Assembly (NCBI GenBank): GCA_946886075.1
Contig: CAMPHR010000005.1
Location: 1 to 64,000, forward strand
DNA from: an uncultured Novosphingobium sp.
GTDB lineage: Bacteria; Pseudomonadota; Alphaproteobacteria; Sphingomonadales; Sphingomonadaceae
Length of the DNA: 64,000 nt
Reading direction: 5' to 3'
Shown: piece by piece, positions 1-64,000 of the stretch
Layout: each line of letters opens with the position of its first letter
Position numbering within the stretch: position 1 is the first letter of the stretch
Notes under the pieces: generated by a model
The model's database searches: none
What the model was told of the DNA's origin: nothing
Seen by the model: only the letters and a program-made list of their open reading frames with translations
Position numbers and translations under genes: made by a program

Positions 1-317
1 TCGATCGGAAGGCCGTGGCAGTCCCAGCCGGGGACGTAGGGCGCGTCCTTGCCGAGCAGCGACTGGCTGCGGACGATGATGTCCTTCAGCACCTTGTTCA
101 TCGCATGGCCCATATGGATGTCGCCATTGGCATAGGGCGGGCCGTCGTGGAGGATGAAACGTTCGCGCCCCTTTCGACGCTCGCGCAGCTTGCCGTAAAG
201 GTCCATTTCCTCCCAGCGCTGCAGAATCGCCGGTTCCTTCTGCGCGAGACCGGCCTTCATCGGGAAGTCGGTGACGGGGAGGAAGACGGTGCTTTTATAG
301 TCTGGCTGGTCGGTCAT
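1..317 (-). CDS. ileS: Isoleucyl-tRNA synthetase, N-terminal part (cut by window edge)
   Basis: Class I aminoacyl-tRNA synthetase that charges tRNA-Ile in the cytoplasm. Only the first 105 codons lie in the window; the gene runs off the left end. The start is ATG at 317 ([14 protein letters not shown]). The class I nucleotide-binding segment is visible as [19 protein letters not shown], including the HxGH signature (HMGH), followed by [11 protein letters not shown], which is characteristic of Ile/Val/Leu enzymes; the rest of the match fits IleS. It is the last visible gene of the purE-purK-folA-ribF-ileS run; the ribF-ileS pairing is common in bacteria. A 112-base gap holding a dispersed repeat separates it from ribF. 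Confidence 0.95.
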
Positions 318-383
318 TTGGTCCGGTATCTGCTTGCATTGCCATTCGGCTCAAGACTGCGCCCTATTAGAACAAGGGAAGGG

Positions 384-408
384 CTTCGACAGGCTCAGCC
401 CGAACGGG
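384..408 (+). repeat. Dispersed repeat, family A (first copy)
   Basis: The gap between ribF and ileS contains CTTCGACAGGCTCAGCC followed by CGAACGG. Nearly the same sequence occurs at 29392-29416 with CTGAACGG at its end. Both copies are intergenic. This kind of short GC-rich repeat is common in sphingomonads (from memory, not checked). No mobility gene is near. Confidence 0.7.
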
Positions 409-429
409 TGAGAAAATGTGCCCGGTGCA

Positions 430-1371
430 TTAGGCGAGGTGCGGCGTTCTCGCAAGGATTTGCCGTGCGGCGTCGCAGTCCCGGGCGATCTGGGCCGTGA
501 GGGCGTCTAGGCCTTCATATTTCGCCTCTGGGCGGAGGAATTCGATCAGCTGCACCTCGATGCATTGATCATAGAGATTTTCGGCGAAATCGAAGAAATG
601 AGGCTCCAGCAATTCCTTTGGCGGGTCGAAACTGGGGCGGATGCCGAGATTGGCGGCGCCATCAACGACGCGGCCATCGGGCAGCAGGCCGCGGACGGCA
701 TAAATGCCATAGGCCGGGCGGAGATAATGGCCGAGATCGACATTGGCGGTGGGAAAGCCGATGGTGCGGCCGACCTTGTCGCCATGCTGGACAATCCCCT
801 GCACCGCGAAGGGGCGTGTCAGCAGGCGCGTGGCCGTGGCGCAATCACCAGCTTTGAGTGCAGCGCGGATGCGGCTGGAGGAGACCACCTCCCCGCCCTG
901 GTCAGTGACCGGCGCTACGGCTTCGGCGCTCATGCCACGGGCTGCGCCGAGTTCAGCCAGTGTCGTGACAGTGCCGGTGCGGCCCTGGCCGAAGGTGAAA
1001 TCCTGGCCGGTGACCACGCCAGCGACGCCCATGCCATCGACCAGTAGATCGACGAAATCCTGCGGGCTCAAGGCGGCGAGTTGGCGGGTGAAGGCGAAGA
1101 CCAGCATCGCGTCGGCACCGGCGGCGGCGAACAGGCGCTGCCGTTGATCCAGGCTGGTGAGGCGGAACCAGGGGTTTTCCGGGCGGAACAGGCGCATCGG
1201 ATGCGGGTCGAAGGTCGCGACGATGACGGGACGCCCTTCCGCGCGGGCACGGTCCACAGCGCGGCCGACGACCGCCTGATGACCGAGGTGAAATCCGTCA
1301 AAATTGCCCAGCGCCATGATGCTCCCGCGCAGATGGGCAGGGATCGGGACGCCGCTTTCCAGCCGCTCCAT
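430..1371 (-). CDS. ribF: Bifunctional riboflavin kinase / FAD synthetase
   Basis: Converts riboflavin to FMN and FMN to FAD. The 313-aa protein starts at ATG 1371 (MERLESGVPIP); the frame stays open upstream but that stretch is inside folA and does not look like RibF. The N-terminal nucleotidyltransferase domain has GNFDGFHLGHQ (about residues 22-32). The C-terminal flavokinase domain has GRTIGFPTANV and ends near LTAQIARDCDAARQILA. Length is normal for the family. It follows folA by 43 bases on the same strand and precedes ileS, so it is probably co-transcribed with the purine/folate genes. Confidence 0.95.
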   Translation of the reverse strand: MERLESGVPIPAHLRGSIMALGNFDGFHLGHQAVVGRAVDRARAEGRPVIVATFDPHPMRLFRPENPWFRLTSLDQRQRLFAAAGADAMLVFAFTRQLAALSPQDFVDLLVDGMGVAGVVTGQDFTFGQGRTGTVTTLAELGAARGMSAEAVAPVTDQGGEVVSSSRIRAALKAGDCATATRLLTRPFAVQGIVQHGDKVGRTIGFPTANVDLGHYLRPAYGIYAVRGLLPDGRVVDGAANLGIRPSFDPPKELLEPHFFDFAENLYDQCIEVQLIEFLRPEAKYEGLDALTAQIARDCDAARQILARTPHLA

Positions 1372-1414
1372 GGCGCTGGCTATAGGCAGATGGCCGGGCG
1401 CTGGCAATGCGGCT

Positions 1415-1915
1415 TCACGGGCCAGCGCGGCGGCGGAAGGTGACGAAGCTGTAGGCCGGATAGGCGCCGTCGGCCGGATGGTCGGCGCGGGCGGTCTCCT
1501 GCCAGTGCTCGGCATCGGGATAGGGGATCGCAGCGTCGCCGGACGCGTCGATATGCACTTCGGTGAGTTCGATGCGGTCGGCATGGGGCAGGAAGAGATG
1601 GTGGATCTCTGCGCCGCCGATCACCATGGCGGCGGGACCGCCTGCGAGGTTGAGCGCGGATGTGACGTCATGAGCGACCTCTGCCCCCTCGCCGTTCCAG
1701 CCTTTGTCGCGGGTGAGGACTATATGACGGCGGCCGGGAAGCAGGCCGGGCAGGCTGTCGAAGGTTTTGCGACCCATGATCATCGGGTGGCCGAGGGTCA
1801 GGGCCTTGAAATGCTTGAGATCGGCGAGCAGTCGCCAGGGCAGGCCGCCATCCTTGCCGATCACGCCATTGTCGGCGCGGGCGAGGACGAGGACGACTTC
1901 CTGGGTTTCGCTCAC
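1415..1915 (-). CDS. folA: Dihydrofolate reductase
   Basis: Reduces dihydrofolate to tetrahydrofolate with NADPH. The 166-aa product is a standard-length chromosomal DHFR. Visible family motifs are the N-terminal strand and Met20-like loop (ARADNGVIGKDGGLPWRL), the acidic substrate residue in the following helix (LLADLKHFK), the cofactor segment IMGRKTFDSLPG and the second glycine pair MVIGGAEIH. The start ATG overlaps the purK stop by four bases (ATGA), implying translational coupling. The order purK-folA-ribF places one-carbon cofactor supply beside purine synthesis. Confidence 0.96.
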   Translation of the reverse strand: MSETQEVVLVLARADNGVIGKDGGLPWRLLADLKHFKALTLGHPMIMGRKTFDSLPGLLPGRRHIVLTRDKGWNGEGAEVAHDVTSALNLAGGPAAMVIGGAEIHHLFLPHADRIELTEVHIDASGDAAIPYPDAEHWQETARADHPADGAYPAYSFVTFRRRAGP

Positions 1916-2982
1916 AGGGTCAGCCGGGTGACATGGCCCATCTTGCGGCCGGGGCGTGCCTCATGCTTGCCATAGAGATGCAGATGGGCAGCAGGGTCGG
2001 CAAGGATCTCTGCCCAAGCGTCGGCTTCTTCGCCGATGAGGTTGTGCATCTGCACGCGCTGGGCGGCCAGTCGGGTGTCGCCCAGGGGCAGGCCGCAGAT
2101 CGCGCGGACGTGATTTTCGAACTGGCTGGTGACGGCGCCTTCAATCGTCCAGTGACCGCTATTGTGGACGCGGGGAGCCATCTCGTTGAAGACGGGGCCA
2201 TCGGCGCTGGCAAAGAATTCGAGCGTCAGGACGCCGACATAGCCGAGCGCTTGCGCCACCTGCGCGGCGAGGGCGCGGGCCGCTTCGACCTGTGCTTCTA
2301 TGCGGGGGCCTGCTGGGGCGATGGAGGTGGAGAGGATGCCATCGACATGGACGTTGGCGGGCGAGTCCCAGAAGCGGACCTCGCCATTCGCGCCGCGCAC
2401 GAGGATGACGGAAAATTCCTCCTCGAAGGTGACAAAGCCTTCGAGGATGGCGCTTTGCTGGCCGATGGCGTCCCAGGCGGAGGGTGCGTCAGCGGGATCG
2501 TTAAGGCGCGCCTGCCCCTTGCCGTCATAGCCCATGCGGTTGGTCTTCAGGATCGCGCGGCTGCCGATCGTGGCGATCGCCTGATGGAGGTCATCGAGGC
2601 TTTCGATCGAAGCGAAGGGCGCGGTGAGGCCGCCGAGATCGCGGACGAAATTTTTTTCGGCGAGACGGTCCTGCGCCACGCGGAGGGCTTGCGCGCCGGG
2701 GCGGACGAGGCCGTGGGTGGAGAGGACCTCGACGGCGGCGGGGTCGATATTCTCGAACTCGTAGGTGACGACATCGACGCTGTCGGCAAAGGCGGCGAGC
2801 GCGGCGGCGTCTTCATAGGCGCCACGGGTCCAGCGGGGGGACACATCGGCGGCCGGGCCGCTTTCCTCCGGCGCGTAAATGTGGGTGCGATAGCCAAGCT
2901 GCGCGGCGGCGATTGCGATCATGCGGCCGAGCTGGCCGCCGCCAAGGATGCCGATGGTGGAACCGGGCGCGATGGTCGTCAT
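1912..2982 (-). CDS. purK: N5-carboxyaminoimidazole ribonucleotide synthase
   Basis: Makes N5-CAIR from AIR, ATP and bicarbonate in purine biosynthesis; PurE then rearranges the product. The 356-aa ATP-grasp protein starts at ATG 2982 (MTTIAPGSTIGILGGGQLGRM); the longer open frame upstream overlaps purE and is not used. GILGGGQLGRM is the PurK N-terminal signature, and NRMGYDGKGQ plus EMAPRVHNSGHWTIEG mark the ATP-grasp core. One base separates it from the purE stop, and it overlaps folA by four bases. Confident operon member. Confidence 0.96.
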   Translation of the reverse strand: MTTIAPGSTIGILGGGQLGRMIAIAAAQLGYRTHIYAPEESGPAADVSPRWTRGAYEDAAALAAFADSVDVVTYEFENIDPAAVEVLSTHGLVRPGAQALRVAQDRLAEKNFVRDLGGLTAPFASIESLDDLHQAIATIGSRAILKTNRMGYDGKGQARLNDPADAPSAWDAIGQQSAILEGFVTFEEEFSVILVRGANGEVRFWDSPANVHVDGILSTSIAPAGPRIEAQVEAARALAAQVAQALGYVGVLTLEFFASADGPVFNEMAPRVHNSGHWTIEGAVTSQFENHVRAICGLPLGDTRLAAQRVQMHNLIGEEADAWAEILADPAAHLHLYGKHEARPGRKMGHVTRLTL

Positions 2983-2983
2983 C

Positions 2984-3475
<492 letters not shown>

Positions 3476-3556
3476 TCGCCTGATTTCCCCTGATGGCGCG
3501 GAAAGCACAGCCCCTTAGCCGGAGGACCGGCGAGGGGCAATGCGGGATTTACGGAC

Positions 3557-4243
3557 TTAACGCTCCGACAGATAATAGCGGTCCTTCGCGGTCAGGTCGT
3601 CGGCAAGGTCATAGACGATCGGCTGGCCGGTCGGGATTTCCAGTTCGGTGATTTCATCGTCAGGAATGCCCGAAAGATGCTTCACCAGCGCGCGGAGCGA
3701 ATTGCCGTGGGCGGAGATGAGGACGCGCTTGCCCGCCTTCAGTTCGGGCACGATGCGGCTTTCCCAATAGGGCAAGACGCGGGCGATCGTGTCCTTCAGG
3801 GACTCCGTCGAGGGGATGGCGATGCCGTCATAGCGGCGGTCCTTCGACAGGTCGAATTCGCCGCCCGGCTCCAGCACCGGCGGCGGAATGTCGAAGCTGC
3901 GGCGCCAGACCTTCACCTGCGCGTCACCATGCTTGGCCGCCGTCTCCGCCTTGTTGAGGCCGGTAAGGCCGCCATAATGACGCTCATTAAGGTGCCAGTC
4001 CTTTTCGACGGGCAACCAGAGCCGACCCATCTCCTCAAGCGCGAGGTTCAGCGTCTTGATCGCGCGGGTCTGAACGGAGGTGAAGCAGCGGTCGAAGTCG
4101 AGCCCCTTTGCCGACATCAACTGGCCAGCGGCGCGTGCTTCCTCCACGCCCTTGTCCGTCAGGTCCACATCCCACCAACCAGTGAAGCGGTTTTCCAGAT
4201 TCCAGGCCGATTGGCCGTGGCGGATGAGAACGAGGGTGGGCAT
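3557..4243 (-). CDS. gpmA: 2,3-bisphosphoglycerate-dependent phosphoglycerate mutase
   Basis: Interconverts 3- and 2-phosphoglycerate in glycolysis. Start at ATG 4243 ([15 protein letters not shown]): a CAGGAG ribosome site ends nine bases upstream, whereas the ATG at 4252 would abut it. The 228-aa protein has the phosphohistidine motif RHGQSAWN (His9), the [13 protein letters not shown] segment, [13 protein letters not shown] and a second catalytic histidine in [10 protein letters not shown]. Normal length for the cofactor-dependent family. It is divergent from sppA with a 151-base gap that probably holds both promoters. Confidence 0.95.
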
Positions 4244-4394
4244 GTAACGCATCTCCTGCACTAAGAGCGATGATGGCGCTTCCCATAACGCCGGAAATGA
4301 CGGGCGCAAGCTTGTGCGCCGGGCGGGGCGTCCCACATTGCAGTCGGCCGGACGATGGGATAGCTCGGACAGCTAAGCATAAGGAAGCGGCAAG

Positions 4395-6278
4395 TTGGCA
4401 TTTGTGAAGGGCGTCTGGCGCATATTGGTGGCGATCAAGGACGGGCTGGTCCTGCTATTCCTGCTCGGCTTTTTCGGCCTGCTCTATGCTGCCCTTTCCT
4501 GGTCGCCCAAACCCGCGCGGAGCGTGAGCAGTGGCGCGCTGTTGCTGAAGCTGGACGGGACCATCGTCGAGCAACCGGCAGAAGCTGACCCCTTCTCCCT
4601 GCTGACGTCGTCGGGGCCGCAGACGAAGGAATATCGCCTGTCCGACGTCGTCACCGCTTTGGAGGCGGCCAAGACGGACGGCAAGGTGAAGGCAGTGGTG
4701 TTGAACCTCGACGGCTTTATGGGCGGTGGTCAGGTCGCTCTTTCCCGCGTCGGCAAGGCGTTGGACGCTGTTCGAGCGGCTAACAAGCCGATCTTTGCCT
4801 ACGCGACTATCTACAGCGACGACGGCTATCAACTGGCGGCCCATGCCAGCGAGACATGGGTCGATCCGCTGGGCGGCGTAGCGATATTGGGGCGCGGCGG
4901 ATCGGGGCTCTACTATAAGGGCCTGATCGACAAGCTGGGCGTCAACACCCATGTCTATCGCGTAGGGACGTACAAGAGCTTTGTCGAACCTTTCATCCGC
5001 ACGGAACAGTCGCCCGAAGCGCGACAGGCCAATCAGGCGCTGGCGGATGCGCTGTGGCAGGATTGGCAGGAGGAAGTTGCCAAGGCCCGCCCGCGCGCGA
5101 AGCTGGCCGCCTATGTCGCAAATCCGGCGGCGGCGGCGGAAGCGGCGCGGGGCAATCTGGCCAAGGCGGCGCAAAGTGCCGGGCTGGTCGACAAGCTGGG
5201 CGACGAGGCTGCGTTCGGGAAGCGCGTTGCGGAGGTCGCGGGTGAGCCATCCGACGATCGCGTGGGGGATTTTGCCAGCATCGACCTTAACAGCTATGCC
5301 AAGGCGCATCGCCCGGCCAATGACGGGCAGATTGGCGTCATCACTGTGGCGGGCGACATTGTCGATGGCGACGGTGGACCGGGCAGTGCTGCGGGGGACA
5401 CGATTTCGGCCTTGCTCTACAAGGCGCTGTCCGAAAAGGATTTGAAGGCGCTGGTCGTGCGGGTTGATTCCCCCGGTGGGTCGGTGATGGCTTCGGAAAA
5501 GATCCGGCAAGCCGTATTGGAGGCCAAGCGGGAGGGCCTGCCCGTCGTCGTTTCGATGGGCAATGTCGCGGCGAGCGGCGGCTATTGGATTTCGACGCCC
5601 GCCGATCTCATCTTTGCCGAACCTGGCACGATCACGGGTTCGATCGGCGTGTTCGGGATTTTGCCGAGCTTTGAAGGGACGCTGGCGAAGCTCGGCATCA
5701 CCACCGATGGCGTGCGGACCACGCCGCTTTCAGGTCAGCCCGATATTGCTGGCGGCACGACGCCGGAATTCGACCGCATCATGCAGATGGGGATCGAGGA
5801 TATTTATGGCCGCTTTGTTGGGCTGGTAGCGCAGGCACGGCGTAAGTCGCCCGAGCAGATCGACGCCATCGCGCAGGGCCGTGTGTGGGACGGCGGCACG
5901 GCCCGGCAGATCGGGCTGGTCGATCGCTTCGGCGGGCTGGAGGACGCGATTGCCGAGGCGGCGAAGCTGGCGAAGATCAATCCGGCGAAGGCGAAAGTCT
6001 ATCGCATCGAGAAGGAGCCGGACAAGTTTGCGGAGTTCCTGCAGTCGATGACGGAGCGAGATGATGAGGATGCAGACGCGCCCCGCGACATGTTGAGCCG
6101 GCAGGCGATGATCCAGCGGCGTTGGGCGATGCAGGCAATTGCCGATGTGCGCGGCCTCATCAGCGGCGCTGGCGTGCGGGCGGATTGCCTGGAGTGCCGG
6201 GGCTATGGCGCGCCACGGCGCGTGAGTGATGCGGATGAGCGCGGATTGATGGGGTTGCTGGCCAGCCTTTGGCGGTGA
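4395..6278 (+). CDS. sppA: Signal peptide peptidase SppA, 67-kDa type
   Basis: Membrane-bound serine protease that degrades cleaved signal peptides. Translation starts at TTG 4395; AGGAAG ends seven bases before it and no ATG is available nearby. A single N-terminal membrane segment (about residues 13-33) is followed by two tandem S49 peptidase domains. The expected dyad is present: Lys194 in YRVGTYKSFVEPF (first domain) and Ser394 in NVAASGGYW (second domain), matching the spacing of the long SppA form. The 627-aa length fits, with a C-terminal tail of about 60 residues carrying a CLEC pair whose role is unknown. Convergent with the TRIC-type gene. Confidence 0.93.
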   Translation: MAFVKGVWRILVAIKDGLVLLFLLGFFGLLYAALSWSPKPARSVSSGALLLKLDGTIVEQPAEADPFSLLTSSGPQTKEYRLSDVVTALEAAKTDGKVKAVVLNLDGFMGGGQVALSRVGKALDAVRAANKPIFAYATIYSDDGYQLAAHASETWVDPLGGVAILGRGGSGLYYKGLIDKLGVNTHVYRVGTYKSFVEPFIRTEQSPEARQANQALADALWQDWQEEVAKARPRAKLAAYVANPAAAAEAARGNLAKAAQSAGLVDKLGDEAAFGKRVAEVAGEPSDDRVGDFASIDLNSYAKAHRPANDGQIGVITVAGDIVDGDGGPGSAAGDTISALLYKALSEKDLKALVVRVDSPGGSVMASEKIRQAVLEAKREGLPVVVSMGNVAASGGYWISTPADLIFAEPGTITGSIGVFGILPSFEGTLAKLGITTDGVRTTPLSGQPDIAGGTTPEFDRIMQMGIEDIYGRFVGLVAQARRKSPEQIDAIAQGRVWDGGTARQIGLVDRFGGLEDAIAEAAKLAKINPAKAKVYRIEKEPDKFAEFLQSMTERDDEDADAPRDMLSRQAMIQRRWAMQAIADVRGLISGAGVRADCLECRGYGAPRRVSDADERGLMGLLASLWR

Positions 6279-6310
6279 TGTGCGGGACGGTCCCGCTGGG
6301 TTTGGTCACG

Positions 6311-6342
6311 AAGCGGGATCCCGGATCAAGTCCGGGATGACG
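6311..6342. repeat. Dispersed repeat, family B (first copy)
   Basis: Between convergent sppA and the TRIC-type gene lies AAGCGGGATCCCGGATCAAG followed by TCCGGGATGACG. CCCGGA and TCCGGG pair around a five-base loop, so the RNA can fold on either strand. A diverged copy lies at 62572-62605. The position between convergent genes would suit a bidirectional stop or an mRNA 3' end, although no T tract follows. Confidence 0.65.
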
Positions 6343-6366
6343 TTGAGGCGAGGCAGCTCTGTCGTT

Positions 6367-7005
6367 CTAGCGCCCGCCTCTGTAGGTCGGCAGGCCGATG
6401 CTTCGCCAGATCGCGATGGCGCGTAGGAGGAAGCCTAGCAGCGCCGCGATGAGACCGGCGGCTGGGACATCCAGGCCCCACCAGCGCAGCATGACGAACA
6501 GGCCCGATGCGAAGGCCGCAGCGGTCACATAGAGTTCCGGACGCAGTAATATGGATGGTTCGTGGGCCAGCAGGTCGCGCAATATGCCGCCGACGCAGCC
6601 GGTGACGACGCCCATCATGGCAGCGACGAAAGGCGGGATGCCGTAGCTCATCGCCTTGGCCGCGCCGAACACGGCGAAGGCGGCGAGGCCGATCGCGTCG
6701 AGCCAATCGAGCGCCCGGTCGCTCCAGAAGCGGCGGGGCGTGAACCAGATGAGCAGGGCCGCGACCATGCAGGTGATCGCCGGGACCGGATCATGCACCC
6801 AGAAGACGGGTGCGCCGATGAGGAGATCGCGCACGGTGCCGCCCCCTACCCCCGTCACCAGCGCGAAAAAGGCGAAGGTGACGAGCGTCTGGCCGAGCCG
6901 GGCGGCGGCCAGCGCACCGGATGCCGCGAACACGAAGATGCCGACGATGCTGAGCGTTTCCAGCACCGGGCCGATCTGCTGAAAGGCGGTCGCAGGGGAA
7001 AGCAT
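6367..7005 (-). CDS. Trimeric intracellular cation channel (TRIC/UPF0126) family protein
   Basis: Integral membrane protein of 212 aa with about seven predicted hydrophobic helices arranged as two similar halves. Each half carries the family glycine motif: GVGGGTVRDLLIG near residue 52 and GCVGGILRDLLAH near residue 138. Prokaryotic members form potassium-permeable channels; the physiological role here is not shown by sequence. No strong ribosome site precedes the ATG. It lies downstream of the glutathione peroxidase gene on the same strand, separated by 64 bases that hold a strong hairpin, so it may be only partly co-transcribed. Confidence 0.85.
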   Translation of the reverse strand: MLSPATAFQQIGPVLETLSIVGIFVFAASGALAAARLGQTLVTFAFFALVTGVGGGTVRDLLIGAPVFWVHDPVPAITCMVAALLIWFTPRRFWSDRALDWLDAIGLAAFAVFGAAKAMSYGIPPFVAAMMGVVTGCVGGILRDLLAHEPSILLRPELYVTAAAFASGLFVMLRWWGLDVPAAGLIAALLGFLLRAIAIWRSIGLPTYRGGR

Positions 7006-7027
7006 GGGCTTTTAGTGGCGAGACGCC

Positions 7028-7056
7028 GGGGCCAGTGCGGTGGACGCACCGGCCCC
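7028..7056 (-). terminator. Strong hairpin between gpx and TRIC-type gene
   Basis: GGGGCC-A-GTGCG pairs with CGCAC-C-GGCCCC around the loop GTGGA, an almost perfect 11-bp stem just past the peroxidase stop codon. There is no T tract on either strand, so it may act as an mRNA 3' end stabiliser or partial attenuator, not a classical intrinsic terminator. Confidence 0.45.
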
Positions 7057-7069
7057 GCCAAGCGCCTTC

Positions 7070-7615
7070 TTATTTCGCCAGTTCAGCCTCGATCGCGGAC
7101 ACCAGAGCCGGATCATCGGGCGTGGTGCCAGGGGCGAAGCGGGCGGCGACCGAACCATCCTTGGCGATCAGGAATTTCTCGAAGTTCCACAGGACTTCGG
7201 GTTCTTCGGTCGGGGTCATGCCGTAGCCACGGAGCTTTTCACGGAAGTCAGCGCCATCGCCATTGGCCTTGGGCTGTTCGCTGGTGAGGGCGGCATAGAG
7301 CGGGTGCTTTTCCGGGCCGGTCACGACGATCTTTTCGAACATGGGAAAATCGACGCCGAAGTTGGTGGTGCAGAAATCAGCGATCTCGTCATTGCTGCCG
7401 GGTTCCTGCGCGCCGAAGTCGTTGGCGGGAAAGCCTGCAACGACGAGGCCCTTGTCCTTATAATCGCTGTAGAGCTTTTCCAGCCCTTCATATTGCGGAG
7501 TGAGGCCGCATTTGGAGGCGACGTTGACCGCCAGTACCACCTTGCCCGCATAGTCGGCGAGGCTGGCGTCGGCGCCCTTGATCGTCTTCAACGGAATTTG
7601 CTGGATCGCGGTCAT
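7070..7615 (-). CDS. Glutathione peroxidase family protein (cysteine type)
   Basis: Thiol peroxidase of the GPx family that reduces hydroperoxides, probably with thioredoxin or glutathione as donor. The start is ATG 7615: AAGGAG directly abuts the earlier ATG at 7621, so the second is correctly spaced. The 181-aa protein has the peroxidatic cysteine at residue 36 (NVASKCGLTPQY), the FPANDFGAQEPG motif and WNFEKFL with the catalytic tetrad Trp-Asn. The peroxidatic position is an ordinary cysteine codon, not selenocysteine. It follows the VIT gene by 40 bases, suggesting a metal/oxidative stress group. Confidence 0.9.
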   Translation of the reverse strand: MTAIQQIPLKTIKGADASLADYAGKVVLAVNVASKCGLTPQYEGLEKLYSDYKDKGLVVAGFPANDFGAQEPGSNDEIADFCTTNFGVDFPMFEKIVVTGPEKHPLYAALTSEQPKANGDGADFREKLRGYGMTPTEEPEVLWNFEKFLIAKDGSVAARFAPGTTPDDPALVSAIEAELAK

Positions 7616-7655
7616 TGTCATCTCCTTGAGAATCCGGATGGCGCGGACCTTGCCA

Positions 7656-8390
7656 TCATATCGCCGCGCCGAAAAGCCTGCCTGCGCCTGCCGTGATCGC
7701 CATCGCCAGCACGCCCCAGAACAGCACCCTGATGACGGAGCGGCCGATCTTCCCGCCACCTAGCCGCGCGCCGACATAGCCAAGCAGCGCAAGGCACAGG
7801 AGCGAGGTGAGGACGATCACCGGCAGCGCCAGAGACGCAGGGCTGATCGCCGCTGCCAGGACGGGTGCGATCGCTCCGGCCGAAAAGGTGGCGGCGGACG
7901 TCAGCGCCGCCTGAACGGGACGCGCCGTGCTGATGTCGGAAATGCCGAGTTCGTCGCGCGCATGAGCGGCCAATGCGTCAGCCTCCATCAGTTGCCGGGC
8001 GACGTCTCCAGCCAATTCGGGCGTCAGGCCGCGTTCTACATAGATGTTGCGCAGTTCCTGCCATTCCACATCCGGCTGCTGCGCGATCGCATGTTTTTCC
8101 TTGGCGAGGTCGGCGCGCTCCGTGTCCGATTGGGCGCTGACGGACACATATTCGCCAGCGGCCATCGACATGGCGCCCGCGAACAGCGCGGCTATGCCGG
8201 ACAGCAGGATCGTATCAATCGTAGCGCCGGACGCCGCGACGCCCGCAAGCAGGCTCGCGGTGGACACGATACCATCATTTGCGCCCAGGACTGCCGCACG
8301 CAGCCAGCCGACGCGGTTGACATAATGGACGGCATGATGCGCGCGCGCATGTTCGAGTGCGCCTGCCGCTGATCCTTCCATCGCCGTCAT
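7656..8390 (-). CDS. VIT family (Ccc1-like) iron/manganese transporter
   Basis: Membrane protein of 244 aa related to plant VIT1 and yeast Ccc1, which move Fe(II) or Mn(II) across membranes. It has five predicted helices with the family order: a first helix carrying GANDGIVSTASLLAGV, a second with MAAGEYVSVSAQSDTE, a soluble acidic helix pair (about residues 88-150) that would bind metal, then three C-terminal helices. A good ribosome site (AAGGAAGAGG) precedes ATG 8390. It lies 17 bases after the ABC-F gene and before the peroxidase. Substrate is inferred from the family only. Confidence 0.88.
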   Translation of the reverse strand: MTAMEGSAAGALEHARAHHAVHYVNRVGWLRAAVLGANDGIVSTASLLAGVAASGATIDTILLSGIAALFAGAMSMAAGEYVSVSAQSDTERADLAKEKHAIAQQPDVEWQELRNIYVERGLTPELAGDVARQLMEADALAAHARDELGISDISTARPVQAALTSAATFSAGAIAPVLAAAISPASLALPVIVLTSLLCLALLGYVGARLGGGKIGRSVIRVLFWGVLAMAITAGAGRLFGAAI

Positions 8391-8407
8391 ATGGGCCTCT
8401 TCCTTGT

Positions 8408-10189
<1,782 letters not shown>

Positions 10190-10330
10190 GGCCGTGCAGC
10201 TAGGACTTCCAGAGCGCCGGGGCAAGAGCATGTGGAACCACATGCTGTCTGGCGGCTTTCAGCGCGTGTCAGCGTCCGTTCATCGCAGCCGTTACAAATG
10301 GGCTGCATCGCTTTTCAAGGAGATACGCTC

Positions 10331-11062
10331 ATGAAGTCCGCCCTGGCCCTGATGGCCGCCGCCGCTGCTGTGTCGATCCCGGCCATCGCCGCCGCGCAGA
10401 CCAATGTGACGATCGCCGAAACCGCGCCCGTCGTGACGCTGAACGTCACCGAGACGGTCGAAGCGGCGCCCGACCAGGTGGTGGTGGGCACCGGTGTCCA
10501 GACCCGCGCGCCGACAGCAGCGCAGGCGATGCGCGACAATGCGGCGAAGATGGACCGGCTGATCACAACCCTTGCCAAGGCAGGCATCGCCAAGAAGGAC
10601 ATCCAGACGAGCGGCATCAACCTGAACGCGCAATATGATTACAACAATCAGAATGGACAGCCCGCCGGGCCGCGTTTCATCGGCTATGAAGCGTCCAACC
10701 AGGTGACGATCAAGCTGCGCGACATCAAGAAGACCGGCCCATTGCTCGACACGCTGGTCGAAGCGGGCGCGACCAATGTCAACGGACCATCCTTTTCCAT
10801 CGAAGACCCGACGCCGATGCTGACGCAGGCGCGCGCTGCAGCCTTGAAGACGGCAAAGGCGCAGGCGGATTTCTACGCGCAGGCGGCAGGCTATCGCTCC
10901 GCACGGCTTCTTTCGATCGCGGAGAGCAATAGCGGCGGGCGTCCTCCGATGCCGATGCTCGCCAGCCGGTTCAAGGCGGACGTAGCCGAAGCGACGCCGG
11001 TGGAACCCGGACAGGTTGGGTCGTCCGTCACGCTGACCGTCCAGTACGCGCTGGAACGCTAA
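10331..11062 (+). CDS. SIMPL (DUF541) domain secreted protein
   Basis: Periplasmic protein of 243 aa with a clear Sec signal peptide (MKSALALMAAAAAVSIPAIAAAQ, cleavage after AAA or AQ). The rest matches the SIMPL/DUF541 family: repeated ATVxxGVQTxAxTAxxA-type opening (VVVGTGVQTRAPTAAQAM), SGINLNAQYDY, and the end SSVTLTVQYALER. An AAGGAGATA ribosome site lies eight bases before ATG 10331. Family members have been linked to oxidative stress and outer-membrane proteins, but no precise reaction is known. It is a single gene divergent from the ABC-F operon. Confidence 0.87.
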   Translation: MKSALALMAAAAAVSIPAIAAAQTNVTIAETAPVVTLNVTETVEAAPDQVVVGTGVQTRAPTAAQAMRDNAAKMDRLITTLAKAGIAKKDIQTSGINLNAQYDYNNQNGQPAGPRFIGYEASNQVTIKLRDIKKTGPLLDTLVEAGATNVNGPSFSIEDPTPMLTQARAAALKTAKAQADFYAQAAGYRSARLLSIAESNSGGRPPMPMLASRFKADVAEATPVEPGQVGSSVTLTVQYALER

Positions 11063-11131
11063 AGCCGCCTGTCACCGTGCTGACGGCACCATTCACCACC
11101 TGTTCAATGCTTGTCGCCTATGGCATGCCAT

Positions 11132-11443
11132 ATGACGATGAAGCTTAGCAGCCTGATTGCCGGTGTGGCCGCCATCGCCGCGATGGTGGCCGTGCCTTCC
11201 TACGCGGAGGCCGGGCAGCGTGGTGAACAGGATGCCGCGCGCCGGGCGATGCTGGATGGGCAGACCATGCCTTTTTCGCTCATCAAGCGGCGGGTGGACG
11301 CAGCCATGGGAGGCGCGACCTACCTTGGCGCGGAGTTCAATCCGTCCTCCAACCGCTATCGCCTGAAATATGTGAAGGACGGCAAGGTGGTTTGGGTTGA
11401 TGCCGATGGGCGCACGGGCGATATAACGGGCTGGGCGCACTGA
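11132..11443 (+). CDS. Small secreted PepSY-like protein
   Basis: Predicted exported protein of about 103 aa. The signal peptide is MTMKLSSLIAGVAAIAAMVA ending at YAEA. The mature part contains FSLIKRRVDAAMGGATYLGAEF and YRLKYVKDGKVVWVDADGRTGDI, the pattern of a single PepSY-like repeat. No good ribosome site decides among in-frame starts at 11111 (TTG), 11120, 11132 and 11138; 11132 was chosen because it gives the best signal peptide. It lies 36 bases upstream of a response regulator and sensor kinase. PepSY proteins beside such two-component pairs are common in this lineage and may modulate the sensor; that role is inference. Confidence 0.75.
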   Translation: MTMKLSSLIAGVAAIAAMVAVPSYAEAGQRGEQDAARRAMLDGQTMPFSLIKRRVDAAMGGATYLGAEFNPSSNRYRLKYVKDGKVVWVDADGRTGDITGWAH

Positions 11444-11479
11444 CGCGCCAAAGGGCAAAATACAAAGAAACGGAGCCAT

Positions 11480-12145
11480 ATGCGTCTGCTGATCGTCGAA
11501 GATGAACCAAACCTTGGGCAACAGCTCCGCAATACGCTTGAGGGCGCGGGCTATGCCGTGGACCTGGCCGACGATGGCGAGGATGGCCACTTCCTGGGCG
11601 CGACGGAAAGCTATGACGCGGTCGTGCTGGACCTCGGCCTGCCCACGATCGATGGCCTGACGGTTCTCGATCGCTGGCGCAAGGAAGGGCGCAGCTTCCC
11701 GGTGCTGGTGCTGACCGCGCGGGACAGCTGGTCCGACAAGGTTGCCGGGCTCGACGCTGGCGCGGACGATTATCTCGCCAAGCCTTTCCAGAGCGAGGAG
11801 TTGATCGCCCGGTTGCGCGCGCTCATCCGCCGCGCGTCGGGCAACGCGTCGAGCGAGCTGATCGCGGGCGACGTGCGTCTGGACACGCGGTCGGGCAAGG
11901 TCACGCTGAAGGGTGAGCCGGTGAAGCTCACCGCGCAGGAATATAAGCTTTTGTCCTACCTTCTCCACCACAAGGGCAAGGTGGTCAGCCGGACCGAGTT
12001 GATCGAGCATATCTACGATCAGGATTTCGACCGCGATTCCAACACGATCGAAGTGTTCGTCACCCGCATCCGCAAGAAGCTGGGCGCGGACGTTATCACC
12101 ACGATACGCGGCCTTGGCTACAGCCTGGACGAGCCGGGGCGCTGA
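11480..12145 (+). CDS. OmpR/PhoB-family response regulator
   Basis: DNA-binding response regulator of 221 aa. The receiver domain occupies about residues 1-115 with the acidic pocket (EDEP at 7-10), the phosphoacceptor Asp in AVVLDLGLP (residue 51), the conserved Thr in VLTARD and Lys in YLAKPF. The C-terminal winged helix (about 125-220) has KLTAQEYKLLSYLLHHKGKV and ends IRKKLGADVITTIRGLGYSL, typical of the PhoP/QseB branch. It is followed by its probable cognate kinase after 117 bases and preceded by the PepSY-like gene. The signal and regulon are unknown. Confidence 0.9.
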   Translation: MRLLIVEDEPNLGQQLRNTLEGAGYAVDLADDGEDGHFLGATESYDAVVLDLGLPTIDGLTVLDRWRKEGRSFPVLVLTARDSWSDKVAGLDAGADDYLAKPFQSEELIARLRALIRRASGNASSELIAGDVRLDTRSGKVTLKGEPVKLTAQEYKLLSYLLHHKGKVVSRTELIEHIYDQDFDRDSNTIEVFVTRIRKKLGADVITTIRGLGYSLDEPGR

Positions 12146-12262
12146 CCCTTCAGCGGTTAGAGCACGCTACCTGTATGATTGGCCGGTTCCTTCCGCTTTC
12201 TGTAAGCGGGTAGAGACCTTCGACACCTTCGCGAACGGAAAGGGAGGTTCCGGCAGCAATCC

Positions 12263-13624
12263 ATGACCGAGACCGCCGCCCCTCCCCCGGTTCGTTCGAC
12301 CGGTTCGATCAGCCGCCGCATGATCGGCATTGCGGCGCTGTGGATCAGCATATTGCTGCTGGGCGGCGGGCTGGCGCTTGATCGCGTCCTGTCGCAGGCG
12401 ATCACTCGAAATTTCGACGATGGCCTGAATTATGTGCTGACGGCGATGATCGCGTCGGCGGAGATCGGGCCGGATGGCGAAGTGCTGTTCAACCGCCCCC
12501 TCGCCGACCAGCGTTTCCTGGAGCCCAATAGCGGGCTCTATTACCAGATCAGCGCCCGGGGTCATGAGGATTGGCGGTCGCGGTCACTGTGGGACCGGGC
12601 ACTCAGGGTGCTGCCGGAGCATGATGACCGCAGCTTCCATGCCTATGACAGCAAGCAGTTTCCGGGCGAGGATCTGCGTATCATGGAGCGGACCATCGTC
12701 CTACCCGGATCGGATACACGATGGATGTTCATGGTCGCGGCCGCCCGTGCCGGGCTGGATGATCAGATCAGGACGTTGCGATCGACATTGACGCAGAGCT
12801 TTGCGCTGCTGGCGCTGGGCCTGATCGTGCTCACGACGCTGCAGACGCTGTACGGATTGCGGCCGCTGCGCCGGGTGCGCAAGGAAATCGTGCGGATGCG
12901 CGCGGGGGAAAAGAACCGGGTGACTGACCCGATGCCATCGGAAGTGCTGCCGATGGTCGAGGAACTGAACGCCCTCCTCGCCCATAATGAGCGACAGGCG
13001 GAAGAGGCGCGGACCCATGCGGGTAACCTGGCCCATGCGCTCAAGACCCCGCTGACCGTCATCATGAATGCCGCGACGGCGCAATCGGCGGATTTGGGCG
13101 AGACGGTCATTCGGGAAGCGACCACGATGCGCCGCCAAGTGGATCATCACCTTGCCCGCGCTCGTGCGGTCGGGCGGCGGGGCGCTGCGCAGAGCCGGGC
13201 GGAAGTGTGGACGAGCCTGCAGGCGGTCGAGCGCGCGGTGCAGCGCCTTTACCCCGAAACGCGGATCGACATGGACGGCGACAAGGAGGTCGCGGTTCGC
13301 GTCGAACGGCAGGACCTTGACGAGATGCTGGGCAACCTGATCGAGAACGCGGCGAAATATGGCGGAGGGAGCGTCTTCGCCACGGTGAGCCGCGCGGGGC
13401 CCATGGTCGAAATCATGGTCGAGGATGACGGCATGGGCATCCCCCAGGAGGAACGGACCCGGATATTTGACCGAGGCGTGCGGCTGGATTCGGGTAAGCC
13501 TGGAACCGGGCTTGGCCTCGCCATCGTGCGCGATGTCGCGGAAATCTATGGCGGGTCGATCGGTATGGAGGAAAGCGAGGATCTGGGCGGGCTGCTGATG
13601 CGGTTGCGGCTGCCTGCTGCCTGA
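12263..13624 (+). CDS. Sensor histidine kinase of the PhoQ/QseC type
   Basis: Membrane sensor kinase of 453 aa, probable partner of the upstream response regulator. Two membrane helices (about residues 23-45 and 175-195) flank a periplasmic sensor region. Then come a HAMP segment (RRVRKEIVRMRAGEKNRV), the H box NLAHALKTPLTV with the phosphoaccepting His, the N box MLGNLIENAAKYGG, and the G boxes VEDDGMGIP and GTGLGLAIV. All catalytic motifs are intact. Its stop codon overlaps the ATG of the DUF454 gene by one base, so the two are translationally coupled. Confidence 0.9.
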   Translation: MTETAAPPPVRSTGSISRRMIGIAALWISILLLGGGLALDRVLSQAITRNFDDGLNYVLTAMIASAEIGPDGEVLFNRPLADQRFLEPNSGLYYQISARGHEDWRSRSLWDRALRVLPEHDDRSFHAYDSKQFPGEDLRIMERTIVLPGSDTRWMFMVAAARAGLDDQIRTLRSTLTQSFALLALGLIVLTTLQTLYGLRPLRRVRKEIVRMRAGEKNRVTDPMPSEVLPMVEELNALLAHNERQAEEARTHAGNLAHALKTPLTVIMNAATAQSADLGETVIREATTMRRQVDHHLARARAVGRRGAAQSRAEVWTSLQAVERAVQRLYPETRIDMDGDKEVAVRVERQDLDEMLGNLIENAAKYGGGSVFATVSRAGPMVEIMVEDDGMGIPQEERTRIFDRGVRLDSGKPGTGLGLAIVRDVAEIYGGSIGMEESEDLGGLLMRLRLPAA

Positions 13625-13983
13625 TGCGGCGGACGCTTTATCTTGCCGCTGGATTTCTGTCGCTGGGCCTTGGTGCACTGGGCATTTTCCTGCCGCTGCT
13701 GCCCACCGTACCCTTCATGATATTGGCGGCATTCTGCTTTGCGCGAAGCAGTCCCACGCTGGAGGCGAGACTGCTAGATCATCCCCATTTTGGGCCGCAT
13801 ATTCGGCGCTGGCGGGACAAGGGGGCGATCAGCCGCAGGGGCAAGCGTGCTGCGCTGGCAGCCTTCGCGTTCAGTGCCGTGCTGGCGCTGTTCCTTGCGC
13901 CCTTCCCCTGGTTCCTGATCCCTCTGGCGGCCGCCCTGATTGGCGGCACATGGATATGGACCCGGCCGGAGGGTGACGCCTGA
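13624..13983 (+). CDS. DUF454 (YbaN family) membrane protein
   Basis: Small inner-membrane protein of 119 aa. It shows the DUF454 pattern: an N-terminal helix with LGLGALGIFLPLLPTVPFMILAAFCFARSS cut here into GALGIFLPLLPTVPF and AFCFARSSP, then LLDHPHFGPHIRRWRDKGAI, then two hydrophobic C-terminal helices. Function of the family is not known. The one-base overlap with the sensor kinase gene (TGATG) suggests it belongs to that signalling operon. Convergent with phaZ, seven bases away. Confidence 0.85.
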   Translation: MRRTLYLAAGFLSLGLGALGIFLPLLPTVPFMILAAFCFARSSPTLEARLLDHPHFGPHIRRWRDKGAISRRGKRAALAAFAFSAVLALFLAPFPWFLIPLAAALIGGTWIWTRPEGDA

Positions 13984-13990
13984 AGCGGCG

Positions 13991-15208
13991 TCAGTTCATC
14001 GCAAGGATCATGTTGCGGACTTGCGGGAACACTTCCTTTTCCCATTTGCGGCCAGCGAAAACGCCGTAATGGCCTGCACCGATTTGCAGGTGATGACGCT
14101 TCAGATGCGGACGGAGCCCGGTGCAGAGCGCATGGGCGGCGGCCGTTTGACCGACAGCGCAAATGTCGTCCTTTTCACCCTCGACGGTGAGTAGCGCCGT
14201 CTTGCGAATGGCGCCGGGGTTGACCGGGCGGCCGCGATGCTTGAGCTCACCCTTGGCGAGCAGGGTCCGCTGGAATACGCGATCGACGGTCTCAAGGTAG
14301 AATTCGGCGGTCATGTCGAGCACCGCGAAATATTCCTGGTAGAAATCCTTGATCTTCGCCGCCTCTTCTTCCTTCCCGTCAGCGAGCAGCTGATACAGCT
14401 CGCGATGCTGGGCGCCGTGGCGTTCCAGGTTCATCGACAGAAAGGCGGACAGTTGCAGGAAGCCCGGATAGACGCGCCGTCCAGCGCCGGGATAGCGCAA
14501 CGGCACCGAGGTGATGAGGTTGCGTTCGAACCATTCGATCGGGCGCTCGTTGGACAGTTCGTTGACCACCGTCGGCGCAGCGCGCGGATCGATCGGGCCG
14601 CCCATCAATGTCATGGATCGCGGGGTTGCCGCGTCCCCATCCTCCGCCATAAGCGCGACGGCGGCGAAGGCCGGTACGCAGGGCTGGCAGACGGATAGCA
14701 TATGCGAGCCGGGGCCAAGTTCCTGCATGAAAGTGATGACATAATCGACATAATCGTCGAAGCCGAACTGCCCGGCCGACAGCGGAACGTCGCGCGCATT
14801 TTTCCAATCGGTGATGTACACATCATGGTCGCGCAGGAGCGTCCGCACGGTACTGCGCAACAAGGTCGAGAAATGACCCGACATTGGCGCGACCAGCAAT
14901 ATGCGGGGCTGCTCCGTTTCCACTTCATCCTTCGCGAAGTGAAGCAGGTTGCCGAAAGGGAGATCGAGCAGCACTTCCTCTCGCACTGCAACAAGGGCAT
15001 TGCCGCTACGGACTTCGTCCATTCCATAAGAGGGGCGCTTGTGGGTGAGACGCGCGCCTTGGAACACATCCATGAGTGCGAACATGCGGCGGGGCATGGG
15101 CCAATCGGCAACAGGACCGATTTTGTCACGCAGACCAAGGGCCAGTTCAGCACCGAAACGAGCCGGAGCCAGCATGTCCTCAAGAGCTTGATAGCCTGTG
15201 TATAGCAT
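13991..15208 (-). CDS. phaZ: Intracellular polyhydroxybutyrate depolymerase
   Basis: Mobilises stored PHB granules. The protein is related to the intracellular depolymerases of the Ralstonia PhaZ1 type: there is no signal peptide, and the nucleophile is a cysteine in SVCQPCVPAFAA (Cys174) in place of the lipase-box serine. The C-terminal region (HLKRHHLQIGAGHYGVFAGRKW) carries the conserved His of the PHB_depo_C domain. Start is ATG 15208 or 15214 (406 or 408 aa); a GTG at 15292 keeps the frame open but has no ribosome site and reads unlike the family. It is divergent from the GST gene. Confidence 0.9.
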   Translation of the reverse strand: MLYTGYQALEDMLAPARFGAELALGLRDKIGPVADWPMPRRMFALMDVFQGARLTHKRPSYGMDEVRSGNALVAVREEVLLDLPFGNLLHFAKDEVETEQPRILLVAPMSGHFSTLLRSTVRTLLRDHDVYITDWKNARDVPLSAGQFGFDDYVDYVITFMQELGPGSHMLSVCQPCVPAFAAVALMAEDGDAATPRSMTLMGGPIDPRAAPTVVNELSNERPIEWFERNLITSVPLRYPGAGRRVYPGFLQLSAFLSMNLERHGAQHRELYQLLADGKEEEAAKIKDFYQEYFAVLDMTAEFYLETVDRVFQRTLLAKGELKHRGRPVNPGAIRKTALLTVEGEKDDICAVGQTAAAHALCTGLRPHLKRHHLQIGAGHYGVFAGRKWEKEVFPQVRNMILAMN

Positions 15209-15336
15209 CGTCATAGTATGAACGGCGCCCCAAAATGTTCCCCTGGCCGATTCGGCCCCCTCCGTTCGATATACTGTTTTTGCGTATTGCACTGCATCAT
15301 GTTTGATGGAAAAACATGGCTATCGGGAGGATCGCC

Positions 15337-15993
15337 ATGGCCGCAGCGGAATTGACGATATCGAGCAAGATTTATTCCTCCTGGTCACTGCGCGGCTGGT
15401 TGCTGTGCCGACTGGCGGGATTGCGCGTCACTGAACAGATGGTTGCGCTGGAAAATCTGGAGAACCGGGCGGAGCTTTTGCTGCTGACGCCTTCCGTTCT
15501 GGTGCCGCGGCTGACGCATGAAGGGGCCAGCGTTTGGGATACGCTGGCGATCGCGGAATATCTGCACGAGCTTTATCCCAATGCAGGCATGTATCCCAAG
15601 GACCGGATGGCGCGGGCGCATTGCCGGTCGATCTCAGGCGAAATCCATTCCGGTTTTGCCAACCTGCGTTCCGCCCTGCCGATGAACCTGAAGGTCCGGC
15701 ACAAGAAGTTTCCGATTTTTTCCGGCGCCAAGCCCGACATCGAGCGGGTGCAGGCGATCTGGACCGAATGCCTCGGTTCCTATGGCGGGCCTTGGCTGTT
15801 TGGCGACAGCCCCACCGTGGCGGACGCGATGTTCGCGCCCGTGGTGCAACGCTTTCTCACTTATGCCGTGAGGTTGCAGGGCCCGGCGGCGGCTTATTGT
15901 GATACCGTCAACAGCTGGGACCTGATGCGCGAGTGGATCGAGGATGCGCGCAAGGAAGCGGACGAGGTCGAGGAGCTCGACGTCGAGTTTTGA
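15337..15993 (+). CDS. Glutathione S-transferase family protein
   Basis: Cytosolic GST-fold protein of 218 aa. Start is ATG 15337, preceded by GGGAGGA with five-base spacing; the ATG at 15316 lacks this. The N-terminal thioredoxin-fold domain has SSKIYSSWSLRGWLLCRLAG with a serine at the likely catalytic position, the cis-proline VLVPRL, and WDTLAIAEYLHE, where the usual ES pair is changed. The C-terminal helical domain has FGDSPTVADAMFAPVVQRF, the GST folding motif. The substrate cannot be read from sequence. Divergent from phaZ. Confidence 0.87.
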   Translation: MAAAELTISSKIYSSWSLRGWLLCRLAGLRVTEQMVALENLENRAELLLLTPSVLVPRLTHEGASVWDTLAIAEYLHELYPNAGMYPKDRMARAHCRSISGEIHSGFANLRSALPMNLKVRHKKFPIFSGAKPDIERVQAIWTECLGSYGGPWLFGDSPTVADAMFAPVVQRFLTYAVRLQGPAAAYCDTVNSWDLMREWIEDARKEADEVEELDVEF

Positions 15994-16009
15994 TGCTAGG
16001 CGGGCGGGA

Positions 16010-16711
16010 TTAGTTTCTTAGCTGGGCCAACCAGTCGCCGATCATCGCTCGGCCCGCCGCCACCGCTGCGGGGCCATGTTCATCATGATCGCGGCGCAGA
16101 GCAATGCCGCATTGCCGGGCGACGTCCAGATCGGCCCAGAAATGCGTGAGCCAATCATCGAAGCGCGGGTCCTCACCCATTTCGGCGTGGAATTGCAGCG
16201 CCAGAAGATTGGGGCCGCGGCGGAAGGCCTGATGCGCATAAGCATTGGTTGACGCCAGCAATTCAACGCCGCGCGGCAATTCGAAGGTGTCGCTATGCCA
16301 ATGGAGGACCGGCACATCCTGTATGTGCCGCAACGGCGAATCGGTGCCTGCTCCGTTCAGCGTGACAGGCGCGAAGCCCAGCTCCATAGCCTCGCCGGGA
16401 TAGACGCGTGCGCCCAGCGCCGCAGCGATCATCTGACTGCCAAGGCATACACCCAAGGTGGGGAGATCTTGCTCCAGCCGGGCGGCGAGTTTGCCGACTT
16501 GCACCGGAATCCAAGGATGGATGTCATGTTCATAGACGCCCATCGGCCCACCCATCATGATCAGCAGGTCGGGCGTGCAAAGGTCGACATCGGCAAACTC
16601 GGGGCTCGCCACGTCGATCCTCTCGATCTCATAGCCCGCAGCTTCGATCGGCTGGAGAAACCCGGCCGCTCCCTCTCGCGGCACATAACGGACGATGAGT
16701 GCTTTTTTCAT
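16010..16711 (-). CDS. Class I glutamine amidotransferase-like protein
   Basis: Stand-alone GATase1 protein of about 233 aa, similar to the amidotransferase half of GMP synthase but without any synthetase domain. The triad is visible: nucleophile Cys in LGVCLGSQMIA, then His and Glu in LALQFHAEMGED. The N-terminal PDLLIMMGGPMGVYE loop is the oxyanion strand. Such proteins often hydrolyse gamma-glutamyl amides of polyamines or act as unknown amidases; this cannot be decided here. The start is uncertain between ATG 16711 (MKKALIVRY) and ATG 16723. Convergent with the GST gene. Confidence 0.82.
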   Translation of the reverse strand: MKKALIVRYVPREGAAGFLQPIEAAGYEIERIDVASPEFADVDLCTPDLLIMMGGPMGVYEHDIHPWIPVQVGKLAARLEQDLPTLGVCLGSQMIAAALGARVYPGEAMELGFAPVTLNGAGTDSPLRHIQDVPVLHWHSDTFELPRGVELLASTNAYAHQAFRRGPNLLALQFHAEMGEDPRFDDWLTHFWADLDVARQCGIALRRDHDEHGPAAVAAGRAMIGDWLAQLRN

Positions 16712-16783
16712 TGCTGATGGCATGCCTAACGGATCAGCGGCACGCTCGCCACCGCAGGCTTTCTTGAGGAGGCGATAACCAGC

Positions 16784-17041
16784 CTATCGGCGACCGGGCG
16801 CCCGGGTCCGCCAGATGCGCCAGAGAGCCACGAAGCCGATCGCGCTCCAGACGATGTTGAGGACCATGGAGGGGATCGCGCCATGCCACCAGGTGTTCAG
16901 CACAAAAAAGGCGGCGCCAAGAGCGTTCATCCACTGGAACAGCGCTGAGCGGCCCGAAAGCCGCCCGGTGGACACCAGGACATAGGCGCCGAGGACGAGC
17001 AGCGCGCCGAGCCAGCCGACAAGTTCGATGAAGATGGTCAT
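16784..17041 (-). CDS. CBU_0592-like small membrane protein
   Basis: Protein of 85 aa with three hydrophobic helices: ELVGWLGALLVLGAYVLVS, a middle segment through LFQWMNALGAAFFVLNTWWH, and SMVLNIVWSAIGFVALW. The pattern (GxxLGAYxLxSxGxxxxxSxxFQxxNxxGAxxL) is that of the CBU_0592 domain, a small permease-like family with no known substrate. The frame ends with basic residues RTRAPGRR. It may be co-transcribed with the amidotransferase gene downstream. Upstream is the 267-bp inverted-repeat element. Confidence 0.8.
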   Translation of the reverse strand: MTIFIELVGWLGALLVLGAYVLVSTGRLSGRSALFQWMNALGAAFFVLNTWWHGAIPSMVLNIVWSAIGFVALWRIWRTRAPGRR

Positions 17042-17074
17042 GCGGGCAGTCCTGGAGAACGGTTGAGGTTATGG

Positions 17075-17341
17075 TTCACGCGGAGGCGCGGAGACGCGGA
17101 GGGAAATGGGGTTAGGTTGCTTTGTTCGTTGACCCTGTCGAGCCGAGCTAAGCCTGGAGTTTGTCGTGGTCTCGTCGAAACGCAACATGTTCCTGTGAAG
17201 GCAGGGAGCAAACTGAGCCGTGGGATTGGTTTTCTGCCTTCGCAGAAAGTTGGTATTTTTTGGAGACCCGGCTCGATCGGGGTTCGATGACAGCGCCAAC
17301 CTTACCCAGCTTATCTCCGCGGCTCTGCACCTCCGCGTGAA
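17075..17341. mobile_element. MITE-like element with 28-bp terminal inverted repeats
   Basis: The left end (17075-17102) begins TTCACGCGGAGG and the right end (17314-17341), read on the other strand, begins with the same 12 bases. Over 28 bases, 24 match. The 267-bp interior has no convincing gene, and base composition is less GC-rich than the flanks. It fills most of the 358-base gap between the CBU_0592-like gene and acnA. Size and ends suit a non-autonomous transposable element; no direct target duplication was evident. Confidence 0.6.
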
Positions 17342-17342
17342 C

Positions 17343-17377
17343 AAAAAAAGGCCGCCTCCTCGAGGGAGACGGCCTTT
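17343..17377 (-). terminator. Intrinsic terminator of acnA
   Basis: Read on the minus strand, AAAGGCCG-TCTCCC pairs with GGAGG-CGGCCTTT around a short loop and is followed by a run of seven T. It starts 22 bases after the acnA stop. The stem also starts with AAAGG, but the opposite strand lacks a good T tract, so it serves mainly acnA. Confidence 0.85.
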
Positions 17378-17399
17378 GATCACGTCAGCAGTCAGCCGA

Positions 17400-20069
<2,670 letters not shown>

Positions 20070-20215
20070 GAGTCGTGCGTCTCCTCGCAATGCCCGGCCA
20101 AGGGGCTAGGAGGATAACGACATTCCGCCGGCGTCTGCCTCCACATGGCGGCATCACGGGTGGCGGGATGCGCCCCAACCAATGGCCGAAGCGGGTATGT
20201 CCCTTGATGGGCGCC

Positions 20216-20243
20216 GCCATAGCGCCTGCACCCGCCAAGTCAA
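20216..20243 (-). promoter_or_regulatory. Candidate sigma-70 promoter for acnA
   Basis: On the minus strand TTGACT (20243-20238) is followed after 16 bases by TATGGC (20221-20216). The -35 fits the alphaproteobacterial TTGAC consensus well; the -10 is weaker. It lies about 150 bases before the acnA start. Confidence 0.4.
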
Positions 20244-20408
20244 TGCGAAGGCGCGAAATGAGACATGTCGCCAATCTTTATTATAGACGGCGTCCCGCGG
20301 CGCGGGATACATTGAGGTGTAATCGCGTTCTAGCAGGTGGAGCGGGTTACCATGAAAATATAGCGGGTCGCGCGCTCTGACTTAAGTTGTTCAATCGCAG
20401 TGATTTGA

Positions 20409-20423
20409 AATATCTACGATATT
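20409..20423. promoter_or_regulatory. AT-rich dyad upstream of zinc-ribbon gene
   Basis: AATATC-TAC-GATATT is a perfect six-base inverted repeat in an otherwise GC-rich region, 42 bases before the zinc-ribbon start. It could be an operator or overlap a promoter -10; no regulator can be assigned. Confidence 0.35.
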
Positions 20424-20465
20424 CTTCACTCGATGACCGATAATATGTCTGAGGAGGAAGAGACG

Positions 20466-20723
20466 ATGCGCCCAGTTTCAAGCCTCGCGACCGGCAAGTC
20501 ATTTGACCCGGCCCTAAGGGGATATATCATCCACTATCATGTTGGCGAGGCCAACCATTGTCCGAGTTGCGGCCGAAGCCAATGGATGGTCGGCCGCCTG
20601 ATGGCCGAATGCGCCTATTGCGAAACTGCGCTGCCGCTGGAGAATAATCGCGGTGTCGGCGCATGCGCGCGCTTCATACACACCAATAGTCCGATCGCGC
20701 CGGGCGATCCCGTGACCGTCTGA
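20466..20723 (+). CDS. Small protein with two CxxC knuckles (putative zinc ribbon)
   Basis: Protein of 85 aa with no signal peptide or membrane helix. The start is ATG 20466, eight bases after AGGAGG; an in-frame ATG at 20433 has no ribosome site. Two cysteine pairs, HCPSCGRSQW and CAYCETALPL, sit about 20 residues apart, the spacing of a zinc ribbon. I recognise no named family. The protein also has ACARFIHTNS near its end. Isolated transcription unit; convergent with the DUF5818 gene. Function unknown. Confidence 0.72.
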   Translation: MRPVSSLATGKSFDPALRGYIIHYHVGEANHCPSCGRSQWMVGRLMAECAYCETALPLENNRGVGACARFIHTNSPIAPGDPVTV

Positions 20724-20747
20724 CATATCATCGCTGTCGATTGGAGA

Positions 20748-20951
20748 TCAGGCGGCGGCGACACCTTCCACTTCGACTATGCCCTCTCCGGCATAATAGC
20801 CCTGCACGCGCACGCGCTTTTCCACATGGTCAACGGGCACGCGCAGCAGGACAAGGCGAAAGGTCCCGCCCAGATCACGCTGGAGCAGAAAACCGGCTTC
20901 GTCCCTTATCAGCCTGCCGGTTTCATCGACTCCAGCGCCAATCTCTATCAT
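20748..20951 (-). CDS. DUF5818-like small protein
   Basis: Protein of 67 aa: MIEIGAGVDETGRLI, GGTFRLVLLRVPVDH, then EKRVRVQGYYAGEGIVEV. This is the pattern of short beta-rich DUF5818 proteins that are frequent in sphingomonads. No signal peptide or membrane segment. It starts four bases after the stop of the DUF1328 gene and would share that gene's EcfG-type promoter, which points to a stress-related role. Function of the family is unknown. Confidence 0.7.
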   Translation of the reverse strand: MIEIGAGVDETGRLIRDEAGFLLQRDLGGTFRLVLLRVPVDHVEKRVRVQGYYAGEGIVEVEGVAAA

Positions 20952-20955
20952 GCGG

Positions 20956-21141
20956 TCAGTCTATGGCGTTCTTGATCCCTTTTCCAGCCAACAGGCCGAG
21001 AACCAGGAAGATCACGAACAGGGCGATCGCAAGGAAGAAGAGTATCTTGGCGATACCGACAAAGGTGCCAGCAGCGCCGCCGAAACCCAGGATCGCCAGC
21101 ACTGCCGCGATCACGAGTGAGATAATGGCCAAGCGGATCAT
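20956..21141 (-). CDS. DUF1328 (YtjA family) small membrane protein
   Basis: Protein of 61 aa made almost entirely of two hydrophobic helices (IRLAIISLVIAAVLAILGF and AKILFFLAIALFVIFLVLG) joined by a glycine-rich turn, as in the YtjA/DUF1328 family. The start is ATG 21141; the ATG at 21156 overlaps the GAGGGA ribosome site. Members are often stress-induced. A sequence matching the EcfG promoter consensus lies just upstream (21175-21200), giving a short leader of about 27 bases, so it is a likely general stress response target. Confidence 0.85.
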   Translation of the reverse strand: MIRLAIISLVIAAVLAILGFGGAAGTFVGIAKILFFLAIALFVIFLVLGLLAGKGIKNAID

Positions 21142-21174
21142 GATGTAATCCCTCATTGTAACAGATGATCGTTG

Positions 21175-21200
21175 AACGGATAACGCCGCTGGCCGGTTCC
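21175..21200 (-). promoter_or_regulatory. EcfG-type (general stress) promoter of DUF1328-DUF5818 pair
   Basis: On the minus strand GGAAC (21200-21196), 17 bases, then CGTT (21178-21175). This matches the published alphaproteobacterial EcfG consensus GGAAC-N16/17-CGTT exactly. It sits 33 bases before the DUF1328 start codon. Confidence 0.7.
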
Positions 21201-21279
21201 GCGCTCTTCACGGCCGGAGATTTTCGCGCACTGATCCGTTATCACGTCCGCAAGCTCCTCTCACATGTGCAGGCCATCC

Positions 21280-22336
21280 ATGACCCTATCGCTCGACAAT
21301 CCCGCGCTGCTGATCGACCGCGCATTCATAGGCGGCGAGTGGGTGGGCGCTGCATCCGGCGCCACTGTGCCTGTCGACAATCCTGCGACCGGGGCGGTGA
21401 TCGGCACCGTGCCCGATTAAGCCGTCTGAACTGACGCCCTATTCCGCGCTGGCTCTGGCAAAGCTTGCGGAGATGGCAGGCTTCCCAGCGGGGACATTCA
21501 GCGTCGTCACCGGCGACGCGAAGGCCATCGGCGGCGTCATGACGTCAAGTCCGGTTGTGCGGAAGCTGTCCTTTACCGGTTCCACCCGCGTGGGAGCGCT
21601 GCTGATGCAGCAGTCCGCCGCCACGTTGAAAAGGCTGAGCCTGGAACTTGGCGGCAATGCGCCGTTGATTGTGTTCGACGACGCCGACCTGGATCTGGCG
21701 GTCGCGAGCACCATGGCCAGCAAGTTCCGCAATGCAGGGCAGACCTGCGTCTGCGCGAACCGCATATTGGTGCAGGACGGTATCCACGACGCCTTTGCAG
21801 AGCGTCTTGCCAAAGCGGTTTCCGCGCTCAAGGTCGCGCCGGGGGATCAGGCAGGTAGCACGATCGGCCCTCTGATCAACAGCGCCGCGGTGGAGAAGGT
21901 GAAGGCGCATGTGGACGATGCCCTGGAACATGGCGCGAAAGTCTTCGCCCAGGCGGAGGGGGCAAAGGGCGAGCGGTTCGCGACCCCGATGGTGCTGACC
22001 GGAGCGACCGGCGACATGCGTCTGGCGGATGAGGAAACCTTTGGCCCGATCGCGCCCATCTTCCGCTTTACCCATGAAGAGGAAGGCATCGAGATCGCCA
22101 ATGGCACCACCTACGGCCTGGCCAGCTATTTCTACACCGAAAATCTGCACCGCGCATTCCGCGTAGCGGAGCGTCTGGAGGCGGGCATGGTCGCGCTGAA
22201 CACTGGCGGCATTTCGATGGAGATGGCGCCCTTTGGCGGAGTGAAGATGTCAGGCTTTGGTCGCGAAGGGGCGCATATGGGGATCGAGGAATATCTGGAG
22301 ACGAAGACATTCCATGTCGGCGGGCTGAAGCTTTAA
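21280..22336 (+). pseudogene. gabD: Succinate-semialdehyde dehydrogenase remnant with internal deletion
   Basis: An NAD(P)-dependent aldehyde dehydrogenase gene broken by an internal deletion. The first 46 codons (MTLSLDNPALLIDRAFIGGE onward to GTVPD) end at a TAA created at 21418-21420. The sequence then continues in a different frame at KPSELTPYSALALAKLAEM and runs intact to GGLKL. Compared with normal GabD, about 128 residues are missing, including the WNFP segment with the oxyanion Asn; the catalytic Cys (NAGQTCVCANR) and the C-terminal half remain. The fragment from 21473 could in theory be translated (287 aa), but it would lack most of the cofactor domain. Convergent with copB, two bases apart. 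Confidence 0.85.
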
Positions 22337-22338
22337 GG

Positions 22339-23253
22339 TCAGAACCAGAAGCGCACGCCCATGACCAGAGATGTCGCGGAGGCGTCGTCGCCATCGGCGC
22401 GGGCGAAGCGGGCCGTCTCACCCAGCTTGCGCTGCCAGTTCACCCCGACATAGGGCGCGAACTCACGGGCGAATTCGTATCGCAGTCGCAGGCCAAGTTC
22501 GATATCCGACAGTCCCGATCCGATGCCGAGTTCGGGGACATCCTGCGCCGCGAAGTTCATTTCTGCGGCAGGCTGAAGGATCAAACGCTGCGTGATGCGC
22601 TGATCATAGCTTGCCTCCAGCCGCGCATGTGCTTCGCCCTTTGTGGATAGAAAGGCCTGCGCGCTGACTTCGAACCAGTAAGGCGCGAGGCCATCTATGC
22701 CGATGACGGCATAGCTACGGTCCCGGCCGGGACCGAAGTCGTGCCGCACGCCTCCCTCAAGATTGAACCAGGGATCGATCGCGCGGCTATAGAGCGCCTG
22801 CACTTCGGCATGCTCCAGCCTGCCCCGGACCTCGCCCTCGCCTTCCGTCTTGAATGCGAACCGGTTGATGTCGCCACCGACCCAGCCTTCTCCCTCCCAA
22901 TGATAGGTGTCGGCGCCCTTCCCCATTCGGTATTCGAGGCGATCGAGCATCAGCTTGGAAAAGGTCATGCCGCCATTTTCCCTGATCATGGCGGCGCGGG
23001 CGCGCGCCATCTCATCAGGATTATAAAATGCGTCAGCGGCGTGGTCAGTGGGAAGTCCCGGCGCTGTTCCCTGCGGGGTAGCCGGAGCGCCAACATGGCC
23101 CGCGTGGGGATCGTCGGCTGGTTGGGGCGGAGTGCTCTCCATCGGCGGCGCCTGCTCCATCGCGCCGTGATGCATATGGCTGTGATCCATCTGCTGCGCC
23201 TGAGCGGGAAGCGCGATGGGCAGCAGCAGGGTCGCGAGCGCGCATCTCATCAT
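22339..23253 (-). CDS. copB: Copper resistance protein B (outer membrane)
   Basis: Predicted outer-membrane beta-barrel protein of 304 aa that works with CopA in periplasmic copper tolerance. A signal peptide (MMRCALATLLLPIALPAQAQ) is followed by a Met/His-rich copper-binding stretch (MDHSHMHHGAMEQ). The CopB domain follows: MTFSKLMLDRLEYRMG, WEGEGWVGGDINRFAFKTEG, and alternating amphipathic strands to the terminal Phe in VMGVRFWF, a barrel assembly signal. The start overlaps the copA stop by four bases, so the two are translationally coupled. Confidence 0.93.
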   Translation of the reverse strand: MMRCALATLLLPIALPAQAQQMDHSHMHHGAMEQAPPMESTPPQPADDPHAGHVGAPATPQGTAPGLPTDHAADAFYNPDEMARARAAMIRENGGMTFSKLMLDRLEYRMGKGADTYHWEGEGWVGGDINRFAFKTEGEGEVRGRLEHAEVQALYSRAIDPWFNLEGGVRHDFGPGRDRSYAVIGIDGLAPYWFEVSAQAFLSTKGEAHARLEASYDQRITQRLILQPAAEMNFAAQDVPELGIGSGLSDIELGLRLRYEFAREFAPYVGVNWQRKLGETARFARADGDDASATSLVMGVRFWF

Positions 23254-24992
23254 GCCGCCCCCTCCCCGTGCCGCACCGTCACGACGCGCATCATGCCGGA
23301 ATGCATGTGCATCAGCATATGGCAGTGAAAAGCCCAGTCCCCCAAGGCGTCGGCCGTCAGGTCAAAGCTGAGTTTCGCACCGGGGAGCACATTCACTGTG
23401 TGCTTGAGCGGGTTATGTTCGCCAGCACCCGTGACCAGTTCGAAGAAATGGCCGTGCAGGTGGATCGAATGCGGCATCATCGTATCGTTGATAAGGTTCA
23501 CCCGCACCCGCTCCATATGGCGGAACGCGATTGGCTCCGCGCCATCCGACAGCTTCACCCCGTCGAAGGACCACATATAGCGTTCCATGTTAGCGGTGAG
23601 GTGGATGTCGAGCGTCCGGGTCGGTGGGCGCCGGTCCTTGTGCGGGTGTAGCGACTTAAGGTCGGCATAGGTCAGCACGCGGTGCGGCACGTCCTCCAGA
23701 CCCGTCGGACGGTCAGCGGTCCGGTCCACGGGCATAGGCGACAGCGTCGCGACGCCGGGCCCCATGCGAACCTGCGGCGCTACGGATTTGTCGCGCATCT
23801 TCATGGAGTGTCCGGCCATGCCTTCATGGGCGGGCTGCTTGGGATCCATCGTACCGCCCTGGCCCATGTCCATTGCGGCCATGTCCATGCCCATGTCCTT
23901 CATTCCGAGCAGCGGGCGCTGCCGCAGCGCAGGCACGTCGGCGACCATGCCAATGCGCGGCGTCAACGTTGCGCGGACGAGCCCTGACCGGTCGATCGCT
24001 TCGGCGATGATGCCATAGGGCCTTGCTTCTTCGGGGCGGACGACAACGTCATAGGTTTCCGCAATGCCGATCTGGAATTCGTCCGTCTCGACTGGCTGCA
24101 CATGCTGTCCGTCGCATTGCACGACCGTCATGGGCAGCCCCGGCAACCGGACATTGAAGTTCGTCATTGCCGACGCATTGATGATGCGCAGCCGTACCCG
24201 CTCACCTGGGCTGAAGAGGCCCGTCCAATTTTCCGCAGTCCCGTGCCCGTTGACGAGGAAGCTATATGTCGATCCGGTCACGTCCGAAATGTCGGTCGGG
24301 TCCATCCGCATCGCGCCCCATTGCAGGCGCTCACTTGCTGACTGGTCCTCACCCGCCAAGAGCCCGGCGAGCGTCTGCTTTTGCATGTTGAAATAGCCGC
24401 CCATCTGCTTGAGCCGCTTCAACAGGATATGGGGATGGACCGGGCTCCAATCCGACAGGACGATTACATGCTCCCGTTCGGCCTGCACCGGGCCGCGCCC
24501 GGCGGGATCTATGACGATCGGCCCATAATGTCCGATCGCCTCCTGCATGCCCGAATGGCTGTGATACCAATAGGTGCCGGACTGGCGCACGGGGAATTCG
24601 TAGGTGAAGGTTTCACCCGGTCGAATGCCGGGAAAGCTGATGCCGGGAACGCCATCCATCTGGAAGGGCAGGATCAGACCATGCCAGTGGATCGACGTGT
24701 CTTCCTTCAGATGGTTGGTGACGGAGAGGCGGACATTCTGCCCCTCCTTCAGCCGGATGAGCGGCGCGGGCAGCGTGCCGTTGATCATCACCGCATGGGC
24801 AGAGCGCCCGCCGGTCGAGAAATGGCCGTTTGCCACGGTGAGCGCGATGTTCTCGCCCTGCAACGCTCCCGGCGTGGTGGCAAGCCCGGCAGTGCCGCTC
24901 TGCGCCCAGGCGGGGAAGAGCTCGCCAAGCGCCAGAGCGCCGCCGAGCGTGCCAAGTCCTTGCAGGATACTCCGCCGGTCCAAACCGTTCAC
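23250..24992 (-). CDS. copA: Copper resistance multicopper oxidase CopA
   Basis: Periplasmic multicopper oxidase of 580 aa that oxidises Cu(I). The start is GTG 24992, eight bases after AGGA, giving the twin-arginine signal LDRRSILQGLGTLGGALAL. Copper ligand motifs are SIHWHGLILPFQMDG, TYWYHSHSGMQE, HSIHLHGHFFEL and the type 1 site WAFHCHMLMHMHSGM. A methionine-rich insert (GMKDMGMDMAAMDMGQGG, roughly residues 370-390) is the usual copper-sensing segment of CopA. The first gene of a copA-copB pair. No copper-responsive regulator gene lies nearby. Confidence 0.94.
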   Translation of the reverse strand: MNGLDRRSILQGLGTLGGALALGELFPAWAQSGTAGLATTPGALQGENIALTVANGHFSTGGRSAHAVMINGTLPAPLIRLKEGQNVRLSVTNHLKEDTSIHWHGLILPFQMDGVPGISFPGIRPGETFTYEFPVRQSGTYWYHSHSGMQEAIGHYGPIVIDPAGRGPVQAEREHVIVLSDWSPVHPHILLKRLKQMGGYFNMQKQTLAGLLAGEDQSASERLQWGAMRMDPTDISDVTGSTYSFLVNGHGTAENWTGLFSPGERVRLRIINASAMTNFNVRLPGLPMTVVQCDGQHVQPVETDEFQIGIAETYDVVVRPEEARPYGIIAEAIDRSGLVRATLTPRIGMVADVPALRQRPLLGMKDMGMDMAAMDMGQGGTMDPKQPAHEGMAGHSMKMRDKSVAPQVRMGPGVATLSPMPVDRTADRPTGLEDVPHRVLTYADLKSLHPHKDRRPPTRTLDIHLTANMERYMWSFDGVKLSDGAEPIAFRHMERVRVNLINDTMMPHSIHLHGHFFELVTGAGEHNPLKHTVNVLPGAKLSFDLTADALGDWAFHCHMLMHMHSGMMRVVTVRHGEGAA

Positions 24993-25077
24993 AGCGATGA
25001 TCCTGCGCCGCGAACGAAAGAGATTTCCTGCACCTTCCAAAACCTCATGAAGCTGATCCCGGGGCGCGGGCCTTAGC

Positions 25078-26076
25078 CTAAACCCAGCCTTCAAGCACCT
25101 GGTTGGGCGGACGGTGACCATCGGCCCAGCTGCGGATGTTGGCGATCACGCGCGCCCCGGTGGCGTCCCGCCCTTCGAACGTCGCCGATCCCATATGGGG
25201 CAGCAACACGACATTGGACAAGGCGAGCAGGCGCGGGTCCACGGCGGGCTCATGCGCATAGACGTCCAGTCCCGCGCCTGCGATCCGTCCTTCCGCCAAT
25301 GCAGCGATCAAAGCCGGTTCATCCGTGATTTCAGCGCGCGAGGTGTTGATGAGATAAGCGTCGGGCCGCATCATCCCAATGCGCCGCGCATCGATCATGC
25401 CCCGGCTGTCCGCATTGAGCGGGCAGTTGATCGACACGATGTCGCATTCGCCAAGCAGCGTATCGACATCGGCATGCCACGCGGCTTCCAGTTCATGTTC
25501 AACCTCGAACGGCAGGCGGTGGCGGTTATGATAGGCGATCGACAGCCCGAACGCGGCGGCCCGCTTGGCCACCGCCCGGCCGATCCGGCCCATGCCGATA
25601 ATGCCAAGCTTCTTGCCGCCGATGCGGTGGCCGAGCATGCCCGACGGGCTCCAGCCGGGCCAGGTGCCGGATCGAACCAGCTTCTCGCCCTCTGCCAGCC
25701 TGCGGGGGACTGACAGGATGAGCGCCATCGTCATGTCGGCGGTGTCCTCCGTCAGGACGCCGGGTGTGTTGGTGACGATGATGCCCTTTCGCCGGGCGGC
25801 GCCAAGATCGATATGATCGACCCCGCTGCCAAAGCTCGCGATCAATTGCAGACGATCGGGCGCGAGGTCGATGAGGGCGGCATCGATCTGGTCCGTCACC
25901 GCCGGAACCAGTACGTCGCTTTGGGCCATTGCGCGGGCAAGCGCGGTGCGGTCCATCGGCACGTCGCCCACATTGAACACAGCGTCGAACAGTTCGGCCA
26001 TCCGCGCTTCCACATTGGGAGGCAGGCGGCGCGTGACGACGACGCGCGGCTTGGCGGGACGCGGTTTCTTGGCCAT
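25078..26076 (-). CDS. D-isomer 2-hydroxyacid dehydrogenase (glyoxylate reductase-like)
   Basis: NAD(P)-dependent dehydrogenase of 332 aa. The Rossmann domain has LGIIGMGRIGRAVAKRA; a basic residue pair follows the second strand (HNRHR), which usually favours NADPH. Catalytic residues are Arg in INTSRAEITDE, Glu in YAHEPAVDPRL and His in VLLPHMGSAT. GSGVDHIDLGAARRKGI and DMTMALILS are further family signatures. Substrate is probably glyoxylate or hydroxypyruvate by similarity, but this is not certain. It ends 85 bases before the copA start on the same strand, so the genes may share transcription. Confidence 0.88.
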   Translation of the reverse strand: MAKKPRPAKPRVVVTRRLPPNVEARMAELFDAVFNVGDVPMDRTALARAMAQSDVLVPAVTDQIDAALIDLAPDRLQLIASFGSGVDHIDLGAARRKGIIVTNTPGVLTEDTADMTMALILSVPRRLAEGEKLVRSGTWPGWSPSGMLGHRIGGKKLGIIGMGRIGRAVAKRAAAFGLSIAYHNRHRLPFEVEHELEAAWHADVDTLLGECDIVSINCPLNADSRGMIDARRIGMMRPDAYLINTSRAEITDEPALIAALAEGRIAGAGLDVYAHEPAVDPRLLALSNVVLLPHMGSATFEGRDATGARVIANIRSWADGHRPPNQVLEGWV

Positions 26077-26200
26077 GCACAGCCGCTATGCCCGGCGGTG
26101 GCAGTGGTCAAGCGCTTATGCCTGACGCTCAAGACAATGGTTGTCGGACGAGTTGGCCGGACGCTATAGCAGTGCGTCACGTGAAGGGGAAAGAACGGGG

Positions 26201-26671
26201 ATGAAGAGGTATCTGCCTCACGCAGCGATTGTCGCCGCCGCGCTAAGCATCGCAGGCGGTACATCGGCGGCTCCGTCAAAGCCTGTCCCCTATTGGGCCT
26301 CGCTCAGCCATGACGAGGCGCGCATGCGCGTGGGCCCGAGCCTCGATTACCCGTCAAACTGGGTTTACCGCCGTCGGGACCTGCCGGTGAAGGTGGTGCA
26401 GGTGCTTGGCCTTTGGCGAAAGATTGAGGATCCGAGCGGCACGCAGGGTTGGATGCATGTACGGCTGCTCAGTGATACGGCTACTGCGATTGTGACGGCA
26501 TCGGTCGCGCCAATGCGGCAGGGCCCTAGTGAAGGCGCGCGCACCGTTTTCCGGGCGGAAAAGGGCGTGGTGGGGCGGCTTTCATCCTGTAGCGATGGCT
26601 GGTGCGGTTTCGATGTAGGCGGCCAGCGCGGGTTCGTGCGCGCGACCGATGTTTGGGGCGCGACTTCCTGA
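26201..26671 (+). CDS. Secreted SH3-domain protein
   Basis: Exported protein of 156 aa. The start is ATG 26201 behind GGGGAAAG; a longer frame from 26141 lacks a signal peptide at its N-terminus. A signal peptide (MKRYLPHAAIVAAALSIAGG) is followed by PYWASLSHDEARMRVGPS, VKVVQVLGLWRKIEDPSGTQ and GWMHVRLLS, the bacterial SH3-like (DUF1058) pattern, and a second half with CSDGWCGFDVGGQRGFVRA. The two cysteines could form a disulfide. Probably periplasmic and possibly peptidoglycan-associated; function is inferred from the fold only. Convergent with the peptide transporter gene. Confidence 0.85.
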   Translation: MKRYLPHAAIVAAALSIAGGTSAAPSKPVPYWASLSHDEARMRVGPSLDYPSNWVYRRRDLPVKVVQVLGLWRKIEDPSGTQGWMHVRLLSDTATAIVTASVAPMRQGPSEGARTVFRAEKGVVGRLSSCSDGWCGFDVGGQRGFVRATDVWGATS

Positions 26672-26675
26672 CGAC

Positions 26676-28253
26676 TTAGTGGCGCTTGTCCTGCGCAGGG
26701 TCGATGATCGCGAAATTGTCCCGCTGCGCCTCTGCGTCGGCACCTTCCTCCCTATCCGACTGACCGGCACGCATCAGCCGCTTCACAAAGGGCGCGATGG
26801 CCATGACGAACAACCCTATGCCGATCGACCACCAGCCGATCTCTCCATCGACCGTCAGCACCGCATCGCGTGATGCGGCGCCCTCCGTTCCGCCGGTCGC
26901 CGCCGCGATCATGCCCGCGACATATTCGCCGAGCGCCATGGCGAGGAACCAGATGCCCATGATCAGGCCGATCATGCGGGAAGGAGCCAGTTTCGACATG
27001 GCCGACAAGCCCACCGGCGACAGGCATAACTCCCCGAGCGTATGGCAGAGATAAAGGAGGAAGATGAAGAGGATGGGCGTCAGCGTCCCCGGCGCGCCGG
27101 TGCCTGCCACGAGGATCAGGAAGCCTGCACCGACCAGTATCAGCGCCAGCCCGAACTTGGCGGGGGTGGACGGTTCTCGTCCCCGCTTGGCCAGGGCAAT
27201 CCAAAGCGATGCGAGGATGGGCCCGAAGATCAGGATATAGGCCGCATTGACTGACTGGAACATCGATGCGGGCACATCGAAGCCGAGGATGTTCCTGTCC
27301 GTATAGCGGGCGGTGAACAGGCTGAGCGATGATCCTGTCTGCTCATACAGGCCCCAGAAGAGCGGGTTGATGAAGAGCAGGAACAGCGCCGCCAGCATGC
27401 GGTCGCGCCCGATCTGCTCCATGCGCCCGAATGCTTCCCATAATATATAGGCCACCATGAGGACGCTCGCGCCAGCCAGCATCCATCCCACCACCGCATG
27501 CTGCTGGATCAGCAGCCAGCAAAGCAGGATGGAAAGAAGGCTCGACATATAGACGAGCCATTCGCGGCTGATGACCCCGCCGACACGCTCGGCCAGCCGT
27601 GCCGGGTCTGGCGGCTCTCCCCTGCCCTGCAGCAGCGGCTTGCAAAGGATGAAGCCGATCACGCCCGCAATCATCCCGACCGACGCTGCGCCAAACCCCC
27701 AATGCCAGCCCCAGCGCTGGCCGAGATAGCCACAGATGAGCGGCCCGATCGTGGCGCCGACGTTAATGCCCATGTAGAAGATCGTGTAGGCGGGGTCGCG
27801 GCGGATATCGTCGCGGGGATAAAGCTGCCCCACCATGGCCGACACGCTGGCCTTCAAAAATCCTGTGCCCACAATCACGGTCGCCAATCCCAGCCAGAAG
27901 AGGCCAAGACCGATGCTGTTCGCTGAACTGTCCGCTTCCATGCCCAGAATGATGTGGCCTGCGGCGATGACGATGCCGCCGAACAGCACCGCTTTGCGCT
28001 GCCCCAGATAGCGATCGGCCAGATAGCCGCCCATCAAGGGCGAGATGTAGATCAGCGACATATAGGCGCCGTAGGAATGTGCGGCGTCACGATCAGAAAA
28101 CAGGAAGTGCTGCGTCAGGTAAAAGATCAGCAGCGCGCGCATGCCATAGAAGGAAAAGCGCTCCCACATTTCGACGAAGAAGAGAAGGAAGAGCCCGCGG
28201 GGGTGGCCCAACCATGTCTTGCCCGATGTGAATGTCATGTCAGATGCGGTCAT
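26676..28253 (-). CDS. Proton-dependent oligopeptide (POT) family transporter
   Basis: Major-facilitator protein of 525 aa with about 14 predicted helices; it takes up di- and tripeptides with protons. POT signatures are present: FVEMWERFSFYGMRALLI at the first helix (the ExxER-type motif), GGYLADRYLGQRKAVL, and FYMGINVGATIGPLICGYL. A later FFxS-type region reads SPVGLSAMSKLAPSRMIGL. A ribosome site GGGAAA precedes ATG 28253, though ATG 28238 is also possible. The C-terminus is charged and cytoplasmic. Single gene, divergent from the nitroreductase. Confidence 0.92.
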   Translation of the reverse strand: MTASDMTFTSGKTWLGHPRGLFLLFFVEMWERFSFYGMRALLIFYLTQHFLFSDRDAAHSYGAYMSLIYISPLMGGYLADRYLGQRKAVLFGGIVIAAGHIILGMEADSSANSIGLGLFWLGLATVIVGTGFLKASVSAMVGQLYPRDDIRRDPAYTIFYMGINVGATIGPLICGYLGQRWGWHWGFGAASVGMIAGVIGFILCKPLLQGRGEPPDPARLAERVGGVISREWLVYMSSLLSILLCWLLIQQHAVVGWMLAGASVLMVAYILWEAFGRMEQIGRDRMLAALFLLFINPLFWGLYEQTGSSLSLFTARYTDRNILGFDVPASMFQSVNAAYILIFGPILASLWIALAKRGREPSTPAKFGLALILVGAGFLILVAGTGAPGTLTPILFIFLLYLCHTLGELCLSPVGLSAMSKLAPSRMIGLIMGIWFLAMALGEYVAGMIAAATGGTEGAASRDAVLTVDGEIGWWSIGIGLFVMAIAPFVKRLMRAGQSDREEGADAEAQRDNFAIIDPAQDKRH

Positions 28254-28363
28254 CCGTTTCCCATCTGGCCTTCTGGTGAAGCGAGAGCCTAGATCGGAAA
28301 TCCCGCCGCTGTCAAAGCAGCCCGCACTTGCGCCGCGCTCGCTGCCGCGCCATCTGGTGCGCC

Positions 28364-28942
28364 ATGTTCAATGACGCCACCACCCCCCTTTCCCTCCTGC
28401 GCACACGCCGTTCGGGCAAGCCGCGCGACCTCATCGCTCCGGGCCCTGACGCCGATCAGCTGCGCGCGATATTGGAGATTGCCCTTCGCACGCCTGATCA
28501 TGGCAAGCTTGCGCCCTGGCGGTTCGTGATCGTGCCGGACGACAAGCGCGAAGCCTTCGCGGTTCTTCTGGAAAGCGCTTACCGGCGTGAGAAGCCCGAC
28601 GCAGGGCGGTTGGAAATCGAGTCCATGCGGCAGTTCGCATTGCAGGCTCCCACCCTGGTCGTGGCGCTCTCCGCTCCGGTGGAAGGCAGCAAGATTCCAG
28701 CGTGGGAACAGCAGTTATCGGCGGGCGCCGCGATCATGAACCTGCTGCATGCCAGCCATGCACTCGGCTTTGCCGCGGGTTGGCTGACCGGGTGGCCTGC
28801 ATATAACGACGATGTGCGGCAGGCTTTCGCGGTAGGCGCGGAGCGTCTGGCCGGCTTCATCTTCATCGGGACGCCGGGACGGCCGCAGGAAGAACGGCCG
28901 CGTCCGGACTATGACAAGATAGTTTCCATTTGGGACAAGTAG
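28364..28942 (+). CDS. Nitroreductase family protein (YdjA-like)
   Basis: FMN-dependent oxidoreductase of 192 aa in the small single-domain nitroreductase group. The start is ATG 28364 (MFNDATTPLSLLRTRRS); a longer frame exists upstream. FMN-binding features are LRTRRSGKPRDLIAP, RTPDHGKLAPWRF and the C-terminal FIFIGTPGRPQEERPRP. Length and the PDHGKLAPWR motif resemble E. coli YdjA. The physiological substrate is unknown. It lies 72 bases upstream of the GntR-type regulator on the same strand, so the two could be linked. Confidence 0.88.
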   Translation: MFNDATTPLSLLRTRRSGKPRDLIAPGPDADQLRAILEIALRTPDHGKLAPWRFVIVPDDKREAFAVLLESAYRREKPDAGRLEIESMRQFALQAPTLVVALSAPVEGSKIPAWEQQLSAGAAIMNLLHASHALGFAAGWLTGWPAYNDDVRQAFAVGAERLAGFIFIGTPGRPQEERPRPDYDKIVSIWDK

Positions 28943-29014
28943 ATAAGTGAGAGCGGTGGCGCGGCTCGGCCGATCGCCTTGCCCGCATCGCTGTGTTATG
29001 GCACTGACGCACTC

Positions 29015-29359
29015 ATGACCGATGAGTCAAAGCCCGTATATCTCCGGCTCCGCGATACCATTGCGGCCTCGATACTCGACGGCGACTATCGCGATGGGGA
29101 CATGCTTCCTTCCGTCCGTGCGCTCGCGGCCCAGGAAGGCGCCAACCCGCTGACGGTCGCCAAGGCGTATCAATGCTTTCAGGATGATGGACTGGTGCTG
29201 GTCAAGCGCGGCGTCGGTATGTTCGTGGCCGAAGGCGCCACCCGTCGCCTGCGTGAAGCCGAACGGCGGCGCTTTCTGGAGGCGTCCTGGCCACCGGTTG
29301 CCGAGCAGATCAGGCGGCTGGGAATTACGGCGGACGAGTTAGGTCTTCGGTTAGCCTAG
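29015..29359 (+). CDS. Short GntR-family regulator (YtrA type)
   Basis: Transcription factor of 114 aa consisting of little more than a winged-helix domain: YLRLRDTIAASILDGDYRDG, MLPSVRALAAQEGANPLTVA, KAYQCFQDDGLVLVKRGVGM. The C-terminal tail (about 35 residues) is helical, as in YtrA-type regulators that usually control an adjacent ABC transporter. No such transporter is adjacent here; the nearest neighbour upstream is the nitroreductase. The effector is unknown. Start at ATG 29015 (MTDESKPVYLRLR). Confidence 0.88.
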   Translation: MTDESKPVYLRLRDTIAASILDGDYRDGDMLPSVRALAAQEGANPLTVAKAYQCFQDDGLVLVKRGVGMFVAEGATRRLREAERRRFLEASWPPVAEQIRRLGITADELGLRLA

Positions 29360-29391
29360 ATAGTAGCTGACGACTTAGTTCCGCGGAGGGT

Positions 29392-29416
29392 CCTTCGACA
29401 GGCTCAGCCTGAACGG
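29392..29416 (+). repeat. Dispersed repeat, family A (second copy)
   Basis: CCTTCGACAGGCTCAGCC followed by TGAACGG, matching the copy at 384-408 over about 24 bases with one change. It lies between the convergent GntR regulator and sugar transferase genes. Confidence 0.7.
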
Positions 29417-29431
29417 GCGGAGTTTATCCCT

Positions 29432-30820
29432 CTAGCGCGCGCCTTCCGGCCACAGAACGACGCGCAAGGTTTGGATCAGGATGAGCAGGTCCAGGAAGGG
29501 CGTGTAATTCTTCGCATAATAGAGGTCATATTCCAGCTTGTTACGGCTGTCCTCGATCGAAGCGCCATAGGGATAGTTAATCTGCGCCCAACCCGTAATG
29601 CCCGGCTTCACCATGTGGCGTTCGGCATAATAGCGCAGATGCTGCTCGAGATCCTCGACGAACTGGCGGCGCTCTGGCCGGGGTCCGACGAAGCTCATCT
29701 CGCCCTTCAGCACCGTCCATGTCTGCGGCAGTTCATCGATGCGCAGCTTGCGGAGCCAATAGCCTAACCGGGTGATGCGCGGATCGTCCTTTTCCGCCCA
29801 CACCGCTTGACCGCCGACCTCAGCATCCTGCCGCATGGTGCGCAGCTTCACGATCCAGAATTCCTCGCCATAGAGGCCGACGCGTTGCTGGCGGTAGAAA
29901 GCCGGGCCCTTGCTGTCGAGCTTCACCAGGATCGCGGCGATGAGGATGACCGGGCCCGTCAGCAGCAGCAGGATAGAACTGGCGATGACGTCGAACAGTC
30001 GCTTGGCGATGCTGGACAGGCGGCGCCCGGCGGAAAAGCCATCGGAGAAAATCAGCCAGCTCGGATTCACGCTATCCAGATCGACCCGACCGGTCTCGCG
30101 TTCGAGGAAGGTCGAGATTTCATTCACATGCACGCCAGTCGTCTTGATGCGCAGCAGGTCGGACAGGGGAAGCGCGTTGCGCCTTTCCTCCAGCGCCAGA
30201 ACGACCTCGCTCGCGCCAAGCCGCACCACGAAATCGGCAAGATTATAAATGGCACTGCGATTGATCGCTTCGGGGATGATCTGCGCCCCATCATTCATCG
30301 CGATATAGCCGACCACCAGAAAGCCAGACCCTTTGCGCTGCTCAAGCTCGCGAATGCGGTTGGCGCGATTGCCCGCGCCCAGCACCACAAGCCGACGCTT
30401 GAATGCTTCGCCGCCCAGCATCGACCCCAACAGCAGCCGCACTGCAAGAAGCAGCATCACCGCAAGGCCCATCGCGTAGAGGGAGTTGGATCGCCACAAG
30501 GTCAGGTCCGGCAGCAGGAAATGCATGACGGAAAGAAATATGACGCCCAGCGAAATGGCTACCAGCAGGCGCGCCAGGGCAAAACGGATCGATTGCAGCG
30601 CTTCGGTGCCATAGACACCGACTGCAATCATCGCGGTCTGGATCGATAGTGCGAAGCTCAAAAGCGGCGCGGCGCGGGTCGTGACCTCTTCGATGTCCAT
30701 GCCGATCTGGCGCGCTCTCAAGATCCAGCCAGCTTCGGCCGCTCCGAGCAGCAGGACGAGATCGAGCAGTCCCAGCAGCAGCACAGCGTGCGGCACATAA
30801 TGTTTGAACAGCCTGATCAT
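29432..30820 (-). CDS. Exopolysaccharide sugar transferase (TIGR03013, EpsB-like)
   Basis: Polyprenyl-phosphate sugar-1-phosphate transferase of 462 aa that starts a repeat unit of an exopolysaccharide. Four N-terminal membrane helices, a nucleotide-binding-like middle region (VVLGAGNRANRIREL) and a fifth helix lead to the catalytic bacterial sugar-transferase domain: KRLFDVIASSILLLLTGPV, KLRTMRQDAE, RKLRIDELPQTWTVLKGEM, SFVGPRPERRQFVE, KPGITGWAQINYPYG. The layout matches the TIGR03013 group often found with the XrtA/PEP-CTERM system, but no exosortase or other polysaccharide gene is in this window. Confidence 0.9.
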   Translation of the reverse strand: MIRLFKHYVPHAVLLLGLLDLVLLLGAAEAGWILRARQIGMDIEEVTTRAAPLLSFALSIQTAMIAVGVYGTEALQSIRFALARLLVAISLGVIFLSVMHFLLPDLTLWRSNSLYAMGLAVMLLLAVRLLLGSMLGGEAFKRRLVVLGAGNRANRIRELEQRKGSGFLVVGYIAMNDGAQIIPEAINRSAIYNLADFVVRLGASEVVLALEERRNALPLSDLLRIKTTGVHVNEISTFLERETGRVDLDSVNPSWLIFSDGFSAGRRLSSIAKRLFDVIASSILLLLTGPVILIAAILVKLDSKGPAFYRQQRVGLYGEEFWIVKLRTMRQDAEVGGQAVWAEKDDPRITRLGYWLRKLRIDELPQTWTVLKGEMSFVGPRPERRQFVEDLEQHLRYYAERHMVKPGITGWAQINYPYGASIEDSRNKLEYDLYYAKNYTPFLDLLILIQTLRVVLWPEGAR

Positions 30821-30997
30821 CCGTCGCGCGTAGTCTCGCTGCTACCTTCCAACTGGTAGCTTTAGGGGGCGCCGGATAAGCTCGCAGGGGTGGCGATACG
30901 TCCGACAGTGCATCGACTGTGAAGGAAATTCCCAAAGATTCTCTGAAGATGCATCAGCGCAGCGAAAAAGCGCTTCCGATTAGCCGGTGCGCGCTGT

Positions 30998-31213
30998 TCA
31001 GTTTTTGCGGCGCAAGCTGTCTGCCGCGTCCTGAGCGGCATTGCTGACTATGCGCGCAGCACTGTCAGCCGATTCAGCGGCTTCGGTGATGACGCGGCTT
31101 TCCTTGTCCTCGCGTTCTTTGGTGAGGTAGAAAAAACCGATCGCGAGGATCAGAGCGATAGCAACCAGCGCGAAAATCAAGCCGCTACCGCGTGATCGTT
31201 CCGCGTGGATCAT
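30998..31213 (-). CDS. Small single-helix membrane protein
   Basis: Protein of 71 aa (from ATG 31213) or 90 aa (from ATG 31270). A short basic N-terminus (MIHAERSRGSG) is followed by one helix (LIFALVAIALILAIGFFYL), a charged stretch TKEREDKESR and an Ala/Ser-rich amphipathic tail ending DSLRRKN. I recognise no family. Both starts have a purine-rich site upstream. It lies 51 bases downstream of ecfG on the same strand and may be transcribed with it, hinting at a stress link (inference). Confidence 0.65.
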   Translation of the reverse strand: MIHAERSRGSGLIFALVAIALILAIGFFYLTKEREDKESRVITEAAESADSAARIVSNAAQDAADSLRRKN

Positions 31214-31321
31214 ATCGTCCGCACGCTCCTCGTCGCGAGGAGGGCGGTTTCTCCCTCCAGCCTCCACCATTGTCCTTCTCCCATGCCCCTCCCCACCCGG
31301 GGAGGTCCGCAGGAACCGGCA

Positions 31322-31990
31322 TTATACGTCATTGGCATCCTGATTGGAGTCCTGCCTTGTCTCCCGGCCTCGGCTTAGCCGATCGACATCGTCCATAATC
31401 TCGTCCAGCACAGCCGTATCGGTCGTTTCCTGCGTGCGCCGCGATGGAAGATTGCCGCTATCGAGTATCTGTTCGAGCGCCGCCCGGCCACGCGCGACGC
31501 GACTCTTGATCGTGCCGACAGCGACCCCGCAAATCTCTGCGGCCTCTTCATAAGCAAAGCCGCCTGCACCCACGAGGATCAGAGCTTCGCGCTGAGGCTG
31601 AGGCAGTTGCAGAAGGGCGCGTTGCATGTCGGACAATTCGACATGCTTGTCCTGGCCAGCCGGAGCTGCGAGCAGACGGTCTGCGGTAAGATCGTCCCAA
31701 TCGCCCCGGAAACGGGACCGCCGCATCTGCGAAAGATAGTGGTTGCGCAGGATGATGAAGGTCCAGGCCCGCATGTTGGTGCCCGCCTGGAAACGGCCAC
31801 GCGCCGCCCACGCCTTCAACAGCGTTTCCTGAACGAGATCGTCGGCAACGTCGCGATTACCAGAAAGCGACCGGCCAAACGCACGTAGATGCGGGATTAC
31901 CGCAGCCAGTTCACGCTTGAAATCCGAATCAGAGAGCGACTGCCGCTCTTCTTCCTGGTGCTCCGCCTCTTGGCCAAGCCCTTCGCTCAT
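31322..31990 (-). CDS. ecfG: General stress response ECF sigma factor EcfG
   Basis: Alternative sigma factor (ECF15 group) of 222 aa that directs the alphaproteobacterial general stress regulon. The start is ATG 31990 with AGAGGG upstream. Region sigma2 spans RAFGRSLSGNRDVADDLVQE to TFIILRNHYLSQMRRSR, and region sigma4 includes LPQPQREALILVGAGGFAYE and AEICGVAVGTIKSRVARGRA. No sigma3 is present. An EcfG-type promoter lies about 280 bases upstream, before a small membrane protein gene, so ecfG is probably autoregulated. NepR (33428-33652) is its expected anti-sigma factor. Confidence 0.93.
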   Translation of the reverse strand: MSEGLGQEAEHQEEERQSLSDSDFKRELAAVIPHLRAFGRSLSGNRDVADDLVQETLLKAWAARGRFQAGTNMRAWTFIILRNHYLSQMRRSRFRGDWDDLTADRLLAAPAGQDKHVELSDMQRALLQLPQPQREALILVGAGGFAYEEAAEICGVAVGTIKSRVARGRAALEQILDSGNLPSRRTQETTDTAVLDEIMDDVDRLSRGRETRQDSNQDANDV

Positions 31991-32097
31991 GGGAACAACC
32001 CTCTTACTGGCTGTCGCCCTCGCCTCATGAACCGAAGCCGTCAAAGCCATATGTGCGTTCGCATCCTATACTCATTGTTTTACGGAACCAATGATGT

Positions 32098-32238
32098 TTA
32101 CCCGTAATAGCTCCACAGCACTATCAGCATGCCAATGATCACCAGCGGCAGCGATATGCCAAGAATGTACCGGACTATATGTGGTGTCGATCCTGACCGG
32201 GCGTCTTCAGTAGCAACGTGCTTTTCCTGTTCCGCCAT
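32098..32238 (-). CDS. 46-aa single-helix membrane protein in the stress locus
   Basis: Short gene starting at ATG 32238 immediately after a strong GGGAGGTAA ribosome site. The 46-aa product has a polar N-terminus (MAEQEKHVATEDARSGSTPH) and one C-terminal helix (YILGISLPLVIIGMLIVLW) ending SYYG. No named family is recognised. It is the first gene after an EcfG-type promoter (32268-32292) and lies 107 bases upstream of ecfG on the same strand. Its location between phyR and ecfG suggests a role in, or control by, the general stress response. Confidence 0.72.
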   Translation of the reverse strand: MAEQEKHVATEDARSGSTPHIVRYILGISLPLVIIGMLIVLWSYYG

Positions 32239-32267
32239 ATCTTACCTCCCGATCGTTACGCATGAAT

Positions 32268-32292
32268 AACGCGGAGGCGTGACCGGGGTTCC
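32268..32292 (-). promoter_or_regulatory. EcfG-type promoter upstream of small membrane gene and ecfG
   Basis: On the minus strand GGAAC (32292-32288), 16 bases, then CGTT (32271-32268), matching the EcfG consensus exactly. The predicted start of transcription is about 22 bases before the 46-aa gene. It would place ecfG under its own control. Confidence 0.75.
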
Positions 32293-32333
32293 GCTGCTCA
32301 CCTGGTCTTTTGCGGCAACCCCGGTGAAGTTGG

Positions 32334-33128
32334 TCAGGCGGGGGCCGTGGCTTCGTCGAAGAACAAGGCTTGCGAAATTGCCGCCTTGACCGTCGATCGC
32401 TGAAACGGCTTGGTGATGAGGAAGGTCGGCTCCGGGCGTTCGCCGGTCAGCAGACGCTCCGGGAAGGCGGTGATGAAGATGACCGGCACGGAAAATTCCG
32501 CAAGAATGTCCTTCACGGCATCGATGCCGCTGGAATCATCGGCCAGCTGAATATCGGCAAGCACCAGACCCGGGCGCTCCGCCATTGCTTCGCGAACTGC
32601 GTCCTCGCGTGTCACCGCGATGGCCGTTACTTCGTGACCGAGGTCGCGGACGATCGTTTCGATGTCCATGGCGATGATCGGCTCATCTTCGATGATCAGC
32701 ACCTTGGCGCGGGTTTGCGCCTCAATCTCGCTGAGCGCTTCCTCAACCAGAGCCTCGACATCCGCCGGGTCGAGCCCGATCAGATAAGCGACGTCATCGA
32801 CAGTAAAGCCTTCCAGAGCCGTCAGCAGCAGCGCCTGGCGCGGCAGCGGCGTGAGGCGTGCAAGACGAGCCTGCGCGACCGCCTCCTGCCCGTCGCTTCC
32901 AGTCAGCACGGGGCCGTCCTCCAGGTGCGAAGACGACCAGATTGCATGAAATGTCTTGTAGAGCCCGAGCCGCGGGTCGACGTCGGACGGGAATTCTTCG
33001 GGCGCTGCCACGATCGCTTCCAACGTCGCACGCACATAGGCGTCGCCATGCGCCTGGCTACCCGTCAGGGCACGAGCATAGCGACGCAAGAAAGGAAGGT
33101 GGGGGTGCAGTTGCTGTCCAAGCGACAT
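32334..33128 (-). CDS. phyR: General stress response anti-anti-sigma response regulator PhyR
   Basis: Master switch of the general stress response: when phosphorylated, its sigma-like domain binds NepR and frees EcfG. The 264-aa protein starts at ATG 33128 behind GGGAGAAG. The N-terminal sigma-like domain (about 1-135) has PHLPFLRRYARALTGSQAHG and LTPLPRQALLLTALEGFTVD, with the degenerate sigma4 shape typical of PhyR. The receiver domain (about 141-260) has VLIIEDEPIIAMD, phosphoacceptor Asp192 in LVLADIQLAD, and TKPFQRSTV. It faces nepR across a 299-base gap. Confidence 0.95.
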   Translation of the reverse strand: MSLGQQLHPHLPFLRRYARALTGSQAHGDAYVRATLEAIVAAPEEFPSDVDPRLGLYKTFHAIWSSSHLEDGPVLTGSDGQEAVAQARLARLTPLPRQALLLTALEGFTVDDVAYLIGLDPADVEALVEEALSEIEAQTRAKVLIIEDEPIIAMDIETIVRDLGHEVTAIAVTREDAVREAMAERPGLVLADIQLADDSSGIDAVKDILAEFSVPVIFITAFPERLLTGERPEPTFLITKPFQRSTVKAAISQALFFDEATAPA

Positions 33129-33271
33129 CTGTAAATCTTCTCCCAGCCCATAGGGCGCATTGCTAATCAACATTCGCTGCGCGGAAGGATGGATTGCCAA
33201 TGCCGATGTGGCAAGCCCCCGCCCCCTTTTCAGCCGCCCTGCGGACGGCGGCAAAAAATGCTTCGGGGATG

Positions 33272-33297
33272 GGAACCAACGAGGAAAAGATTTGTTT
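33272..33297 (+). promoter_or_regulatory. EcfG-type promoter upstream of nepR
   Basis: GGAAC at 33272-33276 and GTTT at 33294-33297, 17 bases apart (or 16 to TGTT), match the EcfG consensus. It lies in the phyR-nepR gap, reads toward nepR, and leaves a leader of about 125 bases. It would give negative feedback by raising the anti-sigma factor. Confidence 0.7.
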
Positions 33298-33427
33298 CAC
33301 TGCCGTTCGGTTTTTTAACTGAAATCTTGATTTTGATGTAAAGCTCCGCTGGCGGTCGATTGACGCCACGCGGGAAAGCCGCAAAAGAAAAGCCGATTGA
33401 CATGGTAGCGTTGCAGAGGGGCGTATT

Positions 33428-33652
33428 TTGGTTGCTTCAACGACGGAACGGGATGTGAAGGGAGGGGACAGGAAAGATGTCGGCGCCAACACCCCGGATT
33501 CGGGCGTGACTGGCAAAGCCTCCCCCAAGCGGCGCTCGGCTCCTGCCAAGGGTGACGGCGATGTCGCCAATGTCCTGCGTTCTGTCTATCAGCGCGCCGT
33601 GGACGAAGATATTCCCGCCGAAATGCTCGACCTTCTGCGGAAGCTGGATTAG
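33428..33652 (+). CDS. nepR: Anti-sigma factor NepR
   Basis: Small anti-sigma protein of 74 aa that holds EcfG until PhyR-P displaces it. The C-terminal helical core (NVLRSVYQRAVDEDIPAEML, then DLLRKLD) is the NepR signature; the N-terminal 45 residues are polar and probably disordered, as in known members. The start is probably TTG 33428, six bases after AGAGGGG; a stop in frame closes the upstream side and no ATG is available. A weak start would keep its level low. It faces phyR and is followed by the kinase-like gene on the same strand. Confidence 0.9.
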   Translation: MVASTTERDVKGGDRKDVGANTPDSGVTGKASPKRRSAPAKGDGDVANVLRSVYQRAVDEDIPAEMLDLLRKLD

Positions 33653-33705
33653 CATCGACCTTAGGGGTCGCTTGCATATGATGTCTCCCGACGGAGGGCA
33701 GATTG

Positions 33706-33813
33706 ATGCTTTTCGATACTGGCATAGGCGCGGGGCATGTCGCTTTGGTCGTGGTCGACTTTTCAGACCTTCCAGACCCTGAACCGGTCAATGCATATCT
33801 GATCATCGCATGA
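33706..33813 (+). CDS. Candidate 35-aa peptide between nepR and kinase gene
   Basis: ATG 33706 is eight bases after a GGAGGG ribosome site and opens a 35-codon frame (MLFDTGIGAGHVALVVVDFS and DLPDPEPVNAYLIIA). The composition is hydrophobic with acidic turns; no family is recognised. It is too short to judge by length. A leader peptide for the downstream gene is possible, and so is chance. Confidence 0.35.
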   Translation: MLFDTGIGAGHVALVVVDFSDLPDPEPVNAYLIIA

Positions 33814-33815
33814 AC

Positions 33816-33831
33816 GGGACGGCACCGTCCC
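33816..33831. promoter_or_regulatory. Perfect dyad before the PhyP-like gene
   Basis: GGGACGG-CA-CCGTCCC is a perfect seven-base inverted repeat 10-26 bases before the likely start at 33842. It could be an operator, or a tight RNA hairpin that would cover the ribosome site, which otherwise looks poor. No regulator can be named. Confidence 0.45.
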
Positions 33832-33841
33832 AACCAGTTGA

Positions 33842-35398
33842 TTGCTCGTGCGCAACCTGAACAGCCTCATCCAATCAACCGGCGTCAAGATGTTCCTCAT
33901 CCTGACTCTGGCCCTTTTGCCGCTGGGCCTCATAGCTCTGGTGGCATCGCTGCAGGCCATCCGCACTTCGGACCTGGAGAAGGAAGCCCTGCTGCGCGTG
34001 TCGGTGACGCAGAGCGCGCGCAAGCTGACGGAGGACCTGGCTTCGGACCGCACCGCTTTGATGCTGACCGCGAACGCGCTGGCCACCCGCAGCGAGGGAG
34101 CGGAAATGTGCCAGCGGCTTTCCATTTTCCTGACGTCGCATGACCGGGAAGGCGGCCGATATTATATCTATGATCGCAACGGGCAGCGTATTTGCGGATC
34201 TTCTCAGCCTGAGCCGCGCGGCCTGTCAGTGGGTGCGCGTTTTCATGGCGCGAAGGCGACGCTGCTCCCCGCTTCGGGCTATCTCGCCAGCCGCGTGGTC
34301 AGCGACAACAAGCAAGTGGTGGCGCTTGCCTATTATTCGCGCGCCTATCTCGAAAAGATAGCAAGCCCGACCACGGCCCTGCAGAACCGTCAGTTGAGCC
34401 TTGAGCAGGGCGACCATATGCTTGTCGTCAGTAAGCCTGCCAATGATTTGGGGGGCAAGAGCACCAGCTTGTCGGCTCGGCTCGATCCCCCGGATATCCT
34501 TCTCACCATGACCTTGCGCGACCCGCCGGTGACTCTCGCGCGGATGCTGTCGCTCTTCCTGCCTCTTGTCATGTGGTTCGCGGCAGCGGCGATTGGCTGG
34601 TTTGTCGTCAATCGGCTGCTCATTCGGCCCCTTGTGGTACTGCGCCGGACGGTCGCCGCCTATCATCCCGGCGAAGTGCTGGAACCCATGCGCCGCATCC
34701 GCACTCCGGCGCAGGAGATAGTGGCGCTAGGCGAAACCTTCCGCGAGATCAGTGAGGATGTGGCGACCCATGAGGCCGAAATGGCAGAAGGTCTCGACAC
34801 GCAGCGTAAACTGACGCGAGAGGTCCATCATCGCGTCAAGAACAACCTTCAGATCATCGCAAGCCTCATCAGCCTGCATGCCCGTGCTGCGCATGAACCG
34901 GAAGCGGTCGAAGCCTATGCTTCCATTCAGCGCCGCGTCGATGCGTTGTCGGTCGTGCATCGTAACCATTATGCGGAACTGGAGGAACATCGCGGCGTCG
35001 GCGTTCGCTCGCTGGTAAGCGAATTGTCCGCCAGCCTGCGCGGCACGGCACCGGCCGAAGCAAGGCGCTTTGGCATCCAGATCGATAGCGACAATCTTCA
35101 CATCAGCCAGGATGTCGCGGTGCCGATCGCATTCCTGCTTACGGAGCTGGTCGAACTTGCGATGTTGTCCAATCCCCGAACGGGTATGCGCATATCCGTC
35201 CAGCTAGAGCCTGGACGCGACGACAGAGCCGTCCTTCATCTGAGCTCACCAGCACTGCGTGGATCGGAGGCGATGAGCGCGCGGATAGAGGAGCGATATG
35301 GCCGCGTGCTGATTGGCCTTTCGCGGCAGCTGCGCGCACCGCTCGACCATGACCCCGTCGCTGGCGATTATGCCATCGCCATCAACGTCATTCCCTGA
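33842..35398 (+). CDS. HisKA_2 sensor protein with degenerate ATPase domain (PhyP-like)
   Basis: Membrane protein of up to 518 aa next to nepR, where sphingomonads carry the PhyR regulator PhyP. The start is TTG 33842 or GTG 33848. Two helices (about residues 16-36 and 235-258) flank an extracytoplasmic CHASE-like sensor of about 200 residues; then a linker and the HisKA_2 dimerisation box REVHHRVKNNLQIIASLISL. The C-terminal ATPase fold is eroded: the N box reads LLTELVELAM with no Asn, and no DDGxG-type motif is found. It may therefore be a phosphatase or scaffold for PhyR and not an autokinase (inference). Confidence 0.85.
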   Translation: MLVRNLNSLIQSTGVKMFLILTLALLPLGLIALVASLQAIRTSDLEKEALLRVSVTQSARKLTEDLASDRTALMLTANALATRSEGAEMCQRLSIFLTSHDREGGRYYIYDRNGQRICGSSQPEPRGLSVGARFHGAKATLLPASGYLASRVVSDNKQVVALAYYSRAYLEKIASPTTALQNRQLSLEQGDHMLVVSKPANDLGGKSTSLSARLDPPDILLTMTLRDPPVTLARMLSLFLPLVMWFAAAAIGWFVVNRLLIRPLVVLRRTVAAYHPGEVLEPMRRIRTPAQEIVALGETFREISEDVATHEAEMAEGLDTQRKLTREVHHRVKNNLQIIASLISLHARAAHEPEAVEAYASIQRRVDALSVVHRNHYAELEEHRGVGVRSLVSELSASLRGTAPAEARRFGIQIDSDNLHISQDVAVPIAFLLTELVELAMLSNPRTGMRISVQLEPGRDDRAVLHLSSPALRGSEAMSARIEERYGRVLIGLSRQLRAPLDHDPVAGDYAIAINVIP

Positions 35399-35401
35399 CT
35401 C

Positions 35402-36532
35402 TCAGGCCCGCTGATAATCTCGCCGAAAATCCGATGCGAAGGCGGAAAACCGGCCTTGTGCGATGCTGTCACGGATCTCCTGCATCAGCGCCTGGTAAAA
35501 GTGGATGTTGTGCTGTGTCATCAGCATGGCGCCCAGCATTTCGCCGGATTTCACCAGATGATGCAGATAGGCACGGCTCCAAGTTCCGCACACCGGGCAT
35601 GTGCAGCGGGGATCGAGCGGTGAGAGATCCTCTGCAAAGCGCGCGTTGCGGATGTTGAGCGGCCCCGCCCAGGTGAAGGCCTGACCATTGCGGCCGCTGC
35701 GGGTAGGCAAGACGCAATCGAACATGTCGATGCCCCGTTCGACAGCGCCAACGATGTCATCGGGCTTGCCCACGCCCATCAGATAGCGTGGCTTGTCCTG
35801 GGGCAGCATGTCGGGCGCATAATCGAGGCATGCGAACATGGCCTCCTGCCCCTCCCCTACCGCAAGGCCGCCGACGGCATATCCATCGAAACCGATCTCG
35901 GTCAGCTTCTGCGCTGAAACGCGCCTGAGATTTTCGTCGAGCGATCCCTGCTGGATGCCAAATAGCGCCGCCCGTTCGGCATGTTCCCCGCCAGCGTCGA
36001 AGCCATCGCGCGACCGCTTTGCCCAGCGCATCGATCGTTCCATGCTGTGCGCCGCTTCGTCATGGGTGCAGCCGTTCTTGGTGCACTCGTCGAACGCCAT
36101 GACGATATCGCTGTCGAGCAGGCGTTGGATTTCCATCGAGCGTTCGGGCGTCAGCATGTGGCGGGAGCCATCGATATGGCTGGCGAATGCGACGCCCTCC
36201 TCACTCATCTTCGTCAGCGCCGAAAGGCTCATGACCTGATAGCCGCCGCTGTCGGTCAGGATCGGCCTGTCCCAGCCCATGAAGCCATGCAATCCGCCCA
36301 GCCGCGCGACCCGCTCGGCTCCGGGACGGAGCATCAGATGATAGGTGTTGCCAAGGATGATGTCGGCGCCGGTAGCGCGGACCTCTGCTGGCCGCATCGC
36401 CTTGACCGTGGCAGCGGTGCCAACCGGCATGAAGGCCGGCGTGCGGATCTCGCCGCGGCGCATCTGGATCGCGCCGGTGCGGGCCTTGCCGTCGGTGGCG
36501 GCGATTGCGAAGGAAAAACGGGGCTGAGTCAC
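35402..36532 (-). CDS. tgt: tRNA-guanine (queuine) transglycosylase
   Basis: Replaces guanine-34 in GUN-anticodon tRNAs with the queuosine precursor preQ1. The start is GTG 36532 ([15 protein letters not shown], 376 aa); a GTG at 36550 is possible. Catalytic aspartates are in [12 protein letters not shown] and the nucleophile region [20 protein letters not shown] leading to [13 protein letters not shown]. The zinc site is [17 protein letters not shown]. Length and motif order are normal. Convergent with the PhyP-like gene, three bases apart. Other queuosine genes are not in the window. Confidence 0.96.
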
Positions 36533-36629
36533 GTTGCGCGCTCTAAGCACCGCGTAGAAAAGAGGGAACCGCTTTTTTCGTCAAAAGCGCGGCAAGGCGC
36601 GATCGGCTCTGCCCGCTCATGCTAACGGT

Positions 36630-36821
36630 TCAGCCAGCCTTGCGCACTCCGTCAAAGGCAATGACGGCATCCATGTTGAACCCTTCCAGCCTGCGATAAT
36701 TGCCGATGAAGCAAAGGCAGTCGGCCGACAGGTTCAGCCGCCAATTCTCCCCCTCCTCATCATGCAGCAGGAGCGTCACAATTTGTTGATCGGTGCGATG
36801 CTTGTCCATGCGCCGAGTCAT
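36630..36821 (-). CDS. Orphan 63-aa protein
   Basis: Short frame of 63 aa (MTRRMDKHRTDQQIVTLLLH onward to AVIAFDGVRKAG). No signal peptide or membrane helix; it contains two cysteines (ADCLCFIGN). No family is recognised. Two starts are possible (36821 and 36809), neither with a clear ribosome site. It is divergent from the rpfF-like gene, separated by an AT-rich region with a CtrA-like site. Possibly real, low certainty. Confidence 0.5.
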   Translation of the reverse strand: MTRRMDKHRTDQQIVTLLLHDEEGENWRLNLSADCLCFIGNYRRLEGFNMDAVIAFDGVRKAG

Positions 36822-36888
36822 AATTAATAAAGGTTAACAAGGCCCTGCCAACCAGTTATACATTTGTTCAACCAATGAGGTCGTTGCA

Positions 36889-36905
36889 TTAATGTCACGT
36901 TAACC
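36889..36905. promoter_or_regulatory. CtrA-type binding site upstream of rpfF-like gene
   Basis: TTAA, seven bases, then TTAACC matches the full CtrA consensus TTAA-N7-TTAAC. A further TTAA lies at 36907-36910 and another TTAAC at 36834-36838. TTAA is rare in this GC-rich genome, which makes the cluster notable. It is about 140 bases before the rpfF-like start. Confidence 0.55.
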
Positions 36906-37046
36906 ATTAACTTGCTGGCTTTTCGGAGGCTTACGCGCAACAGTAAGGAATAAAAAGGGTTAACACCGTGCGGTTTTTACAAGTCGCGGTTGCATCAGCC
37001 TGCGAACGCTGTTTTCTTCAGCCTGGGTCAAAATTCGGGGGCAAAG

Positions 37047-38006
37047 ATGATTGATTCCGGGCGATTTAGTCATGCGCGAGAACCGGTGAACGATCTGGCA
37101 CCGGACCATCTCGTGCCAGAGGAGGGTGTAACCTTGGCTGCCGTTACGGAAAGCCTGGCTGCTACATCCGACATTGGCAAATCCACGCTGTTCGATCTGG
37201 GTCAGATCGACGTCAGTTGGGACGCGTCGTTAGCGACGCTCTGGGCCTTCATGACGCCGACTCACCGGCCCAATTTCAGCCTCGCGCTGCTGCGCGACGT
37301 TCGGCATTGGTATGTCGAGAGCAAGCGGCTGTTCGACGGAGGCATGCTGCCGGTCCAATATATGGTCGCCGGATCGCGCTTTCCCGGCGTTTTCAATCTG
37401 GGCGGCGACCTTGAACTGTTCGCCAGTTGCATCGAGCGCGGCGATCTGCCCGGACTGGTCGATTACGGCCATGCCTGCATCGACGTGGTGAACCGCACCT
37501 GGCGCAACGGTGACCTGCCCGTCGTCTCGATCGCCCTTGCCCAGGGCGATGCGTTGGGCGGCGGGTTCGAGGCGCTTCTTTGCTTCGACATGGTTATTGC
37601 CGAGCGGAGCGCCCGCTTTGGCCTGCCCGAGATGCTGTTCGGCCTCTTCCCGGGCATGGGCGCCTATTCGATCCTCGCCCGTAAACTGGGCCGCCGGATG
37701 GCGGAACGCATGATCCTTTCTGGCAAGGTCTATACCGCCGAGGAAATGTACGACATCGGCGTAGTCACCATCCTTGTCGAGGATGGCGAGGGCGAGCAGG
37801 CCGTGCGTGACTATATCTCCAGCAATCGTCGGCATCACGCGGGGCATGTAGGCGTCTTCGAAGCGGGCCGCCGCGTCGATCCGCTCGAATATTCCGAGCT
37901 CAAAGACATCGTCGAAAACTGGGCCGCGACTGCTCTCAAACTGGACCCGACAGACCTGCGCATGATGCGCCGCCTGGCTTCTGCCCAGACGCGCCTCAGC
38001 AAATAA
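37047..38006 (+). CDS. rpfF: RpfF-like crotonase, putative diffusible signal factor synthase
   Basis: Crotonase-fold enzyme of 319 aa most like RpfF/DspI, which makes cis-2-unsaturated fatty acid signals (DSF) from acyl-ACP. The start is ATG 37047, six bases after GGGGG. The family core is present: AGSRFPGVFNLGGDLELFAS, ALAQGDALGGGFEALLCFDM, RSARFGLPEMLFGLFPGMGA, RMAERMILSGKVYTAEEM. Both catalytic glutamates of RpfF are kept, Glu175 in GGFEA and Glu195 in GLPEM, exactly 20 residues apart as in Xanthomonas. The N-terminal 60 residues are unlike RpfF. No rpfC/rpfG is visible. Convergent with a GGDEF-EAL gene, nine bases away. Confidence 0.82.
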   Translation: MIDSGRFSHAREPVNDLAPDHLVPEEGVTLAAVTESLAATSDIGKSTLFDLGQIDVSWDASLATLWAFMTPTHRPNFSLALLRDVRHWYVESKRLFDGGMLPVQYMVAGSRFPGVFNLGGDLELFASCIERGDLPGLVDYGHACIDVVNRTWRNGDLPVVSIALAQGDALGGGFEALLCFDMVIAERSARFGLPEMLFGLFPGMGAYSILARKLGRRMAERMILSGKVYTAEEMYDIGVVTILVEDGEGEQAVRDYISSNRRHHAGHVGVFEAGRRVDPLEYSELKDIVENWAATALKLDPTDLRMMRRLASAQTRLSK

Positions 38007-38015
38007 CAGGAAGCC

Positions 38016-40007
38016 TCAAGCGCGGCGTCGATTCTGCATCAGCAGGACGACGTTGCTCTTCTCGCGCTCCATCTTGCCCATCATCGCCAACAGGTCTTCG
38101 GCCGGCATCGGGCGGCTGAGCACGAAGCCCTGTACATTGGTGAAGCCCATCTCGCGCGCATAGCGCAGTTGCTCTTCCGTCTCGATGCCCTCGGCTACCG
38201 TTTCCACGTCCAGCGAATGGGCGAGGAAGGCGACCGATTGCGCGATCGCGCGGTCGCGCACCTTCTCACCGACGCCGCGCATAAAGCTCTGGTCGACCTT
38301 CAATGTGTCGAAGGAATAGTCGCGCAAATAGCTGAGCGAGGAATAGCCCGTCCCGAAATCGTCGAGCGCCAGCCGCAAGCCGATGCGCTGTAACTCCGAC
38401 AGGATCAGGCTGGTGCGGCCGCTATCCTCCAGGAAGATCGATTCCGTGACCTCCAGTTCCAGACGCCGCGCCTTCAATCCCGTGCCCATCAGGGCCGCGA
38501 TGACCGCGCGGGGCAACCCGTCGCTCTTGATCAGCGCGGGCGAGATATTGACGGCGACGCGGACATGGTCGTCCCACTGCATCGCGTCCCGGCACGCCTG
38601 TTCGAGAGCCCAGGCGGTGATCGGCTCGATCAGCGAGCTGCTTTCAGCGATCGGGATGAACTCGGCCGGGGATATCCGTCCCATCACCGGATGATCCCAG
38701 CGCATCAGCGCTTCGCAGATCGCTATCTTGCCAGTCACCGTGTCGAAGATCGGCTGATAATGCAGCAGCAATTCGCCGTTCGCCATCGCCTCGCGCAGGC
38801 CCATTTCCAGTTCATAGGTGCGGTTCTGCCGCTCTTTCATGGACCAAGTGAAATGAGCATGGCGATTCCGCCCGGCGTGCTTCGCCTGGTAAAGCGCCAT
38901 GTCGGCATGCTGGAGCAGTTCGTCGCTGTCCCTTCCATCCTCCGGAGCCACCGCGACGCCCATGGAGGCAGTCACGCCCAGGCGGTAGCCACCGACATCG
39001 AAGTCATGACCGAATTCCGCCATCACATCATCGACGATCTGCTGCGCCGCTTCCCGGTTCGCACCGGGGCAGATGAGGATGAATTCGTCGCCGCCGAAGC
39101 GCGCCACATGACCGCGCCCGTCAACGGCATCGGATAGCCGCGCGGCGACCGAGCATAGCAGCTGGTCGCCGATAATATGTCCAAGCGAATCGTTGATTTC
39201 CTTGAACCGGTCCAGGTCCATCCAGAAAACCGCCATCGGGTTGTCATCCGATTCCCGCCGGTCGAACATTTCGCGCAACCGCATCTGCATCGCCATGCGG
39301 TTTTCCACGCCGGTCAGGCTGTCGAACCGTGCCAGCCGTTCGAATTTGGTGGCCAGCTGGGACTTCTCATATTTGCCCTGCAACGCTTCCAGAACGATGC
39401 GGTGCGTGGTCTTGGTAATGTCGGCCATGGAGAAGATCATCAGGAAGCAGAGGATCCCCAGCACCGTATAGCCCAGCCCCCCGACCAGGATTAGACCAAG
39501 CGATGTCGGCAGCAGCGAGAAGCAGGTCTGCCCGACCGCGACATGGATACGCCCCGCGTTACGGCCGGAAATGCCACCGGAATAGGACGCGACCATGCCG
39601 ACAACCAGCACATGCAGGGCCGCATTGTGCGTCAGCAATAGAGCCGCGAAGGCCTGTACCCCCAGCAGCGCCGCGTAGCACCAGGCGCCAGCCTCATAGG
39701 CGAAGCCCCAGATCGGCTGGGCCGCCCCCTCTTCATGGGCAAGCTGCCGTTGGAAATAGACAGAGGAAACCGATCGGCTGAGGCCAACCAGACAAATCAG
39801 GGCGGCAATGACCGTGATGGCGGTGATCTGCGCATACCAGGCAACGACCAGCCCCACCGCTCCGCCCGCCAGCGCGCCGATCATCAACGATGCGGGCGAC
39901 GCGTAAAGCGATTTGACAAGATTATCCTGCACCTCAGCGCTTAGCTGAGTATCCTGCGCAAGGCGCGTGCGCAGTATTGCGCTCCATTTGCTCAAGAGGC
40001 GTGACAC
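38016..40007 (-). CDS. Membrane GGDEF-EAL protein (c-di-GMP synthase/phosphodiesterase)
   Basis: Protein of 663 aa likely to make or break cyclic di-GMP. The N-terminal part has about five helices grouped as a membrane sensor (residues about 40-190). The GGDEF domain (about 225-385) has an intact active site, HVARFGGDEFILI. The EAL domain (about 400-645) has ICEALMRWDHP, the catalytic DDFGTGYSSLSYLRDY loop and EGIETEEQL, all required residues seen. The start is GTG 40007; no ATG is near. Convergent with the rpfF-like gene. Which activity dominates cannot be told from sequence. Confidence 0.9.
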   Translation of the reverse strand: MSRLLSKWSAILRTRLAQDTQLSAEVQDNLVKSLYASPASLMIGALAGGAVGLVVAWYAQITAITVIAALICLVGLSRSVSSVYFQRQLAHEEGAAQPIWGFAYEAGAWCYAALLGVQAFAALLLTHNAALHVLVVGMVASYSGGISGRNAGRIHVAVGQTCFSLLPTSLGLILVGGLGYTVLGILCFLMIFSMADITKTTHRIVLEALQGKYEKSQLATKFERLARFDSLTGVENRMAMQMRLREMFDRRESDDNPMAVFWMDLDRFKEINDSLGHIIGDQLLCSVAARLSDAVDGRGHVARFGGDEFILICPGANREAAQQIVDDVMAEFGHDFDVGGYRLGVTASMGVAVAPEDGRDSDELLQHADMALYQAKHAGRNRHAHFTWSMKERQNRTYELEMGLREAMANGELLLHYQPIFDTVTGKIAICEALMRWDHPVMGRISPAEFIPIAESSSLIEPITAWALEQACRDAMQWDDHVRVAVNISPALIKSDGLPRAVIAALMGTGLKARRLELEVTESIFLEDSGRTSLILSELQRIGLRLALDDFGTGYSSLSYLRDYSFDTLKVDQSFMRGVGEKVRDRAIAQSVAFLAHSLDVETVAEGIETEEQLRYAREMGFTNVQGFVLSRPMPAEDLLAMMGKMEREKSNVVLLMQNRRRA

Positions 40008-40138
40008 GTCTCCGCGATCTTTGGCTAAACATGATTTCTATTTGGTAAATTTTGCGGGGTAAGTGAGCCGAAATGGAGCGAGTGGCCGGGTGTCTGGCGG
40101 GGGCTGACTTTTGATCGGAGTGACGGGAAATCCCTGCG

Positions 40139-40216
40139 TCATCGCTGCGAAAGCTGGAGCCTCAGGCCATTGAGTTGAACCTCGGCATGAGTGCCAGCTT
40201 TCGCTGGCATGGTGAG
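40139..40216. repeat. Two-hairpin repeat, family C (degenerate copy)
   Basis: Begins GTCATCGCTGCGAAAGCTGG and ends GCCAGCTTTCGCTGGCATGG, the same plan as the copies at 43611, 47580 and 53913 but with more changes. The second half still folds as a CCAGC stem. Confidence 0.6.
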
Positions 40217-40260
40217 AGTAGGTAATTCAGAAACCCCGCGATCCCGCGCTTGCGAACCCG

Positions 40261-40294
40261 AAAAAAAAGGACCGGTGGATTGCTCCACCGGCCC
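40261..40294 (-). terminator. Intrinsic terminator of groES-groEL
   Basis: On the minus strand GGGCCGGTGGAG pairs with ATCCACCGGTCC around a short loop and is followed by eight T. It starts 25 bases after the groL stop. Confidence 0.88.
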
Positions 40295-40319
40295 TTCCCT
40301 TTTCGACTGAGCGATGGAC

Positions 40320-41969
<1,650 letters not shown>

Positions 41970-42063
41970 TTACCTCTCTAGAGAATTGCAAATCTTGCGA
42001 AGTTCACACCGTTCTGAGTGGCTGAAATCCGCGGGAAAATGGAATGAATGTCCGGTTCGCAGC

Positions 42064-42351
42064 TTACGCAACGACGCCGAGAATGTCCGATTCCTTCATG
42101 ATCAGCAGGTCTTCACCGTCGACCTTCACTTCCGTGCCCGACCACTTGCCGAACAGGATGCGGTCGCCAGCCTTGACGTCCAGCGGGGTCACCTTGCCAT
42201 CTTCGGCCTTCGAGCCGGTGCCGACGGCGACGATTTCACCTTCTTGCGGCTTTTCCTTGGCGGTGTCGGGGATGATGATGCCACCAGCCGTTTTCTCTTC
42301 CGCCTCTACGCGACGGACGAGAACGCGGTCATGCAACGGACGAAATGCCAT
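42064..42351 (-). CDS. groS: Co-chaperonin GroES
   Basis: Ten-kDa lid of the GroEL chaperonin, 95 aa. The start is ATG 42351 ([14 protein letters not shown]); earlier in-frame residues are not part of the protein. The mobile loop [20 protein letters not shown] and the end [10 protein letters not shown] are standard. Upstream are a sigma-70 promoter (42496-42524) and a CIRCE element (42462-42488), so HrcA repression and heat induction are expected, though hrcA itself is outside the window. Confidence 0.98.
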
Positions 42352-42461
42352 GTTGAGTACCTTTCCCTCTTTTTGGGATAAGTCGGGCGCGCCATCGCAA
42401 GGGATTTTCCCCAAGCGAATCTGCTTAACGCCGTTCCTTCTCCCGTATGAACCAGATGCTG

Positions 42462-42488
42462 TTAGCACTCCTGTTTAGAGAGTGCCAG
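42462..42488. promoter_or_regulatory. CIRCE operator (HrcA site)
   Basis: TTAGCACTC, nine bases, then GAGTGCCAG. The consensus TTAGCACTC-N9-GAGTGCTAA is kept except for the last bases of the right arm. It sits just downstream of the groES -10 element, as usual. Confidence 0.88.
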
Positions 42489-42495
42489 CGCTGCG

Positions 42496-42524
42496 GGATA
42501 TGGAGAGATGAAAATAAGGGTCAA
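42496..42524 (-). promoter_or_regulatory. Sigma-70 promoter of groES-groEL
   Basis: On the minus strand TTGACC (42524-42519), 17-base spacer, then ATATCC (42501-42496). The -35 is close to consensus. Overlap of the start region with CIRCE supports it. Confidence 0.7.
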
Positions 42525-42710
42525 GGGATAGACGCAGAATTTTTTGCAGTTTCAGGCCGACCTGAAGCACGCGCCTTCTGCGCGTCGCATGGCCCTTTGT
42601 CACCCACATAGCGTCAGTGCGCGATATTGATGCGACCATCGCCATGGTTGCGACCCGCTATCCCCGCCCCTACTTGCATGGGCGATCAAGCATGATGGGA
42701 GCATCGCCGA

Positions 42711-43589
42711 ATGACCGACAGCTATATTCCGCCCCGGGTCTGGACATGGGACACGGATAATGGCGGCGCCTTCGCCAACATCAACCGGCCGATCGCGGGC
42801 GCAACCCATGACAAGGAACTGCCGGTCGGAAAGCATCCGCTGCAGCTCTATTCGCTGGGCACCCCCAACGGCCAGAAGGTCACGATCATGCTAGAGGAGT
42901 TGCTGGCGGTCGGCCATCAGGGCGCGGAGTATGATGCCTGGCTCATCAATATCGGCGAAGGCGATCAGTTTGGCAGCGGCTTTGTTTCGGTCAATCCGAA
43001 CAGCAAGATTCCGGCGTTGATGGACCACAGCGTTTCGCCGCCGCAGCGCATTTTCGAGTCGGGCGCAATCCTGGTCTATCTGGCGGAGAAATTCAGTGCG
43101 TTTCTGCCGACCGATCCGGCCAAGCGCACGGCAACCTTGTCATGGCTGTTCTGGCAGATGGGCAGCGCGCCTCTGCTGGGCGGGGGCTTTGGCCATTTCT
43201 TCGCCTATGCGCCTGAAAAGATAGAATATGCCATCAACCGCTACACGATGGAGGTGAAGCGGCAGTTCGACGTGCTCGACCGGCAGCTTGGCGAACATGA
43301 ATATGTCGCGGGCGATGAATATACGATCGCAGATATTGCGATCTGGCCCTGGTATGGCGGGGTTGCGCTGGACCGGACCTATGTTGGCGCCGGGGAATTT
43401 CTGGATGTGCAAAGCTACGCCAATGTTCAGCGCTGGGCGAAGCAGGTCGATGCGCGACCTGCGGTGAAGCGTGGCCGAATCGTGAACCGGGCAAATGGGC
43501 CGTTGGAAGAGCAGCTGCGTGAGCGGCATGATGCCAGCGATTTTGATACGAAGACGCAGGATAAGTTGGAGGGCTCGAGCGGCAACTAA
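42711..43589 (+). CDS. yghU: Glutathione-dependent disulfide-bond oxidoreductase (YghU type)
   Basis: GST-superfamily protein of 292 aa in the Nu class, which reduces disulfides such as 2-hydroxyethyl disulfide using two glutathione molecules. An extended N-terminus (MTDSYIPPRVWTWDTDNGGA) precedes the thioredoxin fold: PLQLYSLGTPNGQKVTIMLE, VNPNSKIPALMDH with the cis-proline, and IFESGAILVYLAEKF with the glutathione-binding ES pair. The helical domain holds YTIADIAIWPWYG. These features match E. coli YghU well. Single gene. Confidence 0.92.
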   Translation: MTDSYIPPRVWTWDTDNGGAFANINRPIAGATHDKELPVGKHPLQLYSLGTPNGQKVTIMLEELLAVGHQGAEYDAWLINIGEGDQFGSGFVSVNPNSKIPALMDHSVSPPQRIFESGAILVYLAEKFSAFLPTDPAKRTATLSWLFWQMGSAPLLGGGFGHFFAYAPEKIEYAINRYTMEVKRQFDVLDRQLGEHEYVAGDEYTIADIAIWPWYGGVALDRTYVGAGEFLDVQSYANVQRWAKQVDARPAVKRGRIVNRANGPLEEQLRERHDASDFDTKTQDKLEGSSGN

Positions 43590-43610
43590 GATCGGGCTGC
43601 AATCGACTTC

Positions 43611-43690
43611 GTCACCCAGCGAAAGCTGGAGTCGCGTCGATCCTTCTACTCCCCGGCCTCCTGAGATCCCAGCGTTCGCTGGGATGACGG
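43611..43690. repeat. Two-hairpin repeat, family C (copy 2)
   Basis: Begins GTCACCCAGCGAAAGCTGG and ends GAGATCCCAGCGTTCGCTGG plus GATGACGG. Each half can form a CCCAGC/GCTGGG stem with a four-base loop (GAAA or its complement). It sits between convergent yghU and ligA. Confidence 0.75.
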
Positions 43691-43710
43691 AATTTGGTGA
43701 GCGTCGCCCC

Positions 43711-45897
<2,187 letters not shown>

Positions 45898-45901
45898 TCA
45901 A

Positions 45902-47563
45902 TCAGGCTTCGAGCAGCCGCTCCGCCTGCGCCCTCGCCTCGGCGGTGATTTCCGCGCCGGAGAGCATGCGAGCGATTTCCTCGCGACGCTCACCATCGCT
46001 CAGCGCATGAACGCCGGTGCGGGTCACCGTGCCATCACTGGCCTTTGCTATCAGCATATGGCCAGCGCCCCGCGCCGCCACTTGCGGGCTGTGGGTGACG
46101 ACGAGAATCTGGTTGCTCTGCGCCAGCCGCGCCAGACGGTCGCCGATCGCAGAGGCCACCGCGCCTCCGACGCCCCGGTCGATCTCGTCAAAGATCAGCG
46201 TGTCCGCCCCTCCCCGCTCCGCCAGCGCGACCTTGAGCGCCAGGATGAAGCGGGATAGTTCGCCGCCCGACGCGATCTTCACCAGGGGAGCGAAGGGGGC
46301 GCCGGGGTTGGTGGAAATCTCGAACTCCACCCGGTCCATGCCCTGCGCGCTCCACTGCCCTTCGTCGAGCGGGGCGATGGTAGTGCGGAAGCGGGCAGCG
46401 TCGAGCTTCAGCGGCGCAAGTTCGGCCGCAACGGCAGCATCCAGGCGCGCGGCGGCGTCCTTGCGCTGGGCGGAGAGCGTCTGCGCGGCATCGCGATAGG
46501 CGGCGGCGCTGGCGGCGACTTGCGCTTCCAGTGCGGCGATATGCTCCTCCCCGCCTTCGATCGCGGCGAGCTTGGCCGCCATTTCATCGCGCAGGGTGGC
46601 GAGATCGTCGGCTGCAACCTGATGCTTGCGGGCGAGGCCGCGCAGGTCGAAGAGCCGCGTTTCGATGGCATCGAGCCGCGCGGGGTCAAAGCTGAGCGCA
46701 TCGGCAGCGCTGGCCAGCCGGTCCTCCGCCTCCCCCGCTTCGATGACGGCGCGGTCGAGGGCGGCGAGCACTTCGGCGAGCGGCTCATATTCGCCGACCA
46801 TGCGGTCGAGGCGCCGGGCCGCTTGCCGCAACTGGGCGAGGCCACCGTCCGAGCCAGTGAGGCACTCCGTCACGGCCGACAGGTCGTCGGCGACCCGCGC
46901 GCCCTTCTGCATGGTGGCGCGTTCCTCGGCGAGGGTCGCCTCTTCGCCAGGCTCCGGGCCGAAGCGCGAGAGTTCTTCAACGGCGTGGGTCAGATAATCG
47001 CGGTCGCGCGCTGCGACTTCCACCGCCGCACGGCTTTCCGCAAGCCGGTCCGCTGCCTCGCGCCAGGCGGCATAAGCGCTGGCGACCGAAGCATTGTCGC
47101 AGCGGCCATAAGCGTCCAGCAACTGGCGATGGCCGCGCGGGTTGAGGAGGCCGCGATCGTCATGTTGGCCATGGATTTCGACCAGCGTGCCGCCCAGATC
47201 GCGCAGCAAGGCGGCGGAGCAAGCCTGGTCATTGACGAAAGCCCGGCTTCCCCCGTCAGCCTTCAGCGTGCGGCGGATGATGAGCGGCTCGCCTGCGTCG
47301 AGTTCGATGCCGTTGCTGGCGAGCAGATCGGCAGCCCTATGATCGGCGCGGGCAATGTCGAATGTGGCGGTGACGCTCGCCTGCGCTTCGCCGCTGCGGA
47401 CGAGCCCGCTGTCGGCCCTCGCGCCAAGCGCCAGTCCCAGCGAATCGAGGAGGATCGACTTGCCCGCGCCGGTCTCGCCGGTCAGCACGCCAAGGCCCGT
47501 GCCGAACTCCAGGTCCAGCGCCTCGATCAGGACGACGTTGCGGATGGAGAGGTTGGTCAGCAT
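45902..47563 (-). CDS. recN: DNA repair protein RecN
   Basis: SMC-like ATPase of 553 aa that acts in double-strand break repair. The start is ATG 47563 (MLTNLSIRNVVLIEAL) behind GGAG. Walker A is LTGETGAGKSILLDSL near the N-terminus; a long coiled coil with Ala/Arg-rich helices occupies the middle; the C-terminal half has SGGELSRFILALKVALAE and the Walker B TLIFDEIDRGVGG. The gene lies between bamD and ligA; an 80-bp two-hairpin repeat separates it from bamD. No LexA box was identified. Confidence 0.95.
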   Translation of the reverse strand: MLTNLSIRNVVLIEALDLEFGTGLGVLTGETGAGKSILLDSLGLALGARADSGLVRSGEAQASVTATFDIARADHRAADLLASNGIELDAGEPLIIRRTLKADGGSRAFVNDQACSAALLRDLGGTLVEIHGQHDDRGLLNPRGHRQLLDAYGRCDNASVASAYAAWREAADRLAESRAAVEVAARDRDYLTHAVEELSRFGPEPGEEATLAEERATMQKGARVADDLSAVTECLTGSDGGLAQLRQAARRLDRMVGEYEPLAEVLAALDRAVIEAGEAEDRLASAADALSFDPARLDAIETRLFDLRGLARKHQVAADDLATLRDEMAAKLAAIEGGEEHIAALEAQVAASAAAYRDAAQTLSAQRKDAAARLDAAVAAELAPLKLDAARFRTTIAPLDEGQWSAQGMDRVEFEISTNPGAPFAPLVKIASGGELSRFILALKVALAERGGADTLIFDEIDRGVGGAVASAIGDRLARLAQSNQILVVTHSPQVAARGAGHMLIAKASDGTVTRTGVHALSDGERREEIARMLSGAEITAEARAQAERLLEA

Positions 47564-47579
47564 GACGACTCCGTCAGTC

Positions 47580-47659
47580 GTCACCCCAGCGAACGCTGGG
47601 GTCTCGTGCCTCTATGCCGTGCGCTTTCGCCTGAGATCCCAGCTTTCGCTGGGATGACG
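47580..47659. repeat. Two-hairpin repeat, family C (copy 3)
   Basis: Begins GTCACCCCAGCGAACGCTGG and ends GAGATCCCAGCTTTCGCTGG plus GATGACG. It fills the bamD-recN gap inside a same-strand gene run, so it would be transcribed and fold in the mRNA. Confidence 0.78.
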
Positions 47660-47670
47660 AAGCCATTTGA

Positions 47671-48456
47671 TCAAGCCTTCGCGCCATGTTCCCGCATGAG
47701 CTTGTAGCTGCGCTCATACCATTTCGAGCCGGGATAGTTTTTCCCCAGCACTGCCGCAGCCTTCTGCGCTTCTTCGGGGATGCCGAGCGAGAGATAGCTT
47801 TCGACCAGACGCTCCAGCGCTTCGGGCGTGTGGGTGGTCGTCTGATATTTGTCGATCACCACCCGGAAGCGGAGGGTCGCCGCCAGCCACTGGCCCCGGC
47901 GCTGGTAGAAGCGGCCGACTTCCATTTCCTTGCCTGCGAGGTGATCGTTCACCAGGTCAAGCTTCAGGCGGGCGTCGGCAGCGTAACGCGTATCAGGATA
48001 GCGGCGGATCAGTTCGCCCAGCGCGTCCAGCGACTGCTGCGTGATCTTCTGGTCGCGGGTGACGTCGGCGATCTGCTCATAATAGCAGAGCGCGATCAGA
48101 TAATAGGCGTAGGGCGCGTCCTTGTTGCCCGTGTGGATCGCCAGGAACCGCTGCGAGGCGGCGATCGATTCACTATAATCCTTGTTCATATAATAGCTGA
48201 ACGCGGACATGAGCTGCGCCCGGCGCGCCCAAGGGGAATAGGGGTGCTGGCGCTCCACCTCGTCAAACAGGGCGGCGGCCATCTTGTACTGCCCGCGATC
48301 GAGCCGGTATTTGCCCGCATTGTAGAGCGTCGACACGTCACGGGCAACATATTGCGTGTCGGCCTTGTTCTTCGACGTGGCGCAGCCGGCGAGCAGTGCG
48401 GCAAGCAGGAGCGGAGCGGTAGCCGCGCCGATGCGCGTCATGGTTTTCGTCAGCAT
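47671..48456 (-). CDS. bamD: Outer membrane protein assembly factor BamD
   Basis: Lipoprotein of the BAM complex that inserts beta-barrel proteins into the outer membrane. The 261-aa product has a lipoprotein signal with lipobox LLAGC (Cys at about residue 25), then five tetratricopeptide-like repeats: YNAGKYRLDRGQYKMAAAL, RAQLMSAFSYYMNKDYSES, PYAYYLIALCYYEQIADVTR, RYAADARLKLDLVNDHLAG, and a C-terminal EALERLVESYLSLG. Length and order are standard. It heads the bamD-recN-ligA run. Confidence 0.95.
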   Translation of the reverse strand: MLTKTMTRIGAATAPLLLAALLAGCATSKNKADTQYVARDVSTLYNAGKYRLDRGQYKMAAALFDEVERQHPYSPWARRAQLMSAFSYYMNKDYSESIAASQRFLAIHTGNKDAPYAYYLIALCYYEQIADVTRDQKITQQSLDALGELIRRYPDTRYAADARLKLDLVNDHLAGKEMEVGRFYQRRGQWLAATLRFRVVIDKYQTTTHTPEALERLVESYLSLGIPEEAQKAAAVLGKNYPGSKWYERSYKLMREHGAKA

Positions 48457-48525
48457 GGCCGGGTCATAGCGGAGCGAATGGCACTCGCCAAGCGGCAGAA
48501 TGGCGGGTGAGTGCTTGGCTTGTCA

Positions 48526-49530
48526 TCAACGTGCCTGTGCGGGCAGGTCGAGCCGGACGATCGCGCCCCCTTCGGGTCGAGGATGCAGGCCAAACTTCGC
48601 GCTCAACTGGCTCGCCAGCGCGCTTGCGATGCGCAGGCCAATGGAATTTCCCTTCTCAATTTGAAAATCGGGGGCGAGGCCGTCGCCATCGTCGGCGATC
48701 TTGAGCGACAAGGTTCCGCTCGAATCCTCCAGAGAGACTTCGATGATGCCGCCACGGTTGGGCAGGCCATGTTCGATGGCGTTGCTCACCGCTTCCGCCA
48801 CGATCAAGGCAAGCGGGACGGCGACGTGGGACTGCAATATAAGGCCCGGAGGCGCGCTGACCGCGATGTGGATGTCTTGCCGTCCGCTTGCCTCCAGCAC
48901 ATCGGTGGTGAGGCGGGTCAAGAATGCATGCAGGTCCTGCCCATCTTCCGCCGGATCATAAAGGGCGCGGCTGATCCTGCCGATCAGGGCGAGACGGCTG
49001 GCGGCATCATCAAGCGCCCTGCCCGCCAGTTCATCATCCACATGGCGCCGCTGCAGCGACAGCATGGCCGCGACCACTTGCAGATTGTTGGAAACGCGGT
49101 GCTGCAATTCGTGGAAAAGCAGTTCCCGGTTTTCCGCCAGCGCCCGGCTGCGTTCCCGTTCGATGGCGAGATTGAAATTGGCTCGCTGCATCCAATGAAT
49201 AAGGGCGACATCGACGCCGATCACCGCCGCATAGAAGACAAGCGCGAGGACGACGCCTCCCCCAGGTCCCGCCGGGATGAAGAAATACCAGGACAGGAAG
49301 CCGCACAGGAGCCCGGCGAATATGCCGGGACGCAGGCCGAACAGGAAGGTCGAGAGGATGACCGCCGGGAAGAAGGAGACGAACGGGTAGCCGACCGGCA
49401 GGAAATCCTGCGCGACCAAGCGCAAGGCCAAGGCGATGCCGCAAAACAGTGCCGACATCGCGTAAGCATAAAGCGGGCGCTTGAGTATGAGAGGGAGGCG
49501 CTCGACGAACCTCTCATTGGTACGCTGCAT
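48526..49530 (-). CDS. HisKA_2 sensor histidine kinase with membrane DUF4118 sensor
   Basis: Membrane kinase of 334 aa. A DUF4118-like N-terminus with four helices (through GYPFVSFFPAVILSTFLFGL and GLLCGFLSWYFFIPAG) is followed by the H box LLFHELQHRVSNNLQVVAAM, a HisKA_2 type dimerisation box. The ATPase domain is intact: LIVAEAVSNAIEHGLP (N box), IADDGDGLAPDF (G1) and NSIGLRIASALASQL. A ribosome site (GGGGGACA) precedes ATG 49530. Kinases of this class feed PhyR in alphaproteobacteria, so it is a candidate input for the stress locus (inference). No partner regulator adjoins it. Confidence 0.88.
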   Translation of the reverse strand: MQRTNERFVERLPLILKRPLYAYAMSALFCGIALALRLVAQDFLPVGYPFVSFFPAVILSTFLFGLRPGIFAGLLCGFLSWYFFIPAGPGGGVVLALVFYAAVIGVDVALIHWMQRANFNLAIERERSRALAENRELLFHELQHRVSNNLQVVAAMLSLQRRHVDDELAGRALDDAASRLALIGRISRALYDPAEDGQDLHAFLTRLTTDVLEASGRQDIHIAVSAPPGLILQSHVAVPLALIVAEAVSNAIEHGLPNRGGIIEVSLEDSSGTLSLKIADDGDGLAPDFQIEKGNSIGLRIASALASQLSAKFGLHPRPEGGAIVRLDLPAQAR

Positions 49531-49612
49531 CTTGTCCCCCTAAATCGCCGGGCAACGTAACAGAAGTTTTAGGATCACCAATTGATTGAAATCAAGAATT
49601 TGAGAGGCAATG

Positions 49613-49641
49613 AAAAAGGGCGCCCGGTTTCGGACGCCCTT
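49613..49641 (-). terminator. Intrinsic terminator of pnp
   Basis: On the minus strand AAGGGCGTCCG pairs with CGGGCGCCCTT around GAAAC or nearby bases, followed by TTTTT. It begins 20 bases after the pnp stop and closes the rimP-pnp operon. Confidence 0.85.
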
Positions 49642-49660
49642 CTTATCTAGTTTAGCCTGA

Positions 49661-52015
49661 TCAGTCCTGGGTCAGGAAATCGGGCAGGCCAGCGTTGGAG
49701 CCGTCATCGTCTCCGCCGCCATTGCCGCCACGGCCTTCGCCACGCGGGCCACGATCACCGCCGCGGTCACGACGCGGACCACGGTCACCGCCGCGATCAC
49801 CGCCACGGCCACCACGGTCGCCGCCATCACGGCGCGGGCCACGGCCACGATCACCACGGTCGCCGCGATCACCACGGGGTTCGCGCGGTTCGCGGGCAGG
49901 ACGGGTGTCCTCCAGCTCTTCGCCGGTTTCCTGATCGACAACGCGCATCGACAGGCGAACCTTGCCGCGCGGATCGATTTCGAGGACCTTGACCTTCACT
50001 TCCTGGCCTTCCGACACGACGTCGGTCGGCTTTTCGACACGCTCATTCTTCATTTCCGACACGTGGACGAGACCGTCCTTGCCACCCATGAAGTTCACGA
50101 ACGCACCGAAATCGACGATGTTGACGACCTTGCCGTTGTAGATCTTGCCGACTTCCGCTTCCTCGACGATGCCGAGAATCCACTTCTTGGCCGCTTCGAT
50201 CTGGTCGATGTCGGACGACGAAATCTTGATGATGCCTTCGTCGTCGATATCGACCTTCGCGCCGGTTTCCGCGACGATTTCGCGGATGACCTTGCCGCCG
50301 GTGCCGATGACGTCGCGGATCTTCGACTTGTCGATCTGGATCGTCTCGATACGCGGAGCGTGCGCCGACAACTCGGTGCGGGTGGAGGACAGGGCCTTGT
50401 TCATCTCACCCAGAATGTGGGCGCGGCCTTCCTTCGCCTGACGCAGCGCGACTTCGAAGATTTCCTGCGTGATGCCGGCAACCTTGATGTCCATCTGCAT
50501 GGTGGTGATGCCCGCTTCCGTGCCCGCCACCTTGAAGTCCATGTCGCCCAGGTGATCTTCGTCGCCGAGGATGTCGCTGAGCACAGCGAAGTCCTTGCCT
50601 TCCAGGATCAGGCCCATGGCGATGCCCGACACCGGACGCTTCAGCGGAACGCCCGCGTCCATCATCGACAGCGAACCGCCGCAGACAGTCGCCATCGAAG
50701 ACGAGCCATTGGACTCGGTGATGTCGGACAGGACGCGGATCGTGTAAGGGAACTCATCCTTGCTGGGCAGCACGGGGTGCAGCGCACGCCATGCCAGCTT
50801 GCCATGACCGACTTCGCGACGGCCCGGCGCGCCGAAGCGGCCGACTTCGCCGACCGAATAGGGCGGGAAGTTATAGTGCAGCATGAAGTTTTCATAATGA
50901 ACGCCGGTCAGGCCGTCGATCATCTGCTCAGCGTCCTTGGTGCCGAGCGTGGTGGTGCAGATCGCCTGCGTTTCACCGCGGGTGAACAGCGCCGAACCAT
51001 GGGTGCGCGGCAGGAAGCCGACCATCGCTTCGATCGGACGGATCTGCGTGGTGGTGCGGCCATCGATGCGCTTGCCATCCTTGATGATGGCGCCACGAAC
51101 GATTTCCGATTCCAGCTTCTTGGTCAGCTTGATGCCGGCCATGACGGTCTGGGCGTCCAGGCCTTCCTCAGTGAAGAACGCCTTCGCCTTGGCACGCGCT
51201 TCGTTGATCGCGTTCGAGCGGGCCGACTTGTCGGTCAGCTTGTAGGCGGCCGTGATGTCCTTGCCGATCAGCTTCTTGAGCTTCTTCTTCAGGTCATCCA
51301 GGTCTTCGCCCTTGGCGACTTCCCACGGATCCTTCGCGGCCTTTTCAGCCAGCTGGATGATCGCGTCGACGACCTTCTTGCTCGCTTCATGGGCGAACAG
51401 CACCGCGCCGAGCATGACGTCTTCCGAAAGCTCCTTGGCTTCGGATTCGACCATCATCACGGCGTTGCCGGTGGCGGCGACGACCAGGTCGAGTTCGCCG
51501 GTCTTCACCTCGTCCATCGACGGGTTCAGTTGATATTCGCCATCCTTGTAACCGACGCGGGCAGCGCCGATCGGGCCCATGAAGGGCACGCCCGATAGGG
51601 TCAGCGCAGCCGAAGCGGCGATCATCGCCACGATATCAGGCTCGCTCTCGCCATCGAACGACAGCACCTGGGCGATGACGTTGATTTCGTTGTAGAAGCC
51701 TTCGGGGAAGAGCGGACGGATCGGACGGTCGATCAGGCGGCTGGTCAGCGTTTCCTTTTCGGTCGCGCCGCGCTCACGCTTGAAGAAACCGCCGGGGATG
51801 CGGCCTGCGGCTGAATATTTTTCCTGATAATGGACGGTCAGCGGGAAGAAGTCCTGTCCTTCCTTCACCGACTTGGCGGCGGTCACGGCGCACAACACCA
51901 CGGTCTCGCCATAGGTCGCCAGCACGGCGGCGTCAGCCTGACGCGCGATACGGCCGGTTTCGAGCGTGAGGGTCTTGCCGCCCAGCTCGATTGATACCTT
52001 CTTTACATCGAACAT
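49661..52015 (-). CDS. pnp: Polynucleotide phosphorylase
   Basis: 3'-5' exoribonuclease and RNA-degradosome enzyme of 784 aa. Two RNase PH domains flank a helical linker (active-site segment [20 protein letters not shown] in the second). The KH domain has [20 protein letters not shown] and the S1 domain [20 protein letters not shown]. The last 77 residues (708-784) are a low-complexity tail rich in Arg, Gly and Asp, ending LPDFLTQD, which is probably disordered and RNA-binding. It follows rpsO by 178 bases including a hairpin, and a terminator follows. Auto-regulation of pnp mRNA is known in other bacteria. Confidence 0.97.
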
Positions 52016-52156
52016 AATGTTTTCCTTCGCCCGCCTGGCCCTATTGCCGGGCGGGGCCTGTGATGCGGGCTAAACCGGCCCGCAGCGGTTTCGGAGCATC
52101 GTCTGGCCCCTTGGTCGGAACATCCCGCCGAATTGCAGGAGCCCCGGAATCGGAAA

Positions 52157-52176
52157 CGGCCCCGACATGGGGGCCG
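52157..52176 (-). terminator. Hairpin between rpsO and pnp
   Basis: CGGCCCC pairs with GGGGCCG around a six-base loop, directly after the rpsO stop. On the minus strand only three T follow, so readthrough into pnp is expected; it may be a partial terminator or RNase III-type processing site. Confidence 0.55.
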
Positions 52177-52193
52177 CTCCTTCTTTAGCAGGC

Positions 52194-52463
52194 TTACTTA
52201 CGCAGGCCCAGCTTGGTGATGAGGTCGGTGTAACGACCCGCATCCTTTTTCTTCAGATAATCCAGCAGCGAACGGCGCTTGTTGACCAGCATCAGCAGGC
52301 CGCGACGGCTGTGGTTATCCTTGTGGTGACCCTTGAAATGCTCGGTCAGGTTCGAAATGCGCTCCGAGAGGATCGCAACCTGGACTTCCGGCGAACCGGT
52401 ATCGCCTTCGGCGCGGGCATGTTCCTTGATCAGCGCTTCCTTGCGCTCAGCAGTAATCGACAT
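52194..52463 (-). CDS. rpsO: 30S ribosomal protein S15
   Basis: Ribosomal protein of 89 aa that binds 16S rRNA in the platform. The start is ATG 52463 ([20 protein letters not shown]); a longer open frame overlaps truB and is not used. Family motifs are [36 protein letters not shown] and [16 protein letters not shown]. It follows truB by 19 bases and is followed by a hairpin and pnp, the classical rpsO-pnp order. Confidence 0.97.
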
Positions 52464-52482
52464 CGGCTTCCTTTCATAACAT

Positions 52483-53484
52483 CTAGAGATTGAAGCCGCG
52501 CACCACCCGGATTTCCCTAAGGGTTTCTGGGCCACTGGCCTCCACCAGCGCGACGGGCGTATCGCCTTCCATCGCCAGCATGAGGCCGGTATGCGGTTTC
52601 CCCACAAGCACCTTCCCCTGTCGGAGAGCCAGCGCATCATCGGGAGAGACTGCGAGAGCCGGGATGTCGTCCAGCCCTGCGGTCAACGGCAGCATCAGCT
52701 GCGCGATGCCGCCGCCCTTAGCAGCATCGTCCAATTTGTCCAGTGAAATCGCGGATTCCAGGGTGAACGGCCCCGCCTTTACGCGGCGGAGCATGGTGAC
52801 GTGGCCCACCGTGCCGAGTGCGATAGCGATGTCGCGGGCAAGGGAGCGGATATAGGTGCCTTTGGAGACACGGGCGCGGAGGGTGACTTCATTAATCCTC
52901 TCTCCCGAGAGGGGGAGAGGATATGGAGGCTTGGCAGCTCGCTGCCTGGCCGGAGTTAGAGAGGGGGGCGGCACGCCCTGCCCCTCTCCAAGCTGCGCTA
53001 GCCCGTTCGGGAGAGAGGATATGGTGAGCGCGTGGATCGTGACGGCGCGCAGCTTCATCTCAACATCCTGCCCGGCGCGAGCAAGATCATAGGCTCTTTG
53101 CCCGTCGATCAGGATGGCGGAATAGGCTGGCGGAGCCTGCTCGATTGGGCCGGTGAAGCGGGGCAATACAGCCTCCACTTCGGACAGTGTAGGTAGGTGC
53201 TCGCTTGTGGCCACCACCTTTCCTTCAAGGTCCAGCGTGTCGGTCTGCGCGCCGAACGCTATGGTAAAGTCGTAGATCTTGTCGCTGTCGAGCATTCGCC
53301 CGGCCAGCTTCGTCGCTTCGCCCACCGCGATCGGCAGCACACCGGTAGCGAGCGGATCGAGCGTGCCGCCATGGCCGACCTTCCACTTGCCAGCGCCACT
53401 TTGGCGAAGGGCGTGCTTGACCGCGCTCACCGCTTGTGTCGAGCCTAGCCCATGCGTTTTGTCGAGGATGATCCAGCCGTGCAT
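52483..53484 (-). CDS. truB: tRNA pseudouridine-55 synthase with in-frame repeat insertion
   Basis: Makes pseudouridine 55 in the T arm of tRNA. The catalytic Asp is in [15 protein letters not shown] (Asp43); [15 protein letters not shown] is the second core motif. The protein is 333 aa, longer than usual. The extra length is a stretch at about residues 155-197 encoded by a 126-bp element with perfect 14-bp inverted ends (52895-53020), inserted in frame between the strand [10 protein letters not shown] and [12 protein letters not shown], in what should be a short loop. The rest is intact, so activity is probably kept. It lies between rbfA and rpsO. Confidence 0.94.
52895..53020. mobile_element. 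126-bp inverted-repeat element inserted in truB
   Basis: Left end ATCCTCTCTCCCGA is repeated exactly, inverted, at the right end (53007-53020). The interior has further short dyads. Its length is a multiple of three and it contains no stop in the truB frame, so it adds about 42 codons. This resembles the protein-tolerated palindromic elements known from Rickettsia, but the sequence is different. Confidence 0.65.
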
Positions 53485-53502
53485 CAGGGTCGCCGCGACG
53501 CG

Positions 53503-53901
53503 TCAGTCCTGGTCTTCGGGTTGGTCTAGGTCGCGAGCCACCTTGGGATCGCGGAGCAGCTTGTCGATATGGCTGCCCTCGTCAAAGCTTTCGTCGGCGA
53601 GGAATTTGAGCTTAGCGGCATATTTGAGGCGGATGCGGTGGGCAACCTCCCGCTGGAGATAGGCGGTGTTGGTGCGCAGCGCCTTCAGCACCGCTTCCTC
53701 ATCCTGGCCGAGCAGCGACTTTATGAAGACCGTCGCGTGGCGCAGGTCAGGCGACATGCGCACTTCGGTGACGCTGACGACATGCTTGGCAAGGACGTCG
53801 TCATGAACGTCGCCGCGCTGGAGGATGTCGGACAGGACATGGCGCACCTGCTCGCCCACGCGGAGGAGGCGGACGGAGGGGCCTTCAGGTTGTTGGACCA
53901 T
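53503..53901 (-). CDS. rbfA: 30S ribosome-binding factor RbfA
   Basis: Assembly factor that helps mature the 5' end of 16S rRNA in the small subunit. The 132-aa protein has [40 protein letters not shown] and [19 protein letters not shown], the single KH-like domain of the family, with an acidic tail. It lies between infB and truB as expected; an 80-base-class repeat fills the gap to infB. Confidence 0.95.
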
Positions 53902-53912
53902 GATTAATCCTC

Positions 53913-53990
53913 GTCATCCCAGCGAAAGCTGGGATCTCAGGCGGCTGCGGACCAAGTAGGCACGAGACCCCAGCTTTCGCTGGGGTGACG
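53913..53990. repeat. Two-hairpin repeat, family C (copy 4)
   Basis: Begins GTCATCCCAGCGAAAGCTGG and ends GAGACCCCAGCTTTCGCTGG plus GGTGACG. It occupies nearly the whole infB-rbfA gap, inside a highly expressed operon, so both hairpins would be in the mRNA. Confidence 0.8.
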
Positions 53991-54000
53991 CATCTTCTGA

Positions 54001-56592
54001 TCACAACGTCCGGGCGCGTTCCTCGACCTCGAACAGTTCGAGCGTATCGCCGACCTTGATGTCGTTCGTGTCCTGCAGCACGGCGCCACATTCCATACCC
54101 GCGCGGACTTCGGAGACGTCGTCCTTGAAGCGGCGGAGCGAGGCGATGTTGGTGCGCGATACAATGACATCGTCGCGGGTAAGGCGTGCGGACAGGCCCT
54201 TGCGGATGATGCCGTCGAGGACGAGCAGACCGGCGGCCTTGTCCTTCTTGCCCGCCGGGAACACCTGAAGCACCTCGGCGCGGCCGACGATGGTTTCGAT
54301 GCGCTCGGGAGCCAGCTGACCCGCCATTTCGCCGCGAACTTCCTCAAGCAGGTCATAGATCACGTCATAATAGCGCAGCGAGATCTTCTCGCGCTCCGCC
54401 AGCTGACGCGCCTTTGCATTCGGACGGACGTTGAAGCCGATCAGCGGCGCGCGGCTGGCAGCAGCCAGCGTGACGTCGCTTTCGGTGATCGCGCCGACGC
54501 CCGAATGGAGGATGCGGACTTTGATCTCGTCGGTCGAGATACGGTTCAGCGACGACACGATCGCTTCGACCGAACCCTGCACGTCGCCCTTCACCACCAC
54601 CGGATATTCGATGACCTTGGTGTTAAGCGCCGAGAACATATGCTCGAAGCTGGTCGGTGCGTTGGTGGTCCGCTTCTTCGTCGCCTGCTCCTGACGATAG
54701 GCAGCGACTTCGCGGGCGCGGGCTTCGTTTTCGACGACGGTCAGCTGGTCACCGGCGAGCGGAACGCCCGACAAGCCGAGCACCTCGACCGGAGTCGAAG
54801 GCCCTGCGACCTTCACATTCTGGCCCTTGTCGTTGATGAGGGCGCGGACCTTGCCGCTTTCCGCACCGATGACAAAGGTGTCGCCGACCTTCAGCGTGCC
54901 CTTGCGCACCAAGACGGTTGCGACGGCACCACGGCCCTTGTCCAGTTGCGCCTCGACCACATTGCCTTCAGCCTGACGGTCAGGGTTGGCGGTCAATTCC
55001 ATGAGCTCGGACTGAAGCAGGATCTTCTCGATCAGCGTGTCGAGGCCAGTGCCCTTCAGCGCCGACACTTCGACATCCTGCGTTTCGCCGCCCATATCCT
55101 CGACGATCACCTCATGCTCCAGCAGGCGCTCGCGCACCTTCTGGGGATTGGCTTCGGGCTTGTCGATCTTGTTGATCGCAACAATCATCGGCACGCCAGC
55201 GGCCTTGGTGTGATTGATGGCCTCGATCGTCTGCGGCATCAGGCCGTCATCGGCCGCGACCACGAGGATGACGATGTCGGTGACGTTGGCGCCACGCGCG
55301 CGCATTTCCGAGAAGGCTTCGTGACCCGGGGTGTCGAGGAAGGTGATCATGTCACCGCCCTTGGTCTTCACCTGATAGGCGCCGATATGCTGGGTGATGC
55401 CGCCGCTTTCGCCAGCGACCACATGGGTGCCGCGCAGGGCGTCGAGCAGCGACGTCTTGCCGTGATCAACATGGCCCATGATGGTGACGACCGGCGGACG
55501 CGACTGCAGCGTTTCGGGCGCGTCAACTTCGCCTTCCATGCCGATTTCAACGTCAGCGTCCGACACGCGCTGGATGCGGTGGCCGAATTCTTCGACCAGC
55601 AGCTCCGCCGTATCCTGATCGATCGGCTGGTTGAGCGTGACGGCGGTGCCCATCTTGAACAGCGCCTTGACCAGGTCCGCGCCCTTTTCGGCCATGCGGT
55701 TGGCGAGTTCCTGCACCGTGATGCTCTCGGGCACGACAACGTCGCGCACCTGCTTTTCACGCTGCTGCGCACCACCGGCATAATGCGCACGGCGTTCCTT
55801 TTCACGCGCACGCTTGAGGGCGGCGAGCGAACGAGCGCGGGCGCTGTCGTCGTCGGCAAGAGCGCGGGTGACGGTCAGCTTGCCCGACTGGCGGCGATTA
55901 TCTTCGCCCGCGCGCTTGGTGCGATCGGGCTTGGCCGGTTCGGGACGCTTGATCGGAGTGACAGGCGTGAAGCGACGCGGCGGCGGTGCGGTGGAAGCCG
56001 GGGCCGCGCTGGGGCGCTGTTCGGGCGCTTCAGCGGCGGGCTGTTCCTCGACCGGCGCAGGCGCGGCTTCGGCGGCAGGGGCGGCAGCGGGAGCCCTCGC
56101 CTCTTCCTCGGCACGGCGAGCGGCTTCCGTCTCGGCAGCTTCGGCGGCCAGGCGATTTTCCTCGGCGCGGCGCTTTTCATCCTCGGTCGCGGCGATGCGC
56201 TGCGCATCTTCGCGGCGGCGCGCTTCTTCCAGCGCGTTCATGCGGGCTTCCTCAGCTTCACGCAGAAGCTTCGCCTGCAATTCCTGACGCGACATCAGGC
56301 TCTGCGGCGGCGCGGGGCGCGCGGGAGCGGCTGGCTGCGGCGCACGGGCCTGCGGCTGCTGCGGCGGGGGTGCGGCCGCTGCAGGTGCGGGGGTCGGATC
56401 AGCTTGTGGCGCAGCCGCAGGCGCACCGGCTTCGCCCGGCTTGCCCAGGATGCGGCGCCGCTTCACCTCGACCACGACCGTATTCTTGCGGCCATGGCTG
56501 AACTGCTGCTGCACCTGGCCGGATTCGACGGTCCGCTTGATGCCCAGCGGCTTGCGGCCCAGAACCGGCTTGTCTTCCTTGCTGTCACTCAT
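54001..56592 (-). CDS. infB: Translation initiation factor IF-2
   Basis: GTPase that places initiator tRNA on the 30S subunit. The 863-aa protein begins [20 protein letters not shown] and has a long Ala/Pro/Glu-rich N-terminal region (to about residue 250), typical of alphaproteobacterial IF-2, with an IF2-assoc segment [16 protein letters not shown]-domain motifs are [20 protein letters not shown] and [10 protein letters not shown]. The C-terminal domains end [13 protein letters not shown]. Part of the nusA-infB operon. Confidence 0.97.
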
Positions 56593-56661
56593 ACGACTGA
56601 ACTGTACCCTTCACTTACCATCCGACCGGCAAGGCCCGTCGGCGCCTTCATTCCATGCAGC

Positions 56662-57318
56662 CTAGACGCCCTGCGCATCGGCGGAGTCATGCTCCCCATG
56701 CACGGGCGCCCCGGTAGCGCAACCCAGATAGCTTTCCAAGCGGCCAATAGCCGCACGCAGACGCGACGCGGCACGCGAGTCGGTCACTGCGATATGGACG
56801 ACGTTATCACGCCCCATTGCCATAGATAGGGCGTTCCGGTCCACAGGCAAGACGACGCCTGCCAAATCCGTGCCTTCGGCTTCCTGTCCGACACGTAGCG
56901 CCTGATCGAGCTTGCGGTTGCCGTCAGCCGCCGCGTCGCTGGCGTGGAGCAGGAGTTGAACCTGACCCTTGCGGCAGGCGACGTCGATTTTTTCGGAGCC
57001 GGTCAGGACCATGGACGCGCGCGCCTCCAGCCCGAGCCGATCGAGCAACGCCTTGCGCAAGCCGTCTTCGATAAGGGCCGGCAAGGTGTCGGGAATCTGC
57101 AGATCGCCGGTCTTGAACGCGCGGGCGAGTGCGCCCTTGAGCTTGCCCTTGGCGAGGGCTTGTTCCAGTTCCGCGCGAGGCACGCCGATCCATGCGCCGC
57201 GGCCGGGGGCCTTGGCGCGGATGTCTGGCAGCACCTGGCCTTCCGGTCCGATGGCGAGGCGGATCAGCGTTTCCGGGTCGGCTCGGTCGCCTGCGAGGAT
57301 GCATTTGCGTTCGGTCAT
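56662..57318 (-). CDS. ylxR: YlxR (DUF448) protein with L7Ae-like C-terminal domain
   Basis: RNA-binding protein of 218 aa found between nusA and infB in many bacteria. The N-terminal YlxR domain has ERKCILAGDRADPETLIRLA, GPEGQVLPDIRAKAPGRGAW and GVPRAELEQALAKGK. The second half (about residues 95-200) resembles the L7Ae/L30e fold with GLEARASMVLTGSEKIDVAC and MAMGRDNVVHIAVTD. The two-domain form is usual in alphaproteobacteria. YlxR homologues have been tied to RNase P and to expression control. It is separated from the preceding tautomerase gene by 195 bases containing three hairpins. Confidence 0.9.
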   Translation of the reverse strand: MTERKCILAGDRADPETLIRLAIGPEGQVLPDIRAKAPGRGAWIGVPRAELEQALAKGKLKGALARAFKTGDLQIPDTLPALIEDGLRKALLDRLGLEARASMVLTGSEKIDVACRKGQVQLLLHASDAAADGNRKLDQALRVGQEAEGTDLAGVVLPVDRNALSMAMGRDNVVHIAVTDSRAASRLRAAIGRLESYLGCATGAPVHGEHDSADAQGV

Positions 57319-57399
57319 GGGCGCGCCTCCTTGATGAAGGAGGTATTGGGCAGGGTCGCGCCAAGCGCGATCCTACGCATGCCCCATCGAGCTTGCTGG

Positions 57400-57475
57400 C
57401 GATTGCTGCGCAATCGTGCCCACCCTTGAACGGAGGCACGCGACTCCGTTCGACCCCTCTCGCTTGCGGGAGGGG
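57400..57475. repeat. Three tandem hairpins in the nusA operon
   Basis: CGATTG-loop-CAATCG (57400-57416), GAACGGAG-loop-CTCCGTTC (57428-57451) and CCCCTC-loop-GAGGGG (about 57454-57475) lie in a row in the 195-base gap between the tautomerase and ylxR. No T tract ends them on the minus strand, so they are probably not a full terminator; they may slow transcription or stabilise mRNA ends. Confidence 0.6.
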
Positions 57476-57513
57476 GGATTGATAGGGCAGCGCTATATGT
57501 TGGCGTCAGCCTC

Positions 57514-57750
57514 TCATCGGGAAGTGACCGCAGCATTTGCGTCCTCCCCTGGCTTGGGCTCGGCTGAGCGGTCAGCGATCAGCTGCCCGCCCGAGCCATA
57601 ATTCTCCGTCGAAATCTCGGAAATCACCACCTGGACGGCAGACGCCGGTTTCCCCAGCCGCTCGACAAGCGACTGGGTGACGTCAGCGACGATGGCCGCT
57701 TTCTGTTCACGGGTGGCGTTTCCGGCCAGACGGATGTCGACGAAAGGCAT
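57514..57750 (-). CDS. Tautomerase family (4-oxalocrotonate tautomerase-like) protein
   Basis: Small enzyme of 78 aa with the catalytic amino-terminal proline exposed after Met removal (MPFVDIRLAGNATREQKAAI). Further core segments are VTQSLVERLGKPASAV and VVISEISTENYGSGGQLIAD, the last being typical of the small tautomerases. A C-terminal extension of about 15 residues (SAEPKPGEDANAAVTSR) is extra. Its substrate is unknown. It starts only six bases after the nusA stop, an unusual place for a metabolic gene. Confidence 0.86.
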   Translation of the reverse strand: MPFVDIRLAGNATREQKAAIVADVTQSLVERLGKPASAVQVVISEISTENYGSGGQLIADRSAEPKPGEDANAAVTSR

Positions 57751-57756
57751 CGGGGC

Positions 57757-59328
57757 TTAGGCTTCCTCACCCTCGAACCAGTGGGCGCGGGCGGCCATGA
57801 TGATCTCATTGCCCTGCTCTTCACTGAGGCCATATTCGGCGAGAATCCCGCCCTTATCTTCGTCCTTATTCTCACGACGGCGGCGCTGGTCCACACGCTT
57901 CTTCGCGACGAGTTCGTCGGTCGCAAGGTCGGCAAGATCATCGAGCGTCTTCACGCCCGCCTTGCCCAGCGTCACCAACATGGCTTCGGTGAGGTGCGGC
58001 ATTTCAGCCAGCGCATCCTCGACGCCAAGCGCCTGACGTTCCTCACGGGCAGCGGCTTCGCGGCGCTCCAGCGCTTCCTGTGCGCGGCTCTGCAACTCGG
58101 CAGCGAGGTCCTCGTCGAAGCCTTCGATCGAAGCCAGTTCCTCGACGCCGACATAGGCGACTTCTTCCAGCTCGCCAAAGCCTTCGGCGACCAGCAGCTG
58201 CGACAGCGTCTCGTCCACGTCCAGTTCGTTCTGGAACATTTCGGAGCGGGCGACGAATTCCTTCTGACGCTTTTCGGACGCGTCAGCTTCGGTCATGATG
58301 TCGATCGCCTTGCCGGTCAGCTGTGAAGCCAGACGGACATTCTGGCCGCGGCGACCGATGGCGAGCGACAACTGATCGTCGGGAACGACGACTTCAATGC
58401 GCTCTTCTTCCTCATCGATGACGACGCGGGCGACTTGCGCAGGCTGGAGCGCGTTGACGACGAAGGTGGCGGTGTCTTCCGACCAGGGGATGATGTCGAT
58501 CTTCTCGCCCTGCATTTCCTGCACGACGGCCTGCACGCGGCTGCCCTTCATGCCGACGCAGGCGCCGACGGGATCGATGCTGGAATCGCGGCTGATGACG
58601 CCGATCTTGGCGCGCGAACCCGGATCGCGGGCAGCGGCCTTGATCTCGATCACGCCGTCATAGATTTCGGGCACTTCCTGCGCGAACAGCTTCTTCATGA
58701 ATTCAGGGTGCGCGCGGCTGAGGAAAATCTGCGGCCCGCGATTTTCGCGGCGCACGTTCAGGATCACCGAGCGGATGCGGTCGCCGACGCGGACGACTTC
58801 GCGCGGGATCTGCTGGTCGCGGCGGATGACGCCCTCGGCGCGGCCAAGGTTGACGACGACATGGCCGAACTCAACGGATTTGACGACGCCGGTGATGATC
58901 TCACCCACGCGGTCCTTGAATTCTTCGTGCTGGCGCTCGCGCTCGGCGTCGCGGACCTTCTGGAAGATCACCTGCTTTGCCGACTGGGCGTCGATGCGGC
59001 CCAGGTCGATCGGGGGCAGCGGATCGACGATGAAGTCGCCGATCACGGCGTCCTTCTTCAGCTTCTGCGCCTGCTTGAGGTCGACCTGCTTGAAATAGTC
59101 GTCCACAGCCTCGACCACTTCGACGACGCGCCACAGGCGCAGGTCGCCGCTTTCCGGGTCGAGCTTTGCGCGGATATCGTTTTCCGCACCATAGCGCGCG
59201 CGGGCGGCGCGCTGGATCGCGTCTTCCATCGCTTCGATGACGATCGCCTTGTCGATCATCTTTTCGGAAGCGACGCTGTTCGCGATCGCGAGCAGCTCGG
59301 CCTTATTGGCGGAAATGGCGTTGGCCAT
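57757..59328 (-). CDS. nusA: Transcription termination/antitermination factor NusA
   Basis: Binds RNA polymerase and controls pausing and termination. The 523-aa protein has the N-terminal polymerase-binding domain ([20 protein letters not shown]), an S1 domain ([20 protein letters not shown]), two KH domains ([20 protein letters not shown] and [18 protein letters not shown]) and C-terminal acidic repeats with helix-hairpin-helix character ([20 protein letters not shown]). Order and length are those of alphaproteobacterial NusA. It starts 12 bases after rimP. Confidence 0.96.
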
Positions 59329-59340
59329 GGTCGTGAACCC

Positions 59341-59865
59341 TTACTCTTCGGTTTCGAACTCGTCCGCCCCATCGGAGGAGAGCGGCATGCTAGCAGAAAT
59401 GAGCGCGTCGGTCAGTATCAGCTTGGCTTCGCCGACCAGCGCGAAGGGGATGGCGACATCCCCGGCCTTGTTATCCTGGAACTGAATATCTTCGCCCTCG
59501 ACACCCTTCAGGATGCCGCGAAAGCTCTTGCGGCCAGCGACGGTCTCGGTCGTCGCGACCTTTGCCTCATGCCCGGCCCATTCCAGAAAGTCGTGCAGGC
59601 GCGTGAGCGGGCGGTCGATGCCGGGCGAGCTGACTTCGAGGCGATAGGCTTCCTCGATCGGGTCAACTTCATCCAGCACATCGGAGAGGCGGCGCGAGAT
59701 GGTGGCGCAATCCTCGATCACCAGCTGCTTGGTCGAGGGATTTTCCGCCATGATCTGCAGCGTATATTCGTCACCCGACCCGAACAGCTTCACGCGCACG
59801 AGGTCGAAGCCGAGGGCCTTCACCTCCGGTTCGATCAGCGCAGTCAGTTCGGCGATGTCCGCCAT
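59341..59865 (-). CDS. rimP: Ribosome maturation factor RimP
   Basis: Helps assemble the 30S subunit. The start is ATG 59865 (MADIAELTALIEPEVKALGF) behind GGAG; a longer frame to 59928 is not used. The 174-aa protein has the RimP core CATISRRLSDVLDEVDPIEE and LEVSSPGIDRPLTRLHDFLE, followed by the SH3-like C-terminal domain. It is the first gene of the rimP-nusA-infB-rbfA-truB-rpsO-pnp operon; the promoter should lie in the 178-base gap to the divergent dehydrogenase gene. Confidence 0.95.
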   Translation of the reverse strand: MADIAELTALIEPEVKALGFDLVRVKLFGSGDEYTLQIMAENPSTKQLVIEDCATISRRLSDVLDEVDPIEEAYRLEVSSPGIDRPLTRLHDFLEWAGHEAKVATTETVAGRKSFRGILKGVEGEDIQFQDNKAGDVAIPFALVGEAKLILTDALISASMPLSSDGADEFETEE

Positions 59866-60043
59866 GCAGTCTCCAACAGAATATATGCGCTCCCGCCGCC
59901 GCAAGCATTCCGCCTGCGACCCTGACATGTTTGACGATGTAAGGAAGCAAGGGCGATATAGGCGGGATGAGGAAACGCTGCAACATTATTCTTAGGCATA
60001 TGTTCTAGAAGCGTTCCCACCCCGTTCCGAAGGAAGATCGAGA

Positions 60044-61180
60044 ATGCGCAGCTTCGCTTTTGCCGCCCTGCCCCTGGTCCTGATCGCCTGCTCGGCGGAC
60101 AATGCGACGGGGCAGAACAGTGCCTCCAGTCCGGAACGGCCGTTCAAGACATCGGTCATCGCGGACTTCGATTCGCCCTGGGCAATGACCTTCCTGCCGG
60201 ACGGCCGCGCACTTGTCACGGAGAAGGCGGGCGAGATGATCCTGTTCGATCCGAAGAATGGGACAAAGATACCAGTCGGCGGCATTCCGAAGGTCGATAG
60301 CACGGGCCAGGGGGCGTTGATGGATGTCGTCCCCTCCCCCAATTTCGCGCAGAATCGGAAGATCTATTTCAGCTTTTCGGAAAGTGGCCCGGGCGGCAAG
60401 GGCGTGGCTCTGGCAACCGGCATCTTCAATCAGGCGAGCGACGGCACGACGAAGCTGGACGGGGTGAAGACCATCTTCCGCGCGACACCCTATGTCGCGG
60501 GCGACGGGCATTATTCGGGGCGGATCGCCTTTTCGCCTGACGGCAAATATCTGTTCTTCACCAATGGCGAACGGCAGAAATTCGATCCGGCGCAGGACCC
60601 GAAGGCGACGCTGGGCAAGGTGTTGCGGCTGAACCTGGATGGCACGCCTGCCGCTGGCAACCCGCTGGCGGCGAAGGGATTTCATCCGGCCGTCTGGTCC
60701 TATGGCCACCGCAATCTTCTCGGCATCGCGTTCGACAAGGACGGGCGGCTGTGGGAGCAGGAGATGGGCCCCAAGGGCGGGGACGAGGTGAACCTCATCA
60801 AGCCTGCGCTGAACTATGGCTATCCCAAGGTGTCCAATGGCGACCATTATGACGGCAAGCCGATCCCGGACCATAGCGCGCATGACGGGTTCGAAGCGCC
60901 CAAGCTGTGGTGGAACCCGGTGATCTCACCGGCCGGGCTGCTCTATTATTCGGGCGACATGTTCCCGCAGTGGAAAAATTCACTGTTTATCGGCGGGCTG
61001 TCGAGCAAGGCGTTGGTGCGCGTAAAGCTGGACGGGGAGAATGCGGCCAAGGCGGACCAGTGGGACATGGGCGCGCGCATCCGGGAGGTCGAACAGGGCC
61101 CGGACGGGGCGCTGTGGCTGCTGGAGGATGGCGGCCGGGGATCGCAGGGACGGTTGTTGAAGCTGACACCTGCAGGATAG
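60044..61180 (+). CDS. PQQ-dependent aldose sugar dehydrogenase-like lipoprotein
   Basis: Exported six-bladed beta-propeller of 378 aa in the soluble glucose/sorbosone dehydrogenase family (YliI/Asd type). An N-terminal signal (MRSFAFAALPLVLIACSADN) contains a lipobox, so it should be anchored to a membrane. Propeller motifs are DFDSPWAMTFLPDGRALVTE, GEMILFDPKNG, HYSGRIAFSPDGKYLFF, WSYGHRNLLGIAFDKDGRLW and GPKGGDEVNLIKPALNYGYP. The family oxidises aldoses with PQQ; actual PQQ use here is inferred. AAGGAAG precedes ATG 60044. Confidence 0.88.
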   Translation: MRSFAFAALPLVLIACSADNATGQNSASSPERPFKTSVIADFDSPWAMTFLPDGRALVTEKAGEMILFDPKNGTKIPVGGIPKVDSTGQGALMDVVPSPNFAQNRKIYFSFSESGPGGKGVALATGIFNQASDGTTKLDGVKTIFRATPYVAGDGHYSGRIAFSPDGKYLFFTNGERQKFDPAQDPKATLGKVLRLNLDGTPAAGNPLAAKGFHPAVWSYGHRNLLGIAFDKDGRLWEQEMGPKGGDEVNLIKPALNYGYPKVSNGDHYDGKPIPDHSAHDGFEAPKLWWNPVISPAGLLYYSGDMFPQWKNSLFIGGLSSKALVRVKLDGENAAKADQWDMGARIREVEQGPDGALWLLEDGGRGSQGRLLKLTPAG

Positions 61181-61274
61181 GCCGCTCCTCGCGCGACGCT
61201 CGCGCCGTATCAGCCGTTGACCCCCATCATGACAATCGACACGATGGTGCGCGATAATGAGGGGGGGGATGGCC

Positions 61275-62546
61275 ATGTCACATGCGGCATTTGTGCGTCG
61301 CGATCTGCTGAAGGGAGCAGTTTGCCTGGGGATCATGGGCGCTGCGCCCGCGAGCGCGTGTGCAGGCGCCAAACGCTTTCCCGCCATCCGCGCGATGGTG
61401 AACGAGGTCGTAAACGACAGAGCCGTTCCCGGCGCCATCGTTGCGGTCGGCAAAGGGAAAGACCGACCGGATTATATCAGCAACGGCACGATCGCACTGG
61501 ATAGTCGCAGTGGGGTGAATGAACATACGCTGTTCCGCGTCTATTCGATGACGAAGCCGGTCACGGGAATGGCGGCGATGCTGCTGATCGCAGAAGGCCG
61601 GATGAAGATCGACCAGCCAGTGGCCGATTTCATCCCGGGTTTTGCGAATAAGCGCGTTTTGACCGATCCCGCCCAAGGTGTGGAAACGCGGCCCGCCGCT
61701 TCGGTGATGACGGTCCGTCACCTGTTGACACACACTGCTGGTCTTGGTGGCGGACCTTCGGTCAAGGGGCCGCTCAAGGGAATCTATGAGCAGTCGGGCT
61801 TGAGGCAGAATCTGCTCAGCCATTCCGAACGGCTGGAACAAGCCCCGCCATCAAGCCTCAAGCAATTTGCTGAGCGGTTGGCGAGAGCTCCCCTTCTCTC
61901 GGACCCCGGCACGGCGTGGAGCTATTCAGTGGGGCTGGACCTGCTCGGCCGCATCATCGAAATCGTAGCGGGCATGCCCTTCGAACAGTTTCTACAGCGG
62001 CGATTCTTCGTCCCTCTCGGCATGACCGACACCTTCTTCGATGTGCCAGAGAGCAAGAAAGCGCGTCTGGTCACAAGCTATACCGGCAGGGGCGCCAAGT
62101 TGACGGAAGTCGATGCAGGTCCCACTTCGATATTCCTGAACAAGCCCGCATTTCCTTCGGGCGGCGGCGGTCTCATCTCGACCGCCCATGACTATGATCG
62201 TTTTCTCACGATGCTGACGAATGAAGGCCGTTTAGGCCGGGCAGAAGTCATGCCGCCTGACGCCGTGGCGGCCGGGATCTCGAACCTGTTACCTCCGGGC
62301 GTGAACATGCGCGATTATATCGGCATTCCGGGAGTCGTGGGCTTTGGTGCGGGGGGCTGCATCGCCGATCATGGTGGGTTCAAGGGCTTGTTCGGCTGGT
62401 TGGGCGCTGCGGGAACGATCGGCGTGATCGTCCCGGCACAGCGGCTTCGGATAACCGGCTTGATCAACAATATGTCGGTCTTCGACTTTGCGATGAATTT
62501 GCCCAAAGCGGTTCATGCCGATCTGGGTTCAGCCGGGACAATATAG
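61275..62546 (+). CDS. Serine hydrolase of the beta-lactamase/class C family
   Basis: Secreted serine hydrolase of 423 aa. The first residues carry a twin-arginine-like signal (FVRRDLLKGAVCLGIMGAAP). The catalytic SxxK is VYSMTKPVTG (Ser91, Lys94) and the YxN-type Tyr is in TAWSYSVGLDLLG. EstB-type esterases and D-aminopeptidases share this layout; a beta-lactam substrate is not implied. Three starts are possible: ATG 61257, 61269 and 61275; the last has the best spacing to the G-rich site at 61261-61268. No partner gene is evident. Confidence 0.86.
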   Translation: MSHAAFVRRDLLKGAVCLGIMGAAPASACAGAKRFPAIRAMVNEVVNDRAVPGAIVAVGKGKDRPDYISNGTIALDSRSGVNEHTLFRVYSMTKPVTGMAAMLLIAEGRMKIDQPVADFIPGFANKRVLTDPAQGVETRPAASVMTVRHLLTHTAGLGGGPSVKGPLKGIYEQSGLRQNLLSHSERLEQAPPSSLKQFAERLARAPLLSDPGTAWSYSVGLDLLGRIIEIVAGMPFEQFLQRRFFVPLGMTDTFFDVPESKKARLVTSYTGRGAKLTEVDAGPTSIFLNKPAFPSGGGGLISTAHDYDRFLTMLTNEGRLGRAEVMPPDAVAAGISNLLPPGVNMRDYIGIPGVVGFGAGGCIADHGGFKGLFGWLGAAGTIGVIVPAQRLRITGLINNMSVFDFAMNLPKAVHADLGSAGTI

Positions 62547-62571
62547 CTATTACCGGCTGAACCCGGGCAAC

Positions 62572-62605
62572 AAAGCGGGACCCAGGATCAAGTCCGGAGT
62601 GACGG
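62572..62605. repeat. Dispersed repeat, family B (second copy)
   Basis: AAAGCGGGACCCAGGATCAAG followed by TCCGGAGTGACGG here is shown as AAAGCGGGACCCAGG and ATCAAGTCCGG; it matches the copy at 6311-6342 with several changes, so its stem is partly lost. It lies between convergent serine hydrolase and pyrG. Confidence 0.55.
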
Positions 62606-62634
62606 AGGCAGAGCTTCCCTCAAAAGTGAGCGAA

Positions 62635-64000
62635 TCAGACCAGTCGGCTCTGCTTCACCGCCGCTTCGATGAAGCTGGCGAACAGGGGGTGCGGGTCGAA
62701 GGGCTTGGACTTGAGTTCCGGGTGGAACTGCACGCCGACGAACCAGGGGTGATCGGGCCGCTCGACGATTTCCGGGAGCATGCCGTCGGGGGACATGCCT
62801 GAGAAGATGAGGCCGCCCTTTTCCAGTGGCTCGCGATAGCCCGCGTTGACTTCGTAGCGGTGGCGGTGGCGCTCGCTGATATCGCCCGTGCCGTAGATGC
62901 CCGCAACGACGCTGTTGCCGGTGAGCTTGGCGGGATAGGCGCCAAGGCGCATCGTGCCGCCAAGGTCGGTTTCAGCCGTCCGCTTCTGCAGCCCTTCGCT
63001 GCTCATCCATTCGGTGATGAGGCCGACAACCGGCTCTGACGTCTCGCCAAATTCGGTCGTCGAGGCGTCCGGGATGCCTGCGGTATTCCGGGCGCCTTCG
63101 ATGCATGCCATCTGCATGCCGAGGCAGATGCCGAAGAAAGGCACATTGCGTTCGCGGGCGAACTTGACCGAGGCTATCTTGCCTTCCGATCCGCGCACGC
63201 CGAAGCCGCCGGGCACCAGAATGCCATGCATCGGCTCAAGGCTGGCGGCAACGTCATCGCCCTTTTCAAAGAGTTCCGCGTCGATCCACTTGATGTTGAC
63301 CTTCACCCGGTTGGCGAAGCCGCCATGGGTGAGCGCCTCGTAAAGCGACTTGTAGGCGTCTGGCAGGCCGACATATTTGCCGACGACGCCGATCGTCACT
63401 TCGCCTTCCGGATTCTGCTGGCGATCCATGATGTCGATCCAGCGGTCGAGCGACGGCTTGGCCGCGTTCTGGATGCCGAAGGCGCGCAGCACTTCCTCGT
63501 CCAGACCTTCGGCATGATATTGCGCGGGGACCGCGTAGATGCTGCTGGCGTCGAGCGCGGGGATCACCGCTTCGGGACGCACATTGCAGAACAGCGCGAT
63601 CTTCCGGCGCTCGCTTTCCGGCAGGGGATGTTCGCAGCGGCAGAGCAATATGTCCGGCTGGATGCCGAGCGAGGTCAGTTCGCGGACGCTGTGCTGCGTC
63701 GGCTTCGTCTTCAGCTCGCCCGCAGCGGCGATATAAGGGACCAGCGTCACATGGACGAAGATCGACTGGCCGCGATCGAGATCGTTATGCAGCTGGCGGA
63801 TCGCTTCCATGAAGGGCAGCGATTCGATGTCGCCCACCGTACCGCCGATTTCGCACAGCACGAAGTCGAGATCGTCGGTATCGGCGGTGGCAAACGCCTT
63901 GATCTCATCCGTTACGTGCGGGATCACCTGCACAGTCGCGCCCAGATAATCGCCGCGCCGTTCGCGCTGGATGATCGTCTGATAAACGCGGCCCTGCGTC
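62635..64000 (-). CDS. pyrG: CTP synthase (N-terminus cut by window end)
   Basis: Makes CTP from UTP, ATP and glutamine. About 454 codons of the C-terminal side are in the window; the frame continues past 64000. The kinase-side synthetase domain shows [19 protein letters not shown] and [20 protein letters not shown]. The glutaminase domain has the nucleophile Cys in [18 protein letters not shown], and His/Glu in [20 protein letters not shown]. It is intact as far as visible. Convergent with the serine hydrolase gene, separated by a repeat. Confidence 0.97.

Follow-up and report, generated by a model that had tools for sequence, protein, structure and literature searches.

A conserved rpfF-like gene and a convergent membrane GGDEF-EAL gene as a candidate DSF-type signalling module in sphingomonads

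An rpfF-like gene and a convergent gene for a membrane protein with GGDEF and EAL domains (Table 1) probably form a DSF-type cell-to-cell signalling module, in which the second gene product, with its six predicted transmembrane helices, would be a receptor of a third core class not yet described. The pair was found in a stretch of 64,000 nucleotides, the whole of which is called the window. The explanation is based on the co-occurrence of rpfF and the N-terminal membrane part of the putative receptor (MEM), the convergence of the two genes, the mutual exclusion of MEM and an RpfC-like sensor among the genomes that have RpfF, and the allele groups that the two genes share. The points against it include the NCBIfam model NF053515, whose cut-off is not reached, a partial correlation of 0.14 in unlinked pairs, a tree-corrected p of 0.25 and 8 genomes that have MEM only. 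If the explanation is true, there is a third core way of DSF sensing, with detection of the fatty acid and control of c-di-GMP united in one membrane protein. The DSF signal family would then extend to the sphingomonads, a large bacterial group of soils and waters that includes pollutant degraders, and MEM would be a simple model for a membrane domain that reads a lipid signal.

Table 1. Positions of the two convergent genes, their domains and the allele tracts in the window
Feature	Positions	Strand	Remarks
rpfF-like gene	37047..38006	+	PRK08788/RpfF clade, crotonase superfamily; 319 aa
rpfF 5' half allele tract, conflicts with flanks	37047..37600 (end approximate)	+	site counts 11/41/9 vs 134/34/53
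Glu175 codon (first catalytic glutamate)	37569..37571	+	invariant 17/17; aligned to PDB 3m6m
Glu195 codon (second catalytic glutamate)	37629..37631	+	invariant 17/17; aligned to PDB 3m6m
Gap between the two convergent stop codons	38007..38015		nine bases; stops at 38006 / 38016
Membrane GGDEF-EAL gene, proposed receptor	38016..40007	-	GTG start; 663 aa
EAL domain	38109..38798	-	motifs EAL, NIS, EVTES, DDFG, KVD, AEG, QG
GGDEF domain	38862..39329	-	GGDEF motif intact; I-site RxxD absent, DGRG in its place
GGDEF/MEM allele tract, same conflict	38950..39850 (ends approximate)	-	MEM 14/43/8, GGDEF 7/20/13
MEM sensor domain	39381..39896	-	six predicted transmembrane helices, residues 38-209; AlphaFold2 model

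The two gene products

The product of the first gene is an RpfF-like crotonase that has both the fold and the catalytic residues of RpfF. Glu175 lies in the motif GGGFEALL and Glu195, 20 residues further on, in GLPEMLFGLFPGMGAY. Neither residue varies in the 17-sequence alignment, and the counterparts of the two motifs in aligned Xanthomonas RpfF (PDB 3m6m) are GGGFEAALS and GLPEVLFDLFPGMGAY. Residues 157 and 177 of the 3m6m chain are taken here to be Glu141 and Glu161, on account of a 16-residue tag offset. Trp292 is also invariant, and the residue of 3m6m aligned to it is, with the same 16-residue offset, presumably Trp258. Glu141 and Glu161 are the names given to the catalytic glutamates of RpfF in a section of a review (PMC9864630). 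A TTG codon at 36990, 57 bases upstream of the open reading frame, is an alternative start.

Pfam finds ECH_1 and ECH_2 in this protein, and the NCBIfam model NF006452 is passed with 364.8 bits (cut-off 177). The NCBIfam equivalog for RpfF, NF053515, is not reached (180.4 vs 550 bits); the RpfF of an RpfC-type sphingomonad (L097) is also under this cut-off, at 217.5 bits. The closest solved structures by sequence are 5fus, 6dgn, 7zq7 and 3m6m. The AlphaFold2 model (mean pLDDT 81) matches the RpfF entries 5fus, 6dgn, 3m6n/3m6m and 7zq7 with target-normalised TM scores of 0.90-0.94 and an rmsd of 1.5-2.1 A, and a gap separates these from the ordinary crotonases, which reach a TM score of at most 0.84 among the matches listed.

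A quick tree was computed from 86 rows: 37 of class A, 6 of class B and 14 of the 55 of class C (the classes are defined below), 23 from a class-wide genome sample, 3 RpfF references and 3 crotonases. The 83 RpfF-like rows are split from the 3 outgroup crotonases with support 98*. On one side of a 99* branch are 32 rows, made up of class B, the class sample and the references from Xanthomonas and Burkholderia; all class A rows and the 14 class C rows are on the other. The outgroup is distant, and no trust can be placed in the root position among the RpfF rows. The Burkholderia RpfF, which has a long branch in this tree, sits with the RpfC-type rows, apart from the window protein. By structure and tree, the window protein groups with RpfF and not with the ordinary hydratases.

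In the product of the second gene, a membrane domain with six predicted helices is followed by GGDEF and EAL domains whose motifs are intact. GGDEF and EAL, both well over cut-off, are the sole domains found by Pfam in the 663-residue protein. The MEM part matches no Pfam family, and a Foldseek search of MEM against the PDB gives 0 matches at E<=0.001; the AlphaFold2 model of residues 1-225, which contain MEM, has a mean pLDDT of 80. The GGDEF motif is identical in all 55 aligned MEM proteins, and in the EAL motif the E and the L are present in 55 and the A in 52 of them. The I-site motif of GGDEF domains is RxxD; the sequence in its place is given in Table 1. In Sphingobium sp. 15-1 there are 9 matches to the GGDEF-EAL protein (E<=1e-40), and the membrane part is covered only in the one encoded beside rpfF. 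A derivation of MEM from a relocated RpfC sensor region was considered and is not supported, the hhalign probability against the sensor regions of RpfC-like kinases being 0.1 percent. The 6-TM membrane domains of nucleotide cyclases (AC9, Rv1625c) and of ImcA are a further group of possible relatives, whose fold MEM may or may not have.

An initial annotation of the window had claimed that both catalytic glutamates are kept, 20 residues apart, and that a membrane GGDEF-EAL gene is convergent to the first gene at a distance of nine bases. Both statements are borne out by the alignment, the stop codons and the six predicted helices. It had also taken the first gene product for an RpfF-type protein and not an ordinary enoyl-CoA hydratase, a distinction that the structure comparison and the tree, both of which it had called for, now uphold.

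Conservation of the pair and the slot convergent to rpfF

A scan of genome contigs with the RpfF protein yielded 26 loci. A membrane GGDEF-EAL gene is convergent to and downstream of rpfF at 19 of these (L001-L019); the other seven are from Croceibacterium, Erythrobacter, Altererythrobacter and two Sphingomonadaceae, two of the seven being on contigs shorter than 5 kb. The genes tgt and phyR flank the pair in L001-L017. In the Parasphingopyxis locus, L018, the pair is kept without these neighbours, and its conservation is therefore not only a matter of inherited gene order. Chance neighbourhood was rejected as well, because the pair recurs at 19/26 loci and in 18 of 74 genomes that contain RpfF. 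The conservation of the gene pair, which the initial annotation had left to be checked, thus extends to many sphingomonads.

The 74 genomes belong to a family sample of 199 Sphingomonadaceae around Sphingobium sp. 15-1, and each has a single RpfF-like match (E<=1e-30). A search of the same sample with MEM alone (215 residues) finds 87 genomes at E<=1e-3. At this threshold 67 genomes have both rpfF and MEM, 7 have rpfF only, 20 have MEM only and 105 have neither; at E<=1e-15 the corresponding numbers are 67, 7, 8 and 117. The loci were assigned to class A when the MEM protein is encoded convergent and adjacent to rpfF, to class B when an RpfC-like kinase is found, and to class C in all remaining cases. 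Class A comprises 18 of the 67 genomes with both genes; in the other 49, MEM does not lie near rpfF within the stretches examined, which reach up to 8 kb to either side and less on short contigs. At many class C loci an exosortase-like cluster (a label given by eye) precedes the rpfF-like gene, and the stretch examined has no GGDEF-EAL gene. Class B consists of six of the seven genomes with rpfF only, in which an RpfC-like kinase is found instead of MEM. In the remaining one, G138, rpfF is on a contig of 4.5 kb, and the genome contains neither MEM nor an RpfC-like kinase.

The slot convergent to rpfF is thus occupied by the MEM protein at 18 and by an RpfC-like kinase at 6 of the 74 family loci. 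In the six class B genomes it contains membrane hybrid kinases of one cluster, followed by a GGDEF-EAL gene. Pfam assigns HisKA, HATPase, REC and Hpt domains, as in RpfC, to the two kinases analysed (L097 and L077), and the order REC-PAS-GGDEF-EAL to one of the second genes (L096). The sensor region of the L097 kinase is present in 7 of the 199 genomes, namely the six of class B and one without rpfF, and in 0 of the 67 MEM-type genomes. MEM and the RpfC-like sensor are therefore never found together in the 199-genome sample.

A class-wide sample of 385 genomes has RpfF in 24 at E<=1e-25, and two of these (G001 and G044) are also in the family sample. Of the 23 RpfF loci taken from it, 17 have an RpfC-like kinase convergent to rpfF, including one cut by the contig end (L151); of the six others, two (L167 and L169) break off just behind rpfF. 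MEM is found at none (0/23). MEM is present in four of the 385 genomes: G001, G044 and, without an RpfF match, G475 and G558. These numbers indicate that the usual partner in the slot is RpfC-like, as in Xanthomonas.

Sections of PMC4504480 describe two core ways of DSF sensing, plus some accessory sensor kinases, and place both core receptors convergent to rpfF. In Xanthomonas the convergent genes are rpfGHC (sections of PMC4504480 and PMC3749722), and in Burkholderia the slot is occupied by RpfR (a section of PMC6361424). The RpfF/RpfC/RpfG system resembles the present pair in its RpfF-type synthase, convergent membrane receptor gene and c-di-GMP output (the same sections of PMC4504480 and PMC3749722). 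It differs in that RpfC, a histidine kinase of the hybrid type with REC and Hpt domains, passes phosphate to RpfG, an HD-GYP protein, whereas here the sensor and the c-di-GMP enzyme are in one protein, in which Pfam finds no kinase domains. The RpfF/RpfR (BDSF) system of Burkholderia and Cronobacter has an RpfF-type synthase and a convergent receptor gene with GGDEF and EAL, as here (sections of PMC6361424 and PMC4504480). RpfR, however, is soluble and has FI and PAS domains as its inputs, while the input here is the predicted six-helix membrane domain, and Pfam finds no PAS.

The initial annotation had seen no RpfC/RpfG homologue in the window and had suggested that the system may be wired differently in sphingomonads. 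The MEM-type genomes do lack the RpfC-like sensor region, but RpfC-type systems occur in the family, in 6 of 74 RpfF genomes. HD-GYP proteins, the RpfG-type output, are patchy: 7 of the 20 MEM-type genomes tested and 2 of the 6 RpfC-type ones have them. The wiring does differ from RpfC/RpfG, but the nearest known arrangement, the convergent RpfF/RpfR with its GGDEF-EAL receptor, had not been named. In a review of c-di-GMP sensing, the DSF-type example given in one section is RpfR (PMC8846402). Neither RpfF nor enoyl-CoA occurs in the main text of a comparative paper on c-di-GMP genes in five alphaproteobacterial orders (PMC9756655), and the titles and abstract openings of the best-ranked papers, a set that leaves subscription papers and preprints outside, mention neither RpfF/DSF signalling in sphingomonads nor a membrane GGDEF-EAL receptor for DSF.

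The co-occurrence of rpfF and MEM was examined on a tree of one gene, Tgt, with 71 rows (70 of the 199 genomes and the window). The genomes were the 30 nearest to the window and 40 chosen to cover the four states, and 33 of the 68 inner branches are starred. Eight independent pairs on supported branches differ in rpfF; on average, MEM differs in the same way in 3.3 of them, in the opposite way in 0.0 and not at all in 4.7. The tree-corrected co-occurrence is not significant (sign test, median p 0.25, or 0.125 without the RpfC-type rows), and much of the strong raw association may therefore come from common descent. For the unlinked genes of class C, 16 of the 49 pairs, those with better MEM scores, were compared. 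The 20 unlinked stretches included 4 from MEM-only genomes, one of which (L178) was dropped because it has no open frame with both motifs. Coevolution of rpfF and MEM is unsupported in these 16 pairs, with a rank correlation of 0.39 raw and 0.14 partial; the best partner of rpfF in them is GGDEF (0.52).

Shared allele groups in Sphingobium-type loci

In Sphingobium-type genomes rpfF and MEM vary together. Seventeen loci, the window and L001-L016, were compared. The flanking genes of the window and L005 are nearly identical (amino acid identity of 99% in phyR, 95% in HK, 96% in tgt and 97% in groEL), and the identities within the pair are 78% in rpfF, 70% in MEM, 86% in GGDEF and 92% in EAL. 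The partial Mantel correlation of rpfF with MEM, given EAL, GGDEF, tgt, HK and phyR, is 0.58 (p 0.0002, 5000 permutations). EAL is physically located between rpfF and MEM, yet its own correlation with rpfF, conditioned on MEM, tgt and HK, is -0.16 (p 0.88).

Loci L004, L005, L008 and L014 form one branch in the rpfF tree (support 100/99) and in the MEM tree (99/99), and this grouping is rejected by HK (p-AU 8e-9) and tgt (6e-7); the groups for the AU tests were chosen after the identities were known, and they represent one or few events. Conversely, the window and L005 form a branch in the HK (100/100) and tgt (99/94) trees, which is rejected by rpfF (p-AU 0.008) and MEM (0.0006). The EAL tree weakly supports the window with L005 (83/76) and marginally rejects the four-locus group (0.04); the GGDEF tree does not decide between the groupings. 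A grouping of the window with L001-L003 is absent from the best rpfF and MEM trees and is not rejected by them (p-AU 0.07 and 0.35).

The site patterns of the quartet window, L005, L008 and L002 are 134/34/53 in the backbone (phyR, HK and tgt), 11/41/9 in rpfF codons 1-160, 7/20/13 in GGDEF and 14/43/8 in MEM. The N-terminal half of rpfF and the GGDEF-MEM tract thus go together against the backbone. The middle, rpfF 161-319 plus EAL, is intermediate and differs from both the backbone and the tracts (38/29/21), so the exchange may have involved one block whose middle was partly converted. When L008 is replaced by L004, the comparison of the middle with rpfF 1-160 has a p of 0.09, and there is no signal in rpfF codons 1-45 (4/1/3). 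Replacing L002 by L003 leaves GGDEF undecided (13/16/18).

A wider proposal combines the third core class of DSF receptor with a joint exchange of synthase and sensor in Sphingobium as matched signal types ('pherotypes'); it is put forward tentatively, as a possibility that is open to considerable doubt. On this view the N-terminal half of RpfF and MEM would be a pair of allele tracts that change over together, with the middle between them less affected. If they are real, the allele groups common to the two genes would amount to a matched diversification of synthase and receptor for a fatty-acid signal.

Proposed mechanism and alternative explanations

In the proposed module, RpfF would dehydrate the chain of a 3-hydroxyacyl-ACP and release it as a cis-2-unsaturated fatty acid, which would enter the membrane and bind MEM. 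The binding would alter the c-di-GMP turnover of the GGDEF-EAL part, which is more likely to act as a phosphodiesterase. A single membrane protein would in this way do the job of the soluble PAS domain of RpfR or of the RpfC/RpfG phosphorelay.

The strongest rival explanation is that RpfF makes a DSF-type signal and the GGDEF-EAL protein senses something else, the true receptor being elsewhere and the two genes being neighbours because both feed biofilm or stress control. It agrees with the missing coevolution signal in the 16 unlinked pairs, with the 8 MEM-only genomes at E<=1e-15 and with the 49 of 74 RpfF genomes in which MEM is not beside rpfF in the DNA examined. Such an arrangement, however, does not account for the fact that MEM and the RpfC-like sensor exclude each other in genomes with RpfF, for the convergent slot common to the MEM protein and the RpfC-like kinase, or for allele groups that are common to rpfF and MEM and not to the flanks. 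It is unlikely, yet by no means negligible.

An improbable alternative to the receptor explanation is that RpfF acts on the GGDEF-EAL protein by contact, or is held by it at the membrane, with the fatty acid being secondary. RpfF is bound by both core receptors, through the FI domain of RpfR and the REC domain of RpfC (a section of PMC6361424; titles of PDB entries 6dgn and 3m6m), and the tract exchanged in rpfF covers its N-terminal half and leaves out the part that bears the catalytic glutamates. No FI, PAS or REC domain that could be the partner for a feedback on RpfF is found in the MEM protein by Pfam or in the model, however, and most of MEM is predicted to be inside the membrane, which would make the contact area small.

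Least probable of all is a metabolic role for the RpfF-like protein, as a dehydratase or thioesterase that takes no part in signalling, with the pair kept by inherited gene order; this reading would fit the NCBIfam RpfF cut-off that is not reached and the many class C loci behind an exosortase-like cluster, but is opposed by the structure match of RpfF grade, by the survival of the pair in L018 away from tgt and phyR, and by the six RpfF genomes that have an RpfC-like kinase in the slot and no MEM.

Gene order around rpfF with the convergent membrane protein

The stress-response genes on the far side of tgt (see the table) belong to a conserved neighbourhood. The order of PhyR, HisKA_2/HWE kinase, tgt and rpfF found in the window is retained in L001-L017, which are rpfF loci of other genomes with the convergent MEM protein (MEM is the predicted six-helix membrane domain, N-terminal on the GGDEF-EAL protein). 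At loci L018, L104, L105 and L106 the MEM protein gene is followed in tandem by a second GGDEF-EAL gene. The second protein of L018 has a PAS domain by Pfam, and its N-terminus is hydrophobic as judged by eye.

Stress-response genes upstream of rpfF
Feature	Window position	Location
PhyR response regulator and HisKA_2/HWE kinase (general stress response type)	32334-35398	Upstream of rpfF, beyond tgt

RpfC-like kinases

A second DSF layout is present at six Sphingomonadaceae rpfF loci (L096-L100 and L077), where an RpfC-like hybrid kinase is followed by a GGDEF-EAL gene. Pfam assigns REC-PAS-GGDEF-EAL to the product of the one copy scanned, L096; there an EAL response regulator takes the place of RpfG, which is an HD-GYP protein. 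An additional kinase match lies behind the RpfC-like gene at loci L152, L154, L155, L157-L166 and L168 of the class sample. It is REC-PAS-PAS-HisKA-HATPase in L154 (Pfam), and the additional kinase may be a phosphorelay partner. Genome G045 contains an RpfC-like sensor region and gave no match to RpfF or MEM in the family-sample searches with both; it is possibly a listener without a synthase.

Class C loci and record names

Class C loci are those with neither the MEM protein nor an RpfC-like kinase encoded convergent to rpfF. Within L058-L095 and L111-L125, rpfF at many of them often follows an asparagine-synthase-/exosortase-like cluster, named by eye, and precedes either a gene for an AFG1-like ATPase (by Pfam, L092 copy only) or a pirin-like gene (by eye). 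No GGDEF-EAL gene was found in the DNA examined around rpfF at these loci. MEM is encoded elsewhere in the genome where class C rpfF sits by the exosortase-like cluster. Several MEM-GGDEF-EAL proteins (P0127, P0128, P0130 and P0144) are called 'histidine kinase' in public records; the domains that the records list for these four are GGDEF and EAL only.
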